DNA of 64,000 bases from Magnetospirillum sp. XM-1 (lineage in GTDB: Bacteria > Pseudomonadota > Alphaproteobacteria > Rhodospirillales > Magnetospirillaceae), in the NCBI RefSeq assembly GCF_001511835.1, contig NZ_LN997848.1:3128001-3192000 (forward strand). The letters run 5' to 3'. Within the stretch, counting starts at the first letter, position 1. Each line of letters opens with the position of its first letter. The translations under genes were made by a program, and so were the position numbers. The notes below the pieces were generated by a model. It was given only the letters and a program-made list of their open reading frames with translations, was not told the origin of the DNA and ran no database searches. Shown here one piece after another: positions 1 through 64,000 of this stretch.

Positions 1-1428
1 GGCCACATGGCCAAGACCTCCGAGGCGGTGGCCCAGTACGAACGCCTGGAAGGCCGCCTGTCGGGCCTGGAACAGGCCTTCTCGCTGATTTTCGCCCTGG
101 TGGCGCTGCTCCTCGTGCTGACCGCCATCTGGGTCGGATTGTCCATGGCGGTGAAGCTCGCCACTCCCATCGGCCGGCTGATCGACGCCGCCGAGAAGGT
201 GCGCTCGGGCGATCTCGACGCCCGCGTCGCCGAGGATGCCGCCGACGAGATCGGCGTACTCTCCCGCGCCTTCAACCGCATGACCCATCAGCTGTCCAGC
301 CAGCGCCAGGATCTGGTGGACGCCAACCGCGAGCTGGACGAGCGTCGCCGCTTCACCGAAACGGTGCTGGCCGGCGTGACCTCGGGGGTCATCGGCCTGG
401 ATTCCGACGGGCGCATCCATCTTCCCAACCGTTCGGCCGGCGAACTGATCGGCATCAATCTCGAGGAACAGGTCGGCCGGGATATCCGGGACGTCATTCC
501 CGATCTGGCCGAGCCTTTGGACGAGGCGGTCCGCCGTCCCGACAAGCTGATCCAGCGCGAGGTGCGGCTGTCCACGCCGGGAGGCCGCGCCCGCATGCTG
601 CTGGTGCGCGTCGCCGCCGAGCGGCTCGAAGCCGAAATCATCGGCTATGTGGTGACCTTCGACGACATCACCGAGCTGGTCTCGGCCCAGCGCAAGGCGG
701 CCTGGTCCGACGTGGCGCGGCGCATCGCCCACGAGATCAAGAACCCACTGACCCCGATCCTGCTCTCGGCCGAGCGGCTGAAACGCAAGTATCTCAAAGA
801 GATACAGAACGATCCTGAGACCTACGTCAATCTGGTGGAAACCATCGTCCGCCAGGTGGGCGACATCGGCCGCATGGTGGACGAGTTCTCGTCCTTCGCC
901 CGCATGCCGGCGCCGCAGATCAAGCCGGACGACCTGAACGACATCTGCCGCCAGGCGGTGTTCCTGCAAAAGACCGGCAATCCCGACGTGGAGTTCGTCC
1001 ACCAATTGCCCGAGGGCAAGGTGCCGTTGATGTGCGACGGCCGCCTGATCGGCCAGGCGCTGACCAACCTGTTGAAGAACGCGGTGGAGGCCATCCACGG
1101 CCGCGACGACCCCGAGGCGCCCCGCGGCCGGGTGGCGCTCAGCCTCGTCGCCCAGGACGAACGGCTGGTGGTGACGGTGGAGGACAACGGCAAGGGCCTG
1201 CCCACCGAGAACCGGGAGCGGCTGACCGAACCCTACGTCACCACGCGCAGCAAAGGCACCGGCCTGGGGCTGGCCATCGTCAAGAAGATCATGGAAGACC
1301 ACGGCGGTGATCTGTATCTTGAGGATGCGCCAGGGGGAGGCGCGCGGATCGGGCTGGTCTTCCCGCTCTCCGAACAGCCGCAACAGTTTCAGGCAAACGG
1401 CGACACCACGGTAACCCATGGCGCATGA
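1..1428 (+). CDS. ntrY: Nitrogen regulation sensor histidine kinase NtrY (5' end outside window)
   Basis: This is the C-terminal part of a membrane sensor kinase; the frame is already open at base 1, so the N-terminal transmembrane and periplasmic part lies upstream. Counting from the ATG at base 7, there is one membrane helix (about 26-49), a HAMP linker (50-100), a PAS domain (110-215), a HisKA H-box with the phospho-acceptor His242 in ARRIAHEIKNPLTP, and a HATPase domain with N, G1 (DNGKGLP) and G2 (GTGLGLAI) boxes. NtrY autophosphorylates and passes phosphate to NtrX, linking nitrogen and redox state to transcription. The next gene, ntrX, overlaps its end by 11 bases, which implies translational coupling. 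Confidence 0.93.
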   Translation, partial: GHMAKTSEAVAQYERLEGRLSGLEQAFSLIFALVALLLVLTAIWVGLSMAVKLATPIGRLIDAAEKVRSGDLDARVAEDAADEIGVLSRAFNRMTHQLSSQRQDLVDANRELDERRRFTETVLAGVTSGVIGLDSDGRIHLPNRSAGELIGINLEEQVGRDIRDVIPDLAEPLDEAVRRPDKLIQREVRLSTPGGRARMLLVRVAAERLEAEIIGYVVTFDDITELVSAQRKAAWSDVARRIAHEIKNPLTPILLSAERLKRKYLKEIQNDPETYVNLVETIVRQVGDIGRMVDEFSSFARMPAPQIKPDDLNDICRQAVFLQKTGNPDVEFVHQLPEGKVPLMCDGRLIGQALTNLLKNAVEAIHGRDDPEAPRGRVALSLVAQDERLVVTVEDNGKGLPTENRERLTEPYVTTRSKGTGLGLAIVKKIMEDHGGDLYLEDAPGGGARIGLVFPLSEQPQQFQANGDTTVTHGA

Positions 1429-2809
1429 CATCCTGATCGTCGACGACGAGGCCGATATCCGCGCCTTGATCGCCGGCATCCTCGAGGACGAGGGGCACAA
1501 CACCCGCGAGGCCGCCAATTCGGACGAGGCCCTGGAGGGGATACGCGCCCGGCGGCCCAATCTGGTGATCCAGGACATCTGGCTGCAGGGCTCGCGCCTG
1601 GACGGCCTGGAGGTGCTGGACGCCGTCAAGCACGACCATCCGGAAGTGCCGGTGGTGATGATCTCGGGGCACGGCAACATCGAGACCGCCGTGCAGGCCA
1701 TCAAGCAGGGCGCCTACGACTTCATCGAGAAGCCGTTCAAGGCCGACCGCCTGCTCCTGGTGGTGGAGCGCGCCATCGAGGCCGCCCGGCTGCGGCGCGA
1801 GAACGAGGAGCTGAAGCTCCGTTCCGGTTCCGCCGGCGAACTGGTCGGTGGCGCGCTCGGCGTCATGCAGGTGCGCCAGGCCATCGAGAAGGTGGCGCCC
1901 ACCAATTCCCGCGTGCTGATCACCGGTCCGGCCGGTTCGGGCAAGGAAATCGTGGCGCGGCAAATTCACGCCCGCTCGCGCCGGGCCGAGGGGCCGTTCG
2001 TGGTCCTGAACTGCGCCGCCATGCACCCCGACCGCATGGAGATGGAGCTGTTCGGCACCGAGCACGGGCTGGACGGTCCCGATTCCCCGCGCAAGATCGG
2101 CACCTTCGAACAGGCCCATGGCGGCACCCTGCTGCTGGACGAAGTGGCCGACATGCCGCTGGAAACCCAGGGCAAGATCGTCCGCGTCCTCCAAGACCAG
2201 ATGTTCGAGCGGGTAGGGGGCGGCAAGAGGGTCGAGGTGGACGTGCGCGTCATCGCGTCCACCAACCGCGACCTGCAAGCCGAGATGAATGCCGGGCATT
2301 TCCGCGAGGATCTGTACTACCGCCTCAACGTGGTGCCGGTGAAGATGCCGGCCCTTCGCGACCGGCGCGAGGACATTCCCGCCCTGGCGCGCCACTTCAT
2401 GGCGCTTGCCGCAGCCGCCGCCGGCGTGCAGCCCCGGGTGGTGGGCGAGGACGCCCTGGCGGCGCTGCAGGCCTATGACTGGCCGGGCAACGTGCGCCAG
2501 CTCAGAAACGTCATGGACTGGCTGCTGATCATGGCGCCGGGCGACGCGCGTGAGCCCATCCGCGCCGACATGCTGCCCGGCGAGATCGGCGCCATCACGC
2601 CGGCGGTTCTGCGCTGGGACAAATCGAGCGAGATCATGACCCTGCCGCTGCGCGAGGCGCGCGAGCTGTTCGAGCGGGAATACCTGCTGGCCCAGGTCAA
2701 CCGGTTCGCCGGCAACATCTCGCGCACCTCGGCCTTCGTCGGCATGGAACGTTCCGCCCTTCACCGCAAGCTCAAGCTGCTTGGCGTCAACACGGACGAA
2801 AAGAAATGA
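1418..2809 (+). CDS. ntrX: Response regulator NtrX
   Basis: 463-residue response regulator paired with NtrY. The receiver domain (1-120) has the acidic pair D9/D10, phospho-acceptor D53 and K105. An AAA+ domain follows, with Walker A GPAGSGKE at 170-177 and Walker B LLLDEVAD. A Fis-type helix-turn-helix closes the C-terminus (ISRTSAFVGMERSALHRKLK). In the L1 loop the usual sigma54-contacting GAFTGA is missing: after ELFG the sequence reads TEHGLDGPDSPRKIG. It may therefore regulate without classical sigma54 activation (inference). The start overlaps ntrY and the end overlaps trkA by 4 bases (ATGA), so the three genes form one transcription unit. Confidence 0.93.
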   Translation: MAHDILIVDDEADIRALIAGILEDEGHNTREAANSDEALEGIRARRPNLVIQDIWLQGSRLDGLEVLDAVKHDHPEVPVVMISGHGNIETAVQAIKQGAYDFIEKPFKADRLLLVVERAIEAARLRRENEELKLRSGSAGELVGGALGVMQVRQAIEKVAPTNSRVLITGPAGSGKEIVARQIHARSRRAEGPFVVLNCAAMHPDRMEMELFGTEHGLDGPDSPRKIGTFEQAHGGTLLLDEVADMPLETQGKIVRVLQDQMFERVGGGKRVEVDVRVIASTNRDLQAEMNAGHFREDLYYRLNVVPVKMPALRDRREDIPALARHFMALAAAAAGVQPRVVGEDALAALQAYDWPGNVRQLRNVMDWLLIMAPGDAREPIRADMLPGEIGAITPAVLRWDKSSEIMTLPLREARELFEREYLLAQVNRFAGNISRTSAFVGMERSALHRKLKLLGVNTDEKK

Positions 2810-4182
2810 AGGTCATAGTCTGCGGCGCCGGTCAGGTCGGCTTCAACATCGCCCACTATCTGGCGGGCGAGAACAACGACGTCACCATCATCGACCAGCG
2901 GCCCGAGCTGATCCGCAAGGTCAGCGACACGCTCGACGTCCAGGTGGTGCTGGGCTTCGCCTCCCATCCGGCGGTGCTGGAACAGGCGGGCGCCGGCGAC
3001 GCCGACATGATCATCGCGGTGACCGCCGCCGACGAGGTCAACATGGTCGCCTGCCAGGTGGCGCACTCGCTGTTCAACGTGCCGACCAAGATCGCCCGCG
3101 TGCGCAGCCAGAGCTATCTGGCCCCCATCTGGGCCAACCTGTTCTCGCGCGAGCATCTGCCCATCGACGTCATCATCAGCCCCGAGATCGAGGTGGCCCG
3201 CGCCATCACCAAGCGGCTGCAGGTGCCGGGCGCCATCGACGTCATTCCGCTGGTGGGCGACAAGGTCCGCCTGATCGGGGTGCGCTGCACCGAGAACTGC
3301 CCGCTGATCAACACGCCTTTGCGCCAGCTCACCGTGCTGTTCCCGGACCTCGCCATCGTCATCATCGGCATCGTGCGCGACGGCAAGGCCATCGTGCCCA
3401 CCTCCGAGGACCAGATGCTGGAGGGCGACGAGGTCTATTTCGTCGTCGATACGGCCCATGTGGACCGGGCGCTGACCGCTTTCGGCCGCGAGGACCAGGA
3501 AGCGCGGCGCATCGTCATCTTCGGCGGCGGCAATATCGGCCTGTTCCTGGCCCAGCAGCTGGAAGCGGCCCGGCCCGGCACCTCCATCAAGATCATCGAG
3601 TCCAACAAGGAGCGCGCCGAGTTCGTCGCCAAGGCGGTGGGCCACACCGTGGTGATCCACGGCGACGCGCTCGACCCGGAAATCCTTGAGGAAGCCTCGG
3701 TGGGCGCCGCCGAGGCGGTGGTGGCCGTCACCAACGACGACGAGACCAACATCCTGTCGGGCCTGTTGGCCAAGCGCTACGGCTGTCGCCGCACCATGGC
3801 GCTGATCAACAAGACCACCTACAACTCGCTGGTGGCGCCGCTGGGCATCGACGTCGCGGTCAATCCCCGCGCCATCACCGTATCCAACATCCTCCAGCAT
3901 GTGCGCCGGGGCCGCATCCACGCCGTCCACTCCCTGCACGAGGGCTTCGGCGAGCTGATCGAGGCCGACGCGCTGGAAACCTCGTCCCTGGTGGGCAAGC
4001 CGCTCAGGGACGTCAAGCTGCCGTCGGGCGTGCTGCTGGGCGCGGTGGTCCATGACGGCAAGGTGGTCAGCCCGCGCGGCAGCACGGTGATCCATCCCGG
4101 CGACCGCGTCATCCTGTTCGCCACCGCCGACGCGGTGAAGAAGGTGGAAAAGATGTTCTCGGTCCGGCTGGAATATTTCTGA
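2806..4182 (+). CDS. trkA: Trk system potassium uptake protein TrkA
   Basis: 458-residue cytoplasmic NAD(H)-binding regulatory subunit of the Trk potassium uptake system. It is built as two RCK units. Each Rossmann domain has a dinucleotide motif: CGAGQVGFNIAHYLAG at residues 6-21 and FGGGNIGLFLAQQL near 235. Each is followed by a TrkA-C domain. The length is the usual one for TrkA. The start overlaps the ntrX stop as ATGA, and the stop TGA shares one base with the next ATG. The ntrYX-trkA-hfq-hflX order is a familiar alphaproteobacterial arrangement. No trkH/trkG membrane subunit lies in the window. Confidence 0.95.
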   Translation: MKVIVCGAGQVGFNIAHYLAGENNDVTIIDQRPELIRKVSDTLDVQVVLGFASHPAVLEQAGAGDADMIIAVTAADEVNMVACQVAHSLFNVPTKIARVRSQSYLAPIWANLFSREHLPIDVIISPEIEVARAITKRLQVPGAIDVIPLVGDKVRLIGVRCTENCPLINTPLRQLTVLFPDLAIVIIGIVRDGKAIVPTSEDQMLEGDEVYFVVDTAHVDRALTAFGREDQEARRIVIFGGGNIGLFLAQQLEAARPGTSIKIIESNKERAEFVAKAVGHTVVIHGDALDPEILEEASVGAAEAVVAVTNDDETNILSGLLAKRYGCRRTMALINKTTYNSLVAPLGIDVAVNPRAITVSNILQHVRRGRIHAVHSLHEGFGELIEADALETSSLVGKPLRDVKLPSGVLLGAVVHDGKVVSPRGSTVIHPGDRVILFATADAVKKVEKMFSVRLEYF

Positions 4183-4841
4183 TGCCCGGATTGCCGCTGC
4201 CCCGCCCCTCGGCGGTGATTTTCGACTGGGACAACACCCTGGTGGATTCCTGGGTGTGCATCCAGGAATCCTACAACATGACCTTCCGCCATTTCGGCAT
4301 GCCGGAATGGAGTCTGGACGAGACCCGCGAAAGGGTCGCCGCCTCCATGCGCGATTCCTTCCCCGCCATGTTCGGCGAGCGCTGGCCCGAGGCCCGCGAC
4401 GTCTTCACCAAAAGCTTCGAGTCCATTCACCTCGACTATCTCAACCCGCTGCCCGGCGCGTCCGAGATGCTGGGCGCGCTTCGGGCCGAGGGAGTGGTGC
4501 TGGCGGTGGTCAGCAACAAGCGCGGCGGCTTTTTGCGCAAGGAAGCCGAGATCATGGGCTGGAGCGGCCATTTCGTCCGTCTGGTGGGCGCCGACGACGC
4601 CGAGGCCGACAAGCCGGCCGCAGCACCCGTCCATCTCGCCCTGTCCGGAACCGGCATCGAGGCCGGACGCCATGTGTGGTTCGTGGGCGATTCGCCCATC
4701 GACACCCACTGCGCCGTCAACGCCGGTTGCACCCCCATCCTGATGCGGCCCCAATCCCCGGCCGAAGGCGAGTTCGCCCATCCGCCCGCCCGCTTCCTGC
4801 GGGCCTGCATGGACCTCGTCCATCTTGTCCGAGAACTATAG
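4182..4841 (+). CDS. HAD-superfamily hydrolase (phosphoglycolate phosphatase-like)
   Basis: 219-residue haloacid-dehalogenase-type phosphatase. Motif I is FDWDNTLVDS, with nucleophile Asp and general acid Asp two residues later. Motif II is VVSNKR, and motif III/IV is WFVGDSPIDTHCAVNAG. The cap region lies between motifs I and II, as in the Gph/phosphoglycolate phosphatase subfamily. The substrate cannot be read from the sequence. The start shares its first base with the last base of the trkA stop (TGATG), so it is translated with the trkA operon. About 100 bases separate it from hfq, which leaves room for a separate hfq promoter. Confidence 0.85.
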   Translation: MPGLPLPRPSAVIFDWDNTLVDSWVCIQESYNMTFRHFGMPEWSLDETRERVAASMRDSFPAMFGERWPEARDVFTKSFESIHLDYLNPLPGASEMLGALRAEGVVLAVVSNKRGGFLRKEAEIMGWSGHFVRLVGADDAEADKPAAAPVHLALSGTGIEAGRHVWFVGDSPIDTHCAVNAGCTPILMRPQSPAEGEFAHPPARFLRACMDLVHLVREL

Positions 4842-4944
4842 GTTCCCATCTGTTGGAAATGGTGGTAACGACAAGGGTTCAACGGGGTAGGTGCCCAGCC
4901 GCACTCCAATAATCAAGATCGGCCAATAAGAACGGATTCCAATC

Positions 4945-5199
4945 ATGTCCGCCGAAAAATCGCAAAATGTGCAGGATGTGTTCCTCAACTACATCCGCAA
5001 GAACAAGACGCCCGTCACCATCTTCCTGGTCAACGGCGTGAAGCTTCAGGGTATCGTCACCTGGTTCGACAACTTCTCGGTGCTGCTGCGCCGCGACGGT
5101 CATACCCAACTGGTGTACAAGCACGCCATCTCGACGGTGATGCCGTCGACCCCCATCTCTCTGTTCGAGCCTCCGATCAAGGAAAACGGCGAAGAATAG
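4945..5199 (+). CDS. hfq: RNA chaperone Hfq
   Basis: 84-residue Sm-like protein that forms a hexameric ring, binds small regulatory RNAs and mRNAs, and promotes their pairing. The Sm1 motif is seen in [36 protein letters not shown], and the Sm2 region in [12 protein letters not shown] with the conserved YKH. The unstructured C-terminal tail is short, as in other alphaproteobacteria. The stop codon is followed at once by the GTG start of hflX, so the two are translationally coupled, as in many proteobacteria. Confidence 0.97.
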
Positions 5200-6507
5200 G
5201 TGGGAGAAACCGGTTCCACACAGGCGGCGCCCAGCCGCGCCATGGTGATCCACCCCGCCTTCAAGGGCGGGGATGGTTCCCGTCTGCCTGAAGCCCGCCT
5301 CGCCGAGGCGGTCGGGCTGGCCGGAGCCATCGATCTCGACATCGTCGCCGCCGAGGCGGTCAACGTCGCCAAGGTCCGCCCGGCCACCCTGATGGGCAAG
5401 GGCGCGGTGGAGCGTCTGGCCGAACTGGTCAAGGAATGCGAGGTCGATCTGGCGGTGGTGGACGGCCATCTGTCGCCGGTGCAGCAGCGCAATCTGGAAA
5501 AGGCCTGGGGCTGCAAGGTCATCGACCGCACCGGCCTGATTCTCGAAATTTTCGGCGCAAGGGCGCGGACCCGCGAGGGCACGCTGCAGGTGGAACTGGC
5601 GGCACTTTCGTACCAGCGCTCGCGGCTGGTGCGGTCCTGGACCCACCTGGAACGCCAGCGGGGCGGCTTCGGCTTTCTGGGCGGCCCCGGCGAGACCCAG
5701 ATCGAGGCTGACCGCCGCATGATCGGCGAGCGCATCGTCAAGCTGGAGCGCGAGCTGGAAGACGTCAAGCGCACCCGCGAGCTGCACCGCAAGGCGCGGC
5801 GCAAGGTGCCCTATCCCATCGTCGCCCTGGTGGGCTACACCAATGCCGGCAAGTCGACGCTGTTCAACCAGCTGACCCGGGCCGAGGTGATGGCCAAGGA
5901 TATGCTGTTCGCCACGCTGGACCCCACCATGCGCACCCTGGTGCTGCCGTCGGGGCGCAAGATCATCCTGTCGGACACGGTGGGCTTCATCTCCGACCTG
6001 CCGCACGAACTGGTCGCCGCCTTCCGCGCCACCCTGGAGGAGGTGCTGGAGGCCGACGTGGTGGTGCATGTGCGCGACGTCTCCCACCCCGACACCGAGG
6101 CCCAGGCCGCCGACGTGGATACCGTGCTCCGCGAGCTGGGGCTGTCCGAGGTGGTGGACCGCGGGCTGGTCGAGGCGCTGAACAAGATCGATCTGCTGGA
6201 CGAGCAGGGCCGCGAGGAAGTGCTGAACCAGGCCAAGCGCCGCGACGGCGCCATGGCGCTGTCGGCGGTGACCGGCGAGGGCGTCGACGACCTGCTGGCC
6301 GAGCTGGACCGCCGCCTGGGCGCGGCGCGCGAAACCCTGGACGTGGCACTGCCGCTGTCCGACGGCGCTTCCATCGCCTGGCTCTACAGCCATGGCGAGG
6401 TGGTGGCCCGGCGCGACGACGAGGCGCAGGCCTTCATGCGGGTCAGGCTCGACCCCGCCGACGTCAAGCGCTTTCACCAGCGCAAGGCCGGGGGCAGGGG
6501 GGCATGA
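5200..6507 (+). CDS. hflX: Ribosome-associated GTPase HflX
   Basis: 435-residue GTPase of the HflX family, which splits or rescues stalled ribosomes. An N-terminal HflX domain carries the glycine-rich segment GGFGFLGGPGETQIEADRRM. The G domain has G1 GYTNAGKST near 210, G3 DTVGFISDLPHELV, and G4 NKID. The start codon is GTG directly after the hfq stop, with no spacer, so expression probably depends on hfq translation. The next gene starts 4 bases before this stop (ATGATG/TGA overlap), extending the operon. Confidence 0.94.
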   Translation: MGETGSTQAAPSRAMVIHPAFKGGDGSRLPEARLAEAVGLAGAIDLDIVAAEAVNVAKVRPATLMGKGAVERLAELVKECEVDLAVVDGHLSPVQQRNLEKAWGCKVIDRTGLILEIFGARARTREGTLQVELAALSYQRSRLVRSWTHLERQRGGFGFLGGPGETQIEADRRMIGERIVKLERELEDVKRTRELHRKARRKVPYPIVALVGYTNAGKSTLFNQLTRAEVMAKDMLFATLDPTMRTLVLPSGRKIILSDTVGFISDLPHELVAAFRATLEEVLEADVVVHVRDVSHPDTEAQAADVDTVLRELGLSEVVDRGLVEALNKIDLLDEQGREEVLNQAKRRDGAMALSAVTGEGVDDLLAELDRRLGAARETLDVALPLSDGASIAWLYSHGEVVARRDDEAQAFMRVRLDPADVKRFHQRKAGGRGA

Positions 6508-7265
6508 TGGATTTCGACAAGGTGGCCTCCATCATCACCGAAACGGCGGCCGAGGAGATCCTGCCCCGCTTCAACCACCTGTCGGCCGGCCAGATTCGCG
6601 AGAAGCGGCCGGGCGAGCTGGTCACCGAGGCCGATACCGAGGCCGAGCGGGTGATGACCCGCCGGCTGCGCGAGCTGATTCCCGGTGCGGGCGTGGTGGG
6701 CGAGGAGGCGGTGGCCGCCGACCCCGCCCTGCTGCGGCTGCTGGAAGGCGAGGGAGCCGTCTGGATCATCGATCCGGTGGACGGCACCGCCAATTTCGCC
6801 AAGGGCAATCCCCGTTTCGCCGTCATCGTCGCCCTGGTGCGCGACGGCGTGACCGTGGCCGGCTGGATTCTCGATCCCCTGGGCCAGCGCATGATCACCG
6901 CCGAGCTTGGGGCCGGGGCCTGGCTGGGAACGGAGCGTTTGGCCGTGCTGCCCACCGCGCCGCTGGCCGATCTCACCGGATCGGTGAAGCGTTCGGGGCG
7001 GCTCGCCTCAATGGTGGCCAAATGCACCCGCAAGGGCAGCGCCGCCCACGATTATATCGATCTGGTAACGGGCAAGCTGCACTTCGCCCATTACAACCGC
7101 CTGATGCCCTGGGACCACGCCGCCGGGGTGCTGATCCACGCCGAATCCGGCGGGCATGCGGCGCTGACCAGCGGGATGCCTTATCGCCCCAGGGCGCAAG
7201 AGGGCTGCCTGCTGCTGGCCCCCACCGCCGGCACCTGGACCTCGCTGCAGGCGGTGATCGAGTAG
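6504..7265 (+). CDS. Inositol monophosphatase family protein
   Basis: 253-residue lithium-sensitive Mg2+-dependent phosphatase family member (IMPase/CysQ/FBPase fold). Metal-binding motifs are GEEAVAADP (Glu ligand), DPVDGTANFAKGNPRFAV (the DPxDGTxNF signature) and WDHAAGVLIHAESGG near the C-terminus. Substrates in the family include inositol-1-phosphate, 3'-phosphoadenosine-5'-phosphate and histidinol phosphate. The sequence alone does not decide among them. The gene overlaps the hflX stop by 4 bases and is the last gene of this + strand run. A palindromic intergenic repeat follows. Confidence 0.88.
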   Translation: MMDFDKVASIITETAAEEILPRFNHLSAGQIREKRPGELVTEADTEAERVMTRRLRELIPGAGVVGEEAVAADPALLRLLEGEGAVWIIDPVDGTANFAKGNPRFAVIVALVRDGVTVAGWILDPLGQRMITAELGAGAWLGTERLAVLPTAPLADLTGSVKRSGRLASMVAKCTRKGSAAHDYIDLVTGKLHFAHYNRLMPWDHAAGVLIHAESGGHAALTSGMPYRPRAQEGCLLLAPTAGTWTSLQAVIE

Positions 7266-7307
7266 GGGCTGTCTGAGCTTGGTGTGATCGCTTTTCCATT
7301 TCGTCAC

Positions 7308-7364
7308 CCTCGGGCTTGACCCGAGGGTCCATGGATGGCCGGGTCAAGCCCGGCCATGACGGTC
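7308..7364. repeat. Palindromic intergenic repeat (alphaproteobacterial REP-like)
   Basis: Two adjacent inverted repeats lie between the convergent ends of the IMPase gene and recG. The first pairs CCCTCGGG with CCCGAGGG around TTGA. The second pairs GGCCGGG with CCCGGCC around TCAAG, followed by ATGACGG. This 'hairpin plus ATGAC' form is common in alphaproteobacterial intergenic DNA. It may also act as a bidirectional transcription terminator. Confidence 0.6.
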
Positions 7365-7382
7365 ATTGGAGTGAGTCTGCTC

Positions 7383-9464
7383 CTACCCCGACCGAAGGGT
7401 CCGCACCGCCGCGTCGCGTTCGAACAGGTAGAGCAGGACGCGCAGCGCCTCGCCGCGCGGGCTGGACAGGTCCGGGTCGCGCTCGAGGATAAGCCGCGCA
7501 TCGTCGCGGGCGGCGGCCAGCAAGTCGCCGTGGATGGCCAGATCGGCCAGGCGGAATTCGGGCAGGCCGCTTTGCCGGGTGCCCAGCATCTCGCCGCCGC
7601 CACGCAGGCGCAGGTCTTCCTCGGCGATCCTGAAGCCGTCCTCGGTGGCGCGCATGATTTCCAGCCGCGCCTTGGCGATCTCGCCCAAGGGATGGCCGTA
7701 GAGCAGCAGGCAGCGGGATTCCTTGGTGCCGCGTCCCACCCGGCCGCGCAGCTGGTGCAGCTGGGCAAGGCCGAAGCGCTCGGCATGCTCGATGACCATG
7801 ATGTTGGCGTCGGGCACGTCGACGCCCACCTCGATCACCGTGGTGGCCACCAGGATGTCCAGGTGGCCTGCGGCGAATTCGGCCATCACCTTGTCCTTGG
7901 CCGGGCCCTTCATGCGGCCGTGGACAAGGCCGACGCGGTCGCCGAACACATGGGTGAGGTGCCGGTGGCGGTCCTCTGCCGCCGCAAGGTCGCTGGTCTC
8001 GGATTCCTCCACCAGCGGGCAGACCCAATAGGCCCTTGCACCCGAGGCCACCGCCCGGCCGATCCCCGCCACCATCTCGTCCATTCGGGAAAGCGGCACC
8101 ACGCGGGTGTCGATGGGTTTGCGGCCCGGCGGCTTCTCGTCCAGGCGCGAGGCGTCCATGTCGCCATAGGCGGTGAGCAGCAGGGTGCGGGGAATGGGGG
8201 TGGCGGTCATCACCAGCATGTCTACCGCCAGCCCCTTGGCCGCCAGTTCCAGGCGCTGATGCACCCCGAAGCGGTGCTGCTCGTCGATCACCGCCAGGGC
8301 GAGGTCCTTGAAGGCGACGTCCTCCTGGAACAAGGCGTGGGTGCCGAGCAGGATGTGGATCTCGCCCGAGGCGAGGCCATCCAGAACCCCCTGGCGCGCC
8401 TTGCCCTTGTCGCGCCCGGTGAGCAAAGCGACCTTGAGGCCCGCCGCCTCGGCCAGGGGCGCGATGCCGGCGTAATGCTGGCGGGCCAGGATCTCGGTGG
8501 GCGCCATCATGGCGGCCTGAGCCCCGGCCTCGACGGCGGTGAGCATGGCGAGCAGGGCCACCACCGTCTTGCCGCTGCCGACATCGCCCTGAAGCAGGCG
8601 GAGCATGCGCAGCGGTTCGGCCATGTCGGCATCGATCTCGGCCAGCGAGCGGCTTTGCGCGCCGGTCAGGGTATAGGGCAGCGCCGCCATCACCTTGGCC
8701 CGCAAGGACCCGCCGCCCACCAGGGCGCGGCCCTTGAGCTTGCGCATCTGGGCGCGGACCATGGCCAGCGCCAGCTGGTTGGCCAGCAATTCGTCGAAGG
8801 CCAGACGCTGGCGCGCCGGAGTATTGCCGGTGGCGCTCTGCTCGTCTTCAGGATGGTGGAGCCGGTCAAGCGCCGTGCGCCAGTCCGGCCATCCCTGGCG
8901 GGCCAGCCAGTGGGGCTCCTGCCATTCGGGCAAATCCGGGGCCTTGGCGACGGCCGCCGCCACCGTCTTGGCCACGGCACGGCCCGTCAATCCGGCGGTC
9001 AGCCCATAGACCGGCTCGACCGCCATCACCTGGGCGATCTGGTCCAGCGGCACGATGTGGTCCGGGTGGCTGATCTGGATCTCGTTGTTGAAATGCTCGA
9101 CCTGACCGCTGACCACGCGGATCTCGCCCTCGGGCAATTGCTTGCGCAGCCAGTCCTCGCGCCCGTGGAAGAACACCAGATGCAGGAAACCCGTCTCGTC
9201 GCTCATGCGCACCCGGTAGGGGCGCTTCGGGGACGAGGAGGGGAAGTGGGCGTCCACCCTGAGCGTCAGGGTGGCGACCTTGCCGTGGGGGGCGTCCATC
9301 ACCTTGGGGGCGAAGCGGCGGTCGATCACCCCGGTGGGCAGGTGCCACAGCAGGTCCAGCACCTTGTCGCCCACCAGCCGCTGATAGAGCGGCGCCAGGC
9401 GCGGACCGATGCCGGGCAGGCTGGTCACCGGGGCGAAGAGGGGAAACAGAACCTGGGGGCGCAT
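7383..9464 (-). CDS. recG: ATP-dependent DNA helicase RecG
   Basis: 693-residue superfamily 2 helicase that reverses stalled replication forks and branch-migrates Holliday junctions. An N-terminal wedge/OB domain (VRMSDETGFLHLVFFHGR) is followed by helicase domains with Walker A GDVGSGKT, DEQH box (VIDEQHRFGV), motif III TATPIPRT and motif VI QLRGRVGRG. The start is taken at the ATG giving MRPQVLFPLF. Upstream residues in the open frame do not look like RecG. It is divergent from sdhE, and the short gap between them must hold both promoters. Confidence 0.95.
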   Translation of the reverse strand: MRPQVLFPLFAPVTSLPGIGPRLAPLYQRLVGDKVLDLLWHLPTGVIDRRFAPKVMDAPHGKVATLTLRVDAHFPSSSPKRPYRVRMSDETGFLHLVFFHGREDWLRKQLPEGEIRVVSGQVEHFNNEIQISHPDHIVPLDQIAQVMAVEPVYGLTAGLTGRAVAKTVAAAVAKAPDLPEWQEPHWLARQGWPDWRTALDRLHHPEDEQSATGNTPARQRLAFDELLANQLALAMVRAQMRKLKGRALVGGGSLRAKVMAALPYTLTGAQSRSLAEIDADMAEPLRMLRLLQGDVGSGKTVVALLAMLTAVEAGAQAAMMAPTEILARQHYAGIAPLAEAAGLKVALLTGRDKGKARQGVLDGLASGEIHILLGTHALFQEDVAFKDLALAVIDEQHRFGVHQRLELAAKGLAVDMLVMTATPIPRTLLLTAYGDMDASRLDEKPPGRKPIDTRVVPLSRMDEMVAGIGRAVASGARAYWVCPLVEESETSDLAAAEDRHRHLTHVFGDRVGLVHGRMKGPAKDKVMAEFAAGHLDILVATTVIEVGVDVPDANIMVIEHAERFGLAQLHQLRGRVGRGTKESRCLLLYGHPLGEIAKARLEIMRATEDGFRIAEEDLRLRGGGEMLGTRQSGLPEFRLADLAIHGDLLAAARDDARLILERDPDLSSPRGEALRVLLYLFERDAAVRTLRSG

Positions 9465-9523
9465 GGCGGGCTGACATTCCGGTCTCGAGGGGCTATATCC
9501 TAGTCGGCTCCGAAACCGACGCA

Positions 9524-9802
9524 ATGCCGGATGCAATGGATCAAGATCGACTGAAGCGCCAGATGTTCCGTGCCCACCACATGGGCTCCAACGAGAACGA
9601 CATCCTGTTCGGCGGTTTCGCCGTCAAGTATCTGGAAACGCTGACCTCCGAACAGGCCGAGCGTTTCGAATCCCTGATCGCCGAGAACGATTCCGACCTG
9701 TTCAACTGGGTCACCGGCAAGGAAGAGGTGCCCGCCCATCTCGACCACGACGTCATGGCGATGATGAAGAAGTTCGTTAAGAGCGAAGCCGCACCGATTT
9801 GA
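9524..9802 (+). CDS. sdhE: Succinate dehydrogenase flavinylation factor SdhE
   Basis: 92-residue SdhE/YgfY family protein that helps attach FAD covalently to SdhA. The family features are visible: RxxxxMGSNENDILFGGFA (the G-motif region corresponding to RGxxELDxLLGxFA) and FNWVTGKEEVP near the end. An alternative start is the ATG four codons later (MDQDRLKRQ). The TGA stop overlaps the TTG start of mfd, so the two are probably co-translated. The recG(-)/sdhE-mfd(+) order is common in alphaproteobacteria. Confidence 0.92.
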   Translation: MPDAMDQDRLKRQMFRAHHMGSNENDILFGGFAVKYLETLTSEQAERFESLIAENDSDLFNWVTGKEEVPAHLDHDVMAMMKKFVKSEAAPI

Positions 9803-12800
9803 AAAACCTGGATAAACTTATCGCCGGGCCCGGCCGCCGCAAGGTCGCCGGCGCGCCGGAAGGGCGCGACGCCCTGCTGCTGGCCGAATTGGCGGCGTCG
9901 CCTGAGGCGACCGGCGGAATCCTGCACGTGGCCCGCGACGAAGGCCGCATGGCCCGGGTGGCCGAGGCGTTGTCCTTCTTCGCCCCCGATCTTTGCGTCC
10001 TGGAATTTCCCGCCTGGGATTGCGTGCCCTATGACCGGGTCTCGCCCAACGTGGACGTGGTGGCGCGGCGCATCGACACCCTGGCCCGGCTCGCCGACGG
10101 GGTGCAGGGCGCCTTCGTGGTGCTGACCACCGTTCCCGCCCTGGCCCAAAGGGTGCCGCCCCGGGAAGCCCTGGCCCAGGCGACGCTCGACGCCCGCAAG
10201 GGCTCGCGGCTGTCCATGGACAGGCTGACGGCCTTTCTGTCGAAGAACGGCTATGTGCGCGCCGACACGGTGATGGAGCCCGGCGAATACGCGGTGCGGG
10301 GCGGCATCATCGACCTGTTCCCGCCGGGTTCGGCCGAGCCCTTGCGCCTCGACTTCTTCGGCGACGAGATCGATTCGGTGCGCGCTTTCGATCCCATGAG
10401 CCAGCGCACCACCGGAACCGTGGAGGGCTTCGTCTGCCGCCCGGTGGCCGAATTGGGCCTGGACGAGGCCTCCATCGCCCGCTTCCGCGCCGCCTACCGC
10501 GAGATGTTCGGGGTGGTGCAAGGCGCCGACCCGCTGTACGAGGCCATTTCCGAGGGCATCAAGTTCAACGGCATGGAGCATTGGCTGCCGCTGTTCCATG
10601 ACGGACTCGATACGCTGTTCGCCTATGTGCCGGATGCGGCGGTGGTTCTCGACCACCAGTCGGACGAGGCGCTTTCCGCCCGTCACGCCCTGGTGCTGGA
10701 ATATTTCGACGCCCGCGCCGGGCTGGCGGGATCGGGCCTGAGCGAATCGGGCATGGTCTATCACCCCATCCCGCCCGAGCGGCTTTATCTCGAGCGCGCC
10801 GAATGGGACCGGCTGTTGGGCATGCGTCCCGTTCTCCACCTGTCGCCCTTCGACCCGGTGGACGAGGCCGAGGCCGAGGCCGATGCCGGCGGGCGGCTGG
10901 GCCGCGACTTCGCAGATCAGCGGGCCCGGCCGGGAATCAACGTCTACGACTGCGTGCGCGAACACGCCGAGGAGCAGGCCAAGGCCGGCCGCCGGCTGGT
11001 GATCGCCGCCTGGACCCAGGGCTCGCGCGATCGCCTCGCCGGGGTTCTGAAGGACCACGGCATCAAGGGCATCGAGGCGGTGGACAGCTGGGCCGAGGCT
11101 CAAGGGCTGGACAAGGGGAAGGTGGCGGCGGCCGTTCTCGGCCTCGACCACGGCTTTACCACTGCGACCCTTGCCGTGGTCACCGAGCAGGACATCCTGG
11201 GCGACCGTCTGGCCCGGCCCGCCCGCAAGAAGAAGAAGGGCGCCCAGTTCATCGCCGAGGCCTCGGCCCTGGCCGAAGGCGATCTGGTGGTGCATGTGGA
11301 GCACGGCATCGGCCGCTATGATGGGCTGGTGGCCGTCGAGGTGTCGGGTGCCCCCCACGATTGCCTGCGGGTGATCTACGACGGCGGCGACAAGCTGTTC
11401 GTGCCGGTGGAAAACATCGACGTCCTGACCCGCTTCGGCTCGGAGCAGGCGGGCGTGTCGCTGGACAAGCTGGGTGGCACGGCGTGGCAGGCCAGGAAGG
11501 CCAAGCTCAAGAAGCGCATCCGCGACATCGCCGACCAGCTGATCGGCATCGCCGCCCAGCGCAAGATGCGCCAGGGCGAGGCGCTGACCCCGGCCGAGGG
11601 GCTGTACGACGAGTTCTGCGCCCGCTTCCCCTTCGCCGAGACCGACGACCAGCTGCGCGCCATCGAGGATTCCATCGCTGATCTGGCGAGCGGAAAGCCC
11701 ATGGACCGCCTGATCTGCGGCGACGTGGGCTTCGGCAAGACCGAGGTGGCCTTGCGCGTCGCCTTCGTGGCGGCGTTGCAGGGGTTGCAGGTTGCCGTGG
11801 TGGTGCCCACCACGCTGCTGGCCCGCCAGCATTACCGCACCTTCAAGGAGCGCTTCGCCGGCCTGCCGGTGCGCGTCGAGCATCTGTCCCGGCTGGTGAC
11901 CGCCAAGAAGGCGTCCGAGGTCAAGGCCGGCGTGACCGACGGCTCGGTGGACATCGTGGTCGGCACCCATGCGCTGCTGGCCAAGGGCATCGGCTTCAAG
12001 CGCCTGGGGCTTCTCATCATCGACGAGGAGCAGCATTTCGGCGTCGCCCACAAGGAGCGGCTGAAGCAGCTGAAATCCGACGTCCATGTGCTGACGCTCA
12101 CCGCCACGCCCATTCCCCGCACGCTGCAGATGGCGCTGTCGGGGGTGAAGGAGATGAGCGTCATCGCCACCCCGCCGGTGGATCGCCTGGCGGTGCGCAC
12201 CTTCGTGCTGCCCTACGATCCCGTCGTGCTGCGCGAAGCCATCCTGCGCGAGCGGTACCGGGGCGGGCAGGTGTTCTATGTCTGCCCGCGCCTAGCCGAT
12301 ATCGACCGGGTGGCCGAACGCCTGGCCAAACTGGTGCCCGAGGTCAAGACCGCCGTGGCCCATGGCCGGCTGGCCCCCGCCGACCTGGAAGAGGTGATGG
12401 TGGCCTTCGGCGACAAGCAGTACGACGTGCTGCTGTCCACCAACATCATCGAATCCGGCATCGACATGCCAAGCGTGAATACGCTGATCATCCACCGGGC
12501 CGACATGTTCGGCCTGGGCCAGCTTTACCAGCTGCGCGGCCGGGTGGGCCGCTCCAAGACCCGCGGCTACGCCTACTTTACGCTCCCCAACGACAAGGTG
12601 CTGTCCAAGGCGGCGGAAAAGCGCCTGCAGGTCATGCAGGCGCTCGACACATTGGGGGCCGGCTTCCAATTGGCCAGCCATGACCTCGACATAAGGGGCG
12701 CCGGCAACCTGCTGGGCGAGGAGCAATCGGGCCATATCCGCGAGGTGGGCATCGAGCTTTACCAGCAATTGCTGGAAGAGGCCGTGGCCGCCGCCAAGGG

Positions 12801-13278
12801 CGGGCAGGGCGGCGAGGCGGCCGAGGAATGGTCGCCGCAGATCGCCGTCGGCACCCCGGTGCTGATCCCCGAGACCTATGTGGCCGATCTGTCGGTGCGC
12901 CTGTCGCTGTATCGCCGCATCGGCTCGCTTGCCGACCAGGCGGAGATCGAGGCCCTGGCCGCCGAGCTGATCGACCGCTTCGGTAAGCTGCCTCCGGAAG
13001 TGGAGAACCTGCTGGAAGTGGTCGCCATCAAGGCCTTGTGCAAGCTGGCCGGCATCGACAAGGTGGATTCCGGGCCCAAGGGCGCCGTGGTTTCCTTGCG
13101 CGGCAACGTCTTCGCCAATCCGGGCGCCCTGGTGCAGTTCATCTCGCGCTCGGCGGGAACCTGCAAGATCCGTCCCGACCACAAGATCGTCTTCCTGCGC
13201 GCCTGGGAGGATCCCAAGGACCGGATTGTCGGCCTGCGCAAGGTGATCGGCAAATTGGCGGAATTGGCTTCCGCCTGA
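9799..13278 (+). CDS. mfd: Transcription-repair coupling factor Mfd
   Basis: 1159-residue translocase that removes RNA polymerase stalled at DNA lesions and recruits UvrA. Domains in order are a UvrB-like N-terminal module, an RNA-polymerase-interacting CarD-like domain near 480-560 (GDLVVHVEHGIGRYDGL), RecG-like translocase domains with Walker A GDVGFGKTEVALR, DEEQ box and TATPIPRT, then the TRCF C-terminal domain. The start appears to be TTG overlapping the sdhE stop (ATTTGA). No better start is seen nearby. uvrA, its functional partner, is also in this window (27289-30132). Confidence 0.95.
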   Translation: MKNLDKLIAGPGRRKVAGAPEGRDALLLAELAASPEATGGILHVARDEGRMARVAEALSFFAPDLCVLEFPAWDCVPYDRVSPNVDVVARRIDTLARLADGVQGAFVVLTTVPALAQRVPPREALAQATLDARKGSRLSMDRLTAFLSKNGYVRADTVMEPGEYAVRGGIIDLFPPGSAEPLRLDFFGDEIDSVRAFDPMSQRTTGTVEGFVCRPVAELGLDEASIARFRAAYREMFGVVQGADPLYEAISEGIKFNGMEHWLPLFHDGLDTLFAYVPDAAVVLDHQSDEALSARHALVLEYFDARAGLAGSGLSESGMVYHPIPPERLYLERAEWDRLLGMRPVLHLSPFDPVDEAEAEADAGGRLGRDFADQRARPGINVYDCVREHAEEQAKAGRRLVIAAWTQGSRDRLAGVLKDHGIKGIEAVDSWAEAQGLDKGKVAAAVLGLDHGFTTATLAVVTEQDILGDRLARPARKKKKGAQFIAEASALAEGDLVVHVEHGIGRYDGLVAVEVSGAPHDCLRVIYDGGDKLFVPVENIDVLTRFGSEQAGVSLDKLGGTAWQARKAKLKKRIRDIADQLIGIAAQRKMRQGEALTPAEGLYDEFCARFPFAETDDQLRAIEDSIADLASGKPMDRLICGDVGFGKTEVALRVAFVAALQGLQVAVVVPTTLLARQHYRTFKERFAGLPVRVEHLSRLVTAKKASEVKAGVTDGSVDIVVGTHALLAKGIGFKRLGLLIIDEEQHFGVAHKERLKQLKSDVHVLTLTATPIPRTLQMALSGVKEMSVIATPPVDRLAVRTFVLPYDPVVLREAILRERYRGGQVFYVCPRLADIDRVAERLAKLVPEVKTAVAHGRLAPADLEEVMVAFGDKQYDVLLSTNIIESGIDMPSVNTLIIHRADMFGLGQLYQLRGRVGRSKTRGYAYFTLPNDKVLSKAAEKRLQVMQALDTLGAGFQLASHDLDIRGAGNLLGEEQSGHIREVGIELYQQLLEEAVAAAKGGQGGEAAEEWSPQIAVGTPVLIPETYVADLSVRLSLYRRIGSLADQAEIEALAAELIDRFGKLPPEVENLLEVVAIKALCKLAGIDKVDSGPKGAVVSLRGNVFANPGALVQFISRSAGTCKIRPDHKIVFLRAWEDPKDRIVGLRKVIGKLAELASA

Positions 13279-13316
13279 AAATGGAGTATAGGCGAATCCC
13301 GCCTTTAGGAACCGAC

Positions 13317-14519
13317 ATGAAATACCCTACGCCCCCCACCGTCATTCCCCTGGACAACATCCTCCCCGACGAGCCCCTGCTGATGATGGGCGCCGGCCCC
13401 GTGCCGATTCCGCCCAAGGTGGCCATGGCCAACTCACTGATCATCAACCACCTGGGCGACACCATGAACGCGGTGATCGAACAGGTGAAGACCATGGGCC
13501 GCTACGTCTTCCAGACCGATTCGCCCCATGTGATGGGCGTGGCCGGTCCGGCCTCGGCCGCCATGGAGATGGCCATCGCCAATCTGGTGGAGCCGGGCAC
13601 CAAGGTCCTGTCCATCTGCAACGGCCTGTTTTCCCGCCGTCTGGCCGAGATGGCCGAGCGGGTGGGGGGCGACGTCACCCGTCTTGACGCCCCCGACAAG
13701 CGCGCCATCGCCGCCGAGGATGTGGAAAAGGCCCTGAAGACCGGCAAGTTCCAGATTCTGACCGTGGTGCAGGGCGAGACCTCCAACACGGTGTGGAACC
13801 GTGACCTCATCGAGATCTGCCGCCTGGGCAAGCAGTATGGCTGCCTCAACATCGTTGACGCCGTCTGCACGCTGTCCACCATGCCCATGGAAATGGATGA
13901 GTGGCGGGTGGACGCCATTATCACCGGCGGCCAGAAGGGCCTGTCCTCCATCCCCGGCGTGTCGCTGATCGCCTTCTCGGAAGAGGCCTTTGCCCGCATC
14001 GAGAAGCGCAACAGCCCCATGGCCCATTGGTGCCTGGACGCCCGTCTGGCGCATCAGTTCTGGCACAACCACTCCTACCACTACACCGCTCCGGTGTCGG
14101 GCATCCTGGCGCTGCACGAGGCGCTGCGCCTGATCGGCGACGAGACCCTGCCGGGCCGCTTCCGCCGCCATTCCCAGTGCTCCAAGGCGCTGCAGAACGG
14201 TGTCGAGGCCATGGGCCTCAAACTGCTGATCGAGGAGGGCTCGCGCCTCAACTCGGTGGTCGGCATCGAACTGCCTGCCCATGTGTCGGCCGATCAGGTC
14301 CGCCACATCATGAGCCAGGTCCACAAGGTGGAAATCTCCGGCGCCTTCGGCCTGCCCATCGTCCGCATCGGCCAGATGGGCGAGCAGTCCCGCGCCCCCA
14401 ACCTGTTCCGCACCCTGCACGCGCTGGGCTCGGCCATGCGCGCCGCCGGCGGCAAGGTCGACATGCCCGGCGGCATGGCCGAACTGGAGCGCAGCCTGGC
14501 GTCCGAGGTGAGGGCGTAG
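13317..14519 (+). CDS. Class V aminotransferase (alanine/serine-glyoxylate aminotransferase family)
   Basis: 400-residue PLP enzyme of fold type I, class V. The N-terminus carries the family loop MMGAGPVPIPPKV. The PLP-binding Asp lies in NIVDAVCTLSTMPMEMD, and the Schiff-base lysine lies in GGQKGLSSIPGVSLIAFS. The HNHSYHYTAPVSGILALHEAL segment is typical of the alanine-glyoxylate/serine-glyoxylate group. The exact amino donor and acceptor cannot be fixed. The start is the ATG 38 bases after mfd. Two hairpins follow the gene, the second a strong terminator. Confidence 0.85.
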   Translation: MKYPTPPTVIPLDNILPDEPLLMMGAGPVPIPPKVAMANSLIINHLGDTMNAVIEQVKTMGRYVFQTDSPHVMGVAGPASAAMEMAIANLVEPGTKVLSICNGLFSRRLAEMAERVGGDVTRLDAPDKRAIAAEDVEKALKTGKFQILTVVQGETSNTVWNRDLIEICRLGKQYGCLNIVDAVCTLSTMPMEMDEWRVDAIITGGQKGLSSIPGVSLIAFSEEAFARIEKRNSPMAHWCLDARLAHQFWHNHSYHYTAPVSGILALHEALRLIGDETLPGRFRRHSQCSKALQNGVEAMGLKLLIEEGSRLNSVVGIELPAHVSADQVRHIMSQVHKVEISGAFGLPIVRIGQMGEQSRAPNLFRTLHALGSAMRAAGGKVDMPGGMAELERSLASEVRA

Positions 14520-14538
14520 GTTTTCCCCGATATCCTCT

Positions 14539-14565
14539 TTATCCACCTGAATTTCAGGTGGATAA
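14539..14565. repeat. Perfect 13-bp inverted repeat after the aminotransferase gene
   Basis: TTATCCACCTGAA is followed, after one T, by its exact reverse complement TTCAGGTGGATAA. There is no T-run after it, so it is not a standard terminator. It could be an operator, an mRNA-end stabiliser or part of a double terminator with the hairpin 30 bases further on. Confidence 0.55.
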
Positions 14566-14593
14566 GCCATTAAAGCACCCTGAGTTCAGTATA

Positions 14594-14628
14594 AAATCCC
14601 TTCAGTGGTTCGCCGCTGAAGGGATTTT
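14594..14628 (+). terminator. Rho-independent terminator
   Basis: The stem pairs AAATCCCTTCAG with CTGAAGGGATTT around a short loop and runs straight into a T-tract. It ends transcription of the + strand mfd/aminotransferase unit. Confidence 0.85.
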
Positions 14629-14646
14629 TTGTTGGGGACTCCGTCC

Positions 14647-14841
14647 ATGCCCAAACTTGGTTTCATGGTTCTGGTGGGGGTGATCACGCTCGCTTCGGGC
14701 GCGGCGTCGGTAACCCTTGCCCTGATCCCGGACCTGGGCCTGTCGCCCCATGCCGCCACTCTGATCCAGATGTTCTCTGATACCTGGAAGATCGGCGTGG
14801 GAGCGCTTATCGGTGCCGGTCGGGAATTCGGCGGGCGGTGA
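14647..14841 (+). CDS. Hypothetical small membrane protein
   Basis: 64-residue predicted protein with two hydrophobic stretches: residues about 4-26 (GFMVLVGVITLASGAASVTLAL) and a weaker one near 50-60 (IGVGALIGAG). No family is recognised. The ATG is weakly supported: it lies 18 bases after the terminator and no clear Shine-Dalgarno precedes it. Real expression is uncertain. It sits alone between a terminator and a repeat-rich gap. Confidence 0.35.
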   Translation: MPKLGFMVLVGVITLASGAASVTLALIPDLGLSPHAATLIQMFSDTWKIGVGALIGAGREFGGR

Positions 14842-14843
14842 GA

Positions 14844-15035
14844 GAACCACAGAGGCACAGAGACACAGAGAAGGCACAGAGGAATAAAACAAGAAATCTG
14901 TCACCCTGAGCGTAGCGAAGGGTCTTTCAGGCATCCGCGGCGGCCGCCTCAGGCATGAAAGATGCTTCGATCCGGTCAAGCCATGACAGCTCTTTTTCTC
15001 TGTGCCTTCTCTGTGTCTCTGTGCCTCTGTGGTTC
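14844..15035. repeat. Intergenic element bounded by a perfect 38-bp inverted repeat
   Basis: Bases 14844-14881 (beginning GAACCACAGAGGCACAGAGA) are the exact reverse complement of 14998-15035, with 116 bases between the arms. The interior holds a second motif, TCACCCTGAGCGTAGCGAAG, and a GC-rich palindrome. Each arm is itself an array of CACAGAG-type units. No reading frame of interest is inside. It looks like a small non-autonomous (MITE-like) or REP/BIME-like mobile repeat rather than a terminator. Confidence 0.75.
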
Positions 15036-15198
15036 ATCCCCACGTTCCAAGGGAAAACCGTATCCACTGGGCACTGTTCTGCCCTCCATTGGCCCGGGGG
15101 CGAGCGGGCGGGTTACTTATCCGTGGCCGCGAAGCGGCATCCGTGTCCATCCGTGTCCATGGACCCCCGGAACAAGTCCGGGGGTGACGTTGAGGGGG
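15036..15198. repeat. Repeat-containing gap before the trmFO stop
   Basis: No gene is seen. It holds a tandem 10-bp duplication (CATCCGTGTC twice, about 15139-15158) and a REP-like hairpin, CCCCCGG(15164-15170)/CCGGGGG(15178-15184), followed by TGACG. This is the same style as the repeat at 7308. Confidence 0.55.
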
Positions 15199-16542
15199 TT
15201 ACTTCCCCAACGCCCCCAACCAGGGCGTCAGCGCCTGTCGCGCCCGCTCGGCGTAGAGCTTCTTGCGGTCGCGGCCCTTGACCCGGCGGCCCTTCTCGTC
15301 GCGCTCGGGCGGCGGGGGGAACAGGCCGAAATTGATGTTCATGGGCTGGTAGGTCTCGGCGTCGGCGCCGCCGGTGACGTGGGCGAGCAGGGCGCCCAGC
15401 GCGGTGGTGGCCGGCGGGCGGAGCATCTCGCGGCCTTGGGCTTCAGCCGCCGCGAACAGGCCGGCGAGCAAGCCGATGGCCGAGCTTTCCACATAGCCCT
15501 CGCACCCGGTGACCTGTCCGGCCAGACGCAGCCGGGGCTGGGCCTTCAGCCGCAGTGTCTTGTCCAGAACCCTGGGGCCGTTGACGAAGGTGTTGCGGTG
15601 CAGGCCGCCCAGGCGGGCGAACTCGGCATTCTCCAGGCCGGGAATGGCGCGGAAGATGCGGGCCTGCTCGCCATGGCGCAGTTTGGTCTGGAAGCCCACC
15701 AGATTGTAGAGCGTGCCGAGCGCGTTGTCCTGGCGCAGCTGCACCACGGCGAAGGGCTTCGGCCCATTGGGATTGGTCAGGCCCACCGGTTTCATGGGGC
15801 CGTAGGCCAGGGTGTCCTTGCCCCGCTCGGCCATCACCTCGATGGGCAGGCAGCCCTCGAAATAAGGCGTGTCCTTCTCCCACTCGTGGAACGCCACCTT
15901 CTCGCCGGTGATCAGGGCGTCGATGAAGGCGTAGTACTGCTCCTTGTCCAGCGGGCAGTTGATGTAGTCCGAGCCGGTGCCCTTGTCGTAGCGCGACTGG
16001 AACCATGCCTTGGTGAAATCGATGCTGTCCTTGGTGACGATGGGGGCGATGGCGTCGAAGAAGGCCAGCGAGTCCTCTCCCGTCACGCCCCGGAGCGCCT
16101 CGGCCATGGCGGGCGAGGTCAGCGGGCCGGTGGCGACGACCACCTGTTCCCATTCCTCGGGCGGCAAGCCGGCCACTTCCTCGCGGACAATGGTGATGCG
16201 GGGATGGGAGGACAGCGCCGCCTGGACGCCCTGGGAAAAGCCGTCGCGGTCCACCGCCAGGGCTCCGCCCGCCGGCACCTTGTGGGCGTCGGCTTCGCGC
16301 AGGATCAGCGAGCCGGCCCGGCGCATCTCTTCGTGCAGCAGGCCGACGGCGTTGTAATCGGCATCGTCCGAGCGCAACGAGTTGGAGCACACCAGCTCGG
16401 CCAGGCCATCGGTCTGATGGGCAGGCGTGGTGCGCACCGGGCGCATTTCGTGGAGGATGACGGGGATGTCGGCCTGAGCGAGCTGCCAGGCGGCTTCCGA
16501 CCCGGCAAGCCCGCCGCCGATCACGTGAACGGTGCGGGTCAT
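15199..16542 (-). CDS. trmFO: tRNA (uracil-54-C5)-methyltransferase TrmFO
   Basis: 447-residue FAD- and methylenetetrahydrofolate-dependent enzyme making m5U54 (ribothymidine) in the tRNA T-loop. The N-terminal FAD motif is [16 protein letters not shown], followed by the family-typical [25 protein letters not shown]. The catalytic-region cysteine segment [19 protein letters not shown] and the C-terminal [16 protein letters not shown] are also present. The length is typical. It stands alone on the - strand, with the next gene upstream starting after a gap of about 40 bases. Confidence 0.96.
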
Positions 16543-16584
16543 GCCGACGGAGATAGAGACTAAGACGTCTCTTGTCCAGATGCT

Positions 16585-16854
16585 TTACCGGATGGGATTC
16601 ATGGACGCCACCATGTGGGCCAGGAACTGGGCGCCGCCGGCCCCGGAAATGGCCGAGATGGACGAGGTGCCGGACACCGGCTTGGCGCCGCTGCCGTCGG
16701 CGGTGGCTTCCTTTTCGGCGTCGGGCAGGTCCAGCGGGCCGTAGCCGTAGGTGGACAGGGCCGAGGACGAGCCCGATTTCTCGATGGAATGGCTGCCGGC
16801 CCCTTCCTTCTTGTTGAGCAGGATATGGGAGGCGGCAGAGTTCAGGCTGATCAT
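16585..16854 (-). CDS. Hypothetical protein, Ser/Ala/Gly-rich
   Basis: 89-residue protein starting MISLNSAASHILL. The ATG is chosen because a good ribosome-binding sequence, GGAGAACGAAC, precedes it. The open frame runs further upstream but with unnatural composition. The protein is rich in Ser, Ala and Gly, has no signal peptide and no recognised domain. A hydrophobic-to-small C-terminus (ISAISGAGGAQFLAHMVASM) is the only notable feature. It is transcribed toward trmFO and may share its transcript. Confidence 0.5.
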   Translation of the reverse strand: MISLNSAASHILLNKKEGAGSHSIEKSGSSSALSTYGYGPLDLPDAEKEATADGSGAKPVSGTSSISAISGAGGAQFLAHMVASMNPIR

Positions 16855-17053
16855 GTTCGTTCTCCGAGGAGAGTGTTCGCTACTTCCTTTGCACCCCGCG
16901 TGCCAACAGCAAACCCAAGCTTTTCCGCCATTTCTCAAAAATAGGGTCGGCAAAATCTGCCGGAACGCATGCGGCGAAAGGACATTCCTTCCCAGCCGGG
17001 GATGGGGTATAAGCGTGCCCGAAGCCACCCCTTCGAGTGGGAAAGAGATACCC

Positions 17054-17461
17054 ATGGCCAAGACCTATTACGTCGTCGGCGGCGAATATGCCGACACTTC
17101 CTTTACCGTCATCGCCCCCGGCCACACCGAGGAGCGCTTCGGCCCCTTCGAGGAGCAGGAGGCCCATATCTGCTGGCGGGCGCTGACCGGCAAGTCGGTG
17201 GACAACGCCATGGTCCGCTACTTCATCCGCAGCACCGAGGACAGCGCCGCCGACCAGTGGTACGTGCTGGGCGGCGAATACGCCGACACCACCTTCCAGG
17301 AGGTGACCGAAGGCCGCACCCTTGAGGTCCACGGTCCGTTCACGCGCAAGGAAGCGCTGGACAAGTGGCGCGAGCTGACCGGCAAGTCGGTGGATTCCTG
17401 CCTCACCCGCTATGACCTGTTCACCGGCGAAGAACTGAAGCGCCGCAACGTCAAGGTCTGA
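17054..17461 (+). CDS. Tandem DUF4170-family protein
   Basis: 135-residue protein made of two copies of an about 60-residue unit. Copy 1 (3-60) begins YYVVGGEYADTSF and ends LTGKSVDNAMVRY. Copy 2 (68-125) begins WYVLGGEYADTTF and ends LTGKSVDSCLTRY. This matches the DUF4170 family of small alphaproteobacterial proteins, usually one unit long. No function is established. The start is the ATG after GGAAAGAG. It is followed by the ferredoxin gene on the same strand. Confidence 0.75.
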   Translation: MAKTYYVVGGEYADTSFTVIAPGHTEERFGPFEEQEAHICWRALTGKSVDNAMVRYFIRSTEDSAADQWYVLGGEYADTTFQEVTEGRTLEVHGPFTRKEALDKWRELTGKSVDSCLTRYDLFTGEELKRRNVKV

Positions 17462-17538
17462 CGCGGATTAGCCTCTGGTCATAAACCTGAGAAAGCGGTA
17501 TCTCATTACCGAATTCAAGAATGAGAGGGAGGTCGCAC

Positions 17539-17874
17539 GTGTCCCATTACCCCAACAAGTACCACGCCTTCATCTGCACCCAGCGCCGCCCCGACGGGCA
17601 TCCGCGCGGCTGCTGCACCAGCAAGGGCGGCGGTCAGCCCCTTTTCCAGCGCCTGGCGGAGAAGGTGACCGAGATGAACCTGTGGGAAAAGGGCGTCAGC
17701 GTCGCCTCGTCCAGCTGCCTGGGCTTTTGCAAGTTCGGCCCCCTGATGGTGGTCTACCCCCAGGGCATCTGGTACAAGGCCGAGACGGTGGAAGACATCG
17801 ACGAGATCGTCTCGTCGCATTTCGCCAACGACAAGCCGGTCGAGCGCCTGATCGTCACGCCGTCGAAAGCGTAG
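17539..17874 (+). CDS. [2Fe-2S] thioredoxin-like ferredoxin
   Basis: 111-residue (2Fe-2S) ferredoxin of the thioredoxin-fold (Shethna/NuoE-like) type. Candidate cluster ligands are in YHAFICTQRRPDGHPRGCC and SSSCLGFCKFGPLMVV (the CxxxC pair). GTG at 17539 is preferred over the ATG at 17521 because AGGGAGG lies 6 bases before it. It probably transfers electrons to an unidentified partner. A terminator follows directly and is shared with the converging gene. Confidence 0.82.
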   Translation: MSHYPNKYHAFICTQRRPDGHPRGCCTSKGGGQPLFQRLAEKVTEMNLWEKGVSVASSSCLGFCKFGPLMVVYPQGIWYKAETVEDIDEIVSSHFANDKPVERLIVTPSKA

Positions 17875-17893
17875 GCGGTTTCAAAGGCTTGGC

Positions 17894-17926
17894 AAAAACC
17901 CCTGATCCGAAAGGTCAGGGGTTTTT
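17894..17926. terminator. Bidirectional rho-independent terminator
   Basis: AAAAACCCCTGA pairs with TCAGGGGTTTTT around CCGAAAGG, with A- and T-runs on both sides. It serves the ferredoxin gene (+), and its right arm overlaps the last codons of the converging - strand gene. Confidence 0.85.
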
Positions 17927-18238
17927 TTCTTCGATGAGGTCGGCGATCTTGCCCAGCCCGCTGGACAGCAGGCGGTGATCGCCCGAATCGGCCAGCAAGC
18001 CCAGCAGCACCATGGCATCGTCGCTGAACAGGCCCAGCGCGGCCATGGCGGCGGTGAAGCCGTCGGCGGCCAGGGCGTCCACCCCGGCGCGGAAGGCGCG
18101 GCGGCGTCCGCCCTTGGATTCGTGCTCCAGCAATTCGCCCAGCGCCTCGTCGGCGGGGGTCTTGCGGTGAATCTGGAAGGCCAGGGCGCGCAGCAGGCGG
18201 ACCTTGTCCTCGTCGTCGATGGTGTCTTGGCGGGCCAT
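17915..18238 (-). CDS. Solo T2SF-like helical protein (hypothetical)
   Basis: 107-residue protein starting MARQDTIDDEDKVRLLRALA. Its pattern (hydrophobic LLRALAFQI, then TPADEALGELLEHE, R.RAFRAGVDALAADGFTAAMAALGLFSDDAMVLLGLLADSGDHRLLSSGLGKIADLIEE) follows the six-helix cytoplasmic domain of type II secretion/type IV pilus GspF/PilC proteins. There is no membrane helix and no secretion gene nearby. The similarity is my own reading and needs a profile search. The start ATG is 86 bases from the divergent methyltransferase gene. Confidence 0.5.
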   Translation of the reverse strand: MARQDTIDDEDKVRLLRALAFQIHRKTPADEALGELLEHESKGGRRRAFRAGVDALAADGFTAAMAALGLFSDDAMVLLGLLADSGDHRLLSSGLGKIADLIEEKNP

Positions 18239-18324
18239 GGGGCGCACCTTGGGCCGCCTCTGACCTCGAGTCAACGCTCGGCATGCCTCGACGGCCACAT
18301 GTCCGGCATGCTAAACCGCCCGGC

Positions 18325-19341
18325 ATGACCGATTCCAAGATCATCGACGCCTTAGTGCTGCCCTTCGAGCGTGACCTGCTGGACCTGCCGGAGCGCGCCT
18401 TCCTGATGCGCGCCGAGCCGCACGAGGCCTTGGCCGGCGAGTGGCGGCGGCGTCTGGTCTGCGAGCAGGGCTTCAAGCCCGCCTTTGATCGTCTGGTCCA
18501 GGCCGGATTCCAGACCGTGGCGCGGCTGGAAGGCCGGTTTCCCGCCGGGCTGGTGCTGCTGACCAAGCACAAGGCCGAGAACCGGGCCAACATTGCGCGG
18601 GCCTGGGACTTGCTCGAGCCCGGCGGCGTGCTGGTCTGCTGCGGCGCCAACGCCCTGGGCGCGGCCAGCCACGAGCGCGAGGCGGAAAAGGTGTTCGGTC
18701 TGGCCGGATCGCTGTCCAAGCATCAGGCCCGCACCTTCTGGATGGTGCGCGGCAACCAGGATGCGCCGGCCGAATGGTTGGAGGCGGCCGCGCCGAAGCC
18801 GGTGGAGGGCTGCGACCTCGTCGCCCGCGCCGGCTGCTTCAGCGCAGAGCATGTGGACAAGGGTTCGGCCCTGCTGCTCCATTGCCTGCCCGAAGGCTTG
18901 GCCGGAAGGGGGGCCGATCTGGGGGCGGGGTGGGGATACCTGTCCGCCGAGATCCTGCGCCGCTTCCCCGACATCACCGCCATCGACCTGTTCGAGGCGG
19001 AAGCCCTGGCGCTGGAGGACGCACGCACCAATCTGGCCGGGGACGAGCGGGCGGCGTTCCACTGGCTGGACGTGGGCGCCGGACTGCCCAAATGCGAGCC
19101 CTACGACTGGATCGTCAGCAATCCGCCCTTCCACGAGGGGCGCAAGGCCGATCCCGCCATCGGCCAGGGCTTCATCACGGCGGCCTGGAAGGCCATCCGG
19201 CGGCGCGGCAAGTTCGTGCTGGTGGCCAACCGCAACCTGCCCTACGAGGCGGAACTGCGCCGCCGCTTCCGCGAGGTGACCCTGCTGCGGGAAGCCGACG
19301 GCTTCAAGGTCTATCTGGCCAGCAACCGCCATGACAAGTAG
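18325..19341 (+). CDS. Class I SAM methyltransferase, RsmC-like (16S rRNA m2G1207)
   Basis: 338-residue protein with the two-domain layout of RsmC/RlmG. A degenerate N-terminal methyltransferase-like half (LEPGGVLVCCGAN) is followed by a catalytic C-terminal half with SAM motif ADLGAGWGYLSAEIL and the N2-guanine/adenine signature NPPFHEG. Expected to methylate guanine N2 in small-subunit rRNA. The exact position (G1207 for RsmC) is inferred from the family. The start is the ATG giving MTDSKIIDAL. A short REP-like sequence follows before rsuA. Confidence 0.82.
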   Translation: MTDSKIIDALVLPFERDLLDLPERAFLMRAEPHEALAGEWRRRLVCEQGFKPAFDRLVQAGFQTVARLEGRFPAGLVLLTKHKAENRANIARAWDLLEPGGVLVCCGANALGAASHEREAEKVFGLAGSLSKHQARTFWMVRGNQDAPAEWLEAAAPKPVEGCDLVARAGCFSAEHVDKGSALLLHCLPEGLAGRGADLGAGWGYLSAEILRRFPDITAIDLFEAEALALEDARTNLAGDERAAFHWLDVGAGLPKCEPYDWIVSNPPFHEGRKADPAIGQGFITAAWKAIRRRGKFVLVANRNLPYEAELRRRFREVTLLREADGFKVYLASNRHDK

Positions 19342-19394
19342 AGCCATCCCCATACCGTCATGCCCGGGGGTGACGGGACCATGAGGGAACCGGC

Positions 19395-20096
19395 ATGAGA
19401 CTGATACGGTTGATCGCCAATCTCGGCTACGGCAGTCAGCGCGACGTCAAGGCTATGATCAAGGCCGGGCGTATCACCCTGGCCGACGGCACCCCCCTGG
19501 ACGAGGGCGCCAAGGTCGCGCACGAGGATATCCGGGTGGACGGCGAGCCCCTGGACCCGCCGGCCGGGATCGTCCTGATGCTCAACAAGCCCGAGGATTA
19601 CACCTGCTCGACCTCGGATCCCGGGCGCATCGTCTATGAATTGCTGCCCGAGCGCTTCATGCATCGCAACCCCATCGTCGCGCCGGTGGGACGCCTCGAC
19701 CGCGACAGCACCGGCCTGCTGCTGCTGACCGACGACGGCCCGCTGGCGCACCGTATCAGTTCGCCCAAGCGCCACGTGCCCAAGACCTACGAGGTCACCC
19801 TGGCCCGACCGCTGTCGGGCGAGGAGGGCGACGTGTTCGCCTCCGGCACCTTGATGCTGCGCTCCGAGACCACGCCGCTGGCCCCGGCCGAACTGGTGGC
19901 GACCGGCCCCCAGACGGCCCGCATCACCATCACCGAGGGCCGCTACCATCAGGTCAAGCGTATGTTCGCGGCAGTCGGCAACCATGTGGAGCGCCTGCAC
20001 CGCGCCGCCATCGGCGGCCTCGCCCTGGGCGACCTGCCCGAGGGGCAGTGGCGGTTGCTTACTCCGGGCGAGATCGCCCAGGTGCTTGGGTCGTAA
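19395..20096 (+). CDS. rsuA: Ribosomal small-subunit pseudouridine synthase (RsuA family)
   Basis: 233-residue pseudouridine synthase acting on 16S rRNA. An N-terminal S4 RNA-binding domain (MRLIRLIANLGYGSQRDVKAMIKAGRI) precedes the catalytic core with the Asp motif VGRLDRDSTGLLLLT. The C-terminal motif EGRYHQVKRMFAAVGNHVERLHR is the RsuA/RluB/E/F group signature. RsuA is the best fit because of length and the S4 domain. The last 38 bases overlap, tail to tail, the CULT gene on the opposite strand. Confidence 0.85.
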   Translation: MRLIRLIANLGYGSQRDVKAMIKAGRITLADGTPLDEGAKVAHEDIRVDGEPLDPPAGIVLMLNKPEDYTCSTSDPGRIVYELLPERFMHRNPIVAPVGRLDRDSTGLLLLTDDGPLAHRISSPKRHVPKTYEVTLARPLSGEEGDVFASGTLMLRSETTPLAPAELVATGPQTARITITEGRYHQVKRMFAAVGNHVERLHRAAIGGLALGDLPEGQWRLLTPGEIAQVLGS

Positions 20097-20445
20097 GGCT
20101 GTCCTTGATCAGGCCGAAGAAGATGCGGGGCTCGTCCGAGCCTTCGTAGCGCCAGCCCAGGTGCAGGTCGCAGGCGCGGCAGGCGCTCAAACGCCAGAGA
20201 TAGCCCCGGAACCAGGTGAACTGGCCGCTGGCGGCCCCCAGGGCGATGGCGCCCGGCGCCTCCTTGAAGCACAGAACCCGGAACACCATGCCGGCGGGAT
20301 TGAAGAAGACGTGCTCGAACCCGCCGTTCATGGCCATTTCCCAGCGACCCTTGGTCACCGGCGCGCCGCAGCGGGCGCAGAAATACTCGATGTCCTTCTC
20401 CCAGGACGCGGCCCGAATGTCATAAGAGGGCGCGTCGCGGGGCAT
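20059..20445 (-). CDS. CULT-domain protein (bacterial cereblon-like)
   Basis: 128-residue single-domain protein of the CULT family (the thalidomide-binding domain of cereblon). From the ATG giving MPRDAPSYDI, zinc ligands are C23/C26 and C89/C92. The ligand-cage tryptophans are W78 (GQFTWF), W84 (GYLWRL) and W98 (HLGWRY), followed by Y100. The conserved HVFFNPAGMVFRV and FFGLIKD are present. It strongly resembles the structurally characterised Magnetospirillum gryphiswaldense protein MsCI4 (from memory). The natural ligand in bacteria is unknown. It starts 4 bases after the stop of the UPF0114 gene, so the two are co-transcribed. Confidence 0.9.
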   Translation of the reverse strand: MPRDAPSYDIRAASWEKDIEYFCARCGAPVTKGRWEMAMNGGFEHVFFNPAGMVFRVLCFKEAPGAIALGAASGQFTWFRGYLWRLSACRACDLHLGWRYEGSDEPRIFFGLIKDSLTTQAPGRSRPE

Positions 20446-20449
20446 GGTC

Positions 20450-20956
20450 TTAATGTTTTCCGTGCCCGGGGCCTTCAACGATGCGGTCCATGAGGGCCAG
20501 CAAGACGCCCGAGACCACGAAGGCCATGTGGATGCCGACCATCCAGGCCAGGTTCTCCTTGTTCTGGCTCTCGACGTTCATGAAGGCTTTGAGCAGATGG
20601 ATGCCCGAGATGGCGACGATGGAGGCGATCAGCTTCAGCTTCAATCCGCCGAAATCCACCTTGCCCATCCAGTCGGGCCGGTCCTCGTGGTCGCCGGTAT
20701 CGATCTTGGAGACGAAGTTTTCGTAACCGGCGAAGATCACCATCAGCAGCAGGTTGCCCGCCAGGGACATGTCGATCAGCGACAGCACCATCAGGATGGT
20801 CTGATTCTCGTTCATCTCCAGCACATGGGGCACCAGATGGATCAGTTCCTGGCAGAATTTGACCAACAGCATCACCAGAGAGACCACGAGGCCCAGATAG
20901 AACGGGGCCATGATCCAGCGGCTGCGGAAGATCAGCTTCTCGAGAAAATGTTCCAT
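20450..20956 (-). CDS. UPF0114 / YqhA family membrane protein
   Basis: 168-residue inner-membrane protein of the TIGR00645/UPF0114 (YqhA) family. There are about four hydrophobic helices: 15-35 (IMAPFYLGLVVSLVMLLV), 53-75 (TILMVLSLIDMSLAGNLLLMVIFAG), 107-120 (LKLKLIASIVAISGIHLL) and 136-155 (MVGIHMAFVVSGVLLALM). The opening FLEKLIFRSRWIMAPFYLGL is characteristic. The function is unknown. It is the first gene of a two-gene unit with the CULT protein. Confidence 0.88.
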   Translation of the reverse strand: MEHFLEKLIFRSRWIMAPFYLGLVVSLVMLLVKFCQELIHLVPHVLEMNENQTILMVLSLIDMSLAGNLLLMVIFAGYENFVSKIDTGDHEDRPDWMGKVDFGGLKLKLIASIVAISGIHLLKAFMNVESQNKENLAWMVGIHMAFVVSGVLLALMDRIVEGPGHGKH

Positions 20957-21028
20957 GGAATGGGGGCCTCGATAGGGGACAGGGGCGCCGGCTCTAGATG
21001 GTTGCGCCGGCGCCTCCTGTCAAATCCG

Positions 21029-22027
21029 TCACGGGGCGAGCGACGCTCCCAGGATATGCTCGCTCTTGTGGACCACGTGGGCACCCTTGCCGACGATCAG
21101 CGGGTCGGGCAGGTGGACCAGGCTGTGGTCCTTGCCGGGATAGTCGAGCGAATTCAGGAAGTGGAGCATGCAGTTGAGCCGCGCCCGCTTCTTGTCGTCG
21201 GACTTGACGATGGTCCACGGCGCGTCGGCGGTGTCGGTGTAGAAGAACATCGCCTCCTTGGCCTCGGTGTAGTCCGCCCACTTGCCCAGCGACGCCTTGT
21301 CGATGGGCGACAGCTTCCACTGCTTCAAGGGGTCGCGTTCGCGGGACTTGAAGCGGCGCAGCTGCTCGTCCTGGGTCACCGAGAACCAGTACTTGTAGAG
21401 CTTGATGCCGGAACGGACCAGCATGCGCTCCACCTCGGGCGTCTGGCGCATGAATTCCAGGTATTCGGCCGGGGTGCAAAAGCCCATCACCCGCTCGACG
21501 CCGGCCCGGTTGTACCAGGAGCGGTCGAAGAACACCATTTCGCCCGAGGTGGGCAGGTGCTGGATATAGCGCTGGAAGAACCACTGGCCGCGCTCGACCT
21601 CGCTGGGCTTTTCCAGCGCGACCACCCGGGCGGCGCGCGGGTTCAGGTGCTCCATGAAGCGCTTGATGGTGCCGCCCTTGCCGGCGGCGTCGCGGCCTTC
21701 GAACAGCAGAACGAATTTCTGCCCGGTGTCGCGGGCCCAAAGCTGGACCTTCAGCAGTTCGGCCTGGAGCGCAGCCTTCTTGGTCTCGTATTCGGCGCGG
21801 CCCAGGCGGCTCTTGTAGGGATATTCGCCGGTCTCGAAGGCGTGGCGTACCGCTTCGGGATCGTGGCGCATTTCCGCCAGATCATGCCTGGCCTGGGCGG
21901 CCGGGCTGAGCGGCTTGGCCGCCGCCGGCTTCTTGCGGGCCGGGCGGGCCGGGTGTGCGGCGGGCTCCGTGGCGGCGACCGCGACCGTTACGCTCTCGGC
22001 TTTGATATCGTTCCCATCGTCGGCCAT
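21029..22027 (-). CDS. ppk2: Polyphosphate kinase 2 (PPK2)
   Basis: 332-residue polyphosphate:nucleotide phosphotransferase. Walker A FEGRDAAGKGG lies near 110, Walker B is FFDRSWYNRAGVERVMGF, and the lid region is SVTQDEQLRRFKSRERDPLKQWKLSP. The order and spacing match class I PPK2, which makes NTPs from NDPs with polyphosphate or the reverse. The first about 60 residues are low-complexity Ala/Pro/Lys. The start ATG has GGGGAG ahead of it. It stands alone. Confidence 0.93.
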   Translation of the reverse strand: MADDGNDIKAESVTVAVAATEPAAHPARPARKKPAAAKPLSPAAQARHDLAEMRHDPEAVRHAFETGEYPYKSRLGRAEYETKKAALQAELLKVQLWARDTGQKFVLLFEGRDAAGKGGTIKRFMEHLNPRAARVVALEKPSEVERGQWFFQRYIQHLPTSGEMVFFDRSWYNRAGVERVMGFCTPAEYLEFMRQTPEVERMLVRSGIKLYKYWFSVTQDEQLRRFKSRERDPLKQWKLSPIDKASLGKWADYTEAKEAMFFYTDTADAPWTIVKSDDKKRARLNCMLHFLNSLDYPGKDHSLVHLPDPLIVGKGAHVVHKSEHILGASLAP

Positions 22028-22157
22028 GTCTTCTCCCCGTGAAATAGCCCATCCTCGGAAAATCCTAAGCCCTTTACGGTTGTCAGGCCACGGTTTTCCC
22101 GAAGGGGCGGTCTTAGGGGCGCGGGCCATGGCCGACGCGGGACCGCAATGAACGGGA

Positions 22158-22478
22158 TCAGTCGGTACGCTGGATCAGGTGGAAGCCGAACGGGGTCTCC
22201 ACCACATCGGACACCTCGCCCGACTTCAGCGCGAAAGCGGCCACCTCGAATTCCGGCACCATGGCGCCCTTGGGGAACTCGCCCAGATCGCCGCCGTCCT
22301 CGCCCGAGGGACAGTCGGAATACTGCCGCGCCATCTGGCCGAAATCAGCGCCCTGGGCGATCTCGTCCTTGATGTTGTTGATCTCGGCCAGGGCCTCGTC
22401 CTTGGAGCGGGTGGCCTGGGAACGGGACGAGCCCTTGTACATCAGCAGGATGTGGGAGGCGCGGACGGTGGAAGACAT
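22158..22478 (-). CDS. ppiC: Parvulin-type peptidyl-prolyl cis-trans isomerase
   Basis: 106-residue single-domain rotamase. Parvulin features are RASHILLMYKG at the start, ADFGQMARQYSDCPSGEDGGDLGEFPKGAMVPEFE in the centre, and VETPFGFHLIQRTD at the end. No signal peptide is seen, so it is cytoplasmic like E. coli PpiC. It lies downstream of a TrmH-type methyltransferase on the same strand, 36 bases away. Confidence 0.93.
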   Translation of the reverse strand: MSSTVRASHILLMYKGSSRSQATRSKDEALAEINNIKDEIAQGADFGQMARQYSDCPSGEDGGDLGEFPKGAMVPEFEVAAFALKSGEVSDVVETPFGFHLIQRTD

Positions 22479-22514
22479 TGAACTCTCCGATATAGGGAAG
22501 ACGGTAATGTAGTA

Positions 22515-23312
22515 TCAACGGCGCGGCTTCGCCAGTTCATGGATCAGGATGGCGGCGGTGGCGGCCACGTTGAGCGACTGGATACGGCCCGAGCCGGGCA
22601 GGGTGACGATGTCGTCGCAGGCCGCCAGCGTGGCGGGAGGAAGGCCGTCCTCCTCATTGCCGAGGATCAGCGCCACCGGCTTGCCCGGACGGTTCAGCAC
22701 CTCGGCCACCGGCTTGCCCGAGCCGAGGGCGGTGCCGACGATGCGGTGGGAATCTCTAAGCCGTTTCAGGGCCGCAACGAAATTCCGGGTGCGAATCACC
22801 TCCACCCATTCCAGCCCGCCCTCGGAGACGCGCAGCGCCGCCTCGGACGGTCCGGCCTGGCCGGGATGGTCGGAGATCACCAGGCGCTCCAGGCCGAAGA
22901 AGGCCATGGTCCGGGCGATGGCCCCCAGGTTGTGGGGATTGCCGACGCCGTCCAGAACCAGCAGCGGCTTGCCCTCCTTGGCCCACACATGTGCCTCGGC
23001 GGGGTCGAAGAGGCGGAGGGCCTTCGGCCGGGTCACCGCGATGATGCCGCCGTGCAGCGGCGAGCCGAGGATCTTGGTCAGTTCCTCGGTGGGCGCCAGG
23101 CGGTAGGGCTTGCGCGCCGCCGCCATGGCCTTGCACATCTCGGCCGCCGCGTCCTTCATGCGCTCGTCATAGAACAGCCGTTCGACCCGGCCCGGATCAT
23201 GGGCGAACAGCGCTTTGACCGCCGGCAGCCCCGCCACCTTCTCGGCTTCCGGGCTGATGGGATCGGGACGCCTCGGCGGCTGCTTCTTGTGCGGAAACGG
23301 CGCTCGTGCCAT
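22515..23312 (-). CDS. TrmH-family (SpoU) RNA 2'-O-methyltransferase
   Basis: 265-residue SPOUT methyltransferase. The N-terminal substrate-binding domain contains [22 protein letters not shown]. The catalytic trefoil-knot domain has motif 1 [20 protein letters not shown], motif 2 [12 protein letters not shown] and motif 3 [23 protein letters not shown]. It methylates a ribose 2'-OH in tRNA or rRNA. The target cannot be read from the sequence. The start is the ATG giving [10 protein letters not shown], divergent from the rluE-like gene. Confidence 0.87.
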
Positions 23313-23346
23313 TGCTGGGCCTTTCGGGAAGAGTGGAACGGGTGTT

Positions 23347-23943
23347 GTGACTCGGCTGATCGTCTTCAACAAGCCTTATGACGTGCTGACCCAGTTCACC
23401 GACCGGGAGGGGGGGAGGGCGACGCTCAAGGATTACATCGACGTGCCGGGCGTCTATGCCGCCGGACGCCTTGACCGGGATTCGGAAGGATTGCTGGTGC
23501 TGACCGATTCCGGGACGCTGGCGGCGCGCATCAGCGAGCCCAAGCACAAGCTGGCCAAGACCTACTGGGCGCAGGTGGAGGGCATTCCCTCCGAGGCCGA
23601 TCTGGACAAGCTGCGCCGGGGCGTGGTGCTCAACGACGGGCCGACCCTGCCGGCCGAGGCGCGGGCCATGGTCGAGCCGGACAACCTGTGGCCGCGCGAT
23701 CCGCCCATCCGCTACCGCGCCGCCATTCCCACCGCGTGGATCGAGCTGACCATCCGCGAGGGGCGCAACCGCCAAGTCCGCCGCATGACCGCTGCCATCG
23801 GCTTTCCCACCCTGCGCCTGATCCGCTGGGCGGTGGGCGAGTGGACGCTGGATGGGCTGGCGCCAGGGGAATGGCGCGAAATCAAGCCTCCGCCAGCACC
23901 GCGCCCAGGCTCCACACGGCCTCGTCCAAAAGCTCGCGGCTGA
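23347..23943 (+). CDS. Ribosomal large-subunit pseudouridine synthase (RluE-like)
   Basis: 198-residue pseudouridine synthase lacking the S4 domain, as in RluE (23S U2457). The catalytic Asp motif is [20 protein letters not shown], the substrate segment is [12 protein letters not shown], and the C-terminal motif is [27 protein letters not shown]. The start is GTG ([14 protein letters not shown]); no ATG is available at this point. The end overlaps 62 bases, tail to tail, with the ornithine aminotransferase gene. Confidence 0.86.
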
Positions 23944-25078
23944 TCACCAGGGGCGGCGCGAAGCGGATGGTGTTGCGGTGGGTGTCCTTGGTGAGGATGC
24001 CCCTGGCCGCCAGCCGGTCGCAGACCTCGCGGGCCTGGATGCGGTCGGCGTCGAACTCGATGCCGATGAACAGGCCGCGCCCCCGGATGTCCTTGATCAG
24101 CGGGCTGTCCAGGGCGCGCAGGCGCTCCATCAGCCAGGGCCCAAGCTCGGCGGCGCGCTCGATCAGTCCTTCGTCCAGCAGCACCTGCAAGGCTTCCCGC
24201 CCCACCGCCGCGGCTAGGGGATTGCCGCCGAACGTGGAACCGTGGTCACCGGGCCGGAACACGTCCATCAGTTCCGCCTTGCCCAGCAGCAGCGACACCG
24301 GCAGCATGCCGCCGCCCAGCGCCTTGCCGAGCGTCACCGCGTCGGGTTTGACGCCTTCATGCTCGCAGGCCAGCAGGCGGCCGGTGCGGCCCAGCCCGGT
24401 CTGGATCTCGTCGGCGATCAGCAGCACCCGGCGGCGGTCGCAGATCTGGCGGCAGCGGGCGAGATAGCCCTCGGGCGGCACGATGATGCCGCCTTCGCCC
24501 TGGATGGGCTCCACCAGGAAGGCGGCGGTGTCCCGCGTTATGGCCTTTTCCAGGGCGTCGGCGTCGCCGAAGGGGATCAGGTCGAAGCCGCCGGGGAAGG
24601 GGCCGAAGCTGTCGCGGTACTGCTCCACCGTGGACATGCCGATGATGGCGATGGTCCGGCCGTGGAAATTGCCCTTCGCCGCGATGATGCGGGCTTGGCC
24701 TTCCGGCACGCCCTTCACCGTATAGGCCCATTTGCGCGCCGCTTTCAGCGCCGTCTCCACCGCCTCGGCCCCGGTGTTCATGGGCAGCGCCCGGTCCATG
24801 CCGGTCAACGTGCAGGCCAACTCGGCGAAGGGGCCCAGCGGCGCGGTGTGGAAGGCCCGCGAAATCACCGCCAGCTTGCCCGCCTGCTCGGTCAGCGCCC
24901 GGACCAGCCGGGGATGGCTATGGCCATGGCTGACGGCGGAATAGGCTCCCATCATGTCGATGTAGCGTTGCCCGTTCTCGTCCCAGACCAGGGCGCCTTC
25001 GCCCCGGACCAGCACCACCGGCAGCGGATGGTAGTTGTGGGCGCACCATGTATCCTCGAGGGCGATGGTGGCGGTCAT
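23882..25078 (-). CDS. rocD: Ornithine aminotransferase (ornithine--oxo-acid transaminase)
   Basis: 398-residue class III PLP aminotransferase. The substrate segment is [19 protein letters not shown], cofactor residues are in [19 protein letters not shown], the Asp is in [15 protein letters not shown], and the Schiff-base lysine is in [14 protein letters not shown]. It converts ornithine plus 2-oxoglutarate to glutamate semialdehyde and glutamate. The assignment as ornithine rather than acetylornithine aminotransferase rests on these motifs and on the arginase gene directly upstream, whose stop overlaps this start by 4 bases (ATGA). Confidence 0.9.
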
Positions 25079-25941
25079 GGCGGTTCTCCCGGTTGCGCCG
25101 CCATGGCCAGAATGGTTTCCATCAGGATGGCGGTCTTGTCCGCCACGTCGTGGGGCGGGCTGTATTCGGCGATTTCCAGCGCGAGGCAATGGGGCGAGGC
25201 CAGCAGCGGCCGCAAGGATTCCAGCAGTTCGGAGGCCGCAATGCCGCCCGGCACGGGCGAGCCCACCGCCGGGGCGTCCCCAGGATCGATGGCGTCCAGG
25301 TCGAGCGTGATGCCGAACGGCCCAGTGGGCCGGGGCAGGATTGCGGCAAGGCCCTTGGCCGTGACCTCCTCCATGCGGATCACCCGCAGGCCCGATTGGT
25401 GGGCGAAGGAATCCTCTTCCCGCTCGAAGCTGCGCACGCCCACCAGGGTGACGTCGCCGGGCTTGAGCGGCGGGGCGGGGCAGGCCACGCCGGCCAGTTG
25501 CGGGTGGCAGCGCCCCAACAGGCAGGCCAACGGCATGCCGTGCAGCGCTCCCGACGGGCTGGTGGAGGGATCGTGGCAATCCATGTGGGCGTCGATCCAC
25601 AGGAGATCGAAGCGGCCCGGCGGGGCAAGCGCCCGGCTGAGCCCGCTCCAGGTGCCCATGGCGATGGAATGGTCGCCGCCGATGACGATGGGGAAGCGGC
25701 CCTCGCTCCTGACTGCGGCCACGGCTTGGGCCAGGGCGTCGCAGGCCCGGGCAACCACCGTGGCGGGCGAGGCGGCGGCCGAGGCCGAAACTGGCACCTC
25801 CTGCCAGCAAAGCCCCGGCGAGCGGGCTGCCAGACGGTCGAAGACGCCAGATTTTTTCAGTATTTCCGGCCCCTTGGCGCATCCCGGGTCGCGGGCGCCT
25901 TCTCCAATTCCGACGGCGATGATCGTGCAGCGACGATTCAT
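25075..25941 (-). CDS. rocF: Arginase
   Basis: 288-residue ureohydrolase converting arginine to ornithine and urea. Binuclear manganese motifs are GGDHSIAMGT, DAHMDCHDP and DLDAIDPGDAP. The substrate motif around LHGMPLA is also in place. The start is the ATG giving MNRRCTIIAV, preceded by AGGAGG. With rocD it forms a two-gene arginine catabolic unit. A 30-bp dyad lies about 130 bases upstream and may be its operator. Confidence 0.93.
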   Translation of the reverse strand: MNRRCTIIAVGIGEGARDPGCAKGPEILKKSGVFDRLAARSPGLCWQEVPVSASAAASPATVVARACDALAQAVAAVRSEGRFPIVIGGDHSIAMGTWSGLSRALAPPGRFDLLWIDAHMDCHDPSTSPSGALHGMPLACLLGRCHPQLAGVACPAPPLKPGDVTLVGVRSFEREEDSFAHQSGLRVIRMEEVTAKGLAAILPRPTGPFGITLDLDAIDPGDAPAVGSPVPGGIAASELLESLRPLLASPHCLALEIAEYSPPHDVADKTAILMETILAMAAQPGEPP

Positions 25942-26246
25942 GACGCCCTCCTGGCTCTCTCTTGCCAAGATGCGATGATCGATACCGCTCACCGCATCGC
26001 CCTCAGGCGCCGGGCGCCGCCCGTGGCGGCTTGGCTCCCGCGCCAAAAGGCGCGCGGCCCCTTGGGCCTAGCAGAACCACGATGAGATATCATCGCGGTT
26101 CTGTATTGAATCATGTGAGGGGGATCGGGCCGCTTTGGAAAGGCTGCCTTGAAAATGCCCAGATTCCGTCCCGTTTGCCGCCACGATCGACGCTCAGTAT
26201 CCGGACTCGAAGGCGATCGGCCTTCCACCCCAAGGACGGAACCATC
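25942..26246. other. Intergenic region upstream of arginase
   Basis: No gene is supported here. The region contains GC-rich hairpins near 26009-26065 and the dyad at 26073-26102. It must contain the arginase promoter on the - strand. It also holds any leader of the short + strand frame at 26247. Confidence 0.5.
26073..26102. promoter_or_regulatory. 30-bp dyad, candidate operator for the arginase unit
   Basis: The site pairs AGAACC with GGTTCT at the outside and CGATGA with TCATCG inside, around GATA, with one unpaired base on each side. The two-part symmetry suggests a dimeric regulator binding two major grooves. It lies upstream of rocF on the - strand. The regulator is not identified. Confidence 0.45.
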
Positions 26247-26360
26247 ATGAAAAGCAGCAAGACCGCCGAGACGCAACCCGCTTCCACTCAGGCCAAGGCC
26301 AAGGCAGAGGACGCGGAGGCGCTTCGCCGCCGGCGGGCTCAGATCGCCGCGTATATCTAG
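26247..26360 (+). CDS. Possible short basic peptide
   Basis: A 37-residue frame, MKSSKTAETQPASTQ and so on, ending RRRRAQIAAYI. It is Ala/Lys/Glu-rich with a strongly basic C-terminal patch and would form one helix. AAGGACGGA precedes the ATG by a few bases. No family is recognised. Its stop overlaps by 4 bases the end of the convergent OmpA-type gene. Coding status is uncertain. Confidence 0.3.
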   Translation: MKSSKTAETQPASTQAKAKAEDAEALRRRRAQIAAYI

Positions 26361-27082
26361 GAAAGAGTGGCCGGAGGCCCGGTCGCCTCATTGGTCGCGG
26401 CCCAATCCGCGATCAGGGGCGACCCAGAGGCCGCCGGCGCAAATCCGGCGTAGGATACCGCTTCGGCCGCACCCGTGGCCGGAGCGGCGCCGGCGATGCC
26501 GGTGGCGCCCAGATCCTGGCGGTCAGCCTGGCTCTTGACGGTGTCGGACGGGACGGGGGAGGCGGCGGAGGTCTTGGCCGGAGAAGCCGGCTCCCAGCTG
26601 ATCTCCACACGACGGGCGGCGGCGTCCTTGGACCCCTTCTTGCCACCCTTGACCACACCCTGGCCGACGACTTCGACCCGCGCGGCGATGCCCAGCTTGC
26701 GCAGCTGGTCGGCCACGGCCTGGGCCCGCTTCTCGGACAGGATCTTGTTGTAGGCGGCCTTGCCCGAGGCATCGGTGAAGCCCTGGACCCGGATCACCGT
26801 GGGGGGCGCCGCTTTCAGCGACGGCGCCAAGCCCCACAGCACCTGCATGGTCGAGCCGGTGATATCGGCCTTGCCATGATTGAAATGAACCACCACCGGC
26901 GAGGGCGGCAGAGCCACGTCGTCCGTCACCATGGAGGCGGCGGGCGGAGGAGGCGCTGTTACCGTCGGGGTTGAGGCAGTGGCCGGATTCGCAGTCGTGG
27001 TCGGGGCCACGGGTTCGGGCATGGCACAGGCCGACACCGCCGCCAGGGCGGAAAGGGCTGTGATGATGCGGATGAACCTCAT
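26357..27082 (-). CDS. OmpA-family lipoprotein
   Basis: 241-residue outer-membrane-anchored protein. The N-terminus MRFIRIITALSALAAVSAC is a lipoprotein signal peptide with the lipidated Cys at 19. A Pro/Thr/Ala-rich linker (20-60) leads to an OmpA-like peptidoglycan-binding domain (about 65-165) with VVVHFNHGKADIT, IRVQGFTDASG, NKILSEKRAQAVADQLRKLGI and RRVEISW. A disordered tail follows. It probably tethers the outer membrane to the cell wall. The start is chosen at the signal peptide; the longer open frame upstream looks unnatural. Confidence 0.82.
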   Translation of the reverse strand: MRFIRIITALSALAAVSACAMPEPVAPTTTANPATASTPTVTAPPPPAASMVTDDVALPPSPVVVHFNHGKADITGSTMQVLWGLAPSLKAAPPTVIRVQGFTDASGKAAYNKILSEKRAQAVADQLRKLGIAARVEVVGQGVVKGGKKGSKDAAARRVEISWEPASPAKTSAASPVPSDTVKSQADRQDLGATGIAGAAPATGAAEAVSYAGFAPAASGSPLIADWAATNEATGPPATLS

Positions 27083-27288
27083 GGGACGGACTCTTCTTGC
27101 GATCCAGGAATCCAATGTTGCAAGAAAAGAATCGGCTGTCCAGCGCTTTCTAAGTAATGGGCGGAGAGGACTCCAGTCCAGAAATCGTTGCATCACTGAA
27201 CTGAACTGAGAAAGGGCGTTTTTTCTTAAAGTAACGTCTTTACGACGCAGGATTCAGTGAGGGCGAAAAATCGGCCCACACCAATGGG

Positions 27289-30132
<2,844 letters not shown>

Positions 30133-30240
30133 GTGAGGTCGATCCGCTTCCACCAAAACAGGGGCGGGATGTTAGAGAGATTCGAGCGGCGGATAAAGGG
30201 CTTGCCCGGCATGGCTGGCATGGGTATGGTCCGCCCCGTC

Positions 30241-30350
30241 ATTGGGGAGTAGCCGCCTTCGGTCATCAGAAGGGGGCGCGTCAACAGACTAGGGCCTTTC
30301 GGCCCTTGGCGCGTCCGGCCCAAAAGCTTGGCGAGACCTTTGGCTTCGGA
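30241..30350 (+). promoter_or_regulatory. yybP-ykoY manganese riboswitch
   Basis: The leader has the conserved blocks of this Mn2+-sensing class in order: GGGGAGTAGCC (30244-30254), a TTCGG loop, GTCAACAGACT (about 30281-30291), a GGGCC-TTTC-GGCCC hairpin (about 30293-30305) and TTGGCGAGACCTTTGGCTT (to about 30346). It lies 75 bases before a GDT1-family exporter gene, the classic partner. Mn2+ binding should turn the exporter on. Confidence 0.8.
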
Positions 30351-30363
30351 ATTCTTGCGTCCA

Positions 30364-30410
30364 GGGATTGGGCGGGATTCCGGGCCATCGGTCATGTTTC
30401 GCCCAATCCC
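30364..30410 (+). promoter_or_regulatory. Expression-platform hairpin of the manganese riboswitch
   Basis: GGGATTGGGCG (30364-30374) pairs perfectly with CGCCCAATCCC (30400-30410). It lies between the aptamer and the ATG at 30426. There is no T-tract, so it more likely controls translation or Rho access than intrinsic termination. Confidence 0.55.
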
Positions 30411-30425
30411 CCGTATGGTGCCTCG

Positions 30426-31007
30426 ATGGATTCCCTGCTCGTATCGCTCGCCGTGGTCACCGCCGCCGAGATCGGCGACAAGACCCAGCTTCTGGCCCTT
30501 TTGCTCGCCGCCAAGTTCAGGAAGCCCTGGGCGGTGGTGGCCGGCATTTTCGTCGCCACCATCGCCAATCATGGACTGGCGGCGTGGGCGGGCGTCGAGG
30601 TGGCGCGCTGGATCGGTCCCGAAACGATGCGCTGGATCGTTGGCCTTTCTTTTATCGCCATGGCCGCCTGGACCCTGGTTCCCGACAAGATGGACGAGGA
30701 CGACCAGCCCAAGACGTGGGAGAAGGCCGGCGCCTTCGTCGCCACCACCATCGCCTTCTTCCTGGTGGAGATCGGCGACAAGACGCAAATCGCCACAGTG
30801 GCCCTGGGGGCGCGGTTCGGCGATCTGCTGATGGTGACCACCGGCACCACGCTGGGCATGCTGATCGCCGACGTGCCCGCCGTGTTCGTGGGCAACGCCA
30901 TGGCCGAGAAGCTGCCCCTGAAGCTGGTGCGCATGGTCGCCGCCGCCCTGTTCGCCATTTTGGGCGTGCTGGCGCTGACCGATCTGGGCAAGGCGGTGAT
31001 GGGGTAG
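30426..31007 (+). CDS. GDT1/TMEM165-family manganese exporter
   Basis: 193-residue membrane protein with six helices in two homologous halves. Each half carries the family motif: EIGDKTQLLALLLAAKF near 15 and EIGDKTQIATVALGARF near 118. The acidic EDDQ loop lies between the halves. Bacterial members (MneA type) export Mn2+. The function here is supported by the manganese riboswitch in its leader. It stands alone on the + strand, divergent from uvrA and convergent with the SDR gene. Confidence 0.9.
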   Translation: MDSLLVSLAVVTAAEIGDKTQLLALLLAAKFRKPWAVVAGIFVATIANHGLAAWAGVEVARWIGPETMRWIVGLSFIAMAAWTLVPDKMDEDDQPKTWEKAGAFVATTIAFFLVEIGDKTQIATVALGARFGDLLMVTTGTTLGMLIADVPAVFVGNAMAEKLPLKLVRMVAAALFAILGVLALTDLGKAVMG

Positions 31008-31013
31008 CTCGCC

Positions 31014-31769
31014 CTACGACCGGTGAATGGCAAACGGCGCCGAGGCCTGGCAGACCGGCATCATCTCGATGCGGTTGATGTTGACGTGGGCGGGAAGCGA
31101 CGCCGCCCAGAACACCGCCTCGGCGATGTCCTCGGAGGTGAGCGGCGTGGTGCCCTCATAGACCTTGGCCGCCTTGTCCGCGTCGCCGTGGAAGCGCACC
31201 TGGGAGAACTCGCTGCCGCCGCACAGTCCCGGCTCGATATTGCTGACCCGCACCCTGGTCTTGACCAGATCGGCGATGAGGTTCAGCGAGAACTGGGTTA
31301 CCGCCGCCTTGGTGGCTCCGTACATGTTGCCGCCGGGATAGGGATAGGTGCCGGCCACCGAGCTGATGTTGATCACATGGCCGCGGTCGCGCTCGACCAT
31401 GCCGGGCAGGATGGCCCGCGTCATGTACATCAGGCCCTTGAGATTGGTGTCGATCATGGTCTCCCAGTCGTCCAGGTCAGCGGCCTGGGCGGGCTCCAGC
31501 CCCAGGGCCAGACCGGCATTGTTGACCAGGACATCCACCGGCCAGGCCACGGCGGCGGCGAAGGCGGCCACGGCGGCGCCATCACGCACGTCCAGGGCGG
31601 CCGCATGCACCGGCGCGGCGGCGCCCAGTTCGGCCTTCAATGCGTCCAGCCGCTCGGTCCGCCGGCCGCAGATCACCAGATTGGCGCCATTGGCGGCGAA
31701 GCGCCGGGCGATGGCGGCGCCGAAACCGGCGGTGGCGCCGGTGACCAGGACGGTGCGGTTCTTCCACAT
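31014..31769 (-). CDS. Short-chain dehydrogenase/reductase (YdfG-like)
   Basis: 251-residue SDR with the cofactor motif TGATAGFGAAIA, where CGRRTE after strand 2 favours NADP. NNAGLALG, catalytic Ser in INISSVAGTYPYPG and the YxxxK pair in MYGATKAAV are present, as is IEPGLCGGSEFS. The overall pattern resembles NADP-dependent 3-hydroxy-acid dehydrogenase YdfG (serine and malonic-semialdehyde reduction). The substrate is inferred only. The start is ATG (MWKNRTVLVTG), one base after the upstream lipoprotein gene's stop. Confidence 0.85.
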   Translation of the reverse strand: MWKNRTVLVTGATAGFGAAIARRFAANGANLVICGRRTERLDALKAELGAAAPVHAAALDVRDGAAVAAFAAAVAWPVDVLVNNAGLALGLEPAQAADLDDWETMIDTNLKGLMYMTRAILPGMVERDRGHVINISSVAGTYPYPGGNMYGATKAAVTQFSLNLIADLVKTRVRVSNIEPGLCGGSEFSQVRFHGDADKAAKVYEGTTPLTSEDIAEAVFWAASLPAHVNINRIEMMPVCQASAPFAIHRS

Positions 31770-31770
31770 G

Positions 31771-32421
31771 CTATTCGTTGATCTCCGAGGGGCGGGGGGC
31801 GAGGGGACGGGCGGGGTCCACGTCACGGATCATCACCAGTTCCGGCATCACGGCCAGGGGATTCTCGATCTTCCAGATATAGACCTTGGAGGTGCCGAAG
31901 GGCTTGACCTGGGTGGCGTTGTGCTTGACCACGTTGCCGTCGGTGGTGATGCGGAACTCGCCCTCCATGTTGAGGCCCAGCTCGGCCAGGATCTGGGCGT
32001 CCGAGGGCTTCATGGCGTTGGCCCGGATGACGATGGCGCCGTTCTCCATGGAGCGCAGCGAGATCAGGCGGGCGTCGCGGCGGATCAGCGAGGTCAGCTG
32101 CACCTTGCCCAGGCGGCCGACCCGCTCGTATTCCACGGCGAAGCGGCCCTTGCCCTTGGCCTCGATCTTGCGGAAGGCGATGTCGCGGGCGAGGTCGCGG
32201 CGGATATTCTCCTGCCGCTCGGCCTCGTCCTCGGGCTTGATCTTATTCTTGCGGTAATCGTCCAGGATGGGGGCGAACATCAGGTCGCCCTTGTAGGTCA
32301 GCGAATAATCGCCGTACTTGGACAGGCGCAGTTCGCTCCTGAACTTGTCGGGGATGTAGCACGACGACAGCAGCAGCACAGCCGCCAGGACGCCGATCCG
32401 CTTCAGCCAGTCACCCGCCAC
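31771..32421 (-). CDS. Hypothetical lipoprotein
   Basis: 216-residue protein with a lipoprotein signal, WLKRIGVLAAVLLLSSCYIPDKF, with the lipidation Cys at 21. The rest is soluble, with alternating strands and a charged helix (EDEAERQENIRRDLARDI). No named family is recognised, though such lipoproteins accompany mazG in related genomes (weak recollection). It overlaps the 3' end of mazG by 11 bases and is probably in the same transcript as the SDR gene. Confidence 0.65.
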   Translation of the reverse strand: MAGDWLKRIGVLAAVLLLSSCYIPDKFRSELRLSKYGDYSLTYKGDLMFAPILDDYRKNKIKPEDEAERQENIRRDLARDIAFRKIEAKGKGRFAVEYERVGRLGKVQLTSLIRRDARLISLRSMENGAIVIRANAMKPSDAQILAELGLNMEGEFRITTDGNVVKHNATQVKPFGTSKVYIWKIENPLAVMPELVMIRDVDPARPLAPRPSEINE

Positions 32422-33247
32422 CGTGCCCTCCGGACTTTTCCAAGGTCTTGGCAGCCTGCCACAGCGCCTCCATCTCGTCGAGGGTGGCGGCCTCGGCCGT
32501 GCGCCCGGAAGCCTTCAATTCCGTCTCGATGTGGCGGAAACGGCGCTCGAACTTGGTGTTGGCCCGCTTCAGGGCGCGCTCGGGGTCGACGTTCAGCTTG
32601 CGCGCCAGGTTGACGCAGACGAACAGCACGTCGCCCATCTCGTCCTCCAGCCGGTCGAAGGGGGCGTCGGAGCGGATTTCCTCGGCGATCTCCTGGGCCT
32701 CTTCGGCCAGCTTGTCGAGGATGGTCTCGGGCCGGTCCCAGTCGAAGCCCACCCGGGCGGCGCGCCTTTGCAGCTTGAGCGCGCGGGTCATGGGGGGCAG
32801 GGTGCGGGCCACCCCGTCCAGGATGCCGGGCTCGGCCGCGCCGTCGGCCTTGGCGGCGCGTTCACGCGCCTTGGTTTCCTCCCAGGCTTCCACCTGTCCG
32901 GCGGAATCCCGGCCGTCGTTCTCGACGAAGACGTGGGGATGGCGGCGGACCATCTTGTCGGCGATGGCGGCGGCGATGGCGTCGAAGTCGAAGTCGCCGT
33001 TCTCCCTGGCCATCTGGGCGTAGAACACCACCTGGAACAGCAGGTCGCCCAACTCGTCCTTCAACTGGGCCATGTCGCCGTGCTCGATGGCCTCGGCCAC
33101 CTCGTAGGCTTCCTCGATGGTGTAGGGCGCGATGGTGGCGAAGCTTTGCTCCAGGTCCCAGGGACAGCCGCCGTCGGGCGAGCGCAGCCGGGCCATGATC
33201 GCCAGCAGGCGGTCGATGGGCTTTTCCGTCATCGCCTTTTCCGTCAT
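32411..33247 (-). CDS. mazG: Nucleoside triphosphate pyrophosphohydrolase MazG
   Basis: 278-residue all-alpha NTP pyrophosphatase with two MazG domains. The N-terminal one has CPWDLEQSFATIAPYTIEEAYEV and KDELGDLLFQVVFYAQMA. The C-terminal one has LAEEAQEIAEEI and LEDEMGDVLFVCVNLARKL. The conserved metal-binding Glu/Asp are present in both. It hydrolyses non-canonical or excess NTPs to NMP and PPi. The N-terminus reads MTEKAMTEKP because 15 bases are duplicated, so two equivalent ATGs exist. The first shares a base with the upstream transglutaminase stop. Confidence 0.93.
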   Translation of the reverse strand: MTEKAMTEKPIDRLLAIMARLRSPDGGCPWDLEQSFATIAPYTIEEAYEVAEAIEHGDMAQLKDELGDLLFQVVFYAQMARENGDFDFDAIAAAIADKMVRRHPHVFVENDGRDSAGQVEAWEETKARERAAKADGAAEPGILDGVARTLPPMTRALKLQRRAARVGFDWDRPETILDKLAEEAQEIAEEIRSDAPFDRLEDEMGDVLFVCVNLARKLNVDPERALKRANTKFERRFRHIETELKASGRTAEAATLDEMEALWQAAKTLEKSGGHGGG

Positions 33248-33915
33248 CACTGGGCCTTGGCCTCGGCGGCGAAGTCGGAGCCCGTCCCCCAGGGATCGTC
33301 CACCATCATCAGCGGACAGTACTGGCGATAGGTCGCGGTGATCTCCTCGAAGGGCACGTCCCAGAAGCTGCCGTGCTGGTCCACATATTCCATGTGGCGG
33401 CGATCCTGCTTGTCGAAAGGATGGAACACCGAATCGGTTTTCCCATCCCATTCAAGGGGATGGACGCCGAACTTCTCGCACAGAGCCAGATTGAAGGCGG
33501 GCGTGGCCTTGACCCACCGGTCTTCCGCCATGATCTCGGCGAAGGCGTGCCAGCGGAAGACGTCGCTGCCGTTCTTGTCCAGCAGCTTGGGCGTGGCCAG
33601 GTGGTTGCGGACGTCGGCGAAGCCGATGCGGGCGGGAATGCCCACTGCGCGGGCGCAGGCGGTCAGCAGGGCGGCCTTGGGAATGCAAAAGCCGCTGCCC
33701 TTGGCCAGCACGTCGGCGGCCGAATAGGTCTCCGGCGCGTTGAAGCGGACATAGGGATCGTAAAGGACGGAATCGCGCACCGCGTAATAGAGGCGGATGG
33801 CGGCGTCCAGCCGGTTGGAAGCGCCCTGGGCGGCCTTTTGGGCGAAGGCGACGATGGCGGGATTGTCACTTTGGATGAACCGGCCGGGCTGAAGGGCGCG
33901 GGGATCGATGCTCAT
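33247..33915 (-). CDS. Transglutaminase-like domain protein
   Basis: 222-residue cytoplasmic protein of the transglutaminase-like cysteine-peptidase superfamily. The catalytic Cys is in KGSGFCIPKAALLTACARAVGIPARIGF, the His in FRWHAFAEIM and the acidic residue just after (AEDRWVKATPAFN). Substrates for such bacterial proteins are generally unknown; protease or amidase activity is possible. No signal peptide is seen. It is the first gene of the transglutaminase-mazG-lipoprotein-SDR unit and the last clearly host gene before the accessory region. Confidence 0.82.
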   Translation of the reverse strand: MSIDPRALQPGRFIQSDNPAIVAFAQKAAQGASNRLDAAIRLYYAVRDSVLYDPYVRFNAPETYSAADVLAKGSGFCIPKAALLTACARAVGIPARIGFADVRNHLATPKLLDKNGSDVFRWHAFAEIMAEDRWVKATPAFNLALCEKFGVHPLEWDGKTDSVFHPFDKQDRRHMEYVDQHGSFWDVPFEEITATYRQYCPLMMVDDPWGTGSDFAAEAKAQ

Positions 33916-33989
33916 GGGGGCTGACCTCGGATTGGCTTTCGCCGCCAGCATAGGCGGAAGCGGGGCCGTCGGGCAAACCCTGCCGACGC

Positions 33990-34853
33990 CTAATCCATGA
34001 AAGTCTCCAGCGCGGCCCTGGTCTTGGGGCCGACGACACCGTCCGCGGCCAGCCCGTGCGCCGCCTGGAACGCCTTGACGGCGCGCCTTGTACGGGGGCC
34101 GTCGGCGCCGTCCACCACCAGCCTGGGATCTGCCCCGGCCTTGTTGAGGGCGGTCTGGAGGCGGGCGAGGTCGGGCAGGGCGGCGTTGTTGGCGGTCGGC
34201 CCCGGCCCCTCGGCGGAGGCGGCCCACGCCTTGGCGTACCAGAGCTTACGGTCGTCGAGGCCGTTGGTTCCGCCATTGACCGCCTTGGTGACCGCCACGA
34301 TGTCGTCGGCGTCGGCCTGTGGGTTGATGTTGGCGGCCTGCCAATGGCAAAGGGCGGGCGAAAGCAGATTCTCCGCCTGAATGATCAGGTCGGGATCGGC
34401 GACGCAATCGAGACCGGTCTCCCTGGCCACCTTGGCGTAGTTGGAGCGGCCGGTGGTCTGGAGCACGCCGCGGCCACGGAACAGATAGCCGTCGCCCGCC
34501 TGCGTGTTGCCCAGCTCGGCCGCTTTGGCCGGGTTGCCCTGGCCATAGACCCTCTCGGCCAGGGCCTTGGCGTTGCGCAGCAGGCTAGGCGCCTCGTCGG
34601 GCGTAATCTTGGCGGAATGCCTGCCCACGCCGTATATCTTCAGGAGCTGATCTTGGGTGGTGTAGGTCAGATTCTCCACCAGCAGGGTGCCGCCATTGGT
34701 CTCGTGCATGATCTGGGCGATGAAATGGCAGAGGCGCAGCCGGGTGGTGACGCCATACCGGGCCAATGCGCCGTCCTTGTCGGCGAAGGCCGTCTTGCAT
34801 TCGGCCCGGGCGTTGGGGGCGATGGCGATGGTGATGGATTGCAGTGATGTCAT
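33990..34853 (-). CDS. GH19 endolysin with peptidoglycan-binding domain
   Basis: 287-residue cell-wall lytic enzyme. Residues 1-205 are a glycoside hydrolase family 19 (chitinase/lysozyme-like) domain: HFIAQIMHETNGG with the catalytic Glu, YRGRG-type GYLFRGRGVLQTTGRSNYAKV, and VTKAVNGGTNGLDDR. Residues 225-285 are a PG_binding_1 domain with DGADGPRTRRAVKAFQAAHGLAADGVVGPKTRAAL. This order is typical of phage endolysins. It lies outside the dif-flanked prophage, 437 bases left of its boundary. It may be a relic of another insertion or a displaced lysis gene. Confidence 0.88.
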   Translation of the reverse strand: MTSLQSITIAIAPNARAECKTAFADKDGALARYGVTTRLRLCHFIAQIMHETNGGTLLVENLTYTTQDQLLKIYGVGRHSAKITPDEAPSLLRNAKALAERVYGQGNPAKAAELGNTQAGDGYLFRGRGVLQTTGRSNYAKVARETGLDCVADPDLIIQAENLLSPALCHWQAANINPQADADDIVAVTKAVNGGTNGLDDRKLWYAKAWAASAEGPGPTANNAALPDLARLQTALNKAGADPRLVVDGADGPRTRRAVKAFQAAHGLAADGVVGPKTRAALETFMD

Positions 34854-34935
34854 TGGCAGTCCCCCTCGAGCCTTGTCCCGGCTTCAATCTGACGCCAATG
34901 GTATTGGTGTATAGATTAAAATGCTAGTAAAGGTT

Positions 34936-35262
34936 TCAGCGGTTGTCGGGAGGAACGCTGCAGCATTGATGAACGATGGCCGCCTGATCGCGGCGATTAT
35001 CGTCCTTGAACGCCAGCCAGCGGCGGCGGAGGCGGGCCCACAGGCCATCCGACAGGACCAGGCCGTTGGCGGCCATCCATTGTTCGAGGGCGGCCAGCGT
35101 GACGTGGCGCAGATCATAGCTGACGCGGACTGCCCGACCGTCGTCGGTGGCATGAAGGTCGAGAAGCCCCTCGGGACGCGACAGGGCGGCAATGGCGGAA
35201 GGATCGGCGCGGCCGGAGAGGGAGAGGCTCAACGTACGGGTCAGGCGGTCGGTGTCGGCCAT
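34936..35262 (-). CDS. Hypothetical protein, possible ferredoxin-like (HMA-type) fold
   Basis: 108-residue protein from the ATG giving MADTDRLTRTLSL. The order TLSLSLSG-helix-LLDLHATDDGRAVRVSYDLRHVTLAALEQWMAANGLVL looks like a beta-alpha-beta-beta-alpha-beta ferredoxin-like fold as in heavy-metal-associated domains, without the CxxC. The C-terminal tail carries HQCC. The fold guess is mine. The promoter region runs straight into the left dif half-site at 35290. Confidence 0.5.
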   Translation of the reverse strand: MADTDRLTRTLSLSLSGRADPSAIAALSRPEGLLDLHATDDGRAVRVSYDLRHVTLAALEQWMAANGLVLSDGLWARLRRRWLAFKDDNRRDQAAIVHQCCSVPPDNR

Positions 35263-35280
35263 GACATCCTCCATATCCCC

Positions 35281-35319
35281 ATACCCATTTGTCGCATAAT
35301 GTATATTTCGGTTAGCCTC
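35281..35319 (+). other. Left dif-like junction (attL)
   Basis: It reads CCATTTGTCGCATAA (XerC-arm side), TGTATA (centre), then TTTCGGTTAGCC. The left half matches dif consensus (CGCATAATGTATA). The right half has lost the TTATG of a XerD arm and presumably comes from the element. Confidence 0.75.
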
Positions 35320-35354
35320 ACAGAAAAACCCAAGATACAGTGTCAATCAAAATG

Positions 35355-35657
35355 TCAGTCGTCTTTAACTCTACGCTTGCGTGTCGGCAGTGTCATCTGT
35401 GCCGAGCGAATGATAGACTTTACCCCCATTAGGGCGTGGTGATCCAGTAGTTTGCCGCGCAGGGGAGGGGCAGGCGGGTTCTGAATCTGATGCGTTAGGA
35501 TGAAGTCTGCTTCCTGCAACGCCTGCATGATGGTTCTGATATGGTTTCTGGCCTCGACCAAGCTGGTCAGCGGTATCTCGATCCGTACCGGGCAGCCGAT
35601 AACGTCTCTATGGGATTGTGATAGCGGCTTCTCCTCGATCTTGGCCTTCTTGCCCAT
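35355..35657 (-). CDS. Hypothetical prophage protein
   Basis: 100-residue protein starting MGKKAKIEEKPLSQSH, with a strong ribosome-binding site GGAGGAAG before the ATG. It has a mixed sequence with a central helix (LVEARNHIRTIMQALQEADFILTHQI) and a basic C-terminus (TRKRRVKDD). No family is recognised. It lies just inside the left boundary on the - strand, downstream of the DUF932 remnant, in what would be the non-structural end of the element. Confidence 0.5.
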   Translation of the reverse strand: MGKKAKIEEKPLSQSHRDVIGCPVRIEIPLTSLVEARNHIRTIMQALQEADFILTHQIQNPPAPPLRGKLLDHHALMGVKSIIRSAQMTLPTRKRRVKDD

Positions 35658-35889
35658 GATCGCTTCCTCCAGATGTGCCGGTAACTGAACCACTGTGATC
35701 TCCAATCGAAGGGTGGGGGAGGCGCTGCAACACCTCCCCCGAGTTCGACTATTCCCGCCCTTACCCCAATAAACATTAAGGGGACAGGGTTTGCCCATGC
35801 CTGCCGCGCATACTCAACCTACGGGCCGCGTTCAGGTTAGGGAGGGCGAGCTTCGCTGGCGCGTCACCGCCAGTTCAGAAGTCCCCGCC
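35658..35889. other. Intergenic gap in prophage left end
   Basis: No gene is supported. It contains a hairpin, GGGGGAGG(35715-35722)/CCTCCCCC(35733-35740), without a T-run. The rest shows no structure I can name. Confidence 0.4.
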
Positions 35890-36575
35890 CTAAGCTGCGA
35901 TGGGAAGCTGTTCCAAATGCTTCCACTCATTGGACTTCAGCATGGAGGCGATCTTAGCCTCGCGCTGGCTGCGGACACGATGCGGCTGGCTGGTCTTGCG
36001 CATGGTGTCTTCGACGTGTGTGGCCCATTCCGTAGCGGCGTTGTAGGCCGCCCACTTGTTGGCACCTACCTCATCGGCGTTGTAGCTCCAGAGGTTCATC
36101 AGGTGCGTCAGGGTGCGGTCGGAATAGGGCGGCATGTCCTGGCCGGTACGCGGCAGATAGGCCAGAGTGTTGCGGAACATCTTCTCGACCTGGCTGCTCG
36201 TGACCCTGGTGTAGGTCATCTGCATCAGTTCATCGCGCATGGTGTCGAACATGGTGATGCCCGAGACGATCTTCTCGACGCTGGCCGTGACCGACAGATT
36301 GATTGTGTGCTTGCGGCGATGGCTGGCGATGGAGTCCAGCACCCAAACACCGTTCAGGCAACGCAGGCGCTTGCCGCCGAACGAGGTTTCGAAGCTCCAG
36401 GCACCGTTGTAGCTGTTACGGAACCGCAGCACCTGAGCCACGGTATCGCCCACGCGAGCGCTGGTGTTGTAGTAGGCAGGCTGATTGGGGCTGTAGCCTG
36501 GGGTAGTGCCGACATCAAACTGACGGTCGGTCAGCATGATCTCCAGTTCCATCATCGCGCCGTTCTCGTAGACGA
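35890..36575 (-). pseudogene. DUF932-family protein, N-terminus lost
   Basis: The C-terminal about 228 residues, from roughly YENGAMMELEIMLTDRQFDVG to LPIAA, follow the DUF932 pattern of phage and plasmid proteins: LRFRNSYNGAWSFETSFGGKRLRCLNGVWVLDS followed by HRRKHTINL and a helical C-terminal part. The usual N-terminal portion is absent. Upstream of about 36575 the frame remains open, but that sequence is the antisense of a + strand phage gene. A deletion or inversion junction is therefore placed between 36565 and 36600. DUF932 function is unknown. Confidence 0.7.
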
Positions 36576-36576
36576 C

Positions 36577-36891
36577 ATGGCCGGTATCATTGCTTCCAAC
36601 ATGAACCTTACCGGCACGTTTACCGCGACCGGCAATGGCAGTTCGGCCCAGGTTCAGCCGGGTCACTACAATGTCTCCATCTGGGGCACCTTTGTTGGGA
36701 CCGTGGTTCTGGAGCGCAGCTTCGACAGCGGCACCACTTGGATTCAGCGCAGCTACGACTACTCGGGCACGGCCATCAGCTTCACCGCTCCGGCCAGCGT
36801 CGAGGTTCATGAGCATGAACTTGGCGTGCTGGTTCGCGTTCGTTGCTCGGCCTACACCAGCGGCACGATCAATTACCGCATCTCTGAATAA
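36577..36891 (+). CDS. Small phage structural protein (beta-rich)
   Basis: Up to 104 residues from the ATG at 36577 (MAGIIASNMNLTG), or 96 from 36601 (MNLTGTFTATG). The repeated small beta pattern GTFTATGNGSSAQV, GTFVGTVVLERSFDSGTTW and VRVRCSAYTSGTINYRI resembles short beta-sandwich proteins encoded next to podoviral tail genes. No ribosome-binding site precedes either ATG, consistent with the 5' region having been replaced at the junction. The gene is probably silent. Confidence 0.55.
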   Translation: MAGIIASNMNLTGTFTATGNGSSAQVQPGHYNVSIWGTFVGTVVLERSFDSGTTWIQRSYDYSGTAISFTAPASVEVHEHELGVLVRVRCSAYTSGTINYRISE

Positions 36892-36902
36892 GGGAGGGGG
36901 CC

Positions 36903-37511
36903 ATGTCCTCCAATCCCGGTCCTCTGGCGATTGACATCTGCAATCAGGCTTCGATTCTGGTTGGCTGCAATCCCATCACGTCCTTCACCGAAGGTACGAC
37001 TGAGGCGCTTGTTGCTGCCGCGATCTACGACACGACCGTAGAGGCGGCTTTGGCGTCTTATCCCTGGCGGTTTGCCACCACCCAGGTCGCTCTGATGAAG
37101 CTGTCTGCGGCTCCTGTTGACGTGAGCTACAGCTACGCCTACCAGCAGCCCAGCGATCTTGTCCTGCCGGTGCGCTGCACCTGGGGCGGCAACCTCGTCA
37201 CCTATGACCGGGTTGGTCAGACCATTGTCTGCAACTCCGATAATTCTGGCGGCACCGATGTTGTGCTAACCTATATCCGCCGCGTGTCTGAAGACCAGTG
37301 GCTGCCTCACTTCAAGCAGGGCGTTCTGTTCGATCTCGCCAGCTTGTTTGCCGAGGCTGTTGCTGGCAGGCAGGATTTGTCGCAGTCGATTATGGCCCGC
37401 GCTCAGAAGGCTTATGCGGTGGCTCGCAGCCAGGAAAGCCAGAGCCAGGCCAATACCGACATCCCGACCAGCATGATTATCCAGAACCGCTTTGGATCGA
37501 GTTCGCTGTAA
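36903..37511 (+). CDS. Phage tail tubular protein A-like (T7 gp11-like)
   Basis: 202-residue protein. The start, LAIDICNQASILVGCNPITSFTEGTTEALVAAAIYDTTVEAALASYPWRFA, follows the N-terminal pattern of T7 gp11-type adaptor proteins that join portal to nozzle. The following YQQPSDLVLPVRC and the Ala/Gln/Ser-rich C-terminal helix (YAVARSQESQSQA) also fit. GGGAGGGGGCC lies before the ATG. Its stop shares one base with the next ATG. This gene looks intact. Confidence 0.65.
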   Translation: MSSNPGPLAIDICNQASILVGCNPITSFTEGTTEALVAAAIYDTTVEAALASYPWRFATTQVALMKLSAAPVDVSYSYAYQQPSDLVLPVRCTWGGNLVTYDRVGQTIVCNSDNSGGTDVVLTYIRRVSEDQWLPHFKQGVLFDLASLFAEAVAGRQDLSQSIMARAQKAYAVARSQESQSQANTDIPTSMIIQNRFGSSSL

Positions 37512-38490
37512 TGGCACGCACCCGGCAGGTTCAGACGAGCTTCAGCTTCGGTGAGATCGACCCGCTGATGGTCGCTCGTACCGATGTGAAGAGCTATCAA
37601 GGTGGCTGCGAGACGGCAACATCACCATGACGCCGAGCGCCCTGTCCGGCTCGATCACGCTCACCCTGTCGTCGTCGTATTGGGTCGCTGGCGATGTTGG
37701 CAAGACTGTCCGCTTCAAGGGCGTGCAGTGCCTTATCACGGGCTACACCAGCGGCACCGTCGTTACCGCGACTGCCCAGTATGCCTTGCCCGATCTATCC
37801 ACTTCCGCGAATTGGGATGAGCCTGCGTTCTCGTCCGCTCGCGGCTACCCCCAGGCTGTCTGCTTCCATGAGCAGCGGCTTTGGCTTGGCGGGTCTACCA
37901 GCATCCCGAATGGCCTGTGGGGTAGTAAATCTGGCGACTTCTACAACATGGACACCGGCACCGCTCTCGACTCCGAGGCGATTGCGCTGTCCTTGTTCTC
38001 CAATGAGTTAGTCACCATCAGCCACTTGGTGAGCTTCCGTCATCTCCAGATTTATACGGATCGTGGCGAGTTCTTCATTCCCGTGCCGTTGGATAGCTCT
38101 CCGACCACGCCGAAGAACGTGAACATCAAGAAGCAGACGCCGTATGGTGCCAGCAGCATTCACCCTGCTGTGCTGGATGGCGCGACGATCTTCATCCAGC
38201 GCACTGGCCGTGTTTGCCGTGAGTTCCTGTATGACTACTTCCAGCAGAACTACGACAGCCATGCCGTTAGCCTGATGTCCACGCATCTTCTAACCGCACC
38301 TGTAGATTTGGATGTGCTGTATGGCACGACAGACAGGCCGGAGCAGTATGCCTTCATCGTCCAGCAGGATGGCTCCGTGGCGGTTTATCACTCTGTCAGG
38401 TCAGAGAAGCTTGCGGGATGGGTTCCGTGGGATACGCCGAACGGCTTGATCCAGTCTGTTGCGGTTGTTGCGGATACGGTCTACTTCAGG
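37511..38490 (+). pseudogene. Tail tubular protein B / nozzle (T7 gp12-like), internally deleted and 3'-truncated
   Basis: The first 33 or so codons, MARTRQVQTSFSFGEIDPLMVARTD and so on, are the typical nozzle N-terminus (tail sheath 'FSFGEIDPLM..RTD..Y..GC'). Near 37606 the frame breaks. From about 37609 another frame continues with a nozzle middle region: GVQCLITGYTSG..WDEPAFSSARGYPQAVCFHEQRLWLGGS..GSKSGDFYNMD. At about 38488 this frame also stops making sense, where the giant downstream gene takes over. A full nozzle protein is near 800 residues; only about 330 remain in two frames. Confidence 0.7.
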
Positions 38491-41400
38491 GCCACATCTC
38501 CGAGGCTGAATATGCTGCGGTGTCCGAGCGCCTCCAGCATTTACCGCCTGAGATTACCGAAGGGTCTATCCTCCGAATTTTCGATAAGGATATGGACTCG
38601 GCGGCTGGATCGCAGGGGCGTTACAGCATCGCCAATGACTGGATCAATGTCTCTATTGAGAATGCTCGCCTTGGAAGCGATGGAAGCCCTGATGGATTTG
38701 CCAAGGCGTTTACGCATGAGGTCTTTCACAGGGCCCTGAACTTCACGCTTGATGTGGAGCGGTCCAAGTGGCTTTCGATTTGGAGGGCTGACCCTACGGG
38801 GATCGGTCGCTCAGCTATGGATATGGCTTCCGAGATGGTCGCTAATCCCGCCATCTCAGCCGTGAAGATGTTCGACGATCTCAGTTACCGCTTGAGCCCG
38901 AATGAGGCGTTTGCCAATTCAGGGATGCGCTTTCTTGATGATGTCGTTACCGGGCGATACCAGCCTGGGTCCGCGAAGACTGGTGTCTACGGTTATCTCG
39001 ACGATATGTTCAGGAGGGCAAAGCAGGTTATTGGCCTTGCCCCAAAAGAGAGCCAGCGCGCGGTTGCCAACAGGTTCATGGATCAATTCATGCAGCGCAT
39101 TCGCCAAGATGGCGCTATGCTGCCGAATGCTGACATGAGAGAGGCAATCTACGGTGCTTTTGAAGCGCATGGCCGCGAGATGGCGATCAATCTGCTGCTG
39201 GATGCAAGTGGCGCTCTACAGGGCTTGTCTGCCGAAGCCTACATTCAGGCCACCAGACAGCTTGGAGCGGAACCCGAAATGCGGGTTTCATCCATCGTTC
39301 AATCCGCCGACAACTTCCTCGACTCAGATAAGCTTATTAGAAAAGAGACTTCAATCGCTCCGACTGGCATCGGGCTTGAAAAGTGGAACTGGTCGCCCTG
39401 GCATTGGGCTATGGGATCGGTGTCTGAGAATGTTCGGAATATCGCGGAACGGCTTGTAGCTACTCCCGGCCTGAAGCTCACGAAGAACATGAGCTTGGAT
39501 GCGCATGGCAATGTTCAGGCTCCGCAGCCCATGGTTCGTTCGGTTGAAACTTCCATCAACGTGAATTGGAGGCCGAAGCTTTCCAATGGCCTCCAGGCTT
39601 TGCGCGAGTCATGGCTTGAGCAGCGTGGCGCTGGGCTTGCCAACCCGAACTTTGAATCGCTGAAGCTTGGGGCTAAGGACCTCGCCGCTAAGGTCACTGG
39701 CTCACCTAAGCCAGGGCTGAGCTTTGATGAGTTCAAGGGGGAGGTGGCCCGCGCCATGTTCTCCTTCGATCAACATGCCGATCCGCATGTCCAGGCTGCC
39801 GCCGCCAAGCTTCGCCCAATCTTCGATGAGATTGGCGAGACTGCTGCCAAGGAAGGCGTCTTCTCATGGCAACAGCGCCGCTTGCTGCGCGAGCTTAACG
39901 CCGATCTCGACAAGGAGCTTGGCCTCAAGAGGACTGAATCATTCGGCCTTACTGAAGACCGTACCGTTACGCTGACTGACCACACCATGACGCCTCATGC
40001 CCAGAAGCTCACTGAGCAGATCGCGGCGCTTAAGGCCGAGATTGAGCATATCGACGGAGGCGGGTGGCGCGAAGACGCTAAGGTCAAGGGTGAGTCTTGG
40101 TTCCCCAAGTTGCTTGACCGTCAGACCATCATGCGCAACGCCGAGGATTACAAGGGTATCGTCCGTTCATACTTCAAGAGCATCGGGATTGTTGGCGATG
40201 AGCTTGAGGCTGCCGTCAAATCTCATTTCGATAAGGTAACGAAGCGCACTGGGTATGTGGATTTCTTCGACGATCCGGTTAACTCCCCTCGCTCGGCCAA
40301 GGCTCGCGAGTGGGAAATCCCTGCCAGCATGGTGATGAACTACATCGATACCGATGTGGAACGCATTCTCCACCGCTATGTGTCTCAGATGGGCGCGGCC
40401 ATTGAGGTGTCTCGTGCGTTCGAGGGGCACCTCGATCTGAAGCCGATGCTGGATAAGGTCAAGCTCGACTACGACGCGGCGCTTCGTGAGGCTGGCGGCG
40501 AGGTGTCTGCGCTTGAGCGCCTGAACAAAGAGTATGTTCAGGACAAGGAAGCCATCCTTGCCATGCGCGATATGATCTTTGGAACGCATAATATCCCGGC
40601 TGATCCCGACGCATTCCACACCAGGGCATTCCGGTCCATGAAGGTGCTGAATGCCGCATCCATGCTTGGCGGCGTTGTTCTGTCGTCGCTGTCTGACGTT
40701 GCGCGCCCCGTTATGACGGAGGGCCTGACTAAGACCATGCGCTATGGCATCGACGCTTTCATGATGGATAAGGCGCTCTACAAGCTTTCAGCTAACGAGC
40801 TTCATGCTGCTGGCATTGCCAACGAGCTTTGGACACACACCCGCGCTGCAAGCTTCTCCAACTGGAATGAAATCTGGTACGGCGGCACCAAGCTTGAGCG
40901 GGGCATCGAGAAGATCGGCAACGTCTTTTCCATGGCGTCCGGCCTGTCTCAGTGGACTGACATTGCCAAGACAGTCGCGGGCACCGTTATCGGGAACCGC
41001 ATCCTCGATGACTGCCTGCTTCTTGCTGAAGGCAAGCTGTCTGCTAAGGCTACTGAAGACCTGGCTCGTGGTGGCATTGGCGTCAAGCAGGCTAAGGCCA
41101 TTGCGAAGATGACCGAGGAACACGCCGACGTTCTGACCAATAAGGGCTGGTTCTCTGATGGGTCGCATGTGTCGATCTGGTCCGCTGTTGAGCATATGAG
41201 AGAGAAGGGCGGCAGCCTTCTGGCTAATACTGACAAGTGGACCGATGCCGAGGCTCGCATGGCCTTCAGGTCCGCCCTGTATGAAGACACGAATCGCGCT
41301 GTTGTGACGCCTCATATTGCGGATCGCCCGCTCTGGGTGTCCACTGAACTCGGCGGCATTCTCGGGCAGTTCAAGGCATTTGGCATGTCGTCTACTCAGC

Positions 41401-41951
41401 GCATTATGATGGCTGGCCTTCAAGATCGTGACGCTAAGTTCTGGGGTGGTATGGCTGCGATGACTGCCGCTGGCATGTTTGCCAACGCTATCAAGGATGC
41501 CATTCAGCGCAACGAGAACTGGTTTGATCGTCCTTGGCAGGACAAGCTTGTTGACGGCATGGACCGTTCTGGTCTGCTTGGGTCTTTTGGAGACATCAAC
41601 AACCTCGTTGAGCGCCTTAGTGAGAACCAAGTGAGCCTCAATGCTCTGCTTGGCGATGACAGCCGCAAGCATACGAGTTCCGTATCAAAGTGGGGTGCCC
41701 TCGGCCCTGCCCCCCAGCAGATTGCCAGGGCGTTTGCGATGGTTGGCGATCTTGGTCGAGGCGAGTTTGGCGAAGCTGGCTCCAACTTCCGCCGCCTCGC
41801 TCCACTGGCTGGCCTGTGGTATTTCCAGCCTGGTATTCATGCCTTGAATGGGATGGCGACGATGGTCGATGGCCCATCACATGGGATGTACAATCCGGCG
41901 TCCTACGGCATGGGTCTGGATGCCCAACCAACATTCAATCAAGTGCATTGA
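38485..41951 (+). pseudogene. Giant phage ejection-type virion protein with zincin motif, N-terminus missing
   Basis: About 1150 residues remain, beginning GHISEAEYAAVSERLQHLPPEI at 38490. The 23 codons before that belong to the nozzle gene in another frame, so the true N-terminus was deleted. Near the start FTHEVFHRAL carries an HExxH zinc-peptidase motif. The rest is long and helix-rich, with charged segments and a few hydrophobic stretches (VLNAASMLGGVVLSSLSDVARP; FWGGMAAMTAAGMFANAI). This fits podoviral internal/ejection proteins that carry enzymes into the host. An ATG at 38418 keeps the frame open, so a fusion product is possible. Confidence 0.65.
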
Positions 41952-42006
41952 TGGTGTAAGCACCTAACAACCATGCTCCCCCTAGAATCCACTAGGGGGA
42001 CGCCCC

Positions 42007-43287
42007 ATGTCCACACCCGTCACGAATATCCCGACGACCATCTCTTATTCGGTCGGGTCTTCTCCCAGCACTGGACCTTTCGCGGTCCCGTTTGCTTTCT
42101 TCTCGACTTCTGACCTTATCGTCTATGTCGGGTCTTATACTCCGAAGACCATTGGCACTGATTATACTGTGTCCGGCACTCTGACCGGCGGTGGCTATCC
42201 CGATGGCGGGTCTGTCACTCTGACTGCTGGCGTGTCGAACACTTGGGTCGTTATCACCCGCAGCGTTCCGATCCAGCGCGTTACCCAGCTTCCGGTGTCT
42301 GGCAAGTTCAACATCGACCAACTGAACCAAGACCTGAATGTGTCGTATGCCATTGCCCAGCAGAACAAGACTGCTGCGGACAATGCGATCCATATTCCTG
42401 TCGATGACTATTCTGCGGCTCCGACGACCGTTCTGCCTAATGTCGCGGGGCGAGCGGGGAAGGGGCTTAAGTTCGACTCGTCTGGCAATGTGACTGTGAC
42501 TGCCGTTGACCCTGACGATGCGATTAATACCGCCGCAGCCTCTGCCGCCGCCGCGTCCGCATCGGCTTCTGCCGCGTCTGCGTCTGCTTCAGCGGCCAGC
42601 ACATCGGCTTCCAATGCCGCTACGTCAGCTACGAATGCCACGACCAATGGCGCGGCCCAAGTCACCCTAGCTGCTGCCCAGGTTGCTCTCGCGACCACTC
42701 AGGCGACCAATGCTGCAAACAGCGCGTCCGCTGCCGCCGCATCCGCCGCTGCCCTGCCGAACGCATCTGCCATCGGTTCTGGCAAAGTCCCTCAGTCGAA
42801 CGGCACGACTTGGACTGGCGTTACTGCGCTGGTTTCCGCCGACATCGGCTCCACGGTCCAGGGCTACGATGCAACCACCCTCAAGTCAGCTGCTATCGGC
42901 TCCACGGTCCAGGGCTACGACGCCACGACCATGAAGACCGGCGCGGTCCAGACGATGACCAAGGCCCTTCGCGGCACCCCGGTATCGCTGACCAGTTCCT
43001 CGGCCTCCATCGCCACGGATGCCTCCGCCTCCAATTACTTCACCCACACATTCACCGAGAACACCACCCTGGCTAACCCGTCCAATCTGGCGGCTGGTCA
43101 GGAAGGCGTGATCGTGTTCACCCAGCACGCCAGCAGCCCCAAGACCTTGGCCTATGGCTCGTACTGGAAGTTCTCCGGTGGCACGGTGCCGTCCGTCACG
43201 GCGACCAATAGCGCGGTGGATGTGCTGGTCTACTACGTGGAGAGCGCGACCCGCATTACCGCCAAGCTCCTGACGGACGTTAAGTGA
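42007..43287 (+). CDS. Phage tail fibre protein (T7-type N-terminal domain)
   Basis: 426-residue fibre. Residues 1-140 follow the T7 tail-fibre attachment domain: ISYSVGSSPSTGPFAVPFAFFSTSDLIVYVG, DYTVSG, VVITRSVPIQRVTQLPVSGKFNIDQLNQDLNVSYAIAQQ. Residues 170-255 are an Ala/Ser/Thr-rich stretch typical of a trimeric fibre shaft. A 53-base duplicated block gives IGSTVQGYDATT twice near 280-300. The C-terminal 110 residues form a short beta-rich tip. It overlaps the next gene's ATG as TGATG. Confidence 0.75.
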   Translation: MSTPVTNIPTTISYSVGSSPSTGPFAVPFAFFSTSDLIVYVGSYTPKTIGTDYTVSGTLTGGGYPDGGSVTLTAGVSNTWVVITRSVPIQRVTQLPVSGKFNIDQLNQDLNVSYAIAQQNKTAADNAIHIPVDDYSAAPTTVLPNVAGRAGKGLKFDSSGNVTVTAVDPDDAINTAAASAAAASASASAASASASAASTSASNAATSATNATTNGAAQVTLAAAQVALATTQATNAANSASAAAASAAALPNASAIGSGKVPQSNGTTWTGVTALVSADIGSTVQGYDATTLKSAAIGSTVQGYDATTMKTGAVQTMTKALRGTPVSLTSSSASIATDASASNYFTHTFTENTTLANPSNLAAGQEGVIVFTQHASSPKTLAYGSYWKFSGGTVPSVTATNSAVDVLVYYVESATRITAKLLTDVK

Positions 43288-44690
43288 TGCTGGGCGCGGC
43301 ACTCCTCCTCGCCGGTGACGACAGCTACAGCATCACCAACAGCGCCCGGTTCAACGGCACCAGCGACTATCTCAGCAAGACCCTGACCACCAGCGCGACC
43401 ACCTCCGGGTCAATCTGGGTCAAGCGGTCCAAGCTGGGCGCAACGTCGCCGATCTTCGACAACAAGGTGTACTTCACGAGCGGAGACGCGCTGTACGCCT
43501 TCGGCCTGACCAGCACGGCTCTCTACCGCGACCCGTCTGCGTGGATGCACATCTTCTGGAATGGCACGGGCGTCTACGTCAACGGCACGCTGGTCACTGG
43601 CACCGGAAGCTACACCGCTGCGTCCGTCACCAATCCCCGCCTAGGGTATGACGGGACCAATTACTTCTCGGGTCATCTGTCGGACTTCGCGTTCTGGAAC
43701 GGCTCCTCGGCCAGCCTCCAGGGCGGCGCGGCTGATGCGAATGGAGTGTGGGTGCCCCGTCGTCCGTCTGCCGGTTATTCGTTCCTGGCCTTCGGCTCGT
43801 CCGGCGCTCTCGGCACTGATACCTCGGGCAATGGGAACTCGTTTACTGTCAACGGGTCGCCGGTACAGACCACCGATACGCCGACGAACAACTACTGCAC
43901 CTTCAACCCTCTTTCCAGTGGGTCAGTCACTCTCTCAAAGGGTAATACGGCTGCTGACGTAAGCACGTACACACAATTAGCACGCGGGACCATCGGTGTT
44001 TCCGTGGGCAAGTGGTATTGGGAGTACAAGGGGGACGGCTCTACGACATACCTATGCTGTGGCGTTATTGACGCATCTCGTTTGCAGGACACAGACCCTA
44101 CGGCGGCTCCGAACGGGTACTCATACTACGGGCACACCGGAGTCGTGTACAATAACGGGTCGTCGTCTGCTTATGGTGCGACTTACGACAATACACACAC
44201 AATCGGGTGTGCTCTTGACCTAGACGCATCTCCGCCGACACTAACATTTTACAAGAACAATGTCAGCCAGGGCGCAAAAACAATAAACTCAGGAGTTACG
44301 TATTTCCCCATGTTCAACGAGCAAGGGACATACGCTGGGGCTACGTTTAACTTCGGCGCGACTGCCTTCGCCTACACCCCGCCTAGCGGCTTCCTGGCCC
44401 TCTGCACCGCCAACATGACCAGCGCGGCTGTAACCACCAGCGGAACCTTCACCGGCAACGCTTCGGCTGACGGCCCCTTTGTCTGGACGAACGGGAACCC
44501 AGCAACGCTGACCATTAACGGAAACGCTGTGACGTTCGGCACACATGCTGACAAGACGGCTGGCGGCTTCAAGCTGCGCTCGTCCTCGGCCAGCTACAAC
44601 ACGAGCGGCTCAAACACTTGGACGGCTACGGCTGGCAAGCGGTTCGTCTATTCCGCCACCTCCATCAACAATGCACAGGGGAACCCGTAA
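43287..44690 (+). CDS. Phage adhesin with LamG-like and SPRY domains
   Basis: 467-residue virion surface protein. Residues 15-145 look like a LamG/concanavalin domain (ARFNGTSDYLSKTL, GSIWVKRSKLG, HIFWNGTGVYVNGTLVTG, HLSDFAFWNGSS). Residues 185-370 follow a SPRY domain: NPLSSGSVTLSKGN, KWYWEYKGDGSTTYLCCGVIDAS, YSYYGHTGVVYNNG, IGCALDLDASPPTLTFYKNN, YFPMFNEQGTYAGATFNFG. A third beta region follows. It probably recognises a host surface structure. The start ATG overlaps the tail-fibre stop, and its own stop overlaps the next ATG. Confidence 0.75.
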   Translation: MLGAALLLAGDDSYSITNSARFNGTSDYLSKTLTTSATTSGSIWVKRSKLGATSPIFDNKVYFTSGDALYAFGLTSTALYRDPSAWMHIFWNGTGVYVNGTLVTGTGSYTAASVTNPRLGYDGTNYFSGHLSDFAFWNGSSASLQGGAADANGVWVPRRPSAGYSFLAFGSSGALGTDTSGNGNSFTVNGSPVQTTDTPTNNYCTFNPLSSGSVTLSKGNTAADVSTYTQLARGTIGVSVGKWYWEYKGDGSTTYLCCGVIDASRLQDTDPTAAPNGYSYYGHTGVVYNNGSSSAYGATYDNTHTIGCALDLDASPPTLTFYKNNVSQGAKTINSGVTYFPMFNEQGTYAGATFNFGATAFAYTPPSGFLALCTANMTSAAVTTSGTFTGNASADGPFVWTNGNPATLTINGNAVTFGTHADKTAGGFKLRSSSASYNTSGSNTWTATAGKRFVYSATSINNAQGNP

Positions 44691-45187
44691 TGGCTCTCTA
44701 CTACATTCCCGGCGCGAGCTTCCCTGATGGCACTCCCGCTGATTACATCGACTCGTCCGAGGGCTTTGTCCTCAACGAAATCCAGTATCCCCGATACTAC
44801 CTTGACCGCTCAGAGCTTGATGGAACGACCCGCTGCACTTTCGAGGTGTGCCCGTTCGATGGAACCGAATACCTCATCACGGAACATCGCAATGGCCCTG
44901 TGATTGGCTGGGTTGGCACCCCGCGCAGCCCGGATGAAGTGTTGGTGCTCAAACGTGCTAATGCGAGGGCAGCCGCCCTGGCCGAGATCGACCGGCTGGA
45001 GCGCTCCATCACCGACCGCATGTGGCGTGAGGATGCTGTTGGCTCCACTGCGCTGATGGAAATCAAGAAGCAGGACGAGAACGGCGATTGGGTGGTGGAC
45101 ACCGACGACCCCCGCACTGGCAAGACGGCCACGCAGTACATCGCCTACGTCAACTCGGCCATCGCCAATATCCGTGCGGGGCTGTAG
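44690..45187 (+). CDS. Hypothetical phage protein near tail genes
   Basis: 165-residue protein starting MALYYIPGASFPDG. The N-terminal part is beta-rich. The C-terminal part has a helical ANARAAALAEIDRLERSITDRMWREDAVG segment and an ending QYIAYVNSAIANIRAGL, resembling the tail-fibre-assembly/chaperone-like proteins often encoded after fibre genes. No family can be named with confidence. It is translationally coupled to the adhesin gene (TAATG) and followed by an AAGGAGG site for the next gene. Confidence 0.5.
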   Translation: MALYYIPGASFPDGTPADYIDSSEGFVLNEIQYPRYYLDRSELDGTTRCTFEVCPFDGTEYLITEHRNGPVIGWVGTPRSPDEVLVLKRANARAAALAEIDRLERSITDRMWREDAVGSTALMEIKKQDENGDWVVDTDDPRTGKTATQYIAYVNSAIANIRAGL

Positions 45188-45200
45188 CAAGGAGGTTCCC

Positions 45201-45464
45201 ATGTTTTCGTTTTCTGACGCCCTGAACCACCTCAAATCCGGCAAGAAGGTCGCCCGATCCGGCTGGAACGGAAAGGGTATGTTCGTGTTTCTTGTTCCCG
45301 GTAGCACCTTCAAGGTCAACCGCGCCCCGTTGCTCGGCATCTATCCAGAAGGGACCGAAATCAACTATTGCCCCCATATCGACATGAAGACCGCCGACGA
45401 CAAGATTGTGCCCTGGCTGGCCTCGCAGACCGATGTGCTGGCCGACGACTGGACCCTGGTGTGA
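45201..45464 (+). CDS. tad2: DUF2829 protein, Tad2-type anti-Thoeris
   Basis: 87-residue intact protein of the DUF2829 family. The family features are MFSFSDALNHLKSGKKVARSGWNGKGMFVFLVPGSTF, the central YPEGTEINYCPHIDMKTADDKIVPW and the ending ASQTDVLADDWTLV. Phage members named Tad2 bind the Thoeris signal molecule (a glycocyclic ADP-ribose isomer) and block this defence. Function here is inferred from the family. AAGGAGG lies 6 bases before the ATG, the best ribosome-binding site in the prophage. The next gene overlaps its stop (GTGATG). Confidence 0.85.
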   Translation: MFSFSDALNHLKSGKKVARSGWNGKGMFVFLVPGSTFKVNRAPLLGIYPEGTEINYCPHIDMKTADDKIVPWLASQTDVLADDWTLV

Positions 45465-45790
45465 TGGCTACTGCTCTCGTCATCCTCTGGGCAGTTCTCG
45501 GCGGTCTCTGGAGGCGCATGTTCGGCGGCTGGACCGGCCTGCCCCGGTCCATCTGCTACGCGCTCATGGCCCCGCTGACACTGCCGATATGGCTTGCTCT
45601 TCCGTGGGGGGTATATTGGCCCTATAGCGTCATTGCGGGAATTGGCAGCACCGCCCTCTGCCTGCTGTTCTTCGTGGTCAGCCTGTATCCCGGCGGCAAG
45701 TTCACCGACGACCGAGACGTTCTGCTGAAATACGGCCCCTTCGGTATCGGCTATGTCCTGGCCCACCGCTTCTGGCGTGACGAGTGGAAC
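45464..45790 (+). pseudogene. Phage small membrane protein, C-terminus lost
   Basis: The first about 109 residues, MATALVILWAVLGGLWRRMFGGW through FWRDEWNRG, contain three hydrophobic stretches (about 2-15, 33-48 and 52-72), consistent with a small inner-membrane phage protein. From about 45790 the frame reads SRLCWRP to a stop, which is the antisense of a converging - strand gene. The natural C-terminus has therefore been replaced. Such proteins are found in related phages next to DUF2829 genes, but I cannot name a function. Confidence 0.5.
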
Positions 45791-45794
45791 AGGG

Positions 45795-45998
45795 GAAGCC
45801 GCCTTTGCTGGCGACCTTGATTAAGCCCATCTCCTTGAGGCGGCGTAGGCGTCTGTTGATGGCGCTGTCGTTGGTCAGGCCGGTTCCAGCCATCAATTCG
45901 GCGTTAGACGGGCATATGCTGTTGTTGGCCGCGCACTCAAGCAGGATCTCGTAGATCGCGGTGTCTTCGACAGGAAGCTTTTTCGGTGCTGCGCTCAA
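45795..45998 (-). pseudogene. Winged-helix DNA-binding protein remnant, C-terminus lost
   Basis: About 68 residues with a clear winged helix-turn-helix: VEDTAIYEILLECAANNSICPSNAELMAGTGLTNDSAINRRLRRLKEMGLIKVASKGGF. The start is uncertain; TTG at 45998 with AAGG before it fits, and GTG at 46067 keeps the frame open. After GGF the reading frame runs through antisense of the phage membrane protein, marking a junction near 45795. It was probably a phage regulator reading toward the virion genes. Confidence 0.55.
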
Positions 45999-46130
45999 TT
46001 GCCTTGACTCCCGGTATTGGCGTGTCGTGTCTATAGATAGACATGAAGCTGGTGGGGAGGGCTTCACAGAGGCTAACAGCTACATCTGCTAAGCCATTGA
46101 ATCTAGCGCACGGTAATAATGTTGCGTAGG

Positions 46131-46165
46131 CTCATGTCGCATAATGTATATTATGACGACGAATG
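46131..46165 (+). other. dif site / right junction (attR)
   Basis: It reads ATGTCGCATAA (XerC side), TGTATA (centre), TTATGACGACG (XerD side). The core CGCATAATGTATATTATG is identical to the core of the E. coli dif site as I remember it. It lies 12 bases before the end of the MBL gene. XerC and XerD should resolve chromosome dimers here, so it marks the replication terminus. Confidence 0.8.
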
Positions 46166-46172
46166 GGCTAGG

Positions 46173-46943
46173 TCAGGAAACCTCGATCACCAGCCCGTCA
46201 TGGGCCGGAATCACGTGGGCCGGAACGGCGCGGCGCACCGCCTCGTAATCGAGACGCGACCCCATATGGGTGATGAAGGCGCGCTTCGGTCCAACGCGTT
46301 CGATCCACTCGACGGCCTTGGCGATATGGGCATGGGTCGGATGATCGTAATCCACCAGACAGCCGATGACCCAGCTCTCGACGCCTTTCAGCGCGGCAAA
46401 CGAGGCTTCAGGCAGGCTGACCACGTCGGTGCTGTAGGCAAACGAGCCGAAACGCAGCCCCAGCGTGCGGCAATAACCGTGATCCTGGTCGAAGGGAATC
46501 ACCTCGATCCCGCCGATGGTGAATGGCCCGTTGACCGCATGGGCTTCCAGCAGCGGCCGGTAGATGCAATCGTCCATCTTTTCCAACGGCGCGAAGGCAT
46601 ACGAAAAACGCTCCTGCGCCGTTCGCAGCGTGGCGACGTCGCCCCAGACCGGCAGCCATTTGCGGGTGACGCGGTTGATCTCGCGCAGATCGTCGATGCC
46701 GTGCAGATGGTCGGCGTGGTCATGGGTATAGATCAGCGCGTCGACGCTGCGCACGTTTGCGGCCAGCAGCTGTTGGCGCAAATCGGGCGAGGTGTCCACC
46801 AGAATACGGGTTTCTCCCTCCTCCACCAGGATGGAGGACCGCAGGCGGCGGTTGCGCGGATTGGCCGGATCGCAGGCCCCCCATCCCCCGGAGATGGTCG
46901 GCACGCCGGCGGCGCCGCCACAGCCCAGGATGGTGACCTTCAT
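46173..46943 (-). CDS. MBL-fold metallo-hydrolase (PhnP-like)
   Basis: 256-residue metallo-beta-lactamase-fold enzyme. Metal ligands are in YTHDHADHLHGIDDLR (HxHxDH), VIPFDQDHGY and the C-terminal THMGSRLDY and PAHDGLVI. The start, MKVTILGCGGAAGVPTISGGWGACDPANPRNRR, is typical of PhnP/RNase-Z-like phosphodiesterases. The substrate is unknown; a cyclic phosphate ester is possible. The start overlaps the tatD stop by 4 bases, and the gene ends next to the dif site. Confidence 0.87.
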   Translation of the reverse strand: MKVTILGCGGAAGVPTISGGWGACDPANPRNRRLRSSILVEEGETRILVDTSPDLRQQLLAANVRSVDALIYTHDHADHLHGIDDLREINRVTRKWLPVWGDVATLRTAQERFSYAFAPLEKMDDCIYRPLLEAHAVNGPFTIGGIEVIPFDQDHGYCRTLGLRFGSFAYSTDVVSLPEASFAALKGVESWVIGCLVDYDHPTHAHIAKAVEWIERVGPKRAFITHMGSRLDYEAVRRAVPAHVIPAHDGLVIEVS

Positions 46944-47719
46944 GGCCGCGCCACCTTGGTGAACAAGCGGTGGAAATTGTCGGTGGTGGCTGCCTCGATC
47001 TCGGCCATGGTCACGCCCTTGACCTCGGCCAGCTTGGCGGCGGTGTGGGCCACGTAGGCCGGTTCGTTGCGCTTGCCGCGATAGGGGATCGGCGCCAGAT
47101 AGGGGGCGTCGGTCTCCACCAGCAAACGGTCCAGCGGCACGTCCGCCAGGGTGTCGCGCAAGATGTCGGCGGTCTTGAAGGTCATGATCCCCGACGCCGA
47201 GATGAAAAGGCCCAATTTGACAGCCTTTTCAGCGAAGTCGGGGCCGGAGCTGAAGCAATGGACCAGTCCGGTGAAGGGCCCCTTCTCCATCTCCTCGGCC
47301 AGGATCGCCCCGGTATCGTCGTCGGCGTCGCGGGTATGGACGATCACCGGCAAACCTGTGCGCCGCGCAGCCTCGATATGGATGCGGAACGAGTCCCGCT
47401 GCCGTTCACGCGGGCTTTTGTCGTAGTAGTAATCCAGGCCGGTCTCGCCCAGCGCCACCACCTTGGGATGCTGGGCCAGGCGCAGCAAGGTGTCGAGGTC
47501 GGCATAGGGCGCCACGCCCGCCTCGTGCGGGTGGATGCCGACGCTGGCCCAGACGTTGTCGAAGCGCTCGGCCACCCGGACCACCTGCTCGTACCGGGTG
47601 ATGTGGGTGCCGATAGTCAGCAGCACCCCTACCCCGGCGGCGCTCGCGCGGCCGACCACGCCGTCGAGATCGTCGGCGAAGTCGGGGAAATCCAGATGGC
47701 AATGGCTGTCGACCAGCAT
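46940..47719 (-). CDS. tatD: TatD-family metal-dependent hydrolase/DNase
   Basis: 259-residue TIM-barrel hydrolase. Metal motifs are DSHCHLDFPDF at the N-terminus, GETGLDYYY, VIVHTRDADDDT, HCFSSG and ETDAPYLAPIPYRGKRNEP. These are the standard TatD signatures. TatD proteins are Mg2+-dependent 3'-5' DNases or related hydrolases. The start is ATG (MLVDSHCHLD), one base after the metG stop. The operon metG-tatD-MBL hydrolase is a recurrent bacterial arrangement. Confidence 0.92.
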   Translation of the reverse strand: MLVDSHCHLDFPDFADDLDGVVGRASAAGVGVLLTIGTHITRYEQVVRVAERFDNVWASVGIHPHEAGVAPYADLDTLLRLAQHPKVVALGETGLDYYYDKSPRERQRDSFRIHIEAARRTGLPVIVHTRDADDDTGAILAEEMEKGPFTGLVHCFSSGPDFAEKAVKLGLFISASGIMTFKTADILRDTLADVPLDRLLVETDAPYLAPIPYRGKRNEPAYVAHTAAKLAEVKGVTMAEIEAATTDNFHRLFTKVARP

Positions 47720-47720
47720 G

Positions 47721-49271
47721 TCAGGCAGAAGCCTCTTCCACATGGCGCGGGAACACGCCCTGGGGCGCCGGCAGGGCGATCCCTTCCTTGAGGGCATGGC
47801 CGGGGCCGAAGAAGGCGAAGCTGCGCTCATCCTCGGACACGGCGAGCTGGTCGAGGATGCGCCCCGACGCCGCCGGCATGAACGGCTGGGTCAACAGGGC
47901 CACCGAGCGGATGGTCTCGGCCAACACCCACAGCACCGTGCCCATGCGGGCGGGATCGGTCTTCTTCAGCGCCCAGGGCGCCTGCTTGTCCACATAGCCA
48001 TTGCCGGCGCGGATGACAACCCAGATGGCCTCGATGGCCTCGTGGTACATCTGGCGGTCGATGGCGTCCCGGACCTTGTCCAGCATGGCGTAAGCCGCGC
48101 CCAGCATGGCCTTGTCGTCGTCGGTGTCGGGAGTGTGGGCGGGCGTGACGCCGGCGCAATTCTTGCCGATCATGGACAGCGAGCGCTGGACCAGATTGCC
48201 GTAATCGTTGGCCAGCTCGCTGTTCATGCGTCCCATCATGGCGCGCTTGGAGAAATCGCCGTCATTGCCGAACGGCACCTCGCGCAGCAGGAAGTAGCGC
48301 ACCTGGTCCAGGCCGTAGGTCGCGATCAGTTCCAAGGGATCGATGACGTTGCCCAGGGACTTGGAGATCTTCTGCCCCTCGTTGGTCCACCAGCCGTGGG
48401 CGAAGACGCGCCGGGGCGGAGCCAGGTCGGCGGCCATCAGGAAGGCCGGCCAGTAGACGGCGTGGAAGCGGACGATGTCCTTGCCCACCATGTGGATGAC
48501 GCTGGGCCAATACTTGGCGAAATCGCCCGAGGTGTCGGGGTAGCCCAGCGCGGTGATGTAGTTGGTGAGAGCGTCCAGCCAGACATACATGATGTGGGAA
48601 TCGTCGCCCGGCACCGGGACGCCCCACTTGAAGCTGGTGCGCGACACCGAAAGGTCCTGCAGCCCGCCCTTCACGAAGCTCATCACCTCGTTGCGCCGCG
48701 ACTGGGGCGCCACGCAATCGGGGTTGTCCTCGTACCACTTGAGCAGGCGGTCCTGGAAGGCCGACAGGCGGAAGAAGTAGCTGGGCTCCTTCACCCATTC
48801 CACCGGCGCGCCGGTGGGCGCCAGCTTGGCCCCGCCCTCGCCCTTGACCAGTTCGTCCTCGGCGTAGAAGGCCTCGTCGCGCACCGAGTACCAGCCCTCG
48901 TAGGCGCCGAGATAGATGTCGCCCTTGGTCACCAGCTTGTCCCACAGGGCCTGGCAGGCGGCCTTGTGGCGTTCCTCGGTGGTGCGGATGAAATCGTCGT
49001 TGGTGCAGCCCAGAATCTTGGCCAGCTCGCGGAAATTGGCGGAATTCTGGTCGGCCAGGGCTTGGGGACTCATGCCGAAGGTCTCGGCCGACTTTTCCAC
49101 CTTCTGGCCGTGTTCGTCGGTGCCGGTCAGGAACTTGACGTCGAAGCCGTCGAGGCGCTTGAAGCGCGCCAGCACGTCGCAGGCCAGCGTGGTGTAGGCG
49201 TGGCCGATATGGGGCTTGTCGTTGACGTAGTAGATCGGCGTGGTGACGTAGAAGGTCCCGGCCCCGGTCAT
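47721..49271 (-). CDS. metG: Methionyl-tRNA synthetase
   Basis: 516-residue class I aminoacyl-tRNA synthetase. The HIGH motif is in YYVNDKPHIGHAYTTLACDVLARFKR, and the KMSKS-type motif is EGQKISKSLGNVIDP. The anticodon-binding helical domain follows (RMNSELANDYGNLVQRSL). It lacks the C-terminal EMAP/Trbp111 extension, as in the shorter MetG2-type enzymes. It lies between holB and tatD in the - strand run. Confidence 0.96.
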   Translation of the reverse strand: MTGAGTFYVTTPIYYVNDKPHIGHAYTTLACDVLARFKRLDGFDVKFLTGTDEHGQKVEKSAETFGMSPQALADQNSANFRELAKILGCTNDDFIRTTEERHKAACQALWDKLVTKGDIYLGAYEGWYSVRDEAFYAEDELVKGEGGAKLAPTGAPVEWVKEPSYFFRLSAFQDRLLKWYEDNPDCVAPQSRRNEVMSFVKGGLQDLSVSRTSFKWGVPVPGDDSHIMYVWLDALTNYITALGYPDTSGDFAKYWPSVIHMVGKDIVRFHAVYWPAFLMAADLAPPRRVFAHGWWTNEGQKISKSLGNVIDPLELIATYGLDQVRYFLLREVPFGNDGDFSKRAMMGRMNSELANDYGNLVQRSLSMIGKNCAGVTPAHTPDTDDDKAMLGAAYAMLDKVRDAIDRQMYHEAIEAIWVVIRAGNGYVDKQAPWALKKTDPARMGTVLWVLAETIRSVALLTQPFMPAASGRILDQLAVSEDERSFAFFGPGHALKEGIALPAPQGVFPRHVEEASA

Positions 49272-49303
49272 GGGAGTGCTCCGCTAAATCAATGTGTTGC
49301 CAG

Positions 49304-50395
49304 CTATCGCGAACCCTGGCGGGCGAGGCGCTCGACCGCCATGAAGGCGCCGAGAACGGCCTGCTTGCGGTCGAGATGGACCGCTTCGGTGCGGGCGAAC
49401 AGGGTGGTGATCTTTTCCCACACCTCCAGCCAATGTTCAAGGCTGGCCGCCGCCAGCAGGCGCTCCATCAGGGCGCCCTCGCCCGCCACCACCTCGGCCA
49501 TGCCGGCGCCCCGGCGGCCGCCGGCGCGGATCAGGCGGGCCAGCCACCAGCCCAGCAATTCGGTGACGGTGCGGAACGACCCGTCGTTCTCGGGTCGCGC
49601 CACCTTGTCGCCAAAGGCGTGGAGCGCCGGCACGTCCAGGCGCGGCAGGCCGTGCAGCAGTTCCAGCAACTCACGGTAAAGGTCGAGGCCGCCTTCGTCG
49701 GCCAGAGCCAGGGCCTTGCCGATGCTGCCCTCGCCCAGCTTGGCCAGGGCGGCCACCTCGGTGGGGCCCAGTTCGGGCCGCTGGCGGGTCAGCAGGTCGG
49801 CCACCACCTCCTCGCCGAGCGGCTGGAGCATCAGGCGGCGGCAACGCGACCGGATGGTGGGCAGCAAGCGGCCGGGAGAGTGGGACACCAGCAACATCAA
49901 GGCGTTGCGCGGCGGCTCTTCCAGAACCTTGAGCACCGCGTTGGCGGCGTTACGGTTCATTTCGTCGGCGGAATCGATGATCACCACCCGCCAACCGCCC
50001 TCCGCCGGAGTCAGCGACATGAAGTGGCCGATGCCGCGCACGTCCTCGACCACGATCTCGGACCTGAGCTTGCTCTTCTTGTCGTCGGCCCAGCCGCGCT
50101 CCACAGATTCGAGGTCGGCGTGGCCCTGCGACGCGATGCGGCGGAACACCGGATGGTCGGGACGAATCTCCAGGTCGCCGGGCGCGTCGCCGAACAGCCC
50201 GCCGCCCTCGCCGCCGCCGGCCAGCACGAAGCGGGCGAAGCGATAGGCCAGCGTCGCCTTGCCGATGCCCTTGGGGCCGCACAGCAGCCAGGCATGGGCC
50301 AGCCGTCCCGAGTTCCAGGCGTCCAGCAGCGCCGTCTCGGCCGCCCCGTGGCCGAACAGATCGGAGGTTTCCCTGGGATGGGGAGAGTCGGTCAT
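49304..50395 (-). CDS. holB: DNA polymerase III subunit delta'
   Basis: 363-residue clamp-loader subunit. The AAA+ N-terminal domain has GPKGIGKATLAYRFARFVL (Walker A-like), IIDSADEMNRNAANAVLKVLEEPP (the SRC-preceding signature) and SHSPGRLLPTIRSRCRRL with the conserved SRC. The zinc-binding cysteine module usual in E. coli HolB is absent. It loads the sliding clamp with DnaX and HolA. The start overlaps the tmk stop by 4 bases. Confidence 0.93.
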   Translation of the reverse strand: MTDSPHPRETSDLFGHGAAETALLDAWNSGRLAHAWLLCGPKGIGKATLAYRFARFVLAGGGEGGGLFGDAPGDLEIRPDHPVFRRIASQGHADLESVERGWADDKKSKLRSEIVVEDVRGIGHFMSLTPAEGGWRVVIIDSADEMNRNAANAVLKVLEEPPRNALMLLVSHSPGRLLPTIRSRCRRLMLQPLGEEVVADLLTRQRPELGPTEVAALAKLGEGSIGKALALADEGGLDLYRELLELLHGLPRLDVPALHAFGDKVARPENDGSFRTVTELLGWWLARLIRAGGRRGAGMAEVVAGEGALMERLLAAASLEHWLEVWEKITTLFARTEAVHLDRKQAVLGAFMAVERLARQGSR

Positions 50396-51030
50396 GGCAC
50401 CGGCAGCCGCGCCCGCACCGTCGCCATGATGTCGCCGTGGACCTCGTCGGGTGAGTGGGTGGCGTCGATGACGGCGCAGCGCATGGGATTGGAAGCGGCG
50501 ATGCCTAGGAATCCCTGGCGCAGGCGCTGGTGAAAGCCTAGGCCCATGCGCTCGTAGCGGTCCTCGGCCCCGCCCCGCGCGCCGGCCCGCTCCAGCCCCT
50601 TTTCCACCGGCAGATCAAGGACCAGGGTAAGGTCGGGGGCGAAATGGCCCACGGCGACGCGGTACAGGCTGGCGATGATCTCGGGATCGAGGCCGTGGCC
50701 GAAGCCCTGATAGGCCAGCGTCGAATCGGCGAAGCGGTCCGAGATGACCCAGGCGCCGCGCTCGAGCGCCGGCCACACCGTCTTGACCAGATGATCGCGC
50801 CGCGCCGCGAAATGGAGCAGCGCCTCGGTCACCCCGTCCCAGCGATTGGTGTCGCCTTCCACCAGCAGGGCGCGGATGGCCTCGGCGCCCGCCGAGCCGC
50901 CGGGTTCGCGGGTGGTGACCACCATCAGGCCCTCGTCGCGCAAGGATTCGGCCAGCAGCCGCACCTGGGTGGACTTGCCCGCCCCCTCTCCTCCTTCGAG
51001 GGTGATGAAGCGCCCGCGGGCGGTCTCCAT
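50392..51030 (-). CDS. tmk: Thymidylate kinase
   Basis: 212-residue P-loop kinase making dTDP from dTMP. Walker A is EGGEGAGKSTQ, the DR(Y/F/H) motif is ISDRFADSTLAYQGFG, and the lid is in ARGGAEDRYERMG. REPGGSAGAEAIRALLVEG is the family signature. It precedes holB in the operon, as in most bacteria, and follows the carboxypeptidase gene by 5 bases. Confidence 0.96.
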   Translation of the reverse strand: METARGRFITLEGGEGAGKSTQVRLLAESLRDEGLMVVTTREPGGSAGAEAIRALLVEGDTNRWDGVTEALLHFAARRDHLVKTVWPALERGAWVISDRFADSTLAYQGFGHGLDPEIIASLYRVAVGHFAPDLTLVLDLPVEKGLERAGARGGAEDRYERMGLGFHQRLRQGFLGIAASNPMRCAVIDATHSPDEVHGDIMATVRARLPVP

Positions 51031-51035
51031 GGCGC

Positions 51036-52205
51036 TTATCCCTTCTTGCCCCAGACGATGCGCTTGAAGGCGGTGGACATGCGGCCGGCAAAGCCCAGCT
51101 TTTCCACGTCGGCCCCGGCCACCATGGGCACCTCGACCGGAACCATGCCCGGGGCGGTGACCACCACCTTGCCCACTTCCTGCCCGGCCTTGATGGGGGC
51201 GGCGATGGGGCCGTTATAGACCGTGGTGACCTTCATCTCGGCGCGGTTGCGCCGCTGCATGGTGACCTCGACGCCGGACTTGATCAGCAGCGGCACGGTC
51301 TCCGCCTGGCCCAGCCAGACCTCGGCGTCGGGGATCACCTCCTCGCCGGCCTTGAACAGGGCGTAGGTCTCCCATTCGCGGAAGGCCCATTCGGTCAGGC
51401 GGCGCGATTCCTCGGCCCGCTCCTTCATGGAGGCCATGCCGTTCAGCACCATGATGATGCGGCGGTTGCCCCGCTTGATGGAAGCGGTCAGGCCGTAGCC
51501 GGCGGCCTCGGTATGGCCGGTCTTCAGGCCGTCGGCGCCGGGCGTGTTGTAGAGCAGCGGGTTGCGGTTGCCCTGCTTGATGCCGTTGAAGACGAATTCC
51601 ATCTGGCTGAACAGCGGATAGTATTCGGGAAAGTCGCCGATCAGGTGGCGGGCCAGCACCGACAGGTCGCGGGCCGTCATCAGGTGGCCGGGCTCGGGCC
51701 AGCCGCTGGCGTTCTTGAAGGTGCTCTTGGTCAGGCCGATCTGCCGGGACTTGCGGGTTTCCTCCTCGGCGAAGGCTTCCTCCGAGCCGGAATAGGCCTC
51801 GGCCAGCACCGAACAGGCGTCGTTGCCCGACTGGATCACCACGCCCTTCAGCAATTCCTCGACACTGGCCGTGGAATTGACGGGCAGGAACATCAGCGAG
51901 CCTTCCGACTTGTAGTGCCGCTTCCAGGCGGTTTCGCTGACCGGCAGGCGGTCCGAGGGCTTCCACGCCCCGCTCTTCAGCTTGTCGAAGACCATGTAGA
52001 CGGTCATCAGCTTGCTCATGGAGCTGGGCACCATCAGCTCGTCGGCGTTCTTCTCCATCAGCACCTGGCCGCTGGCGTAATCGACGACGATGGCCTGCTT
52101 GGCGGCGGTCTCGATGGCCTGGGACTGGGCCGGAAGCGACGAGGCGGCCGCCAGGGGAAGGGCGGCGACGGCCGCGGCCAGCGAACGGCGGAAGAAATCG
52201 AGCAT
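51036..52205 (-). CDS. dacA: D-alanyl-D-alanine carboxypeptidase (PBP5/DacA family)
   Basis: 389-residue low-molecular-weight penicillin-binding protein (peptidase S11). A signal peptide (about 1-31, ending SQA) leads to the catalytic motifs SMSK, SGN and KTG (in GLKTGHTEAAGYG). The C-terminal PBP5 beta domain is at about 285-375. It trims the terminal D-Ala from peptidoglycan pentapeptides in the periplasm. ATG (MLDFFRRS) is preferred to the GTG just before it. It lies downstream of rlpA. Confidence 0.93.
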   Translation of the reverse strand: MLDFFRRSLAAAVAALPLAAASSLPAQSQAIETAAKQAIVVDYASGQVLMEKNADELMVPSSMSKLMTVYMVFDKLKSGAWKPSDRLPVSETAWKRHYKSEGSLMFLPVNSTASVEELLKGVVIQSGNDACSVLAEAYSGSEEAFAEEETRKSRQIGLTKSTFKNASGWPEPGHLMTARDLSVLARHLIGDFPEYYPLFSQMEFVFNGIKQGNRNPLLYNTPGADGLKTGHTEAAGYGLTASIKRGNRRIIMVLNGMASMKERAEESRRLTEWAFREWETYALFKAGEEVIPDAEVWLGQAETVPLLIKSGVEVTMQRRNRAEMKVTTVYNGPIAAPIKAGQEVGKVVVTAPGMVPVEVPMVAGADVEKLGFAGRMSTAFKRIVWGKKG

Positions 52206-52224
52206 CACATCGGCCTTTTCAATG

Positions 52225-53196
52225 TTAATCGACGATCACGCGGGCGTCCTGCGCCCCCGCGGCAACCACGGAATCGAGGATGCGGTCGGCCTCCTCGACA
52301 TTGGCCACCGGCCCCAGCCGGACCCGGAACAGGGTCTTGCCCTGGAGATGGACCTGCTGCAGCTGGGCCTTGCCCACCTTGGACAGGCGCGCCACCATGC
52401 GGTTGGCGTTGTCGTGGCGGCTGTAGGAGCCGGCCTGGACATAGATGGAGGTGGGGCGCACCGGCACCGATTTCACCTCCTGGGCGGCGACTTCGCGTTC
52501 CACCGCCTCAGGCGTCATGCCGCGCTGCTGGGGCTGGGCCGACGAGGCGACCACCACCTGGCCGTTGTCGCCGTTCCTGACGCCGGGAGGCGGCGGCAGG
52601 GATTCGGCCTGCACCGAGCCGCGCGGCGCGGCGCTGGCCACCTTGGGCTCGTTGCCGGTGGAATCGGGCTTCAGCTTGCCGGCCAGGACCCGGCTTTCCT
52701 CGGACAGGATCTGGACGCGGACCTTGGCGGTGCCCTTGCCTTCCATCCCCAGAAGCTGGGCCGAGCGCCGGGACAGGTCCAGAATGCGGCCGTTGACGAA
52801 GGGGCCGCGGTCGTTGATGCGGACGATGATCGAGCGGCCGTTCTCCAGGTTGGTGACCCGGGCGATGGACGGCATCTGCAGCGTCTTGTGGGCGGCGGTG
52901 ACGGCGTTCTGGTCGAAGGTCTCGCCGTTGGCGGTCAGCTTGGCGTGGAAATCGGGGCCATACCAGGACGCGATACCGGTCTCGTCATAGGCGAAGTCTT
53001 CCTGGGGATAGTACCAGACGCCCGCCACCTGATAGGGCTTGCCCACCTTGTAGTTGGTGGCGGCCGAGGCCGAGGGCGGCGGCGGATTGTCCCCGCCCAC
53101 CGACTTGGCCATGTGGCCGAACAGATTCATCTCGGCGCAGCCGGAAAGTACGGTTCCGGACAGGAGCAGCGCCGCCAAGCGCGTCTTTCGCGACAT
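52225..53196 (-). CDS. rlpA: Septal ring lytic transglycosylase RlpA
   Basis: 323-residue lipoprotein. The signal and lipobox are LLLSGTVLSGC, with lipidation at C20. The double-psi beta-barrel catalytic domain has GIASWYGPDFHAKLTANGETFDQ, TAAHKTLQMPS and VRINDRGPFVNGRILDLSRRSAQLL. After an unstructured linker, the C-terminus is a SPOR domain (about 245-320, YVQAGSYSRHDNANRMVARL) that binds denuded septal glycan. It acts in daughter-cell separation. It is followed by dacA. Confidence 0.94.
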   Translation of the reverse strand: MSRKTRLAALLLSGTVLSGCAEMNLFGHMAKSVGGDNPPPPSASAATNYKVGKPYQVAGVWYYPQEDFAYDETGIASWYGPDFHAKLTANGETFDQNAVTAAHKTLQMPSIARVTNLENGRSIIVRINDRGPFVNGRILDLSRRSAQLLGMEGKGTAKVRVQILSEESRVLAGKLKPDSTGNEPKVASAAPRGSVQAESLPPPPGVRNGDNGQVVVASSAQPQQRGMTPEAVEREVAAQEVKSVPVRPTSIYVQAGSYSRHDNANRMVARLSKVGKAQLQQVHLQGKTLFRVRLGPVANVEEADRILDSVVAAGAQDARVIVD

Positions 53197-53236
53197 CTAG
53201 TCCCCTCCCCGTGGGTCCGGCCAAAGATGTGGTAGT

Positions 53237-54262
53237 CTACTTGCCGCCGATGCGGTCCGCAAGATGCCCTGCCGCCAGGGCGAAGAAGGTGGAGCGGTTC
53301 CACTTCATGATGGTGCGGAAATTGTCGTAGACCAGGAAGGCCGGTCCCTTGGTCCCTTCCGCCAGCACGATGGAGGCCGTGATGTCGCGGGCGGGCAGCG
53401 CCTTGCCGTCGCTCCCCTTGACCCCCAGCGCCGCCCAGTCCTTGACGCTCTTGCGGGTGTCGGCGCCCAGCAGGTTGCGGGGGAAGTCGGCGGGCAGCTT
53501 CACCGCCCGGCCCCAGGTCTGGTCGCCCTTCCAGCCTTCCTGCGACAGGTAGTTGGCGGCCGAGGCCAGGGCGTCCGACCGGTTGGTCCAGATGTTGCGC
53601 TTGCCGTCGCCGTCCCAGTCCACTGCGAATTTCAGGAAGGTGGACGGCATGAACTGGCACTGGCCCATGGCGCCGGCCCACGACCCGATCATGTTGGCGG
53701 GCTGGATGTGCCCCTGGTCGAGGATGGTGAGCGCGTTCATCAGCTCGGTGCGGAAATACTTGGACCGCCGCCCGTCATAGGCCAGGGTCGCCAGCGACGA
53801 GACCACCGACATGCCGCCGGTGTTCTTGCCGAAATTGGTCTCGATGCCCCACAGGGCGACCACGAAGCGCGGCTGCACGCCGTAGCGGCGCTCGATCTCG
53901 GTGAGCAGCGCCTTGTTTTCGGCCAGCTTCCTGCGCCCCTCCTCCACCCGGGCCGGCGTGACGATGCGGCCCAGATACTCGTTGAAGGACAGCGTGAATT
54001 CCGGCTGCTTGCGGTCCAGCTCGATCACCCGGTCGATATGGGTGACGTTGGCGAGCGCCAGGTCCAGGGTCTGGGGCTTGATGCCCTTTTCCAGGGCTTC
54101 GGCCCGTACGCCGGTCAGAAATCCGGAGAAACCGCTATCGGCCACCGCCACCTGGGTCTCGCTCTGGGCGGCCGGCTCCTCCGCCGAGGCGGCGCAGCCG
54201 CCCAACGCCAGGGACGCCACGGCCAATCCAGCCGCCATCCAAGATTTCGTCGTCCAAGCCAT
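53237..54262 (-). CDS. mltB: Lytic murein transglycosylase (MltB family)
   Basis: 341-residue envelope enzyme. A signal/lipobox stretch, AAGLAVASLALGGC, precedes the mature protein. The SLT domain carries the catalytic Glu in VVALWGIETNFGKNTGGMSV, then GQCQFMPSTFLKFAVDWDGDGKRNIW, both typical of MltB. It cleaves the MurNAc-GlcNAc bond to anhydro products. No C-terminal peptidoglycan-binding domain is seen. The start is taken at the signal peptide (MAWTTKSWMAAG); upstream in-frame codons look unnatural. Confidence 0.9.
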   Translation of the reverse strand: MAWTTKSWMAAGLAVASLALGGCAASAEEPAAQSETQVAVADSGFSGFLTGVRAEALEKGIKPQTLDLALANVTHIDRVIELDRKQPEFTLSFNEYLGRIVTPARVEEGRRKLAENKALLTEIERRYGVQPRFVVALWGIETNFGKNTGGMSVVSSLATLAYDGRRSKYFRTELMNALTILDQGHIQPANMIGSWAGAMGQCQFMPSTFLKFAVDWDGDGKRNIWTNRSDALASAANYLSQEGWKGDQTWGRAVKLPADFPRNLLGADTRKSVKDWAALGVKGSDGKALPARDITASIVLAEGTKGPAFLVYDNFRTIMKWNRSTFFALAAGHLADRIGGK

Positions 54263-54326
54263 GCGACCAACCCCAAATCTGGTAAGCATCAGGTGTTGTG
54301 CCACACTTTGACCGTGGTCTGCAATC

Positions 54327-55127
54327 TCAAGGCTTGGGCAGCAACGCGTCGGTCCAGCCCATCAGGCGGTACATCACCAGCCCCAGCCCCTCGTGAATCA
54401 GCGGTCCCAGGCCGGTGATGCCGGAATAGGGGCTGAATCTCAGCTCCGCCCACCAGGGCTGGGAAAGGCCGCTGGTATGGTAATCGACGGGAAAGGGCAC
54501 CACTGGCCAGCCCACGGCGCGGAAGCAGCCCACGGCACGCGGCATGTGTCCGGCCGAAGTGATCAGCAGCCAGGTCTGGCCCGGCTTGGGGTCCATGGCC
54601 TGCTTGGACAAGGTGGCGTTCTCGCGGGTGTTGCGCGATTCCCGCTCGAACACGATCCGGCCGGTGTCGATGCCGATGTCGCGGTAGAAGATCTCGGCGT
54701 AATCGGCCTCGCGGTGCGTCTGGTCGAACGCGCTGCCCGAGCCGCCGGAGAATATCACCCTGGCTTCGGGATAGCGCCGCGCCAGGGGAATCAGTTCGGT
54801 CATGCGGGTGACCGCGCTTCCGGTGGAAACCTGTCCCCGCGCCGCGCTCAAGGCGGGATTGATGGCGCCGCCCAGCACGATGATGCCGTCCACCTTGTCC
54901 GGCAGGGGATCGGGCGCTCTGAACCGGTCCTCCATCCAGGTCATGACCCACTGCTCGGCCGGCACCACGGACAGGGTCAGAATGGACAGCAGCGTGACGC
55001 CAAGCACCGTGCGGCCCAGACGCAACCAACGCCGCGACAGGCTCAGCAACCATCCGGCCAGCAGCAGCAGCAGGAAGATCGTGGGCGGATCGGTGACGAA
55101 ACCGAGGAGCTTGGACAGCAGGAACAT
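54327..55127 (-). CDS. YdcF/ElyC-family (DUF218) membrane protein
   Basis: 266-residue inner-membrane protein. Two N-terminal helices (about 12-32 and 40-58) precede a DUF218 domain with GIIVLGGAINP, VIFSGGSGSAFDQTHREADYA, FERESRNTRENATLSKQ and WLLITSAGHMPRAVGCFRAVGW. The pattern is that of ElyC/YdcF, linked in E. coli to envelope polysaccharide homeostasis. The start is ATG (MFLLSKLLGF). It lies immediately upstream of the MltB gene on the same strand. Confidence 0.87.
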   Translation of the reverse strand: MFLLSKLLGFVTDPPTIFLLLLLAGWLLSLSRRWLRLGRTVLGVTLLSILTLSVVPAEQWVMTWMEDRFRAPDPLPDKVDGIIVLGGAINPALSAARGQVSTGSAVTRMTELIPLARRYPEARVIFSGGSGSAFDQTHREADYAEIFYRDIGIDTGRIVFERESRNTRENATLSKQAMDPKPGQTWLLITSAGHMPRAVGCFRAVGWPVVPFPVDYHTSGLSQPWWAELRFSPYSGITGLGPLIHEGLGLVMYRLMGWTDALLPKP

Positions 55128-55215
55128 GGGACCTTGATGACACGCCGCGCCCAGGCTGTCACGGCCCATATGGCGGGAGGAGACGGCGAGACGCCCCCTC
55201 CTCCCGGCCTATGGC

Positions 55216-56430
55216 CTATTTCTTGACCGCCGGGCAGGCCGAGGCGGACAGGGGCTTGAACGCCTCGGCGGCCGGGATGGTCGCCTGGACGGAATAGAAG
55301 TCCCAGTCCCCCTTGGACTCGGCGGGGGTCTTGACCTTGACCAGCAGCATGTCGTGGATCACCCGGCCGTCGGGACGGATGGCGGCGTTGCGCATCACCG
55401 CGTCGGAGATGGGCATTTCACGCATCTTGGCGGCCACCGCCTTGGCCTCGGTGGTCTTGGCCGCCGCCACGGCGCGCAGGTAGTGCAGCACGCTGGAATA
55501 GGTGCCGGCCTGGACCATGGTCGGCTTGCGGTCCTTGAACGCCTTCTGGAAGCGGGTGGCGAAGGCGCGGGCCTGGTCGTCCTGGTCCCAGTAGAAGCCT
55601 TCGGTGAAGGTCAGCCCCTGGGCGATCTCGAGGCCCAGGCTGCGGATGTCGGTCAGGAAGATCAGCAGCGGCACCACCTGCTGCCCGCCCTGGACGATAC
55701 CGAACTCGCGCGCCGTCTTGATGGCGTTGATGGTGTCGGCGGCGCCGTTGGCCAGGGCGATCACCTGGGCCTTGGAGCTTTGCGCCGACAGCAGGAAGGA
55801 CGACATGTCGGCGGTGTTGAGCGGATGGCGGACCGCCCCCGCCACCGTGCCGCCCAGCTGCTTGACCATGGCCATGGAATCGGCCTCGAGCGAATGGCCG
55901 AAGGCGTAGTCGACGGTCAGGAAATACCAGCTCTTGCCGCCCATCTTGGTGATGGCCTGGGCCGAGCCCGCCGCCAGGGCATAGGTGTCGAACATCCAGT
56001 GGAAGCCGTTGGGCGAGCAATCCTCGTTGGTCAGCTTGGTGGTGGCCGGGCCGGAATACATGGCGATGAAATTGTGCTCCACCGTCAGCTTCTGCACGCC
56101 CAGCGCCACCGCCGAATTGGTCAGGTCGGCGATGGCGTTGACCTTGTTGACCTCGGCCCATTCGCGGGCCTTCTGCACGCCGATGTCGGCCTTGTTCTGG
56201 TGGTCGATGGACAGAAGCTCGATCTTCATGCCCTTGCATTCCTTGGCCAGGCAATCGTCGATGGCCAATTGGGCCGCCGCCACCGAACCGGGGCCGCCCA
56301 TGTCCGAATAGGGACCCGACATATCCGACAGAATGCCGACCTTGACCGTCTGCTCGGCCAGGGCCGGCAGGGCGGCCAGAGAAAGGGCCATGGCGCCGGC
56401 CAGGGCCGGAATCCTCGCGTTCCTGATCAT
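55216..56430 (-). CDS. ABC transporter substrate-binding protein (branched-chain amino acid type)
   Basis: 404-residue periplasmic binding protein of the peripla_BP_6 (LivJ-like) family. A Sec signal peptide ends ALPALAEQ near 26. The mature start, TVKVGILSDMSGPYSDMGGPGSVAAAQLAIDD, is characteristic. The central GKSWYFLTVDYAFGHSLEADS and the C-terminal GRVIHDMLLVKVKTPAESKG (seen in urea/aromatic-acid-type members) are also seen. The ligand is unknown. No permease or ATPase is adjacent; the nearest transport operon, at 59226-63807, has its own binding protein. Confidence 0.85.
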   Translation of the reverse strand: MIRNARIPALAGAMALSLAALPALAEQTVKVGILSDMSGPYSDMGGPGSVAAAQLAIDDCLAKECKGMKIELLSIDHQNKADIGVQKAREWAEVNKVNAIADLTNSAVALGVQKLTVEHNFIAMYSGPATTKLTNEDCSPNGFHWMFDTYALAAGSAQAITKMGGKSWYFLTVDYAFGHSLEADSMAMVKQLGGTVAGAVRHPLNTADMSSFLLSAQSSKAQVIALANGAADTINAIKTAREFGIVQGGQQVVPLLIFLTDIRSLGLEIAQGLTFTEGFYWDQDDQARAFATRFQKAFKDRKPTMVQAGTYSSVLHYLRAVAAAKTTEAKAVAAKMREMPISDAVMRNAAIRPDGRVIHDMLLVKVKTPAESKGDWDFYSVQATIPAAEAFKPLSASACPAVKK

Positions 56431-56593
56431 GAGAGCGTTCCCCGTTTGTGAAGTCCGGCGGGGGCTTCGCCCCTCGTTGCCTTCATCAAAACACAGCCGG
56501 GGCCGGCAAAGAAACGAATATCTGTTCGTTTAAGGGGACTCGCCGCTGCCCCATTGCGCCACCGCCCCCGGTGCGCTAAATCTGCCCGGTCGC

Positions 56594-56683
56594 GGAAGGG
56601 TGGCAGAGTGGTCTATTGCAGCGGTCTTGAAAACCGCAGGCCTCGCAAGGGGTCCGGGGGTTCGAATCCCTCCCCTTCCGCCA
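56594..56683 (+). tRNA. tRNA-Ser (anticodon UGA)
   Basis: A 90-nt class II tRNA. The acceptor GGAAGGG pairs with CCCTTCC, discriminator G, encoded CCA. The anticodon loop is CTTGAAA with anticodon TGA. There is a long variable arm (CCTCGCAAGGGGTCC region), and the T-loop is GGTTCGAATCC. A hairpin (CGCCAAAGGCCCC/GGGGCCTTCGGCG) follows at once. Confidence 0.95.
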
Positions 56684-56685
56684 GG

Positions 56686-56719
56686 AACGCCAAAGGCCCC
56701 GCCCGGGGCCTTCGGCGTT
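56686..56719 (+). terminator. Hairpin after tRNA-Ser
   Basis: AACGCCAAAGGCCCC pairs with GGGGCCTTCGGCGTT with one mismatch. It lacks a T-tract but is placed where a tRNA transcript would end. Confidence 0.55.
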
Positions 56720-56810
56720 CATAGGGGAATGGCGAGCGGTGGACGCCCCCCCAGGGTTCGGTGAGGGCGCGCTCATACGAAGCGCGCGCCCGAACGACGC
56801 CGAAGGCGGC

Positions 56811-56829
56811 AATCCCTCCCCTTCCGCCA
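56811..56829 (+). repeat. Duplicated 3' end of tRNA-Ser (possible att scar)
   Basis: AATCCCTCCCCTTCCGCCA repeats exactly the last 19 bases of the tRNA gene (56665-56683), 146 bases downstream. The intervening DNA holds only hairpins. It resembles an att site left by an integrative element that used the tRNA 3' end. Confidence 0.7.
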
Positions 56830-56830
56830 C

Positions 56831-57673
56831 TTACCTCAGCAACGTCTCCAGCGCTCCGCATTCCTCGTCCGCCAGGGCGAAATCGGTGATCTGCAGGTCT
56901 TCCCGCATGTGTTCGGCCGAGCTTGTCCCGGTCAGCGGGATGATTCCCATCTGGCTGAGATAGCGGAAGAAGACCTGGGCGGCGGTGCGGTGGTGCTTGG
57001 ACATCAATGCCTTGACCGTATCGTGGGCCAGGATGTCGGGATTGGCGGTCAGCGTCCAGAAGCTCTGGTAGAGGATGCCCTCGCGGCGGCAATATTCCCG
57101 CAGGATGCGGTCATGGCCGGTGGCGGCGTAGAAGCGGTTCTGGACGATGGCCGGCTTGATGCGGGCGGAATCGCAGAGGTGGCGCAGGACCTCGGGGTCA
57201 TAGCAATTGCTGATCCCCAGCTGGCGAACCCCGCCGGCGTCGAACATGGCCTCCATGGCAGTCCAGACCTCGCGGAAATCGGCGGGATCAGCCAGGGGCG
57301 AGTGGAGGACGAGGCCGTCCAGGATGTCCGTTCCCAGGTTGGCCCGCGAGCGTTCGAAGGATTGCGCCACCTGCCGGGCGAGGCTGGCGGAGGGATCGTA
57401 GGGGACGCGCTGGGGATCCTGCCCGGCCAGGGGGGTGAACTTGGTCTGCAGATAGATTTCATCGCGGCGCAAGCCCTTGGCCAGGGCGGCGGCCAGTCCC
57501 TCGCCCACCCCCGGCTCGTGGTAGTGCTTGGGCTGGCAGGCGGTGTCGATACCGCGAAATCCCTGGGCCAGGGCCAATTCCACCAGACCGGCGGTCCGCT
57601 CCTTCTTCCAGGCGGTGCCGTAGAGGATCGGCGGCATTCCAACGCCTTGTCGAGAGGTTACGGCCCAGGTCAT
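56831..57673 (-). CDS. Aldo/keto reductase
   Basis: 280-residue NADPH-dependent oxidoreductase of the AKR family. Features are the N-terminal LYGTAWKKERTAGLVELALAQGFRGIDTA, active-site Tyr in KHYHEPGVGE, Lys in YLQTKFTP, His in LVLHSPLAD, QNRFYAATGHD, and the cofactor site in LTGTSSAEHMREDLQI. The substrate is unknown. The start is ATG (MTWAVTSRQG). Its stop lies one base beyond the tRNA-repeat scar. Confidence 0.88.
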   Translation of the reverse strand: MTWAVTSRQGVGMPPILYGTAWKKERTAGLVELALAQGFRGIDTACQPKHYHEPGVGEGLAAALAKGLRRDEIYLQTKFTPLAGQDPQRVPYDPSASLARQVAQSFERSRANLGTDILDGLVLHSPLADPADFREVWTAMEAMFDAGGVRQLGISNCYDPEVLRHLCDSARIKPAIVQNRFYAATGHDRILREYCRREGILYQSFWTLTANPDILAHDTVKALMSKHHRTAAQVFFRYLSQMGIIPLTGTSSAEHMREDLQITDFALADEECGALETLLR

Positions 57674-57700
57674 GGCACGCCTCCTATTTCCTATTCCACG

Positions 57701-59191
57701 CTAGATGGCGCGCAGCACGTAGGTGCGGCCCTCGATGTGGTGACCAAGCTCCTTTCGCAGCGGAAAGGCCCGCTCGGCGATTACCGCGAAGCCGAACCGG
57801 CCGGCAAGGTCCCGGATATAGGCGGCGGAATGGGCGAACCGACCGCTGCTGCGGCCCGTGACGCCCGAGCCGTCTTCTATCTCGACAGAAAAGGCGAAAC
57901 AACCACCGGTGCGCAAGGCCTTTCGGGTCGCGGCGAAGACCTGTGACGATTCACCGATATAGATCAATACGTCGGCGGCGACGGCCAGGTCGTATTCGGC
58001 GTTTCGTCCGTTCAGGACATCGGTGATCTCGCCCTCGATGACCTCGTCGTAGAGGCCGCGCTTGCGGGTGGCCTCGACCATGCCGGGCGCCAGATCGATA
58101 CCGTCGAGGCGGGAGGCGTTGGGTTTGAGGATCGTGCCGCACAATCCCGTGCCGCAGCCCAGATCGACGATGGCCTGGGGCCGGTCAAGCACGCCGGCCG
58201 CCTTCAGTTCCTCGGCCAAAACCCAGGGGGCCGAATACTCCAACTGGTCCACCAGAACCTGATCGAAGGTGGCGGCGCAGCCGTCGAACAGGTCGCGGGT
58301 GTACTTCAACTGCGCCGAGGCATCGGCCTCGCCGGTCAGGAGCGAGAGGAAGTGGCGGGCCTCGGCATCCTCGGGATCGAGCCGGCAAGCCTCCTTGAGG
58401 GCGGAGGCGGCTTCTTCGGTCCGTTCCAGGCGGAACAGGGCGCGGCCGAGGACCGAATGGGCCAAGGCCAGATCGGCCTTCAGGGCCAGGGCACGGCGGG
58501 CCGTGGCCTCCGCTTCGGCGTAGCGGCTGCCCATCTGGCTGAGATTGGCCAGCAAGGCCAGGGAATCCGCATCGGCGGGCCGAATCCCGGTGACGGCCTG
58601 CAGGGCGGCGTGGGCGACGGGCAAGAGGTTGCGGGCCATGGCCTCACGGCTGAGGTCCACCAGAACCTGAACATCCTTTGCCCCCACGGCATAGGCCAGG
58701 ACGTGGGGCAGCGCCTCGGCGTCACGGCCCAGGAGGCGCAAGGCGTTGGCCAGACCGGCATTGGCGGCGGCATGGCTGGGGGCGAGCCGCAGGGCCGCGC
58801 CGAAGGCCTCGGCCGCCTCGGCGGGGCGTCCCAGGCGGGCCAGGGCCTGGCCCAATCCGGCGAAGGCTTCGGGATGGGGCTGCGGGCATTGGGCGGCGGC
58901 GCGATAGCCCGCGGCCGCGTCCTCGGGCCGCCCCAGTTCCATCAGGACGTTGGCCCGGTTGAGCTGAGCCTCGGGATAACCGGGGCGGAGCTGCACCGCC
59001 TTGTCGAGATGGGCCAGGGCCCGGGTCATCTGGCGGCGCTGGATGAAGAGATAGCCGGCCAGATACCAGGCGTCGGGATTGCGCGGCTCCTTCTCCACCA
59101 GCTTGCGGTAAAGGCGCTCGGCTGTCCCGAGGTTACCGGCCTCATGGTGGCGAACGGCGTCGAGGAAAAGGGGGGATGGCTGTGTAGACAT
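57701..59191 (-). CDS. TPR-repeat protein fused to a SAM-dependent methyltransferase
   Basis: 496-residue cytoplasmic protein. Residues 1-270 are a series of TPR units (GNLGTAERLYRKLVEKEPRNPDAWYLAGYLFIQ; PEAFAGLGQALARLGRPAEAAEAFGAALRLAPSHA; LALAHSVLGRALFRLERTEEAASALKEACRLDPEDAEA). Residues about 305-490 are a class I methyltransferase with IVDLGCGTGLCGTIL, LDGIDLAPGMVEATRKRGLYDEVIEG and VAADVLIYIGES. The target is unknown; the TPRs suggest a protein partner or substrate. Confidence 0.85.
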   Translation of the reverse strand: MSTQPSPLFLDAVRHHEAGNLGTAERLYRKLVEKEPRNPDAWYLAGYLFIQRRQMTRALAHLDKAVQLRPGYPEAQLNRANVLMELGRPEDAAAGYRAAAQCPQPHPEAFAGLGQALARLGRPAEAAEAFGAALRLAPSHAAANAGLANALRLLGRDAEALPHVLAYAVGAKDVQVLVDLSREAMARNLLPVAHAALQAVTGIRPADADSLALLANLSQMGSRYAEAEATARRALALKADLALAHSVLGRALFRLERTEEAASALKEACRLDPEDAEARHFLSLLTGEADASAQLKYTRDLFDGCAATFDQVLVDQLEYSAPWVLAEELKAAGVLDRPQAIVDLGCGTGLCGTILKPNASRLDGIDLAPGMVEATRKRGLYDEVIEGEITDVLNGRNAEYDLAVAADVLIYIGESSQVFAATRKALRTGGCFAFSVEIEDGSGVTGRSSGRFAHSAAYIRDLAGRFGFAVIAERAFPLRKELGHHIEGRTYVLRAI

Positions 59192-59225
59192 GGGGCGAGA
59201 ATAGCCGCTCGCCCATGAATTTCAA

Positions 59226-59929
<704 letters not shown>

Positions 59930-59930
<1 letters not shown>

Positions 59931-60661
59931 CAGAGCTTCTCCTGCCCCAGATAGCACTCCAGCACCCTGGGGTCGCGCACCACCTCGTCGGGGGCGCCCT
60001 CGCAGACCGGCTTGCCGCTGTTGATCACCACCACCCGCTGGGACAGGGCCATCACGGCGCGCATGACGTGCTCGATCAGCACGATGGTCAGGCCGGTGTC
60101 GCGGTTGAGGTTGCGGAAGACCTCGACCATGCGGTCGGTCTCGGCGGGACGCAGGCCGGCCATCACCTCGTCGAGCAGCAGCAGCTTCGGCCCGGTGGCC
60201 AAGGCGCGGGCCACCTCCAGGCATTTGCGGTCGGGCAGCGTCAGTCCGCGCGCCATCTGGCGGCGCTTGTCGGCCAGGCCCAGCAATTCGAGGACCTCGC
60301 GGGCGCGGCGGCGCGCCTGGGCGATGTCGTGGGTCCAGCGCAGCGCGCCGACCAGCACGTTCTCCTCCACCGAGATGTTGCCAAACGGCTTGACCAGCTG
60401 GAAGGTGCGGCCCACTCCGGCCCGGCAGACCTGATCGGGACGCAGGCCCACCAGCGAGGCGCCTTCAAGCTCGATCCGCCCGCCGTCGGGTTCAAAGACG
60501 CCGGCGATCATGTTGAAAACAGTGGTCTTTCCCGCCCCGTTAGGGCCGATCAGCGCCACCACTTCGCCGGCATTGACGCTGAACGAGACGCCGTCCACGG
60601 CGCGCAGGCCCCGGAAGTTCTTGGAGATGCCTTCGACCAGGAGCAGCGGAGCGGCGCTCAT
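59930..60661 (-). CDS. livG: Branched-chain amino acid ABC transporter ATPase LivG
   Basis: 243-residue ABC ATPase. It has Walker A GPNGAGKTTVFNMIAG, the LivG-type segment GVGRTFQLVKPFGNISVEENVLVGAL, a divergent signature (GLTLPDRKCLEVARALA), Walker B LLLLDEVMAGLRPAETDRM and H-loop IEHVM. It pairs with LivF to power the LivHM permease. ATG overlaps the livM stop by 4 bases. Confidence 0.93.
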
Positions 60662-61650
60662 TGCCCCTCCTCCCCGTCCAGGTCCTGGTTCAGGCCCAGC
60701 CGGTCGCGGATCCAGGGCCAGACGCCGTCGGGCAGGAACTTGACGATGGCGAGCAAGGCAAGGCCGTAGCACAGCTGCTTGATGCCCGCCGCCTTGAAGC
60801 CCATGGCTTCGGTCACGGCGGTGATCAGCTCACCCAAAGGCGTCAGGATCAGCGCCCCCAGGATCGGCCCGAACAGGGTTCCCAACCCGCCGACGATGGG
60901 CGCCAGGATGATCTCGATGGACCGGTTCATGCCGAAGGCCTGATTGGGGAACAGGTTGTTGTAGTAGAAGGCGAAGAACACGCCGCCCAGCGCGGTCAGC
61001 CCGGCCGACAGCATCACGGCGTAGAGCTTGGCGCGAAAGACGTTGATGCCAAGGGCGGCGGCCGCCTCCTGGTCCTCCCTCACCGCCAGCCAGGTATAGC
61101 CCAGGCGCGAATGCACCAGCCGGCGGCACAGCAGGAAGATGCCCACGGTCATGGCCAGGATCAGGTAATAGAACATCAGCGGATGGCCGCGCAGGTGGAT
61201 CAGGTCGATTCCGCTGCGGTCGCCCACCGGCAGGAACAGCCCGGCCGGGCCGCCCAGGCCGGGGATATGCTCGAACGAGATGCGGGTGAACTCGGCGAAC
61301 GCGATGGTCAGCAGGGCGAAGTAGACGCCCTTGACCCCGAAGCGGAAGCCCAGCGAGCCGATGATGCCGCCCGCCAGCGCCGCCACCGCCACCGAGGCGA
61401 ACAGGCCGAATACCGCGGGCACGCCCAGATGGACGAACAGTGCGGCCGCCGTATAGGCCCCCAGGCCCACATAGAGGGTGTGGCCCAGCGACAGCTGGCC
61501 GGCGAAGCCCATCATGATGTTCCACGCCTGGCCCACATAGGCGAAGTACATCACCACCACCAGCACCGACAGCAGGTAGGGCCCGGCCACCAGGGGCGCC
61601 AGGGCGAAGGCGGCCAGCAGCAGGCAAAGCAGGATGGCCTGACGGCTCAT
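60658..61650 (-). CDS. livM: Branched-chain amino acid ABC transporter permease LivM
   Basis: 330-residue inner-membrane permease with about nine helices. Family features are NIMMGFAGQLSLGHTLYVGLGAYTAA near 47, the cytoplasmic EAA-like loop GYTWLAVREDQEAAAALGINVFRAKL, and LGGVFFAFYYNNLFPNQAFGMNRSIEIILAPIVGGLGTLFGPILGAL. The start ATG (MSRQAILLCL) overlaps the livH stop by 4 bases. Confidence 0.92.
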   Translation of the reverse strand: MSRQAILLCLLLAAFALAPLVAGPYLLSVLVVVMYFAYVGQAWNIMMGFAGQLSLGHTLYVGLGAYTAAALFVHLGVPAVFGLFASVAVAALAGGIIGSLGFRFGVKGVYFALLTIAFAEFTRISFEHIPGLGGPAGLFLPVGDRSGIDLIHLRGHPLMFYYLILAMTVGIFLLCRRLVHSRLGYTWLAVREDQEAAAALGINVFRAKLYAVMLSAGLTALGGVFFAFYYNNLFPNQAFGMNRSIEIILAPIVGGLGTLFGPILGALILTPLGELITAVTEAMGFKAAGIKQLCYGLALLAIVKFLPDGVWPWIRDRLGLNQDLDGEEGQ

Positions 61651-62513
61651 TTGCGCGCCCCCATCAGCCCTTGCGGCCTCAGAACCAGGATCAGGATCAG
61701 GATGGCGAAGCTGAACATGCCCTTCATGGAGGGCATGAGGAAATAGCCCGCCAGCACCTCGGACACGCCGATCAGGATGCCGCCCAACAAGGCGCCGCCC
61801 ATGCTGCCCAGGCCGCCGACGATGACGATGATGAAGGCCAGCATGGTCAGTTCCGGCCCGCTGGACGGCATCACGTCGATCAGCATGGAAAGGAGCGCTC
61901 CGGCGGCGCCGACGCAGGCCGCGCCGATGCCGAAGGTGACGGCGTAGAGCTGCTTGACGTTGAGCCCGATCACCTTGGCGCCCACCAGGTTGTCGGCGCA
62001 GGCGCGGATGGCCTTGCCGGTCATGGTGCGGCGGAAGAACAGCATCAGCAGGCCCGAGATGCAAAGCGCGGCGCCCGCCGCCAGCAGGCGGACCTTGTCC
62101 ACCAGCAGCGGCCCCACCTCGTAGGTGTCGAAGCCGTAGGGAACCTGGACGCCGTGGGCGTCGGGGCCGAACACCAGCAGCGAGCCGTTGACCATGATGA
62201 TGGCGACGGCCACCAGCAGGATGAACTGCATGTGCTCGGGCTTGGCGACGAAGGCGTCGATCAGGCCGCGCTGCATGACGTAGCCCAGGGCGAACAGCAG
62301 CAGGGCGATCAGCGGCAGGCCGACCAGCGGGTCGAGTTCGAGCCAGTTGAAGAGCGCCCAGGCGGCGTACATGGCGATGGCGGTCATCTCGCCATGGGCG
62401 AAGTTGACGACGCGCACCACGCCGAAGATGACCGACAGGCCCAGCGCCATCAGGCTGTAGACCAGCCCGGTCAAGAGGCCCGTTACGATCTGGTTGGCAA
62501 GGTCGATGGTCAT
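61647..62513 (-). CDS. livH: Branched-chain amino acid ABC transporter permease LivH
   Basis: 288-residue permease with about eight helices. Typical LivH sequences are QIVTGLLTGLVYSLMALGLSVIFGVVRVVNFAHGEMTAIAMY at the N-terminus, the GKAIRACADNLVGAKVIGLNVKQLY loop and GGLGSMGGALLGGILIGVSEVLAGYFL. The start is ATG (MTIDLANQIV); a TTG four codons earlier is unlikely. It follows the binding-protein gene by 55 bases. Confidence 0.92.
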   Translation of the reverse strand: MTIDLANQIVTGLLTGLVYSLMALGLSVIFGVVRVVNFAHGEMTAIAMYAAWALFNWLELDPLVGLPLIALLLFALGYVMQRGLIDAFVAKPEHMQFILLVAVAIIMVNGSLLVFGPDAHGVQVPYGFDTYEVGPLLVDKVRLLAAGAALCISGLLMLFFRRTMTGKAIRACADNLVGAKVIGLNVKQLYAVTFGIGAACVGAAGALLSMLIDVMPSSGPELTMLAFIIVIVGGLGSMGGALLGGILIGVSEVLAGYFLMPSMKGMFSFAILILILVLRPQGLMGARK

Positions 62514-62568
62514 GGAGAAAGGCAAATCCGACGGCCGTCCTGAGCGACGGCCGTCGGCTTGTACCCTA

Positions 62569-63807
62569 TCAGCCGCGCTGTTGCCAGCCCGGAGCGGGGA
62601 ATACCGGCTTTGCCTCGGCCACTTCGCTGGGCAGTACCACCAACGGCTTGCCGCCGAAGTTCTGGATGGTGGCCGAACGGGTGTTGGTGTTCTGGCCCTT
62701 GGCGTCGAACACGATGGGGCCGCCGATCATCACGTGCTCGGCGATGCTGGTGGCGGGCAGCGCCGCCAGGATGGCCTTGGGATCGTTGGACCCGGCCCGC
62801 TTGGCGGCGTCGGCGGCGATCAGGATCGCCTCGAAGGTGTAGCCGATGTTCATCTCGAACAGGGCGTCCGGATAAGCCTTGGTGAAGGCCTTGAGCAGGG
62901 CCTGGCTCATGGCGGTCTTGGGGTTGATCCACGGCAGGTTGGTCATGCAGTAGTCGGAGTACTTGCCCAGCGTCTTATAGAACTGGGCCTCGTACATGCC
63001 GGGGCTGCCGGGCGACACCACCGCCTTGGGCTCGAAGCGCTGCTTGACCATCTCGCGGATGACGCGGATGCAGTCGTCGCCGTGCGGCACCAGCAGCACC
63101 AGATCGGCGCCGGTGGCCTTGGCCTTGCCCACTTCCACCGCCAGATCGCGGGCGGCGCCGTCATAGGCGATGGTTTCCACCAGCGGGAACGGCATGTCCA
63201 GCGTGGGGAACAGCTTGTTCACCGCCCCGGCCATGGCGGTGCCGAAGGTGTCGTTGTTGTGCAGGAACACCGCCTTGGTGGGCGTGGTGCCGGTGGTCTT
63301 GAACACGTCCTTCATCAGGGCCAGGCCCTCGGTCACCAGCTTGGGTGCCGTGGGGAAGTTGCGGAACACCGTCTTGAAGCCCTGCTCGGTGATGTTGGGC
63401 GCGGCGGCGATGTTGATCACCAGCGGCACGCCGCGCTGCTCGCAGACCTGGGCCACAGCCAGGGTATGGGCGGAATCGAAGGCGCCGATCAGCACCTGGG
63501 CGCCGTCGGCGATCAGCTTCTCGGCGCGGGTCCGGGCGGTGTCGATATTGGTCTCGGTGTCGGCGATCATCAGCTGGACCGGCATGCCCATGTCGGCCAG
63601 CAGGGCCGGCGTGACGTCGGCGCCGCGCTTGCAGCTCTGGCCCTCGCGGGCGAGACCGCCGGACATGGGCAGCAGCAGGCCGACCTTCAGCGGCTCGGCG
63701 GCGTGCAGCGGACCGACCCGGCCGCCCAGCCCCAGGGCGGCGGCACCGGCGGCGCCGGCGGCGAGGAAACCACGGCGGTTGACCATCGGCGAGGAATGCC
63801 CGGACAT
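62569..63807 (-). CDS. ABC transporter substrate-binding protein with twin-arginine signal
   Basis: 412-residue periplasmic binding protein of the LivJ (peripla_BP_6) family. The N-terminus has a twin-arginine motif, VNRRGFLAAGAAGAAALGLGG, and cleavage is likely after LHAAEP. The mature part starts LKVGLLLPMSGGLAREGQSCKRGAD and continues with TRAEKLIADGAQVLIGAFDSAHTLAVAQVCEQRGVPLV. Tat export suggests folding before export. The ATG (MSGHSSPMVN) follows AAGGAGC. It heads the liv operon, so it is the cognate binding protein; the ligand is unproven. Confidence 0.88.
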   Translation of the reverse strand: MSGHSSPMVNRRGFLAAGAAGAAALGLGGRVGPLHAAEPLKVGLLLPMSGGLAREGQSCKRGADVTPALLADMGMPVQLMIADTETNIDTARTRAEKLIADGAQVLIGAFDSAHTLAVAQVCEQRGVPLVINIAAAPNITEQGFKTVFRNFPTAPKLVTEGLALMKDVFKTTGTTPTKAVFLHNNDTFGTAMAGAVNKLFPTLDMPFPLVETIAYDGAARDLAVEVGKAKATGADLVLLVPHGDDCIRVIREMVKQRFEPKAVVSPGSPGMYEAQFYKTLGKYSDYCMTNLPWINPKTAMSQALLKAFTKAYPDALFEMNIGYTFEAILIAADAAKRAGSNDPKAILAALPATSIAEHVMIGGPIVFDAKGQNTNTRSATIQNFGGKPLVVLPSEVAEAKPVFPAPGWQQRG

Positions 63808-63945
63808 GTCTTGCTCCTTGCAAAAAACGAAGGGCGCAAGATTATCCGTTCGTCGCCGTCGCGGCAATGAGGTCATACCCCCTTATGGCGGACGACGATC
63901 CGTATTATGCTGATCCCTTGTTCTGCAATCGAAGGTTCACGCTTC

Positions 63946-64000
63946 ATGATCCGTCTGGCCAACGTCATCGTAGCCCATGCCGATATGGGGGGCGCGGAAG
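63946..64000 (+). CDS. Unidentified gene, 3' part outside window
   Basis: Eighteen codons from the ATG are visible: MIRLANVIVAHADMGGAE. This is too short to identify. It diverges from the liv operon, with a gap of about 140 bases. Nothing more can be said from this window. Confidence 0.4.
   Translation, partial: MIRLANVIVAHADMGGAE

Follow-up and report, generated by a model that had tools for sequence, protein, structure and literature searches.

A podovirus-like prophage remnant is present at the chromosomal dif site of Magnetospirillum sp. XM-1, where podoviral tail genes lie between two dif-type sites and the corresponding site of a relative (genome G010) is empty. The window analysed is a 64,000-nucleotide stretch of this genome (contig NZ_LN997848.1, positions 3,128,001 to 3,192,000), for which a remnant of this kind had been proposed by a first-pass annotation. 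Based on sequence comparison, it is likely that the remnant is a decayed podoviral prophage that was integrated at dif by the host XerC and XerD. Since it sits exactly in the site at which the host XerC/XerD act in chromosome separation, the virus probably borrowed the host recombinase rather than bringing its own.

Repeat and dif site

The element is bounded by an 18-bp exact direct repeat (TGTCGCATAATGTATATT), which occurs on the plus strand at 35290-35307 and 46135-46152. Both copies, described by the first-pass annotation as bounding a 10.8-kb stretch with phage tail genes, were recovered; no third copy was present in the window at up to three mismatches, and none of 100 dinucleotide shuffles gave a match. 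It spans most of the dif XerC arm, the central TGTATA, and two additional bases. The right copy is followed by TTATGACGACG, the XerD arm found at dif in G010, and the left copy by TTTCGGTTAGC, which has 4/11 identity to that arm. The earlier description of the repeat as the XerC arm and central hexamer of dif, continued on the right by a XerD-like arm, is borne out by the G010 site.

A search for dif in related genomes, also suggested in the first-pass annotation, revealed one site each, with CGCATAATGTATATTATG as a single copy per genome in 16/16 other same-genus genomes searched. In the genome of XM-1, this sequence is intact at the right copy of the repeat and occurs as a two-mismatch variant at the left copy. 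According to the accessible part of the source, the published dif position of M. magneticum AMB-1 is that of the dif in genome G009, and the printed AMB-1 dif is the reverse complement of the G009 site (PMC2731167). One or two outer bases distinguish the printed sequence from the dif of G010 and from attR. The assignment of the window to Magnetospirillum is supported by G009, a same-genus genome that carries this published dif.

Empty site and insertion

In G010 (locus L030), the flanks of the window are joined at a single dif and the breakpoints fall at the repeat, as had been anticipated for a prophage-free relative. The left-flank alignment (74% over the final 0.37 kb, 88% farther out) ends at 35307, and that of the right flank begins at 46135 (89% over 3 kb). 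Because the G010 flanks meet at one dif, 10,845 bp were inserted at this site, with the following features:

35308..46152, unstranded: inserted element, 10,845 bp, missing from G010 (flank alignments to G010)
35289..35316, plus strand: attL, comprising the chromosomal XerC arm, TGTATA, and a phage-derived degenerate XerD arm (G010 left-flank homology stops at 35307)
46134..46161, plus strand: attR, comprising the phage-side XerC arm, TGTATA, and the chromosomal XerD arm, a complete dif (G010 right-flank homology begins at 46135)

The dif locus of G013 is likewise compact, and the GC content in 1-kb intervals is 0.55-0.62 within the element vs 0.61-0.71 outside. Two properties of integrative mobile elements exploiting Xer (IMEX) were found, namely integration at the chromosomal dif (the empty site of G010 and one dif in 16/16 relatives) and a complete dif left after integration, which here is attR. 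A longer or different att repeat, raised earlier as a counter-indication, was not seen, and homology to G010 stops at the repeat.

A chance repeat was ruled out by the shuffles (0/100) and by the empty site in G010. It is also hardly credible that the repeat is coincidental or that an illegitimate insertion happened to occur near dif: decay of the element might in principle have shifted its boundaries, but the breakpoints vs G010 agree with dif to the base and no shuffle reproduced the repeat.

The left junction was absent from the other 384 genomes of the class at up to one mismatch and from the viral collection as an exact match, and this left-junction search found no intact relative of the element at dif in either set. 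A scan of the order for dif half-sites, which at its threshold of up to one mismatch misses the left sites of G011 and AMB-1, gave matches in 204/297 genomes, ten of them with at least two. Among the matches listed, two half-sites on one contig occurred only in the genome of XM-1 (the two of G509 lie outside the listing).

Gene content of the element

The ORFs of the element are as follows:

35355..35798, minus strand: ORF, 147 aa, no family above cut-off (Pfam)
35890..36816, minus strand: ORF with a DUF932 domain that lacks its N-terminal part (PF06067, E 2.5e-14, profile 59-221 of 227; phrog_1221)
36903..37511, plus strand: gp11-like tail tubular protein A, 202 aa, seemingly intact (phrog_394, E 3.4e-35)
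37511..37630, plus strand: gp12-like N-terminal fragment, frameshifted (L067 gp12 residues 8-62 match 37508-37690)
37627..38739, plus strand: gp12-like tail protein, central part (phrog_376 positions 259-509 of 712, E 2.1e-55; homology ends at ~38487-38598)
38418..41951, plus strand: ORF for a gp16-like internal virion protein, 1177 aa, whose N-terminal part is lost or fused (phrog_16310, E 4.1e-92; phrog_342, E 1.5e-49)
42007..43287, plus strand: tail fibre-like protein (phrog_1640, E 2.4e-10)
43287..44690, plus strand: SPRY-domain virion protein (PF00622, E 5.8e-9; phrog_19943, E 5.3e-34)
44690..45187, plus strand: ORF, 165 aa, without family match (Pfam and PHROG searches)
45201..45464, plus strand: Tad2-like small protein (Thoeris anti-defence 2-like domain; PF11195, E 1.1e-27)
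45464..45820, plus strand: ORF after Tad2, hydrophobic-looking by eye, without family or phage match (Pfam and PHROG searches)
45702..46067, minus strand: winged-helix DNA-binding-like ORF directly inside attR (phrog_3502, E 9.4e-6; PF13730, E 6.8e-5, below cut-off)

Homologues of gp11, gp12, and gp16 occur in the order of a T7-tail-type podovirus, and gene order is kept relative to the podovirus contigs L066 and L067. Breaks affect the tail genes, gp12 being split into two pieces; relative to L066/L067, gp14, gp15, part of gp12, and the beginning of gp16 were not found in the element. The ORFs scanned included no recognisable terminase, portal, or capsid gene (none of those of L066/L067 was matched) and no single-subunit RNA polymerase, the mark of Autographivirales, the early region being seemingly lost. 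Six ORFs near the element ends (the ORF at ~36600-36891 was left out) had no tblastn match among the loci compared. Roughly two thirds of the phage may have been lost, because related phages have genomes of 32-39 kb.

IMG/VR holds a 9,575-bp fragment of the element (L050, coordinates 35890-45464), which ends short of both att sites. Relatives of gp11 comprise one protein at 84% on a 1.3-kb contig, all others being at or below 50%. Homologues of gp11, gp12, or gp16 with ~26-41% identity are found in the Pelagibacter phages Hodr and HTVC010P, ctHz2215, and Vibrio phage 1.254.O; Hodr has 39-41% identity to gp11 and gp12 of the window, and ctHz2215 and 1.254.O have a comparable order of head and tail genes.

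The dif locus in sister strains

In G011, the same anchor genes enclose a XerC arm and TGTATA with a degenerate XerD arm, then 11.2 kb of DNA, and then a complete dif oriented as the degenerate left site, which is the polarity seen in the window. The ORFs of this stretch include phrog_28223, a terminase-labelled PHROG, and a transglycosylase, and the phrog_28223 ORF weakly matches PDB entries for viral coat proteins (E 0.26), taken here to be those of STIV. We interpret the G011-type element as a prophage of the non-tailed kind, for which use of XerCD has been proposed (PMC10589892, PMC9966536). The dif locus of AMB-1 has a left site like that of G011 together with related DNA, its complete dif being inverted relative to the left site. 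No PF00589 match was present in the dif stretch of G011 or AMB-1. In G014, a 22-kb element adjoining dif contains two PF00589 ORFs, and a gp16-like prophage stretch in AMB-1 lies 5-11 kb from three PF00589 matches.

It is improbable that the piece of podovirus tail reached dif as a passenger of another Xer-using element, be it a plasmid, an island, or a phage without a tail. The ORFs at both ends of the element match none of the podoviruses compared, relatives of the DUF932 protein (24-25% identity) occur on four Vibrio/Aliivibrio plasmids, and the G011 element at dif is of the tailless type, all of which would suit such a carrier. However, the genes from gp11 to gp16 are in podoviral order, with gaps, and the arrangement of minus-strand genes on the left and plus-strand late genes on the right resembles that of podovirus ctHz2215. 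Moreover, blastn of the element against the AMB-1 and G011 dif stretches gave no match apart from the flanks and dif, and the proteins at its ends were unmatched in these stretches.

Recombinases and the route of integration

Pfam searches of twelve ORFs, eleven of which are inside the element, recognised no tyrosine or serine recombinase, and none of the 37 PF00589 matches across the genome falls in the window. These results are in line with the earlier claim that there is no integrase inside, much of the phage being gone. A PF00589 protein is present in one of ten related phage records (L066/G677), the other nine, some of which are possibly fragments, being without a match. Little weight can be given to the missing integrase, as so much of the phage has been lost and an integrase occurs in one of the ten related records. 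XerC- and XerD-like genes are present in the genome of XM-1, both scoring below the curated NCBIfam cut-offs.

It is possible but rather unlikely that a tyrosine integrase of the phage itself used dif as attB and that its gene was lost in the internal deletions. The PF00589 protein of L066/G677 and the position of the gp16-like prophage stretch of AMB-1 relative to PF00589 matches would fit this account, as would the shared 18-bp core, and it keeps some plausibility because the dif-side element of the same-genus G014 has two PF00589 ORFs. On the other hand, identity covers the XerC arm and the hexamer at the centre and breaks down in the XerD arm, which is the arrangement of TLC-type sites, the G011 element occupies the same site with the same polarity and is free of PF00589, and nine of the ten related phage records, some maybe fragments, lack this domain.

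In the preferred reading, integration by host XerCD, a circular podovirus genome would have carried a dif-like attP with a host-type XerC arm, TGTATA, and a degenerate XerD arm. This attP would have recombined with the chromosomal dif via the host XerC/XerD, the exchange by these enzymes being suggested by the site, to give a half-degenerate site (attL) and a complete dif (attR). The host would have kept its dif because attR became a complete one. The intact phage would have been without an integrase, and later internal losses would have removed the genes for packaging and the head, gp14 and gp15, part of gp12, and the beginning of gp16. Also in favour of this reading are the Xer-like sites of free podoviruses with tail genes in the same PHROGs (phrog_394 and phrog_376 in L375); against it count the nearest gp11 relatives, in which dif-like sites do not exceed the controls, and the end ORFs without a match among the loci compared.

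Comparison with known Xer-using systems

Integration of TLC leaves a complete dif, and GGI is a genomic island. In the accessible part of one report, the att of TLC-phi, which integrates at dif, agrees with dif in the XerC arm and the centre but has a degenerate XerD arm; TLC-phi depends on filamentous phages, and Cf1c and GGI are listed as related to it (PMC4246890). The inferred attP shares this pattern, being identical to the G010 dif in 10/11 positions of the XerC arm, 6/6 of the centre, and 4/11 of the XerD arm. Whereas the TLC class is related to filamentous phages, the cargo in the window is a podovirus remnant with tail genes. Jorvik and NO16 are described, in the portions available, as dsDNA phages of the non-tailed type for which the use of XerCD is proposed (PMC10589892, PMC9966536). 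They resemble the present case as dsDNA phages with a dif-like att, Jorvik also being without a predicted integrase in the text available, but they are non-tailed, whereas the element in the window encodes podoviral tail proteins. For tailed prophages of Vibrio with mapped sites, the available part of one study describes the use of integrases of their own (PMC11630473). A literature search that mostly reached journals outside subscription found no account of a tailed phage integrated at dif.

Dif-like sites in free podoviruses

In the nearest relatives of the element, no excess of dif-like sites was detected. The best match to the dif core in the whole Hodr or ctHz2215 genomes had 3/15 mismatches, and CATAA-N6-TTATG was absent from Vibrio phage 1.254.O. 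The nearest gp11 relatives had four sites at up to two mismatches vs a shuffle mean of 7.7, and ten whole related records had 18 sites at up to three mismatches vs 16 for the reversed pattern.

A scan of the viral collection for TCGCATAATGTATATT gave at least 120 stretches, and the sequence was continued by ATG, as in real dif, in 67/80 loci among the matches listed. One such locus, L217, encodes an Sf6-like small terminase, and the relatives of this protein were taken as the TerS family (80 of 124 kept, 74 with enough sequence). Within 700 bp after TerS, the family has the pattern TTCGCATAA-N6-TTATGTTAA; over the 18 arm positions, 35 of the 74 loci had no mismatch, 67 had three or fewer, one had four, and six had six. 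As controls, 70 upstream regions all had at least six mismatches and 74 shuffles at least five, so that sites within 3/18 mismatches occurred in 67/74 loci, not dereplicated and scored with an arm consensus picked after viewing the family, vs 0/70 upstream regions and 0/74 shuffles. The arms are conserved and the centre is variable, with 20 different central hexamers; such centres suit genome-multimer resolution as well as integration. In L375 and L403, the dif-like site lies between TerS and TerL. The gene order of L375 is TerS, site, TerL, portal, MCP, gp11 (phrog_394), and gp12 (phrog_376), the tail families being those of the window, with ~29% identity for gp12.

In a family of RecE-like exonucleases, TGTCGCATAATRTATA was found no more than 700 bp upstream of RecE in 53/86 loci without mismatch and in 4/86 at one mismatch, the 86 loci including seeds and duplicate contigs; it was missing from 29/86 (one at two mismatches and 28 at five or more, two of these lacking upstream sequence). 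Downstream controls, where sequence exists, had at least five mismatches. The column profile was selected on CGCATAAT plus part of TATA, and its invariance is partly by construction. Where the contig reaches it, TerL is 43-46% identical to the L066/Hodr type, and five contigs (L302, L327, L330, L337, and L338) have both an exact TGTCGCATAATRTATA and TerL. More than one copy at up to two mismatches was present in 17/80 loci, all copies but one being on the RecE strand, and in L337 the motif and the late genes have opposite orientations, which is not so for the att of the window. The role of this motif is uncertain, because copies repeat in 17/80 loci and a serine recombinase lies near it in several. 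It is not claimed as an attP, given the multiple copies and the L337 orientation; its recurrence, almost always on the same strand as the genes after it, would suit a promoter or operator equally well.

Implications

What is new at dif is a tailed phage in place of filamentous or non-tailed ones, the Xer-using phages described so far being of the latter two kinds in the accessible parts of the sources (PMC4246890, PMC10589892, PMC9966536). Judging from their sites, free podoviruses may use Xer-like sequences for integration or for resolution of genome multimers. Use of the host Xer system could even be a regular life-style of integrase-less T7-tail-type podoviruses, the window showing the integrated state of such a phage, an idea that we put forward tentatively, as somewhat short of an even case. 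A tailed podovirus at dif would, if true, add tailed dsDNA phages to the hijackers of Xer and point to a route to temperate life for podoviruses without an integrase. The dif-like sites in free podoviruses make Xer use testable by simple recombination assays, and podoviruses that use Xer could escape lifestyle prediction based on integrases.

Elements at dif in same-genus genomes

Other genomes of the same genus carry elements at or beside the chromosomal dif site. In G011 (loci L062 and L063), the element at dif is probably a non-tailed prophage with a capsid-like ORF, and DNA related to it lies at dif of AMB-1 (AMB-1-like genome G009, L060 and L061) in an inverted-repeat arrangement. In addition, dif of G014 (L064 and L065) is adjoined by a 22-kb element; among its ORFs are two for tyrosine recombinases and one of 3,181 aa.

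In the window, one ORF adjoins dif outside the prophage remnant:

33990-34853 (-): judged by eye to be lysozyme/chitinase-like, one end of it being peptidoglycan-binding-like

The stretch containing this ORF is aligned in G011 and missing at the empty dif site of G010.

Genes of the remnant

Within the gp16-like internal virion protein ORF (38418-41951), THEVFHRAL was recognized by eye as an HExxH-like metallopeptidase motif. A scrap of approximately 400 bp in G011 (L058:9642-10040), located away from dif, shows a 45% match to residues 247-348 of this ORF. The remnant also retains a protein with an anti-Thoeris Tad2-like domain (45201-45464).

Xer-like sites in viral contigs

Among IMG/VR contigs, TGTCGCATAATRTATA is located upstream of RecE in a RecE-bearing phage family (L285-L347), some contigs of which carry a second TGTCGCATAATRTATA upstream of a serine recombinase; TerL is podovirus-like in some members. 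In a podovirus family from the same resource (L365, L375, L403 and relatives, within L365-L444), a dif-like site adjoins TerS. This TerS-side site has at most 3/18 arm mismatches in 67 of the 74 loci, its arms being conserved and its central hexamer variable.
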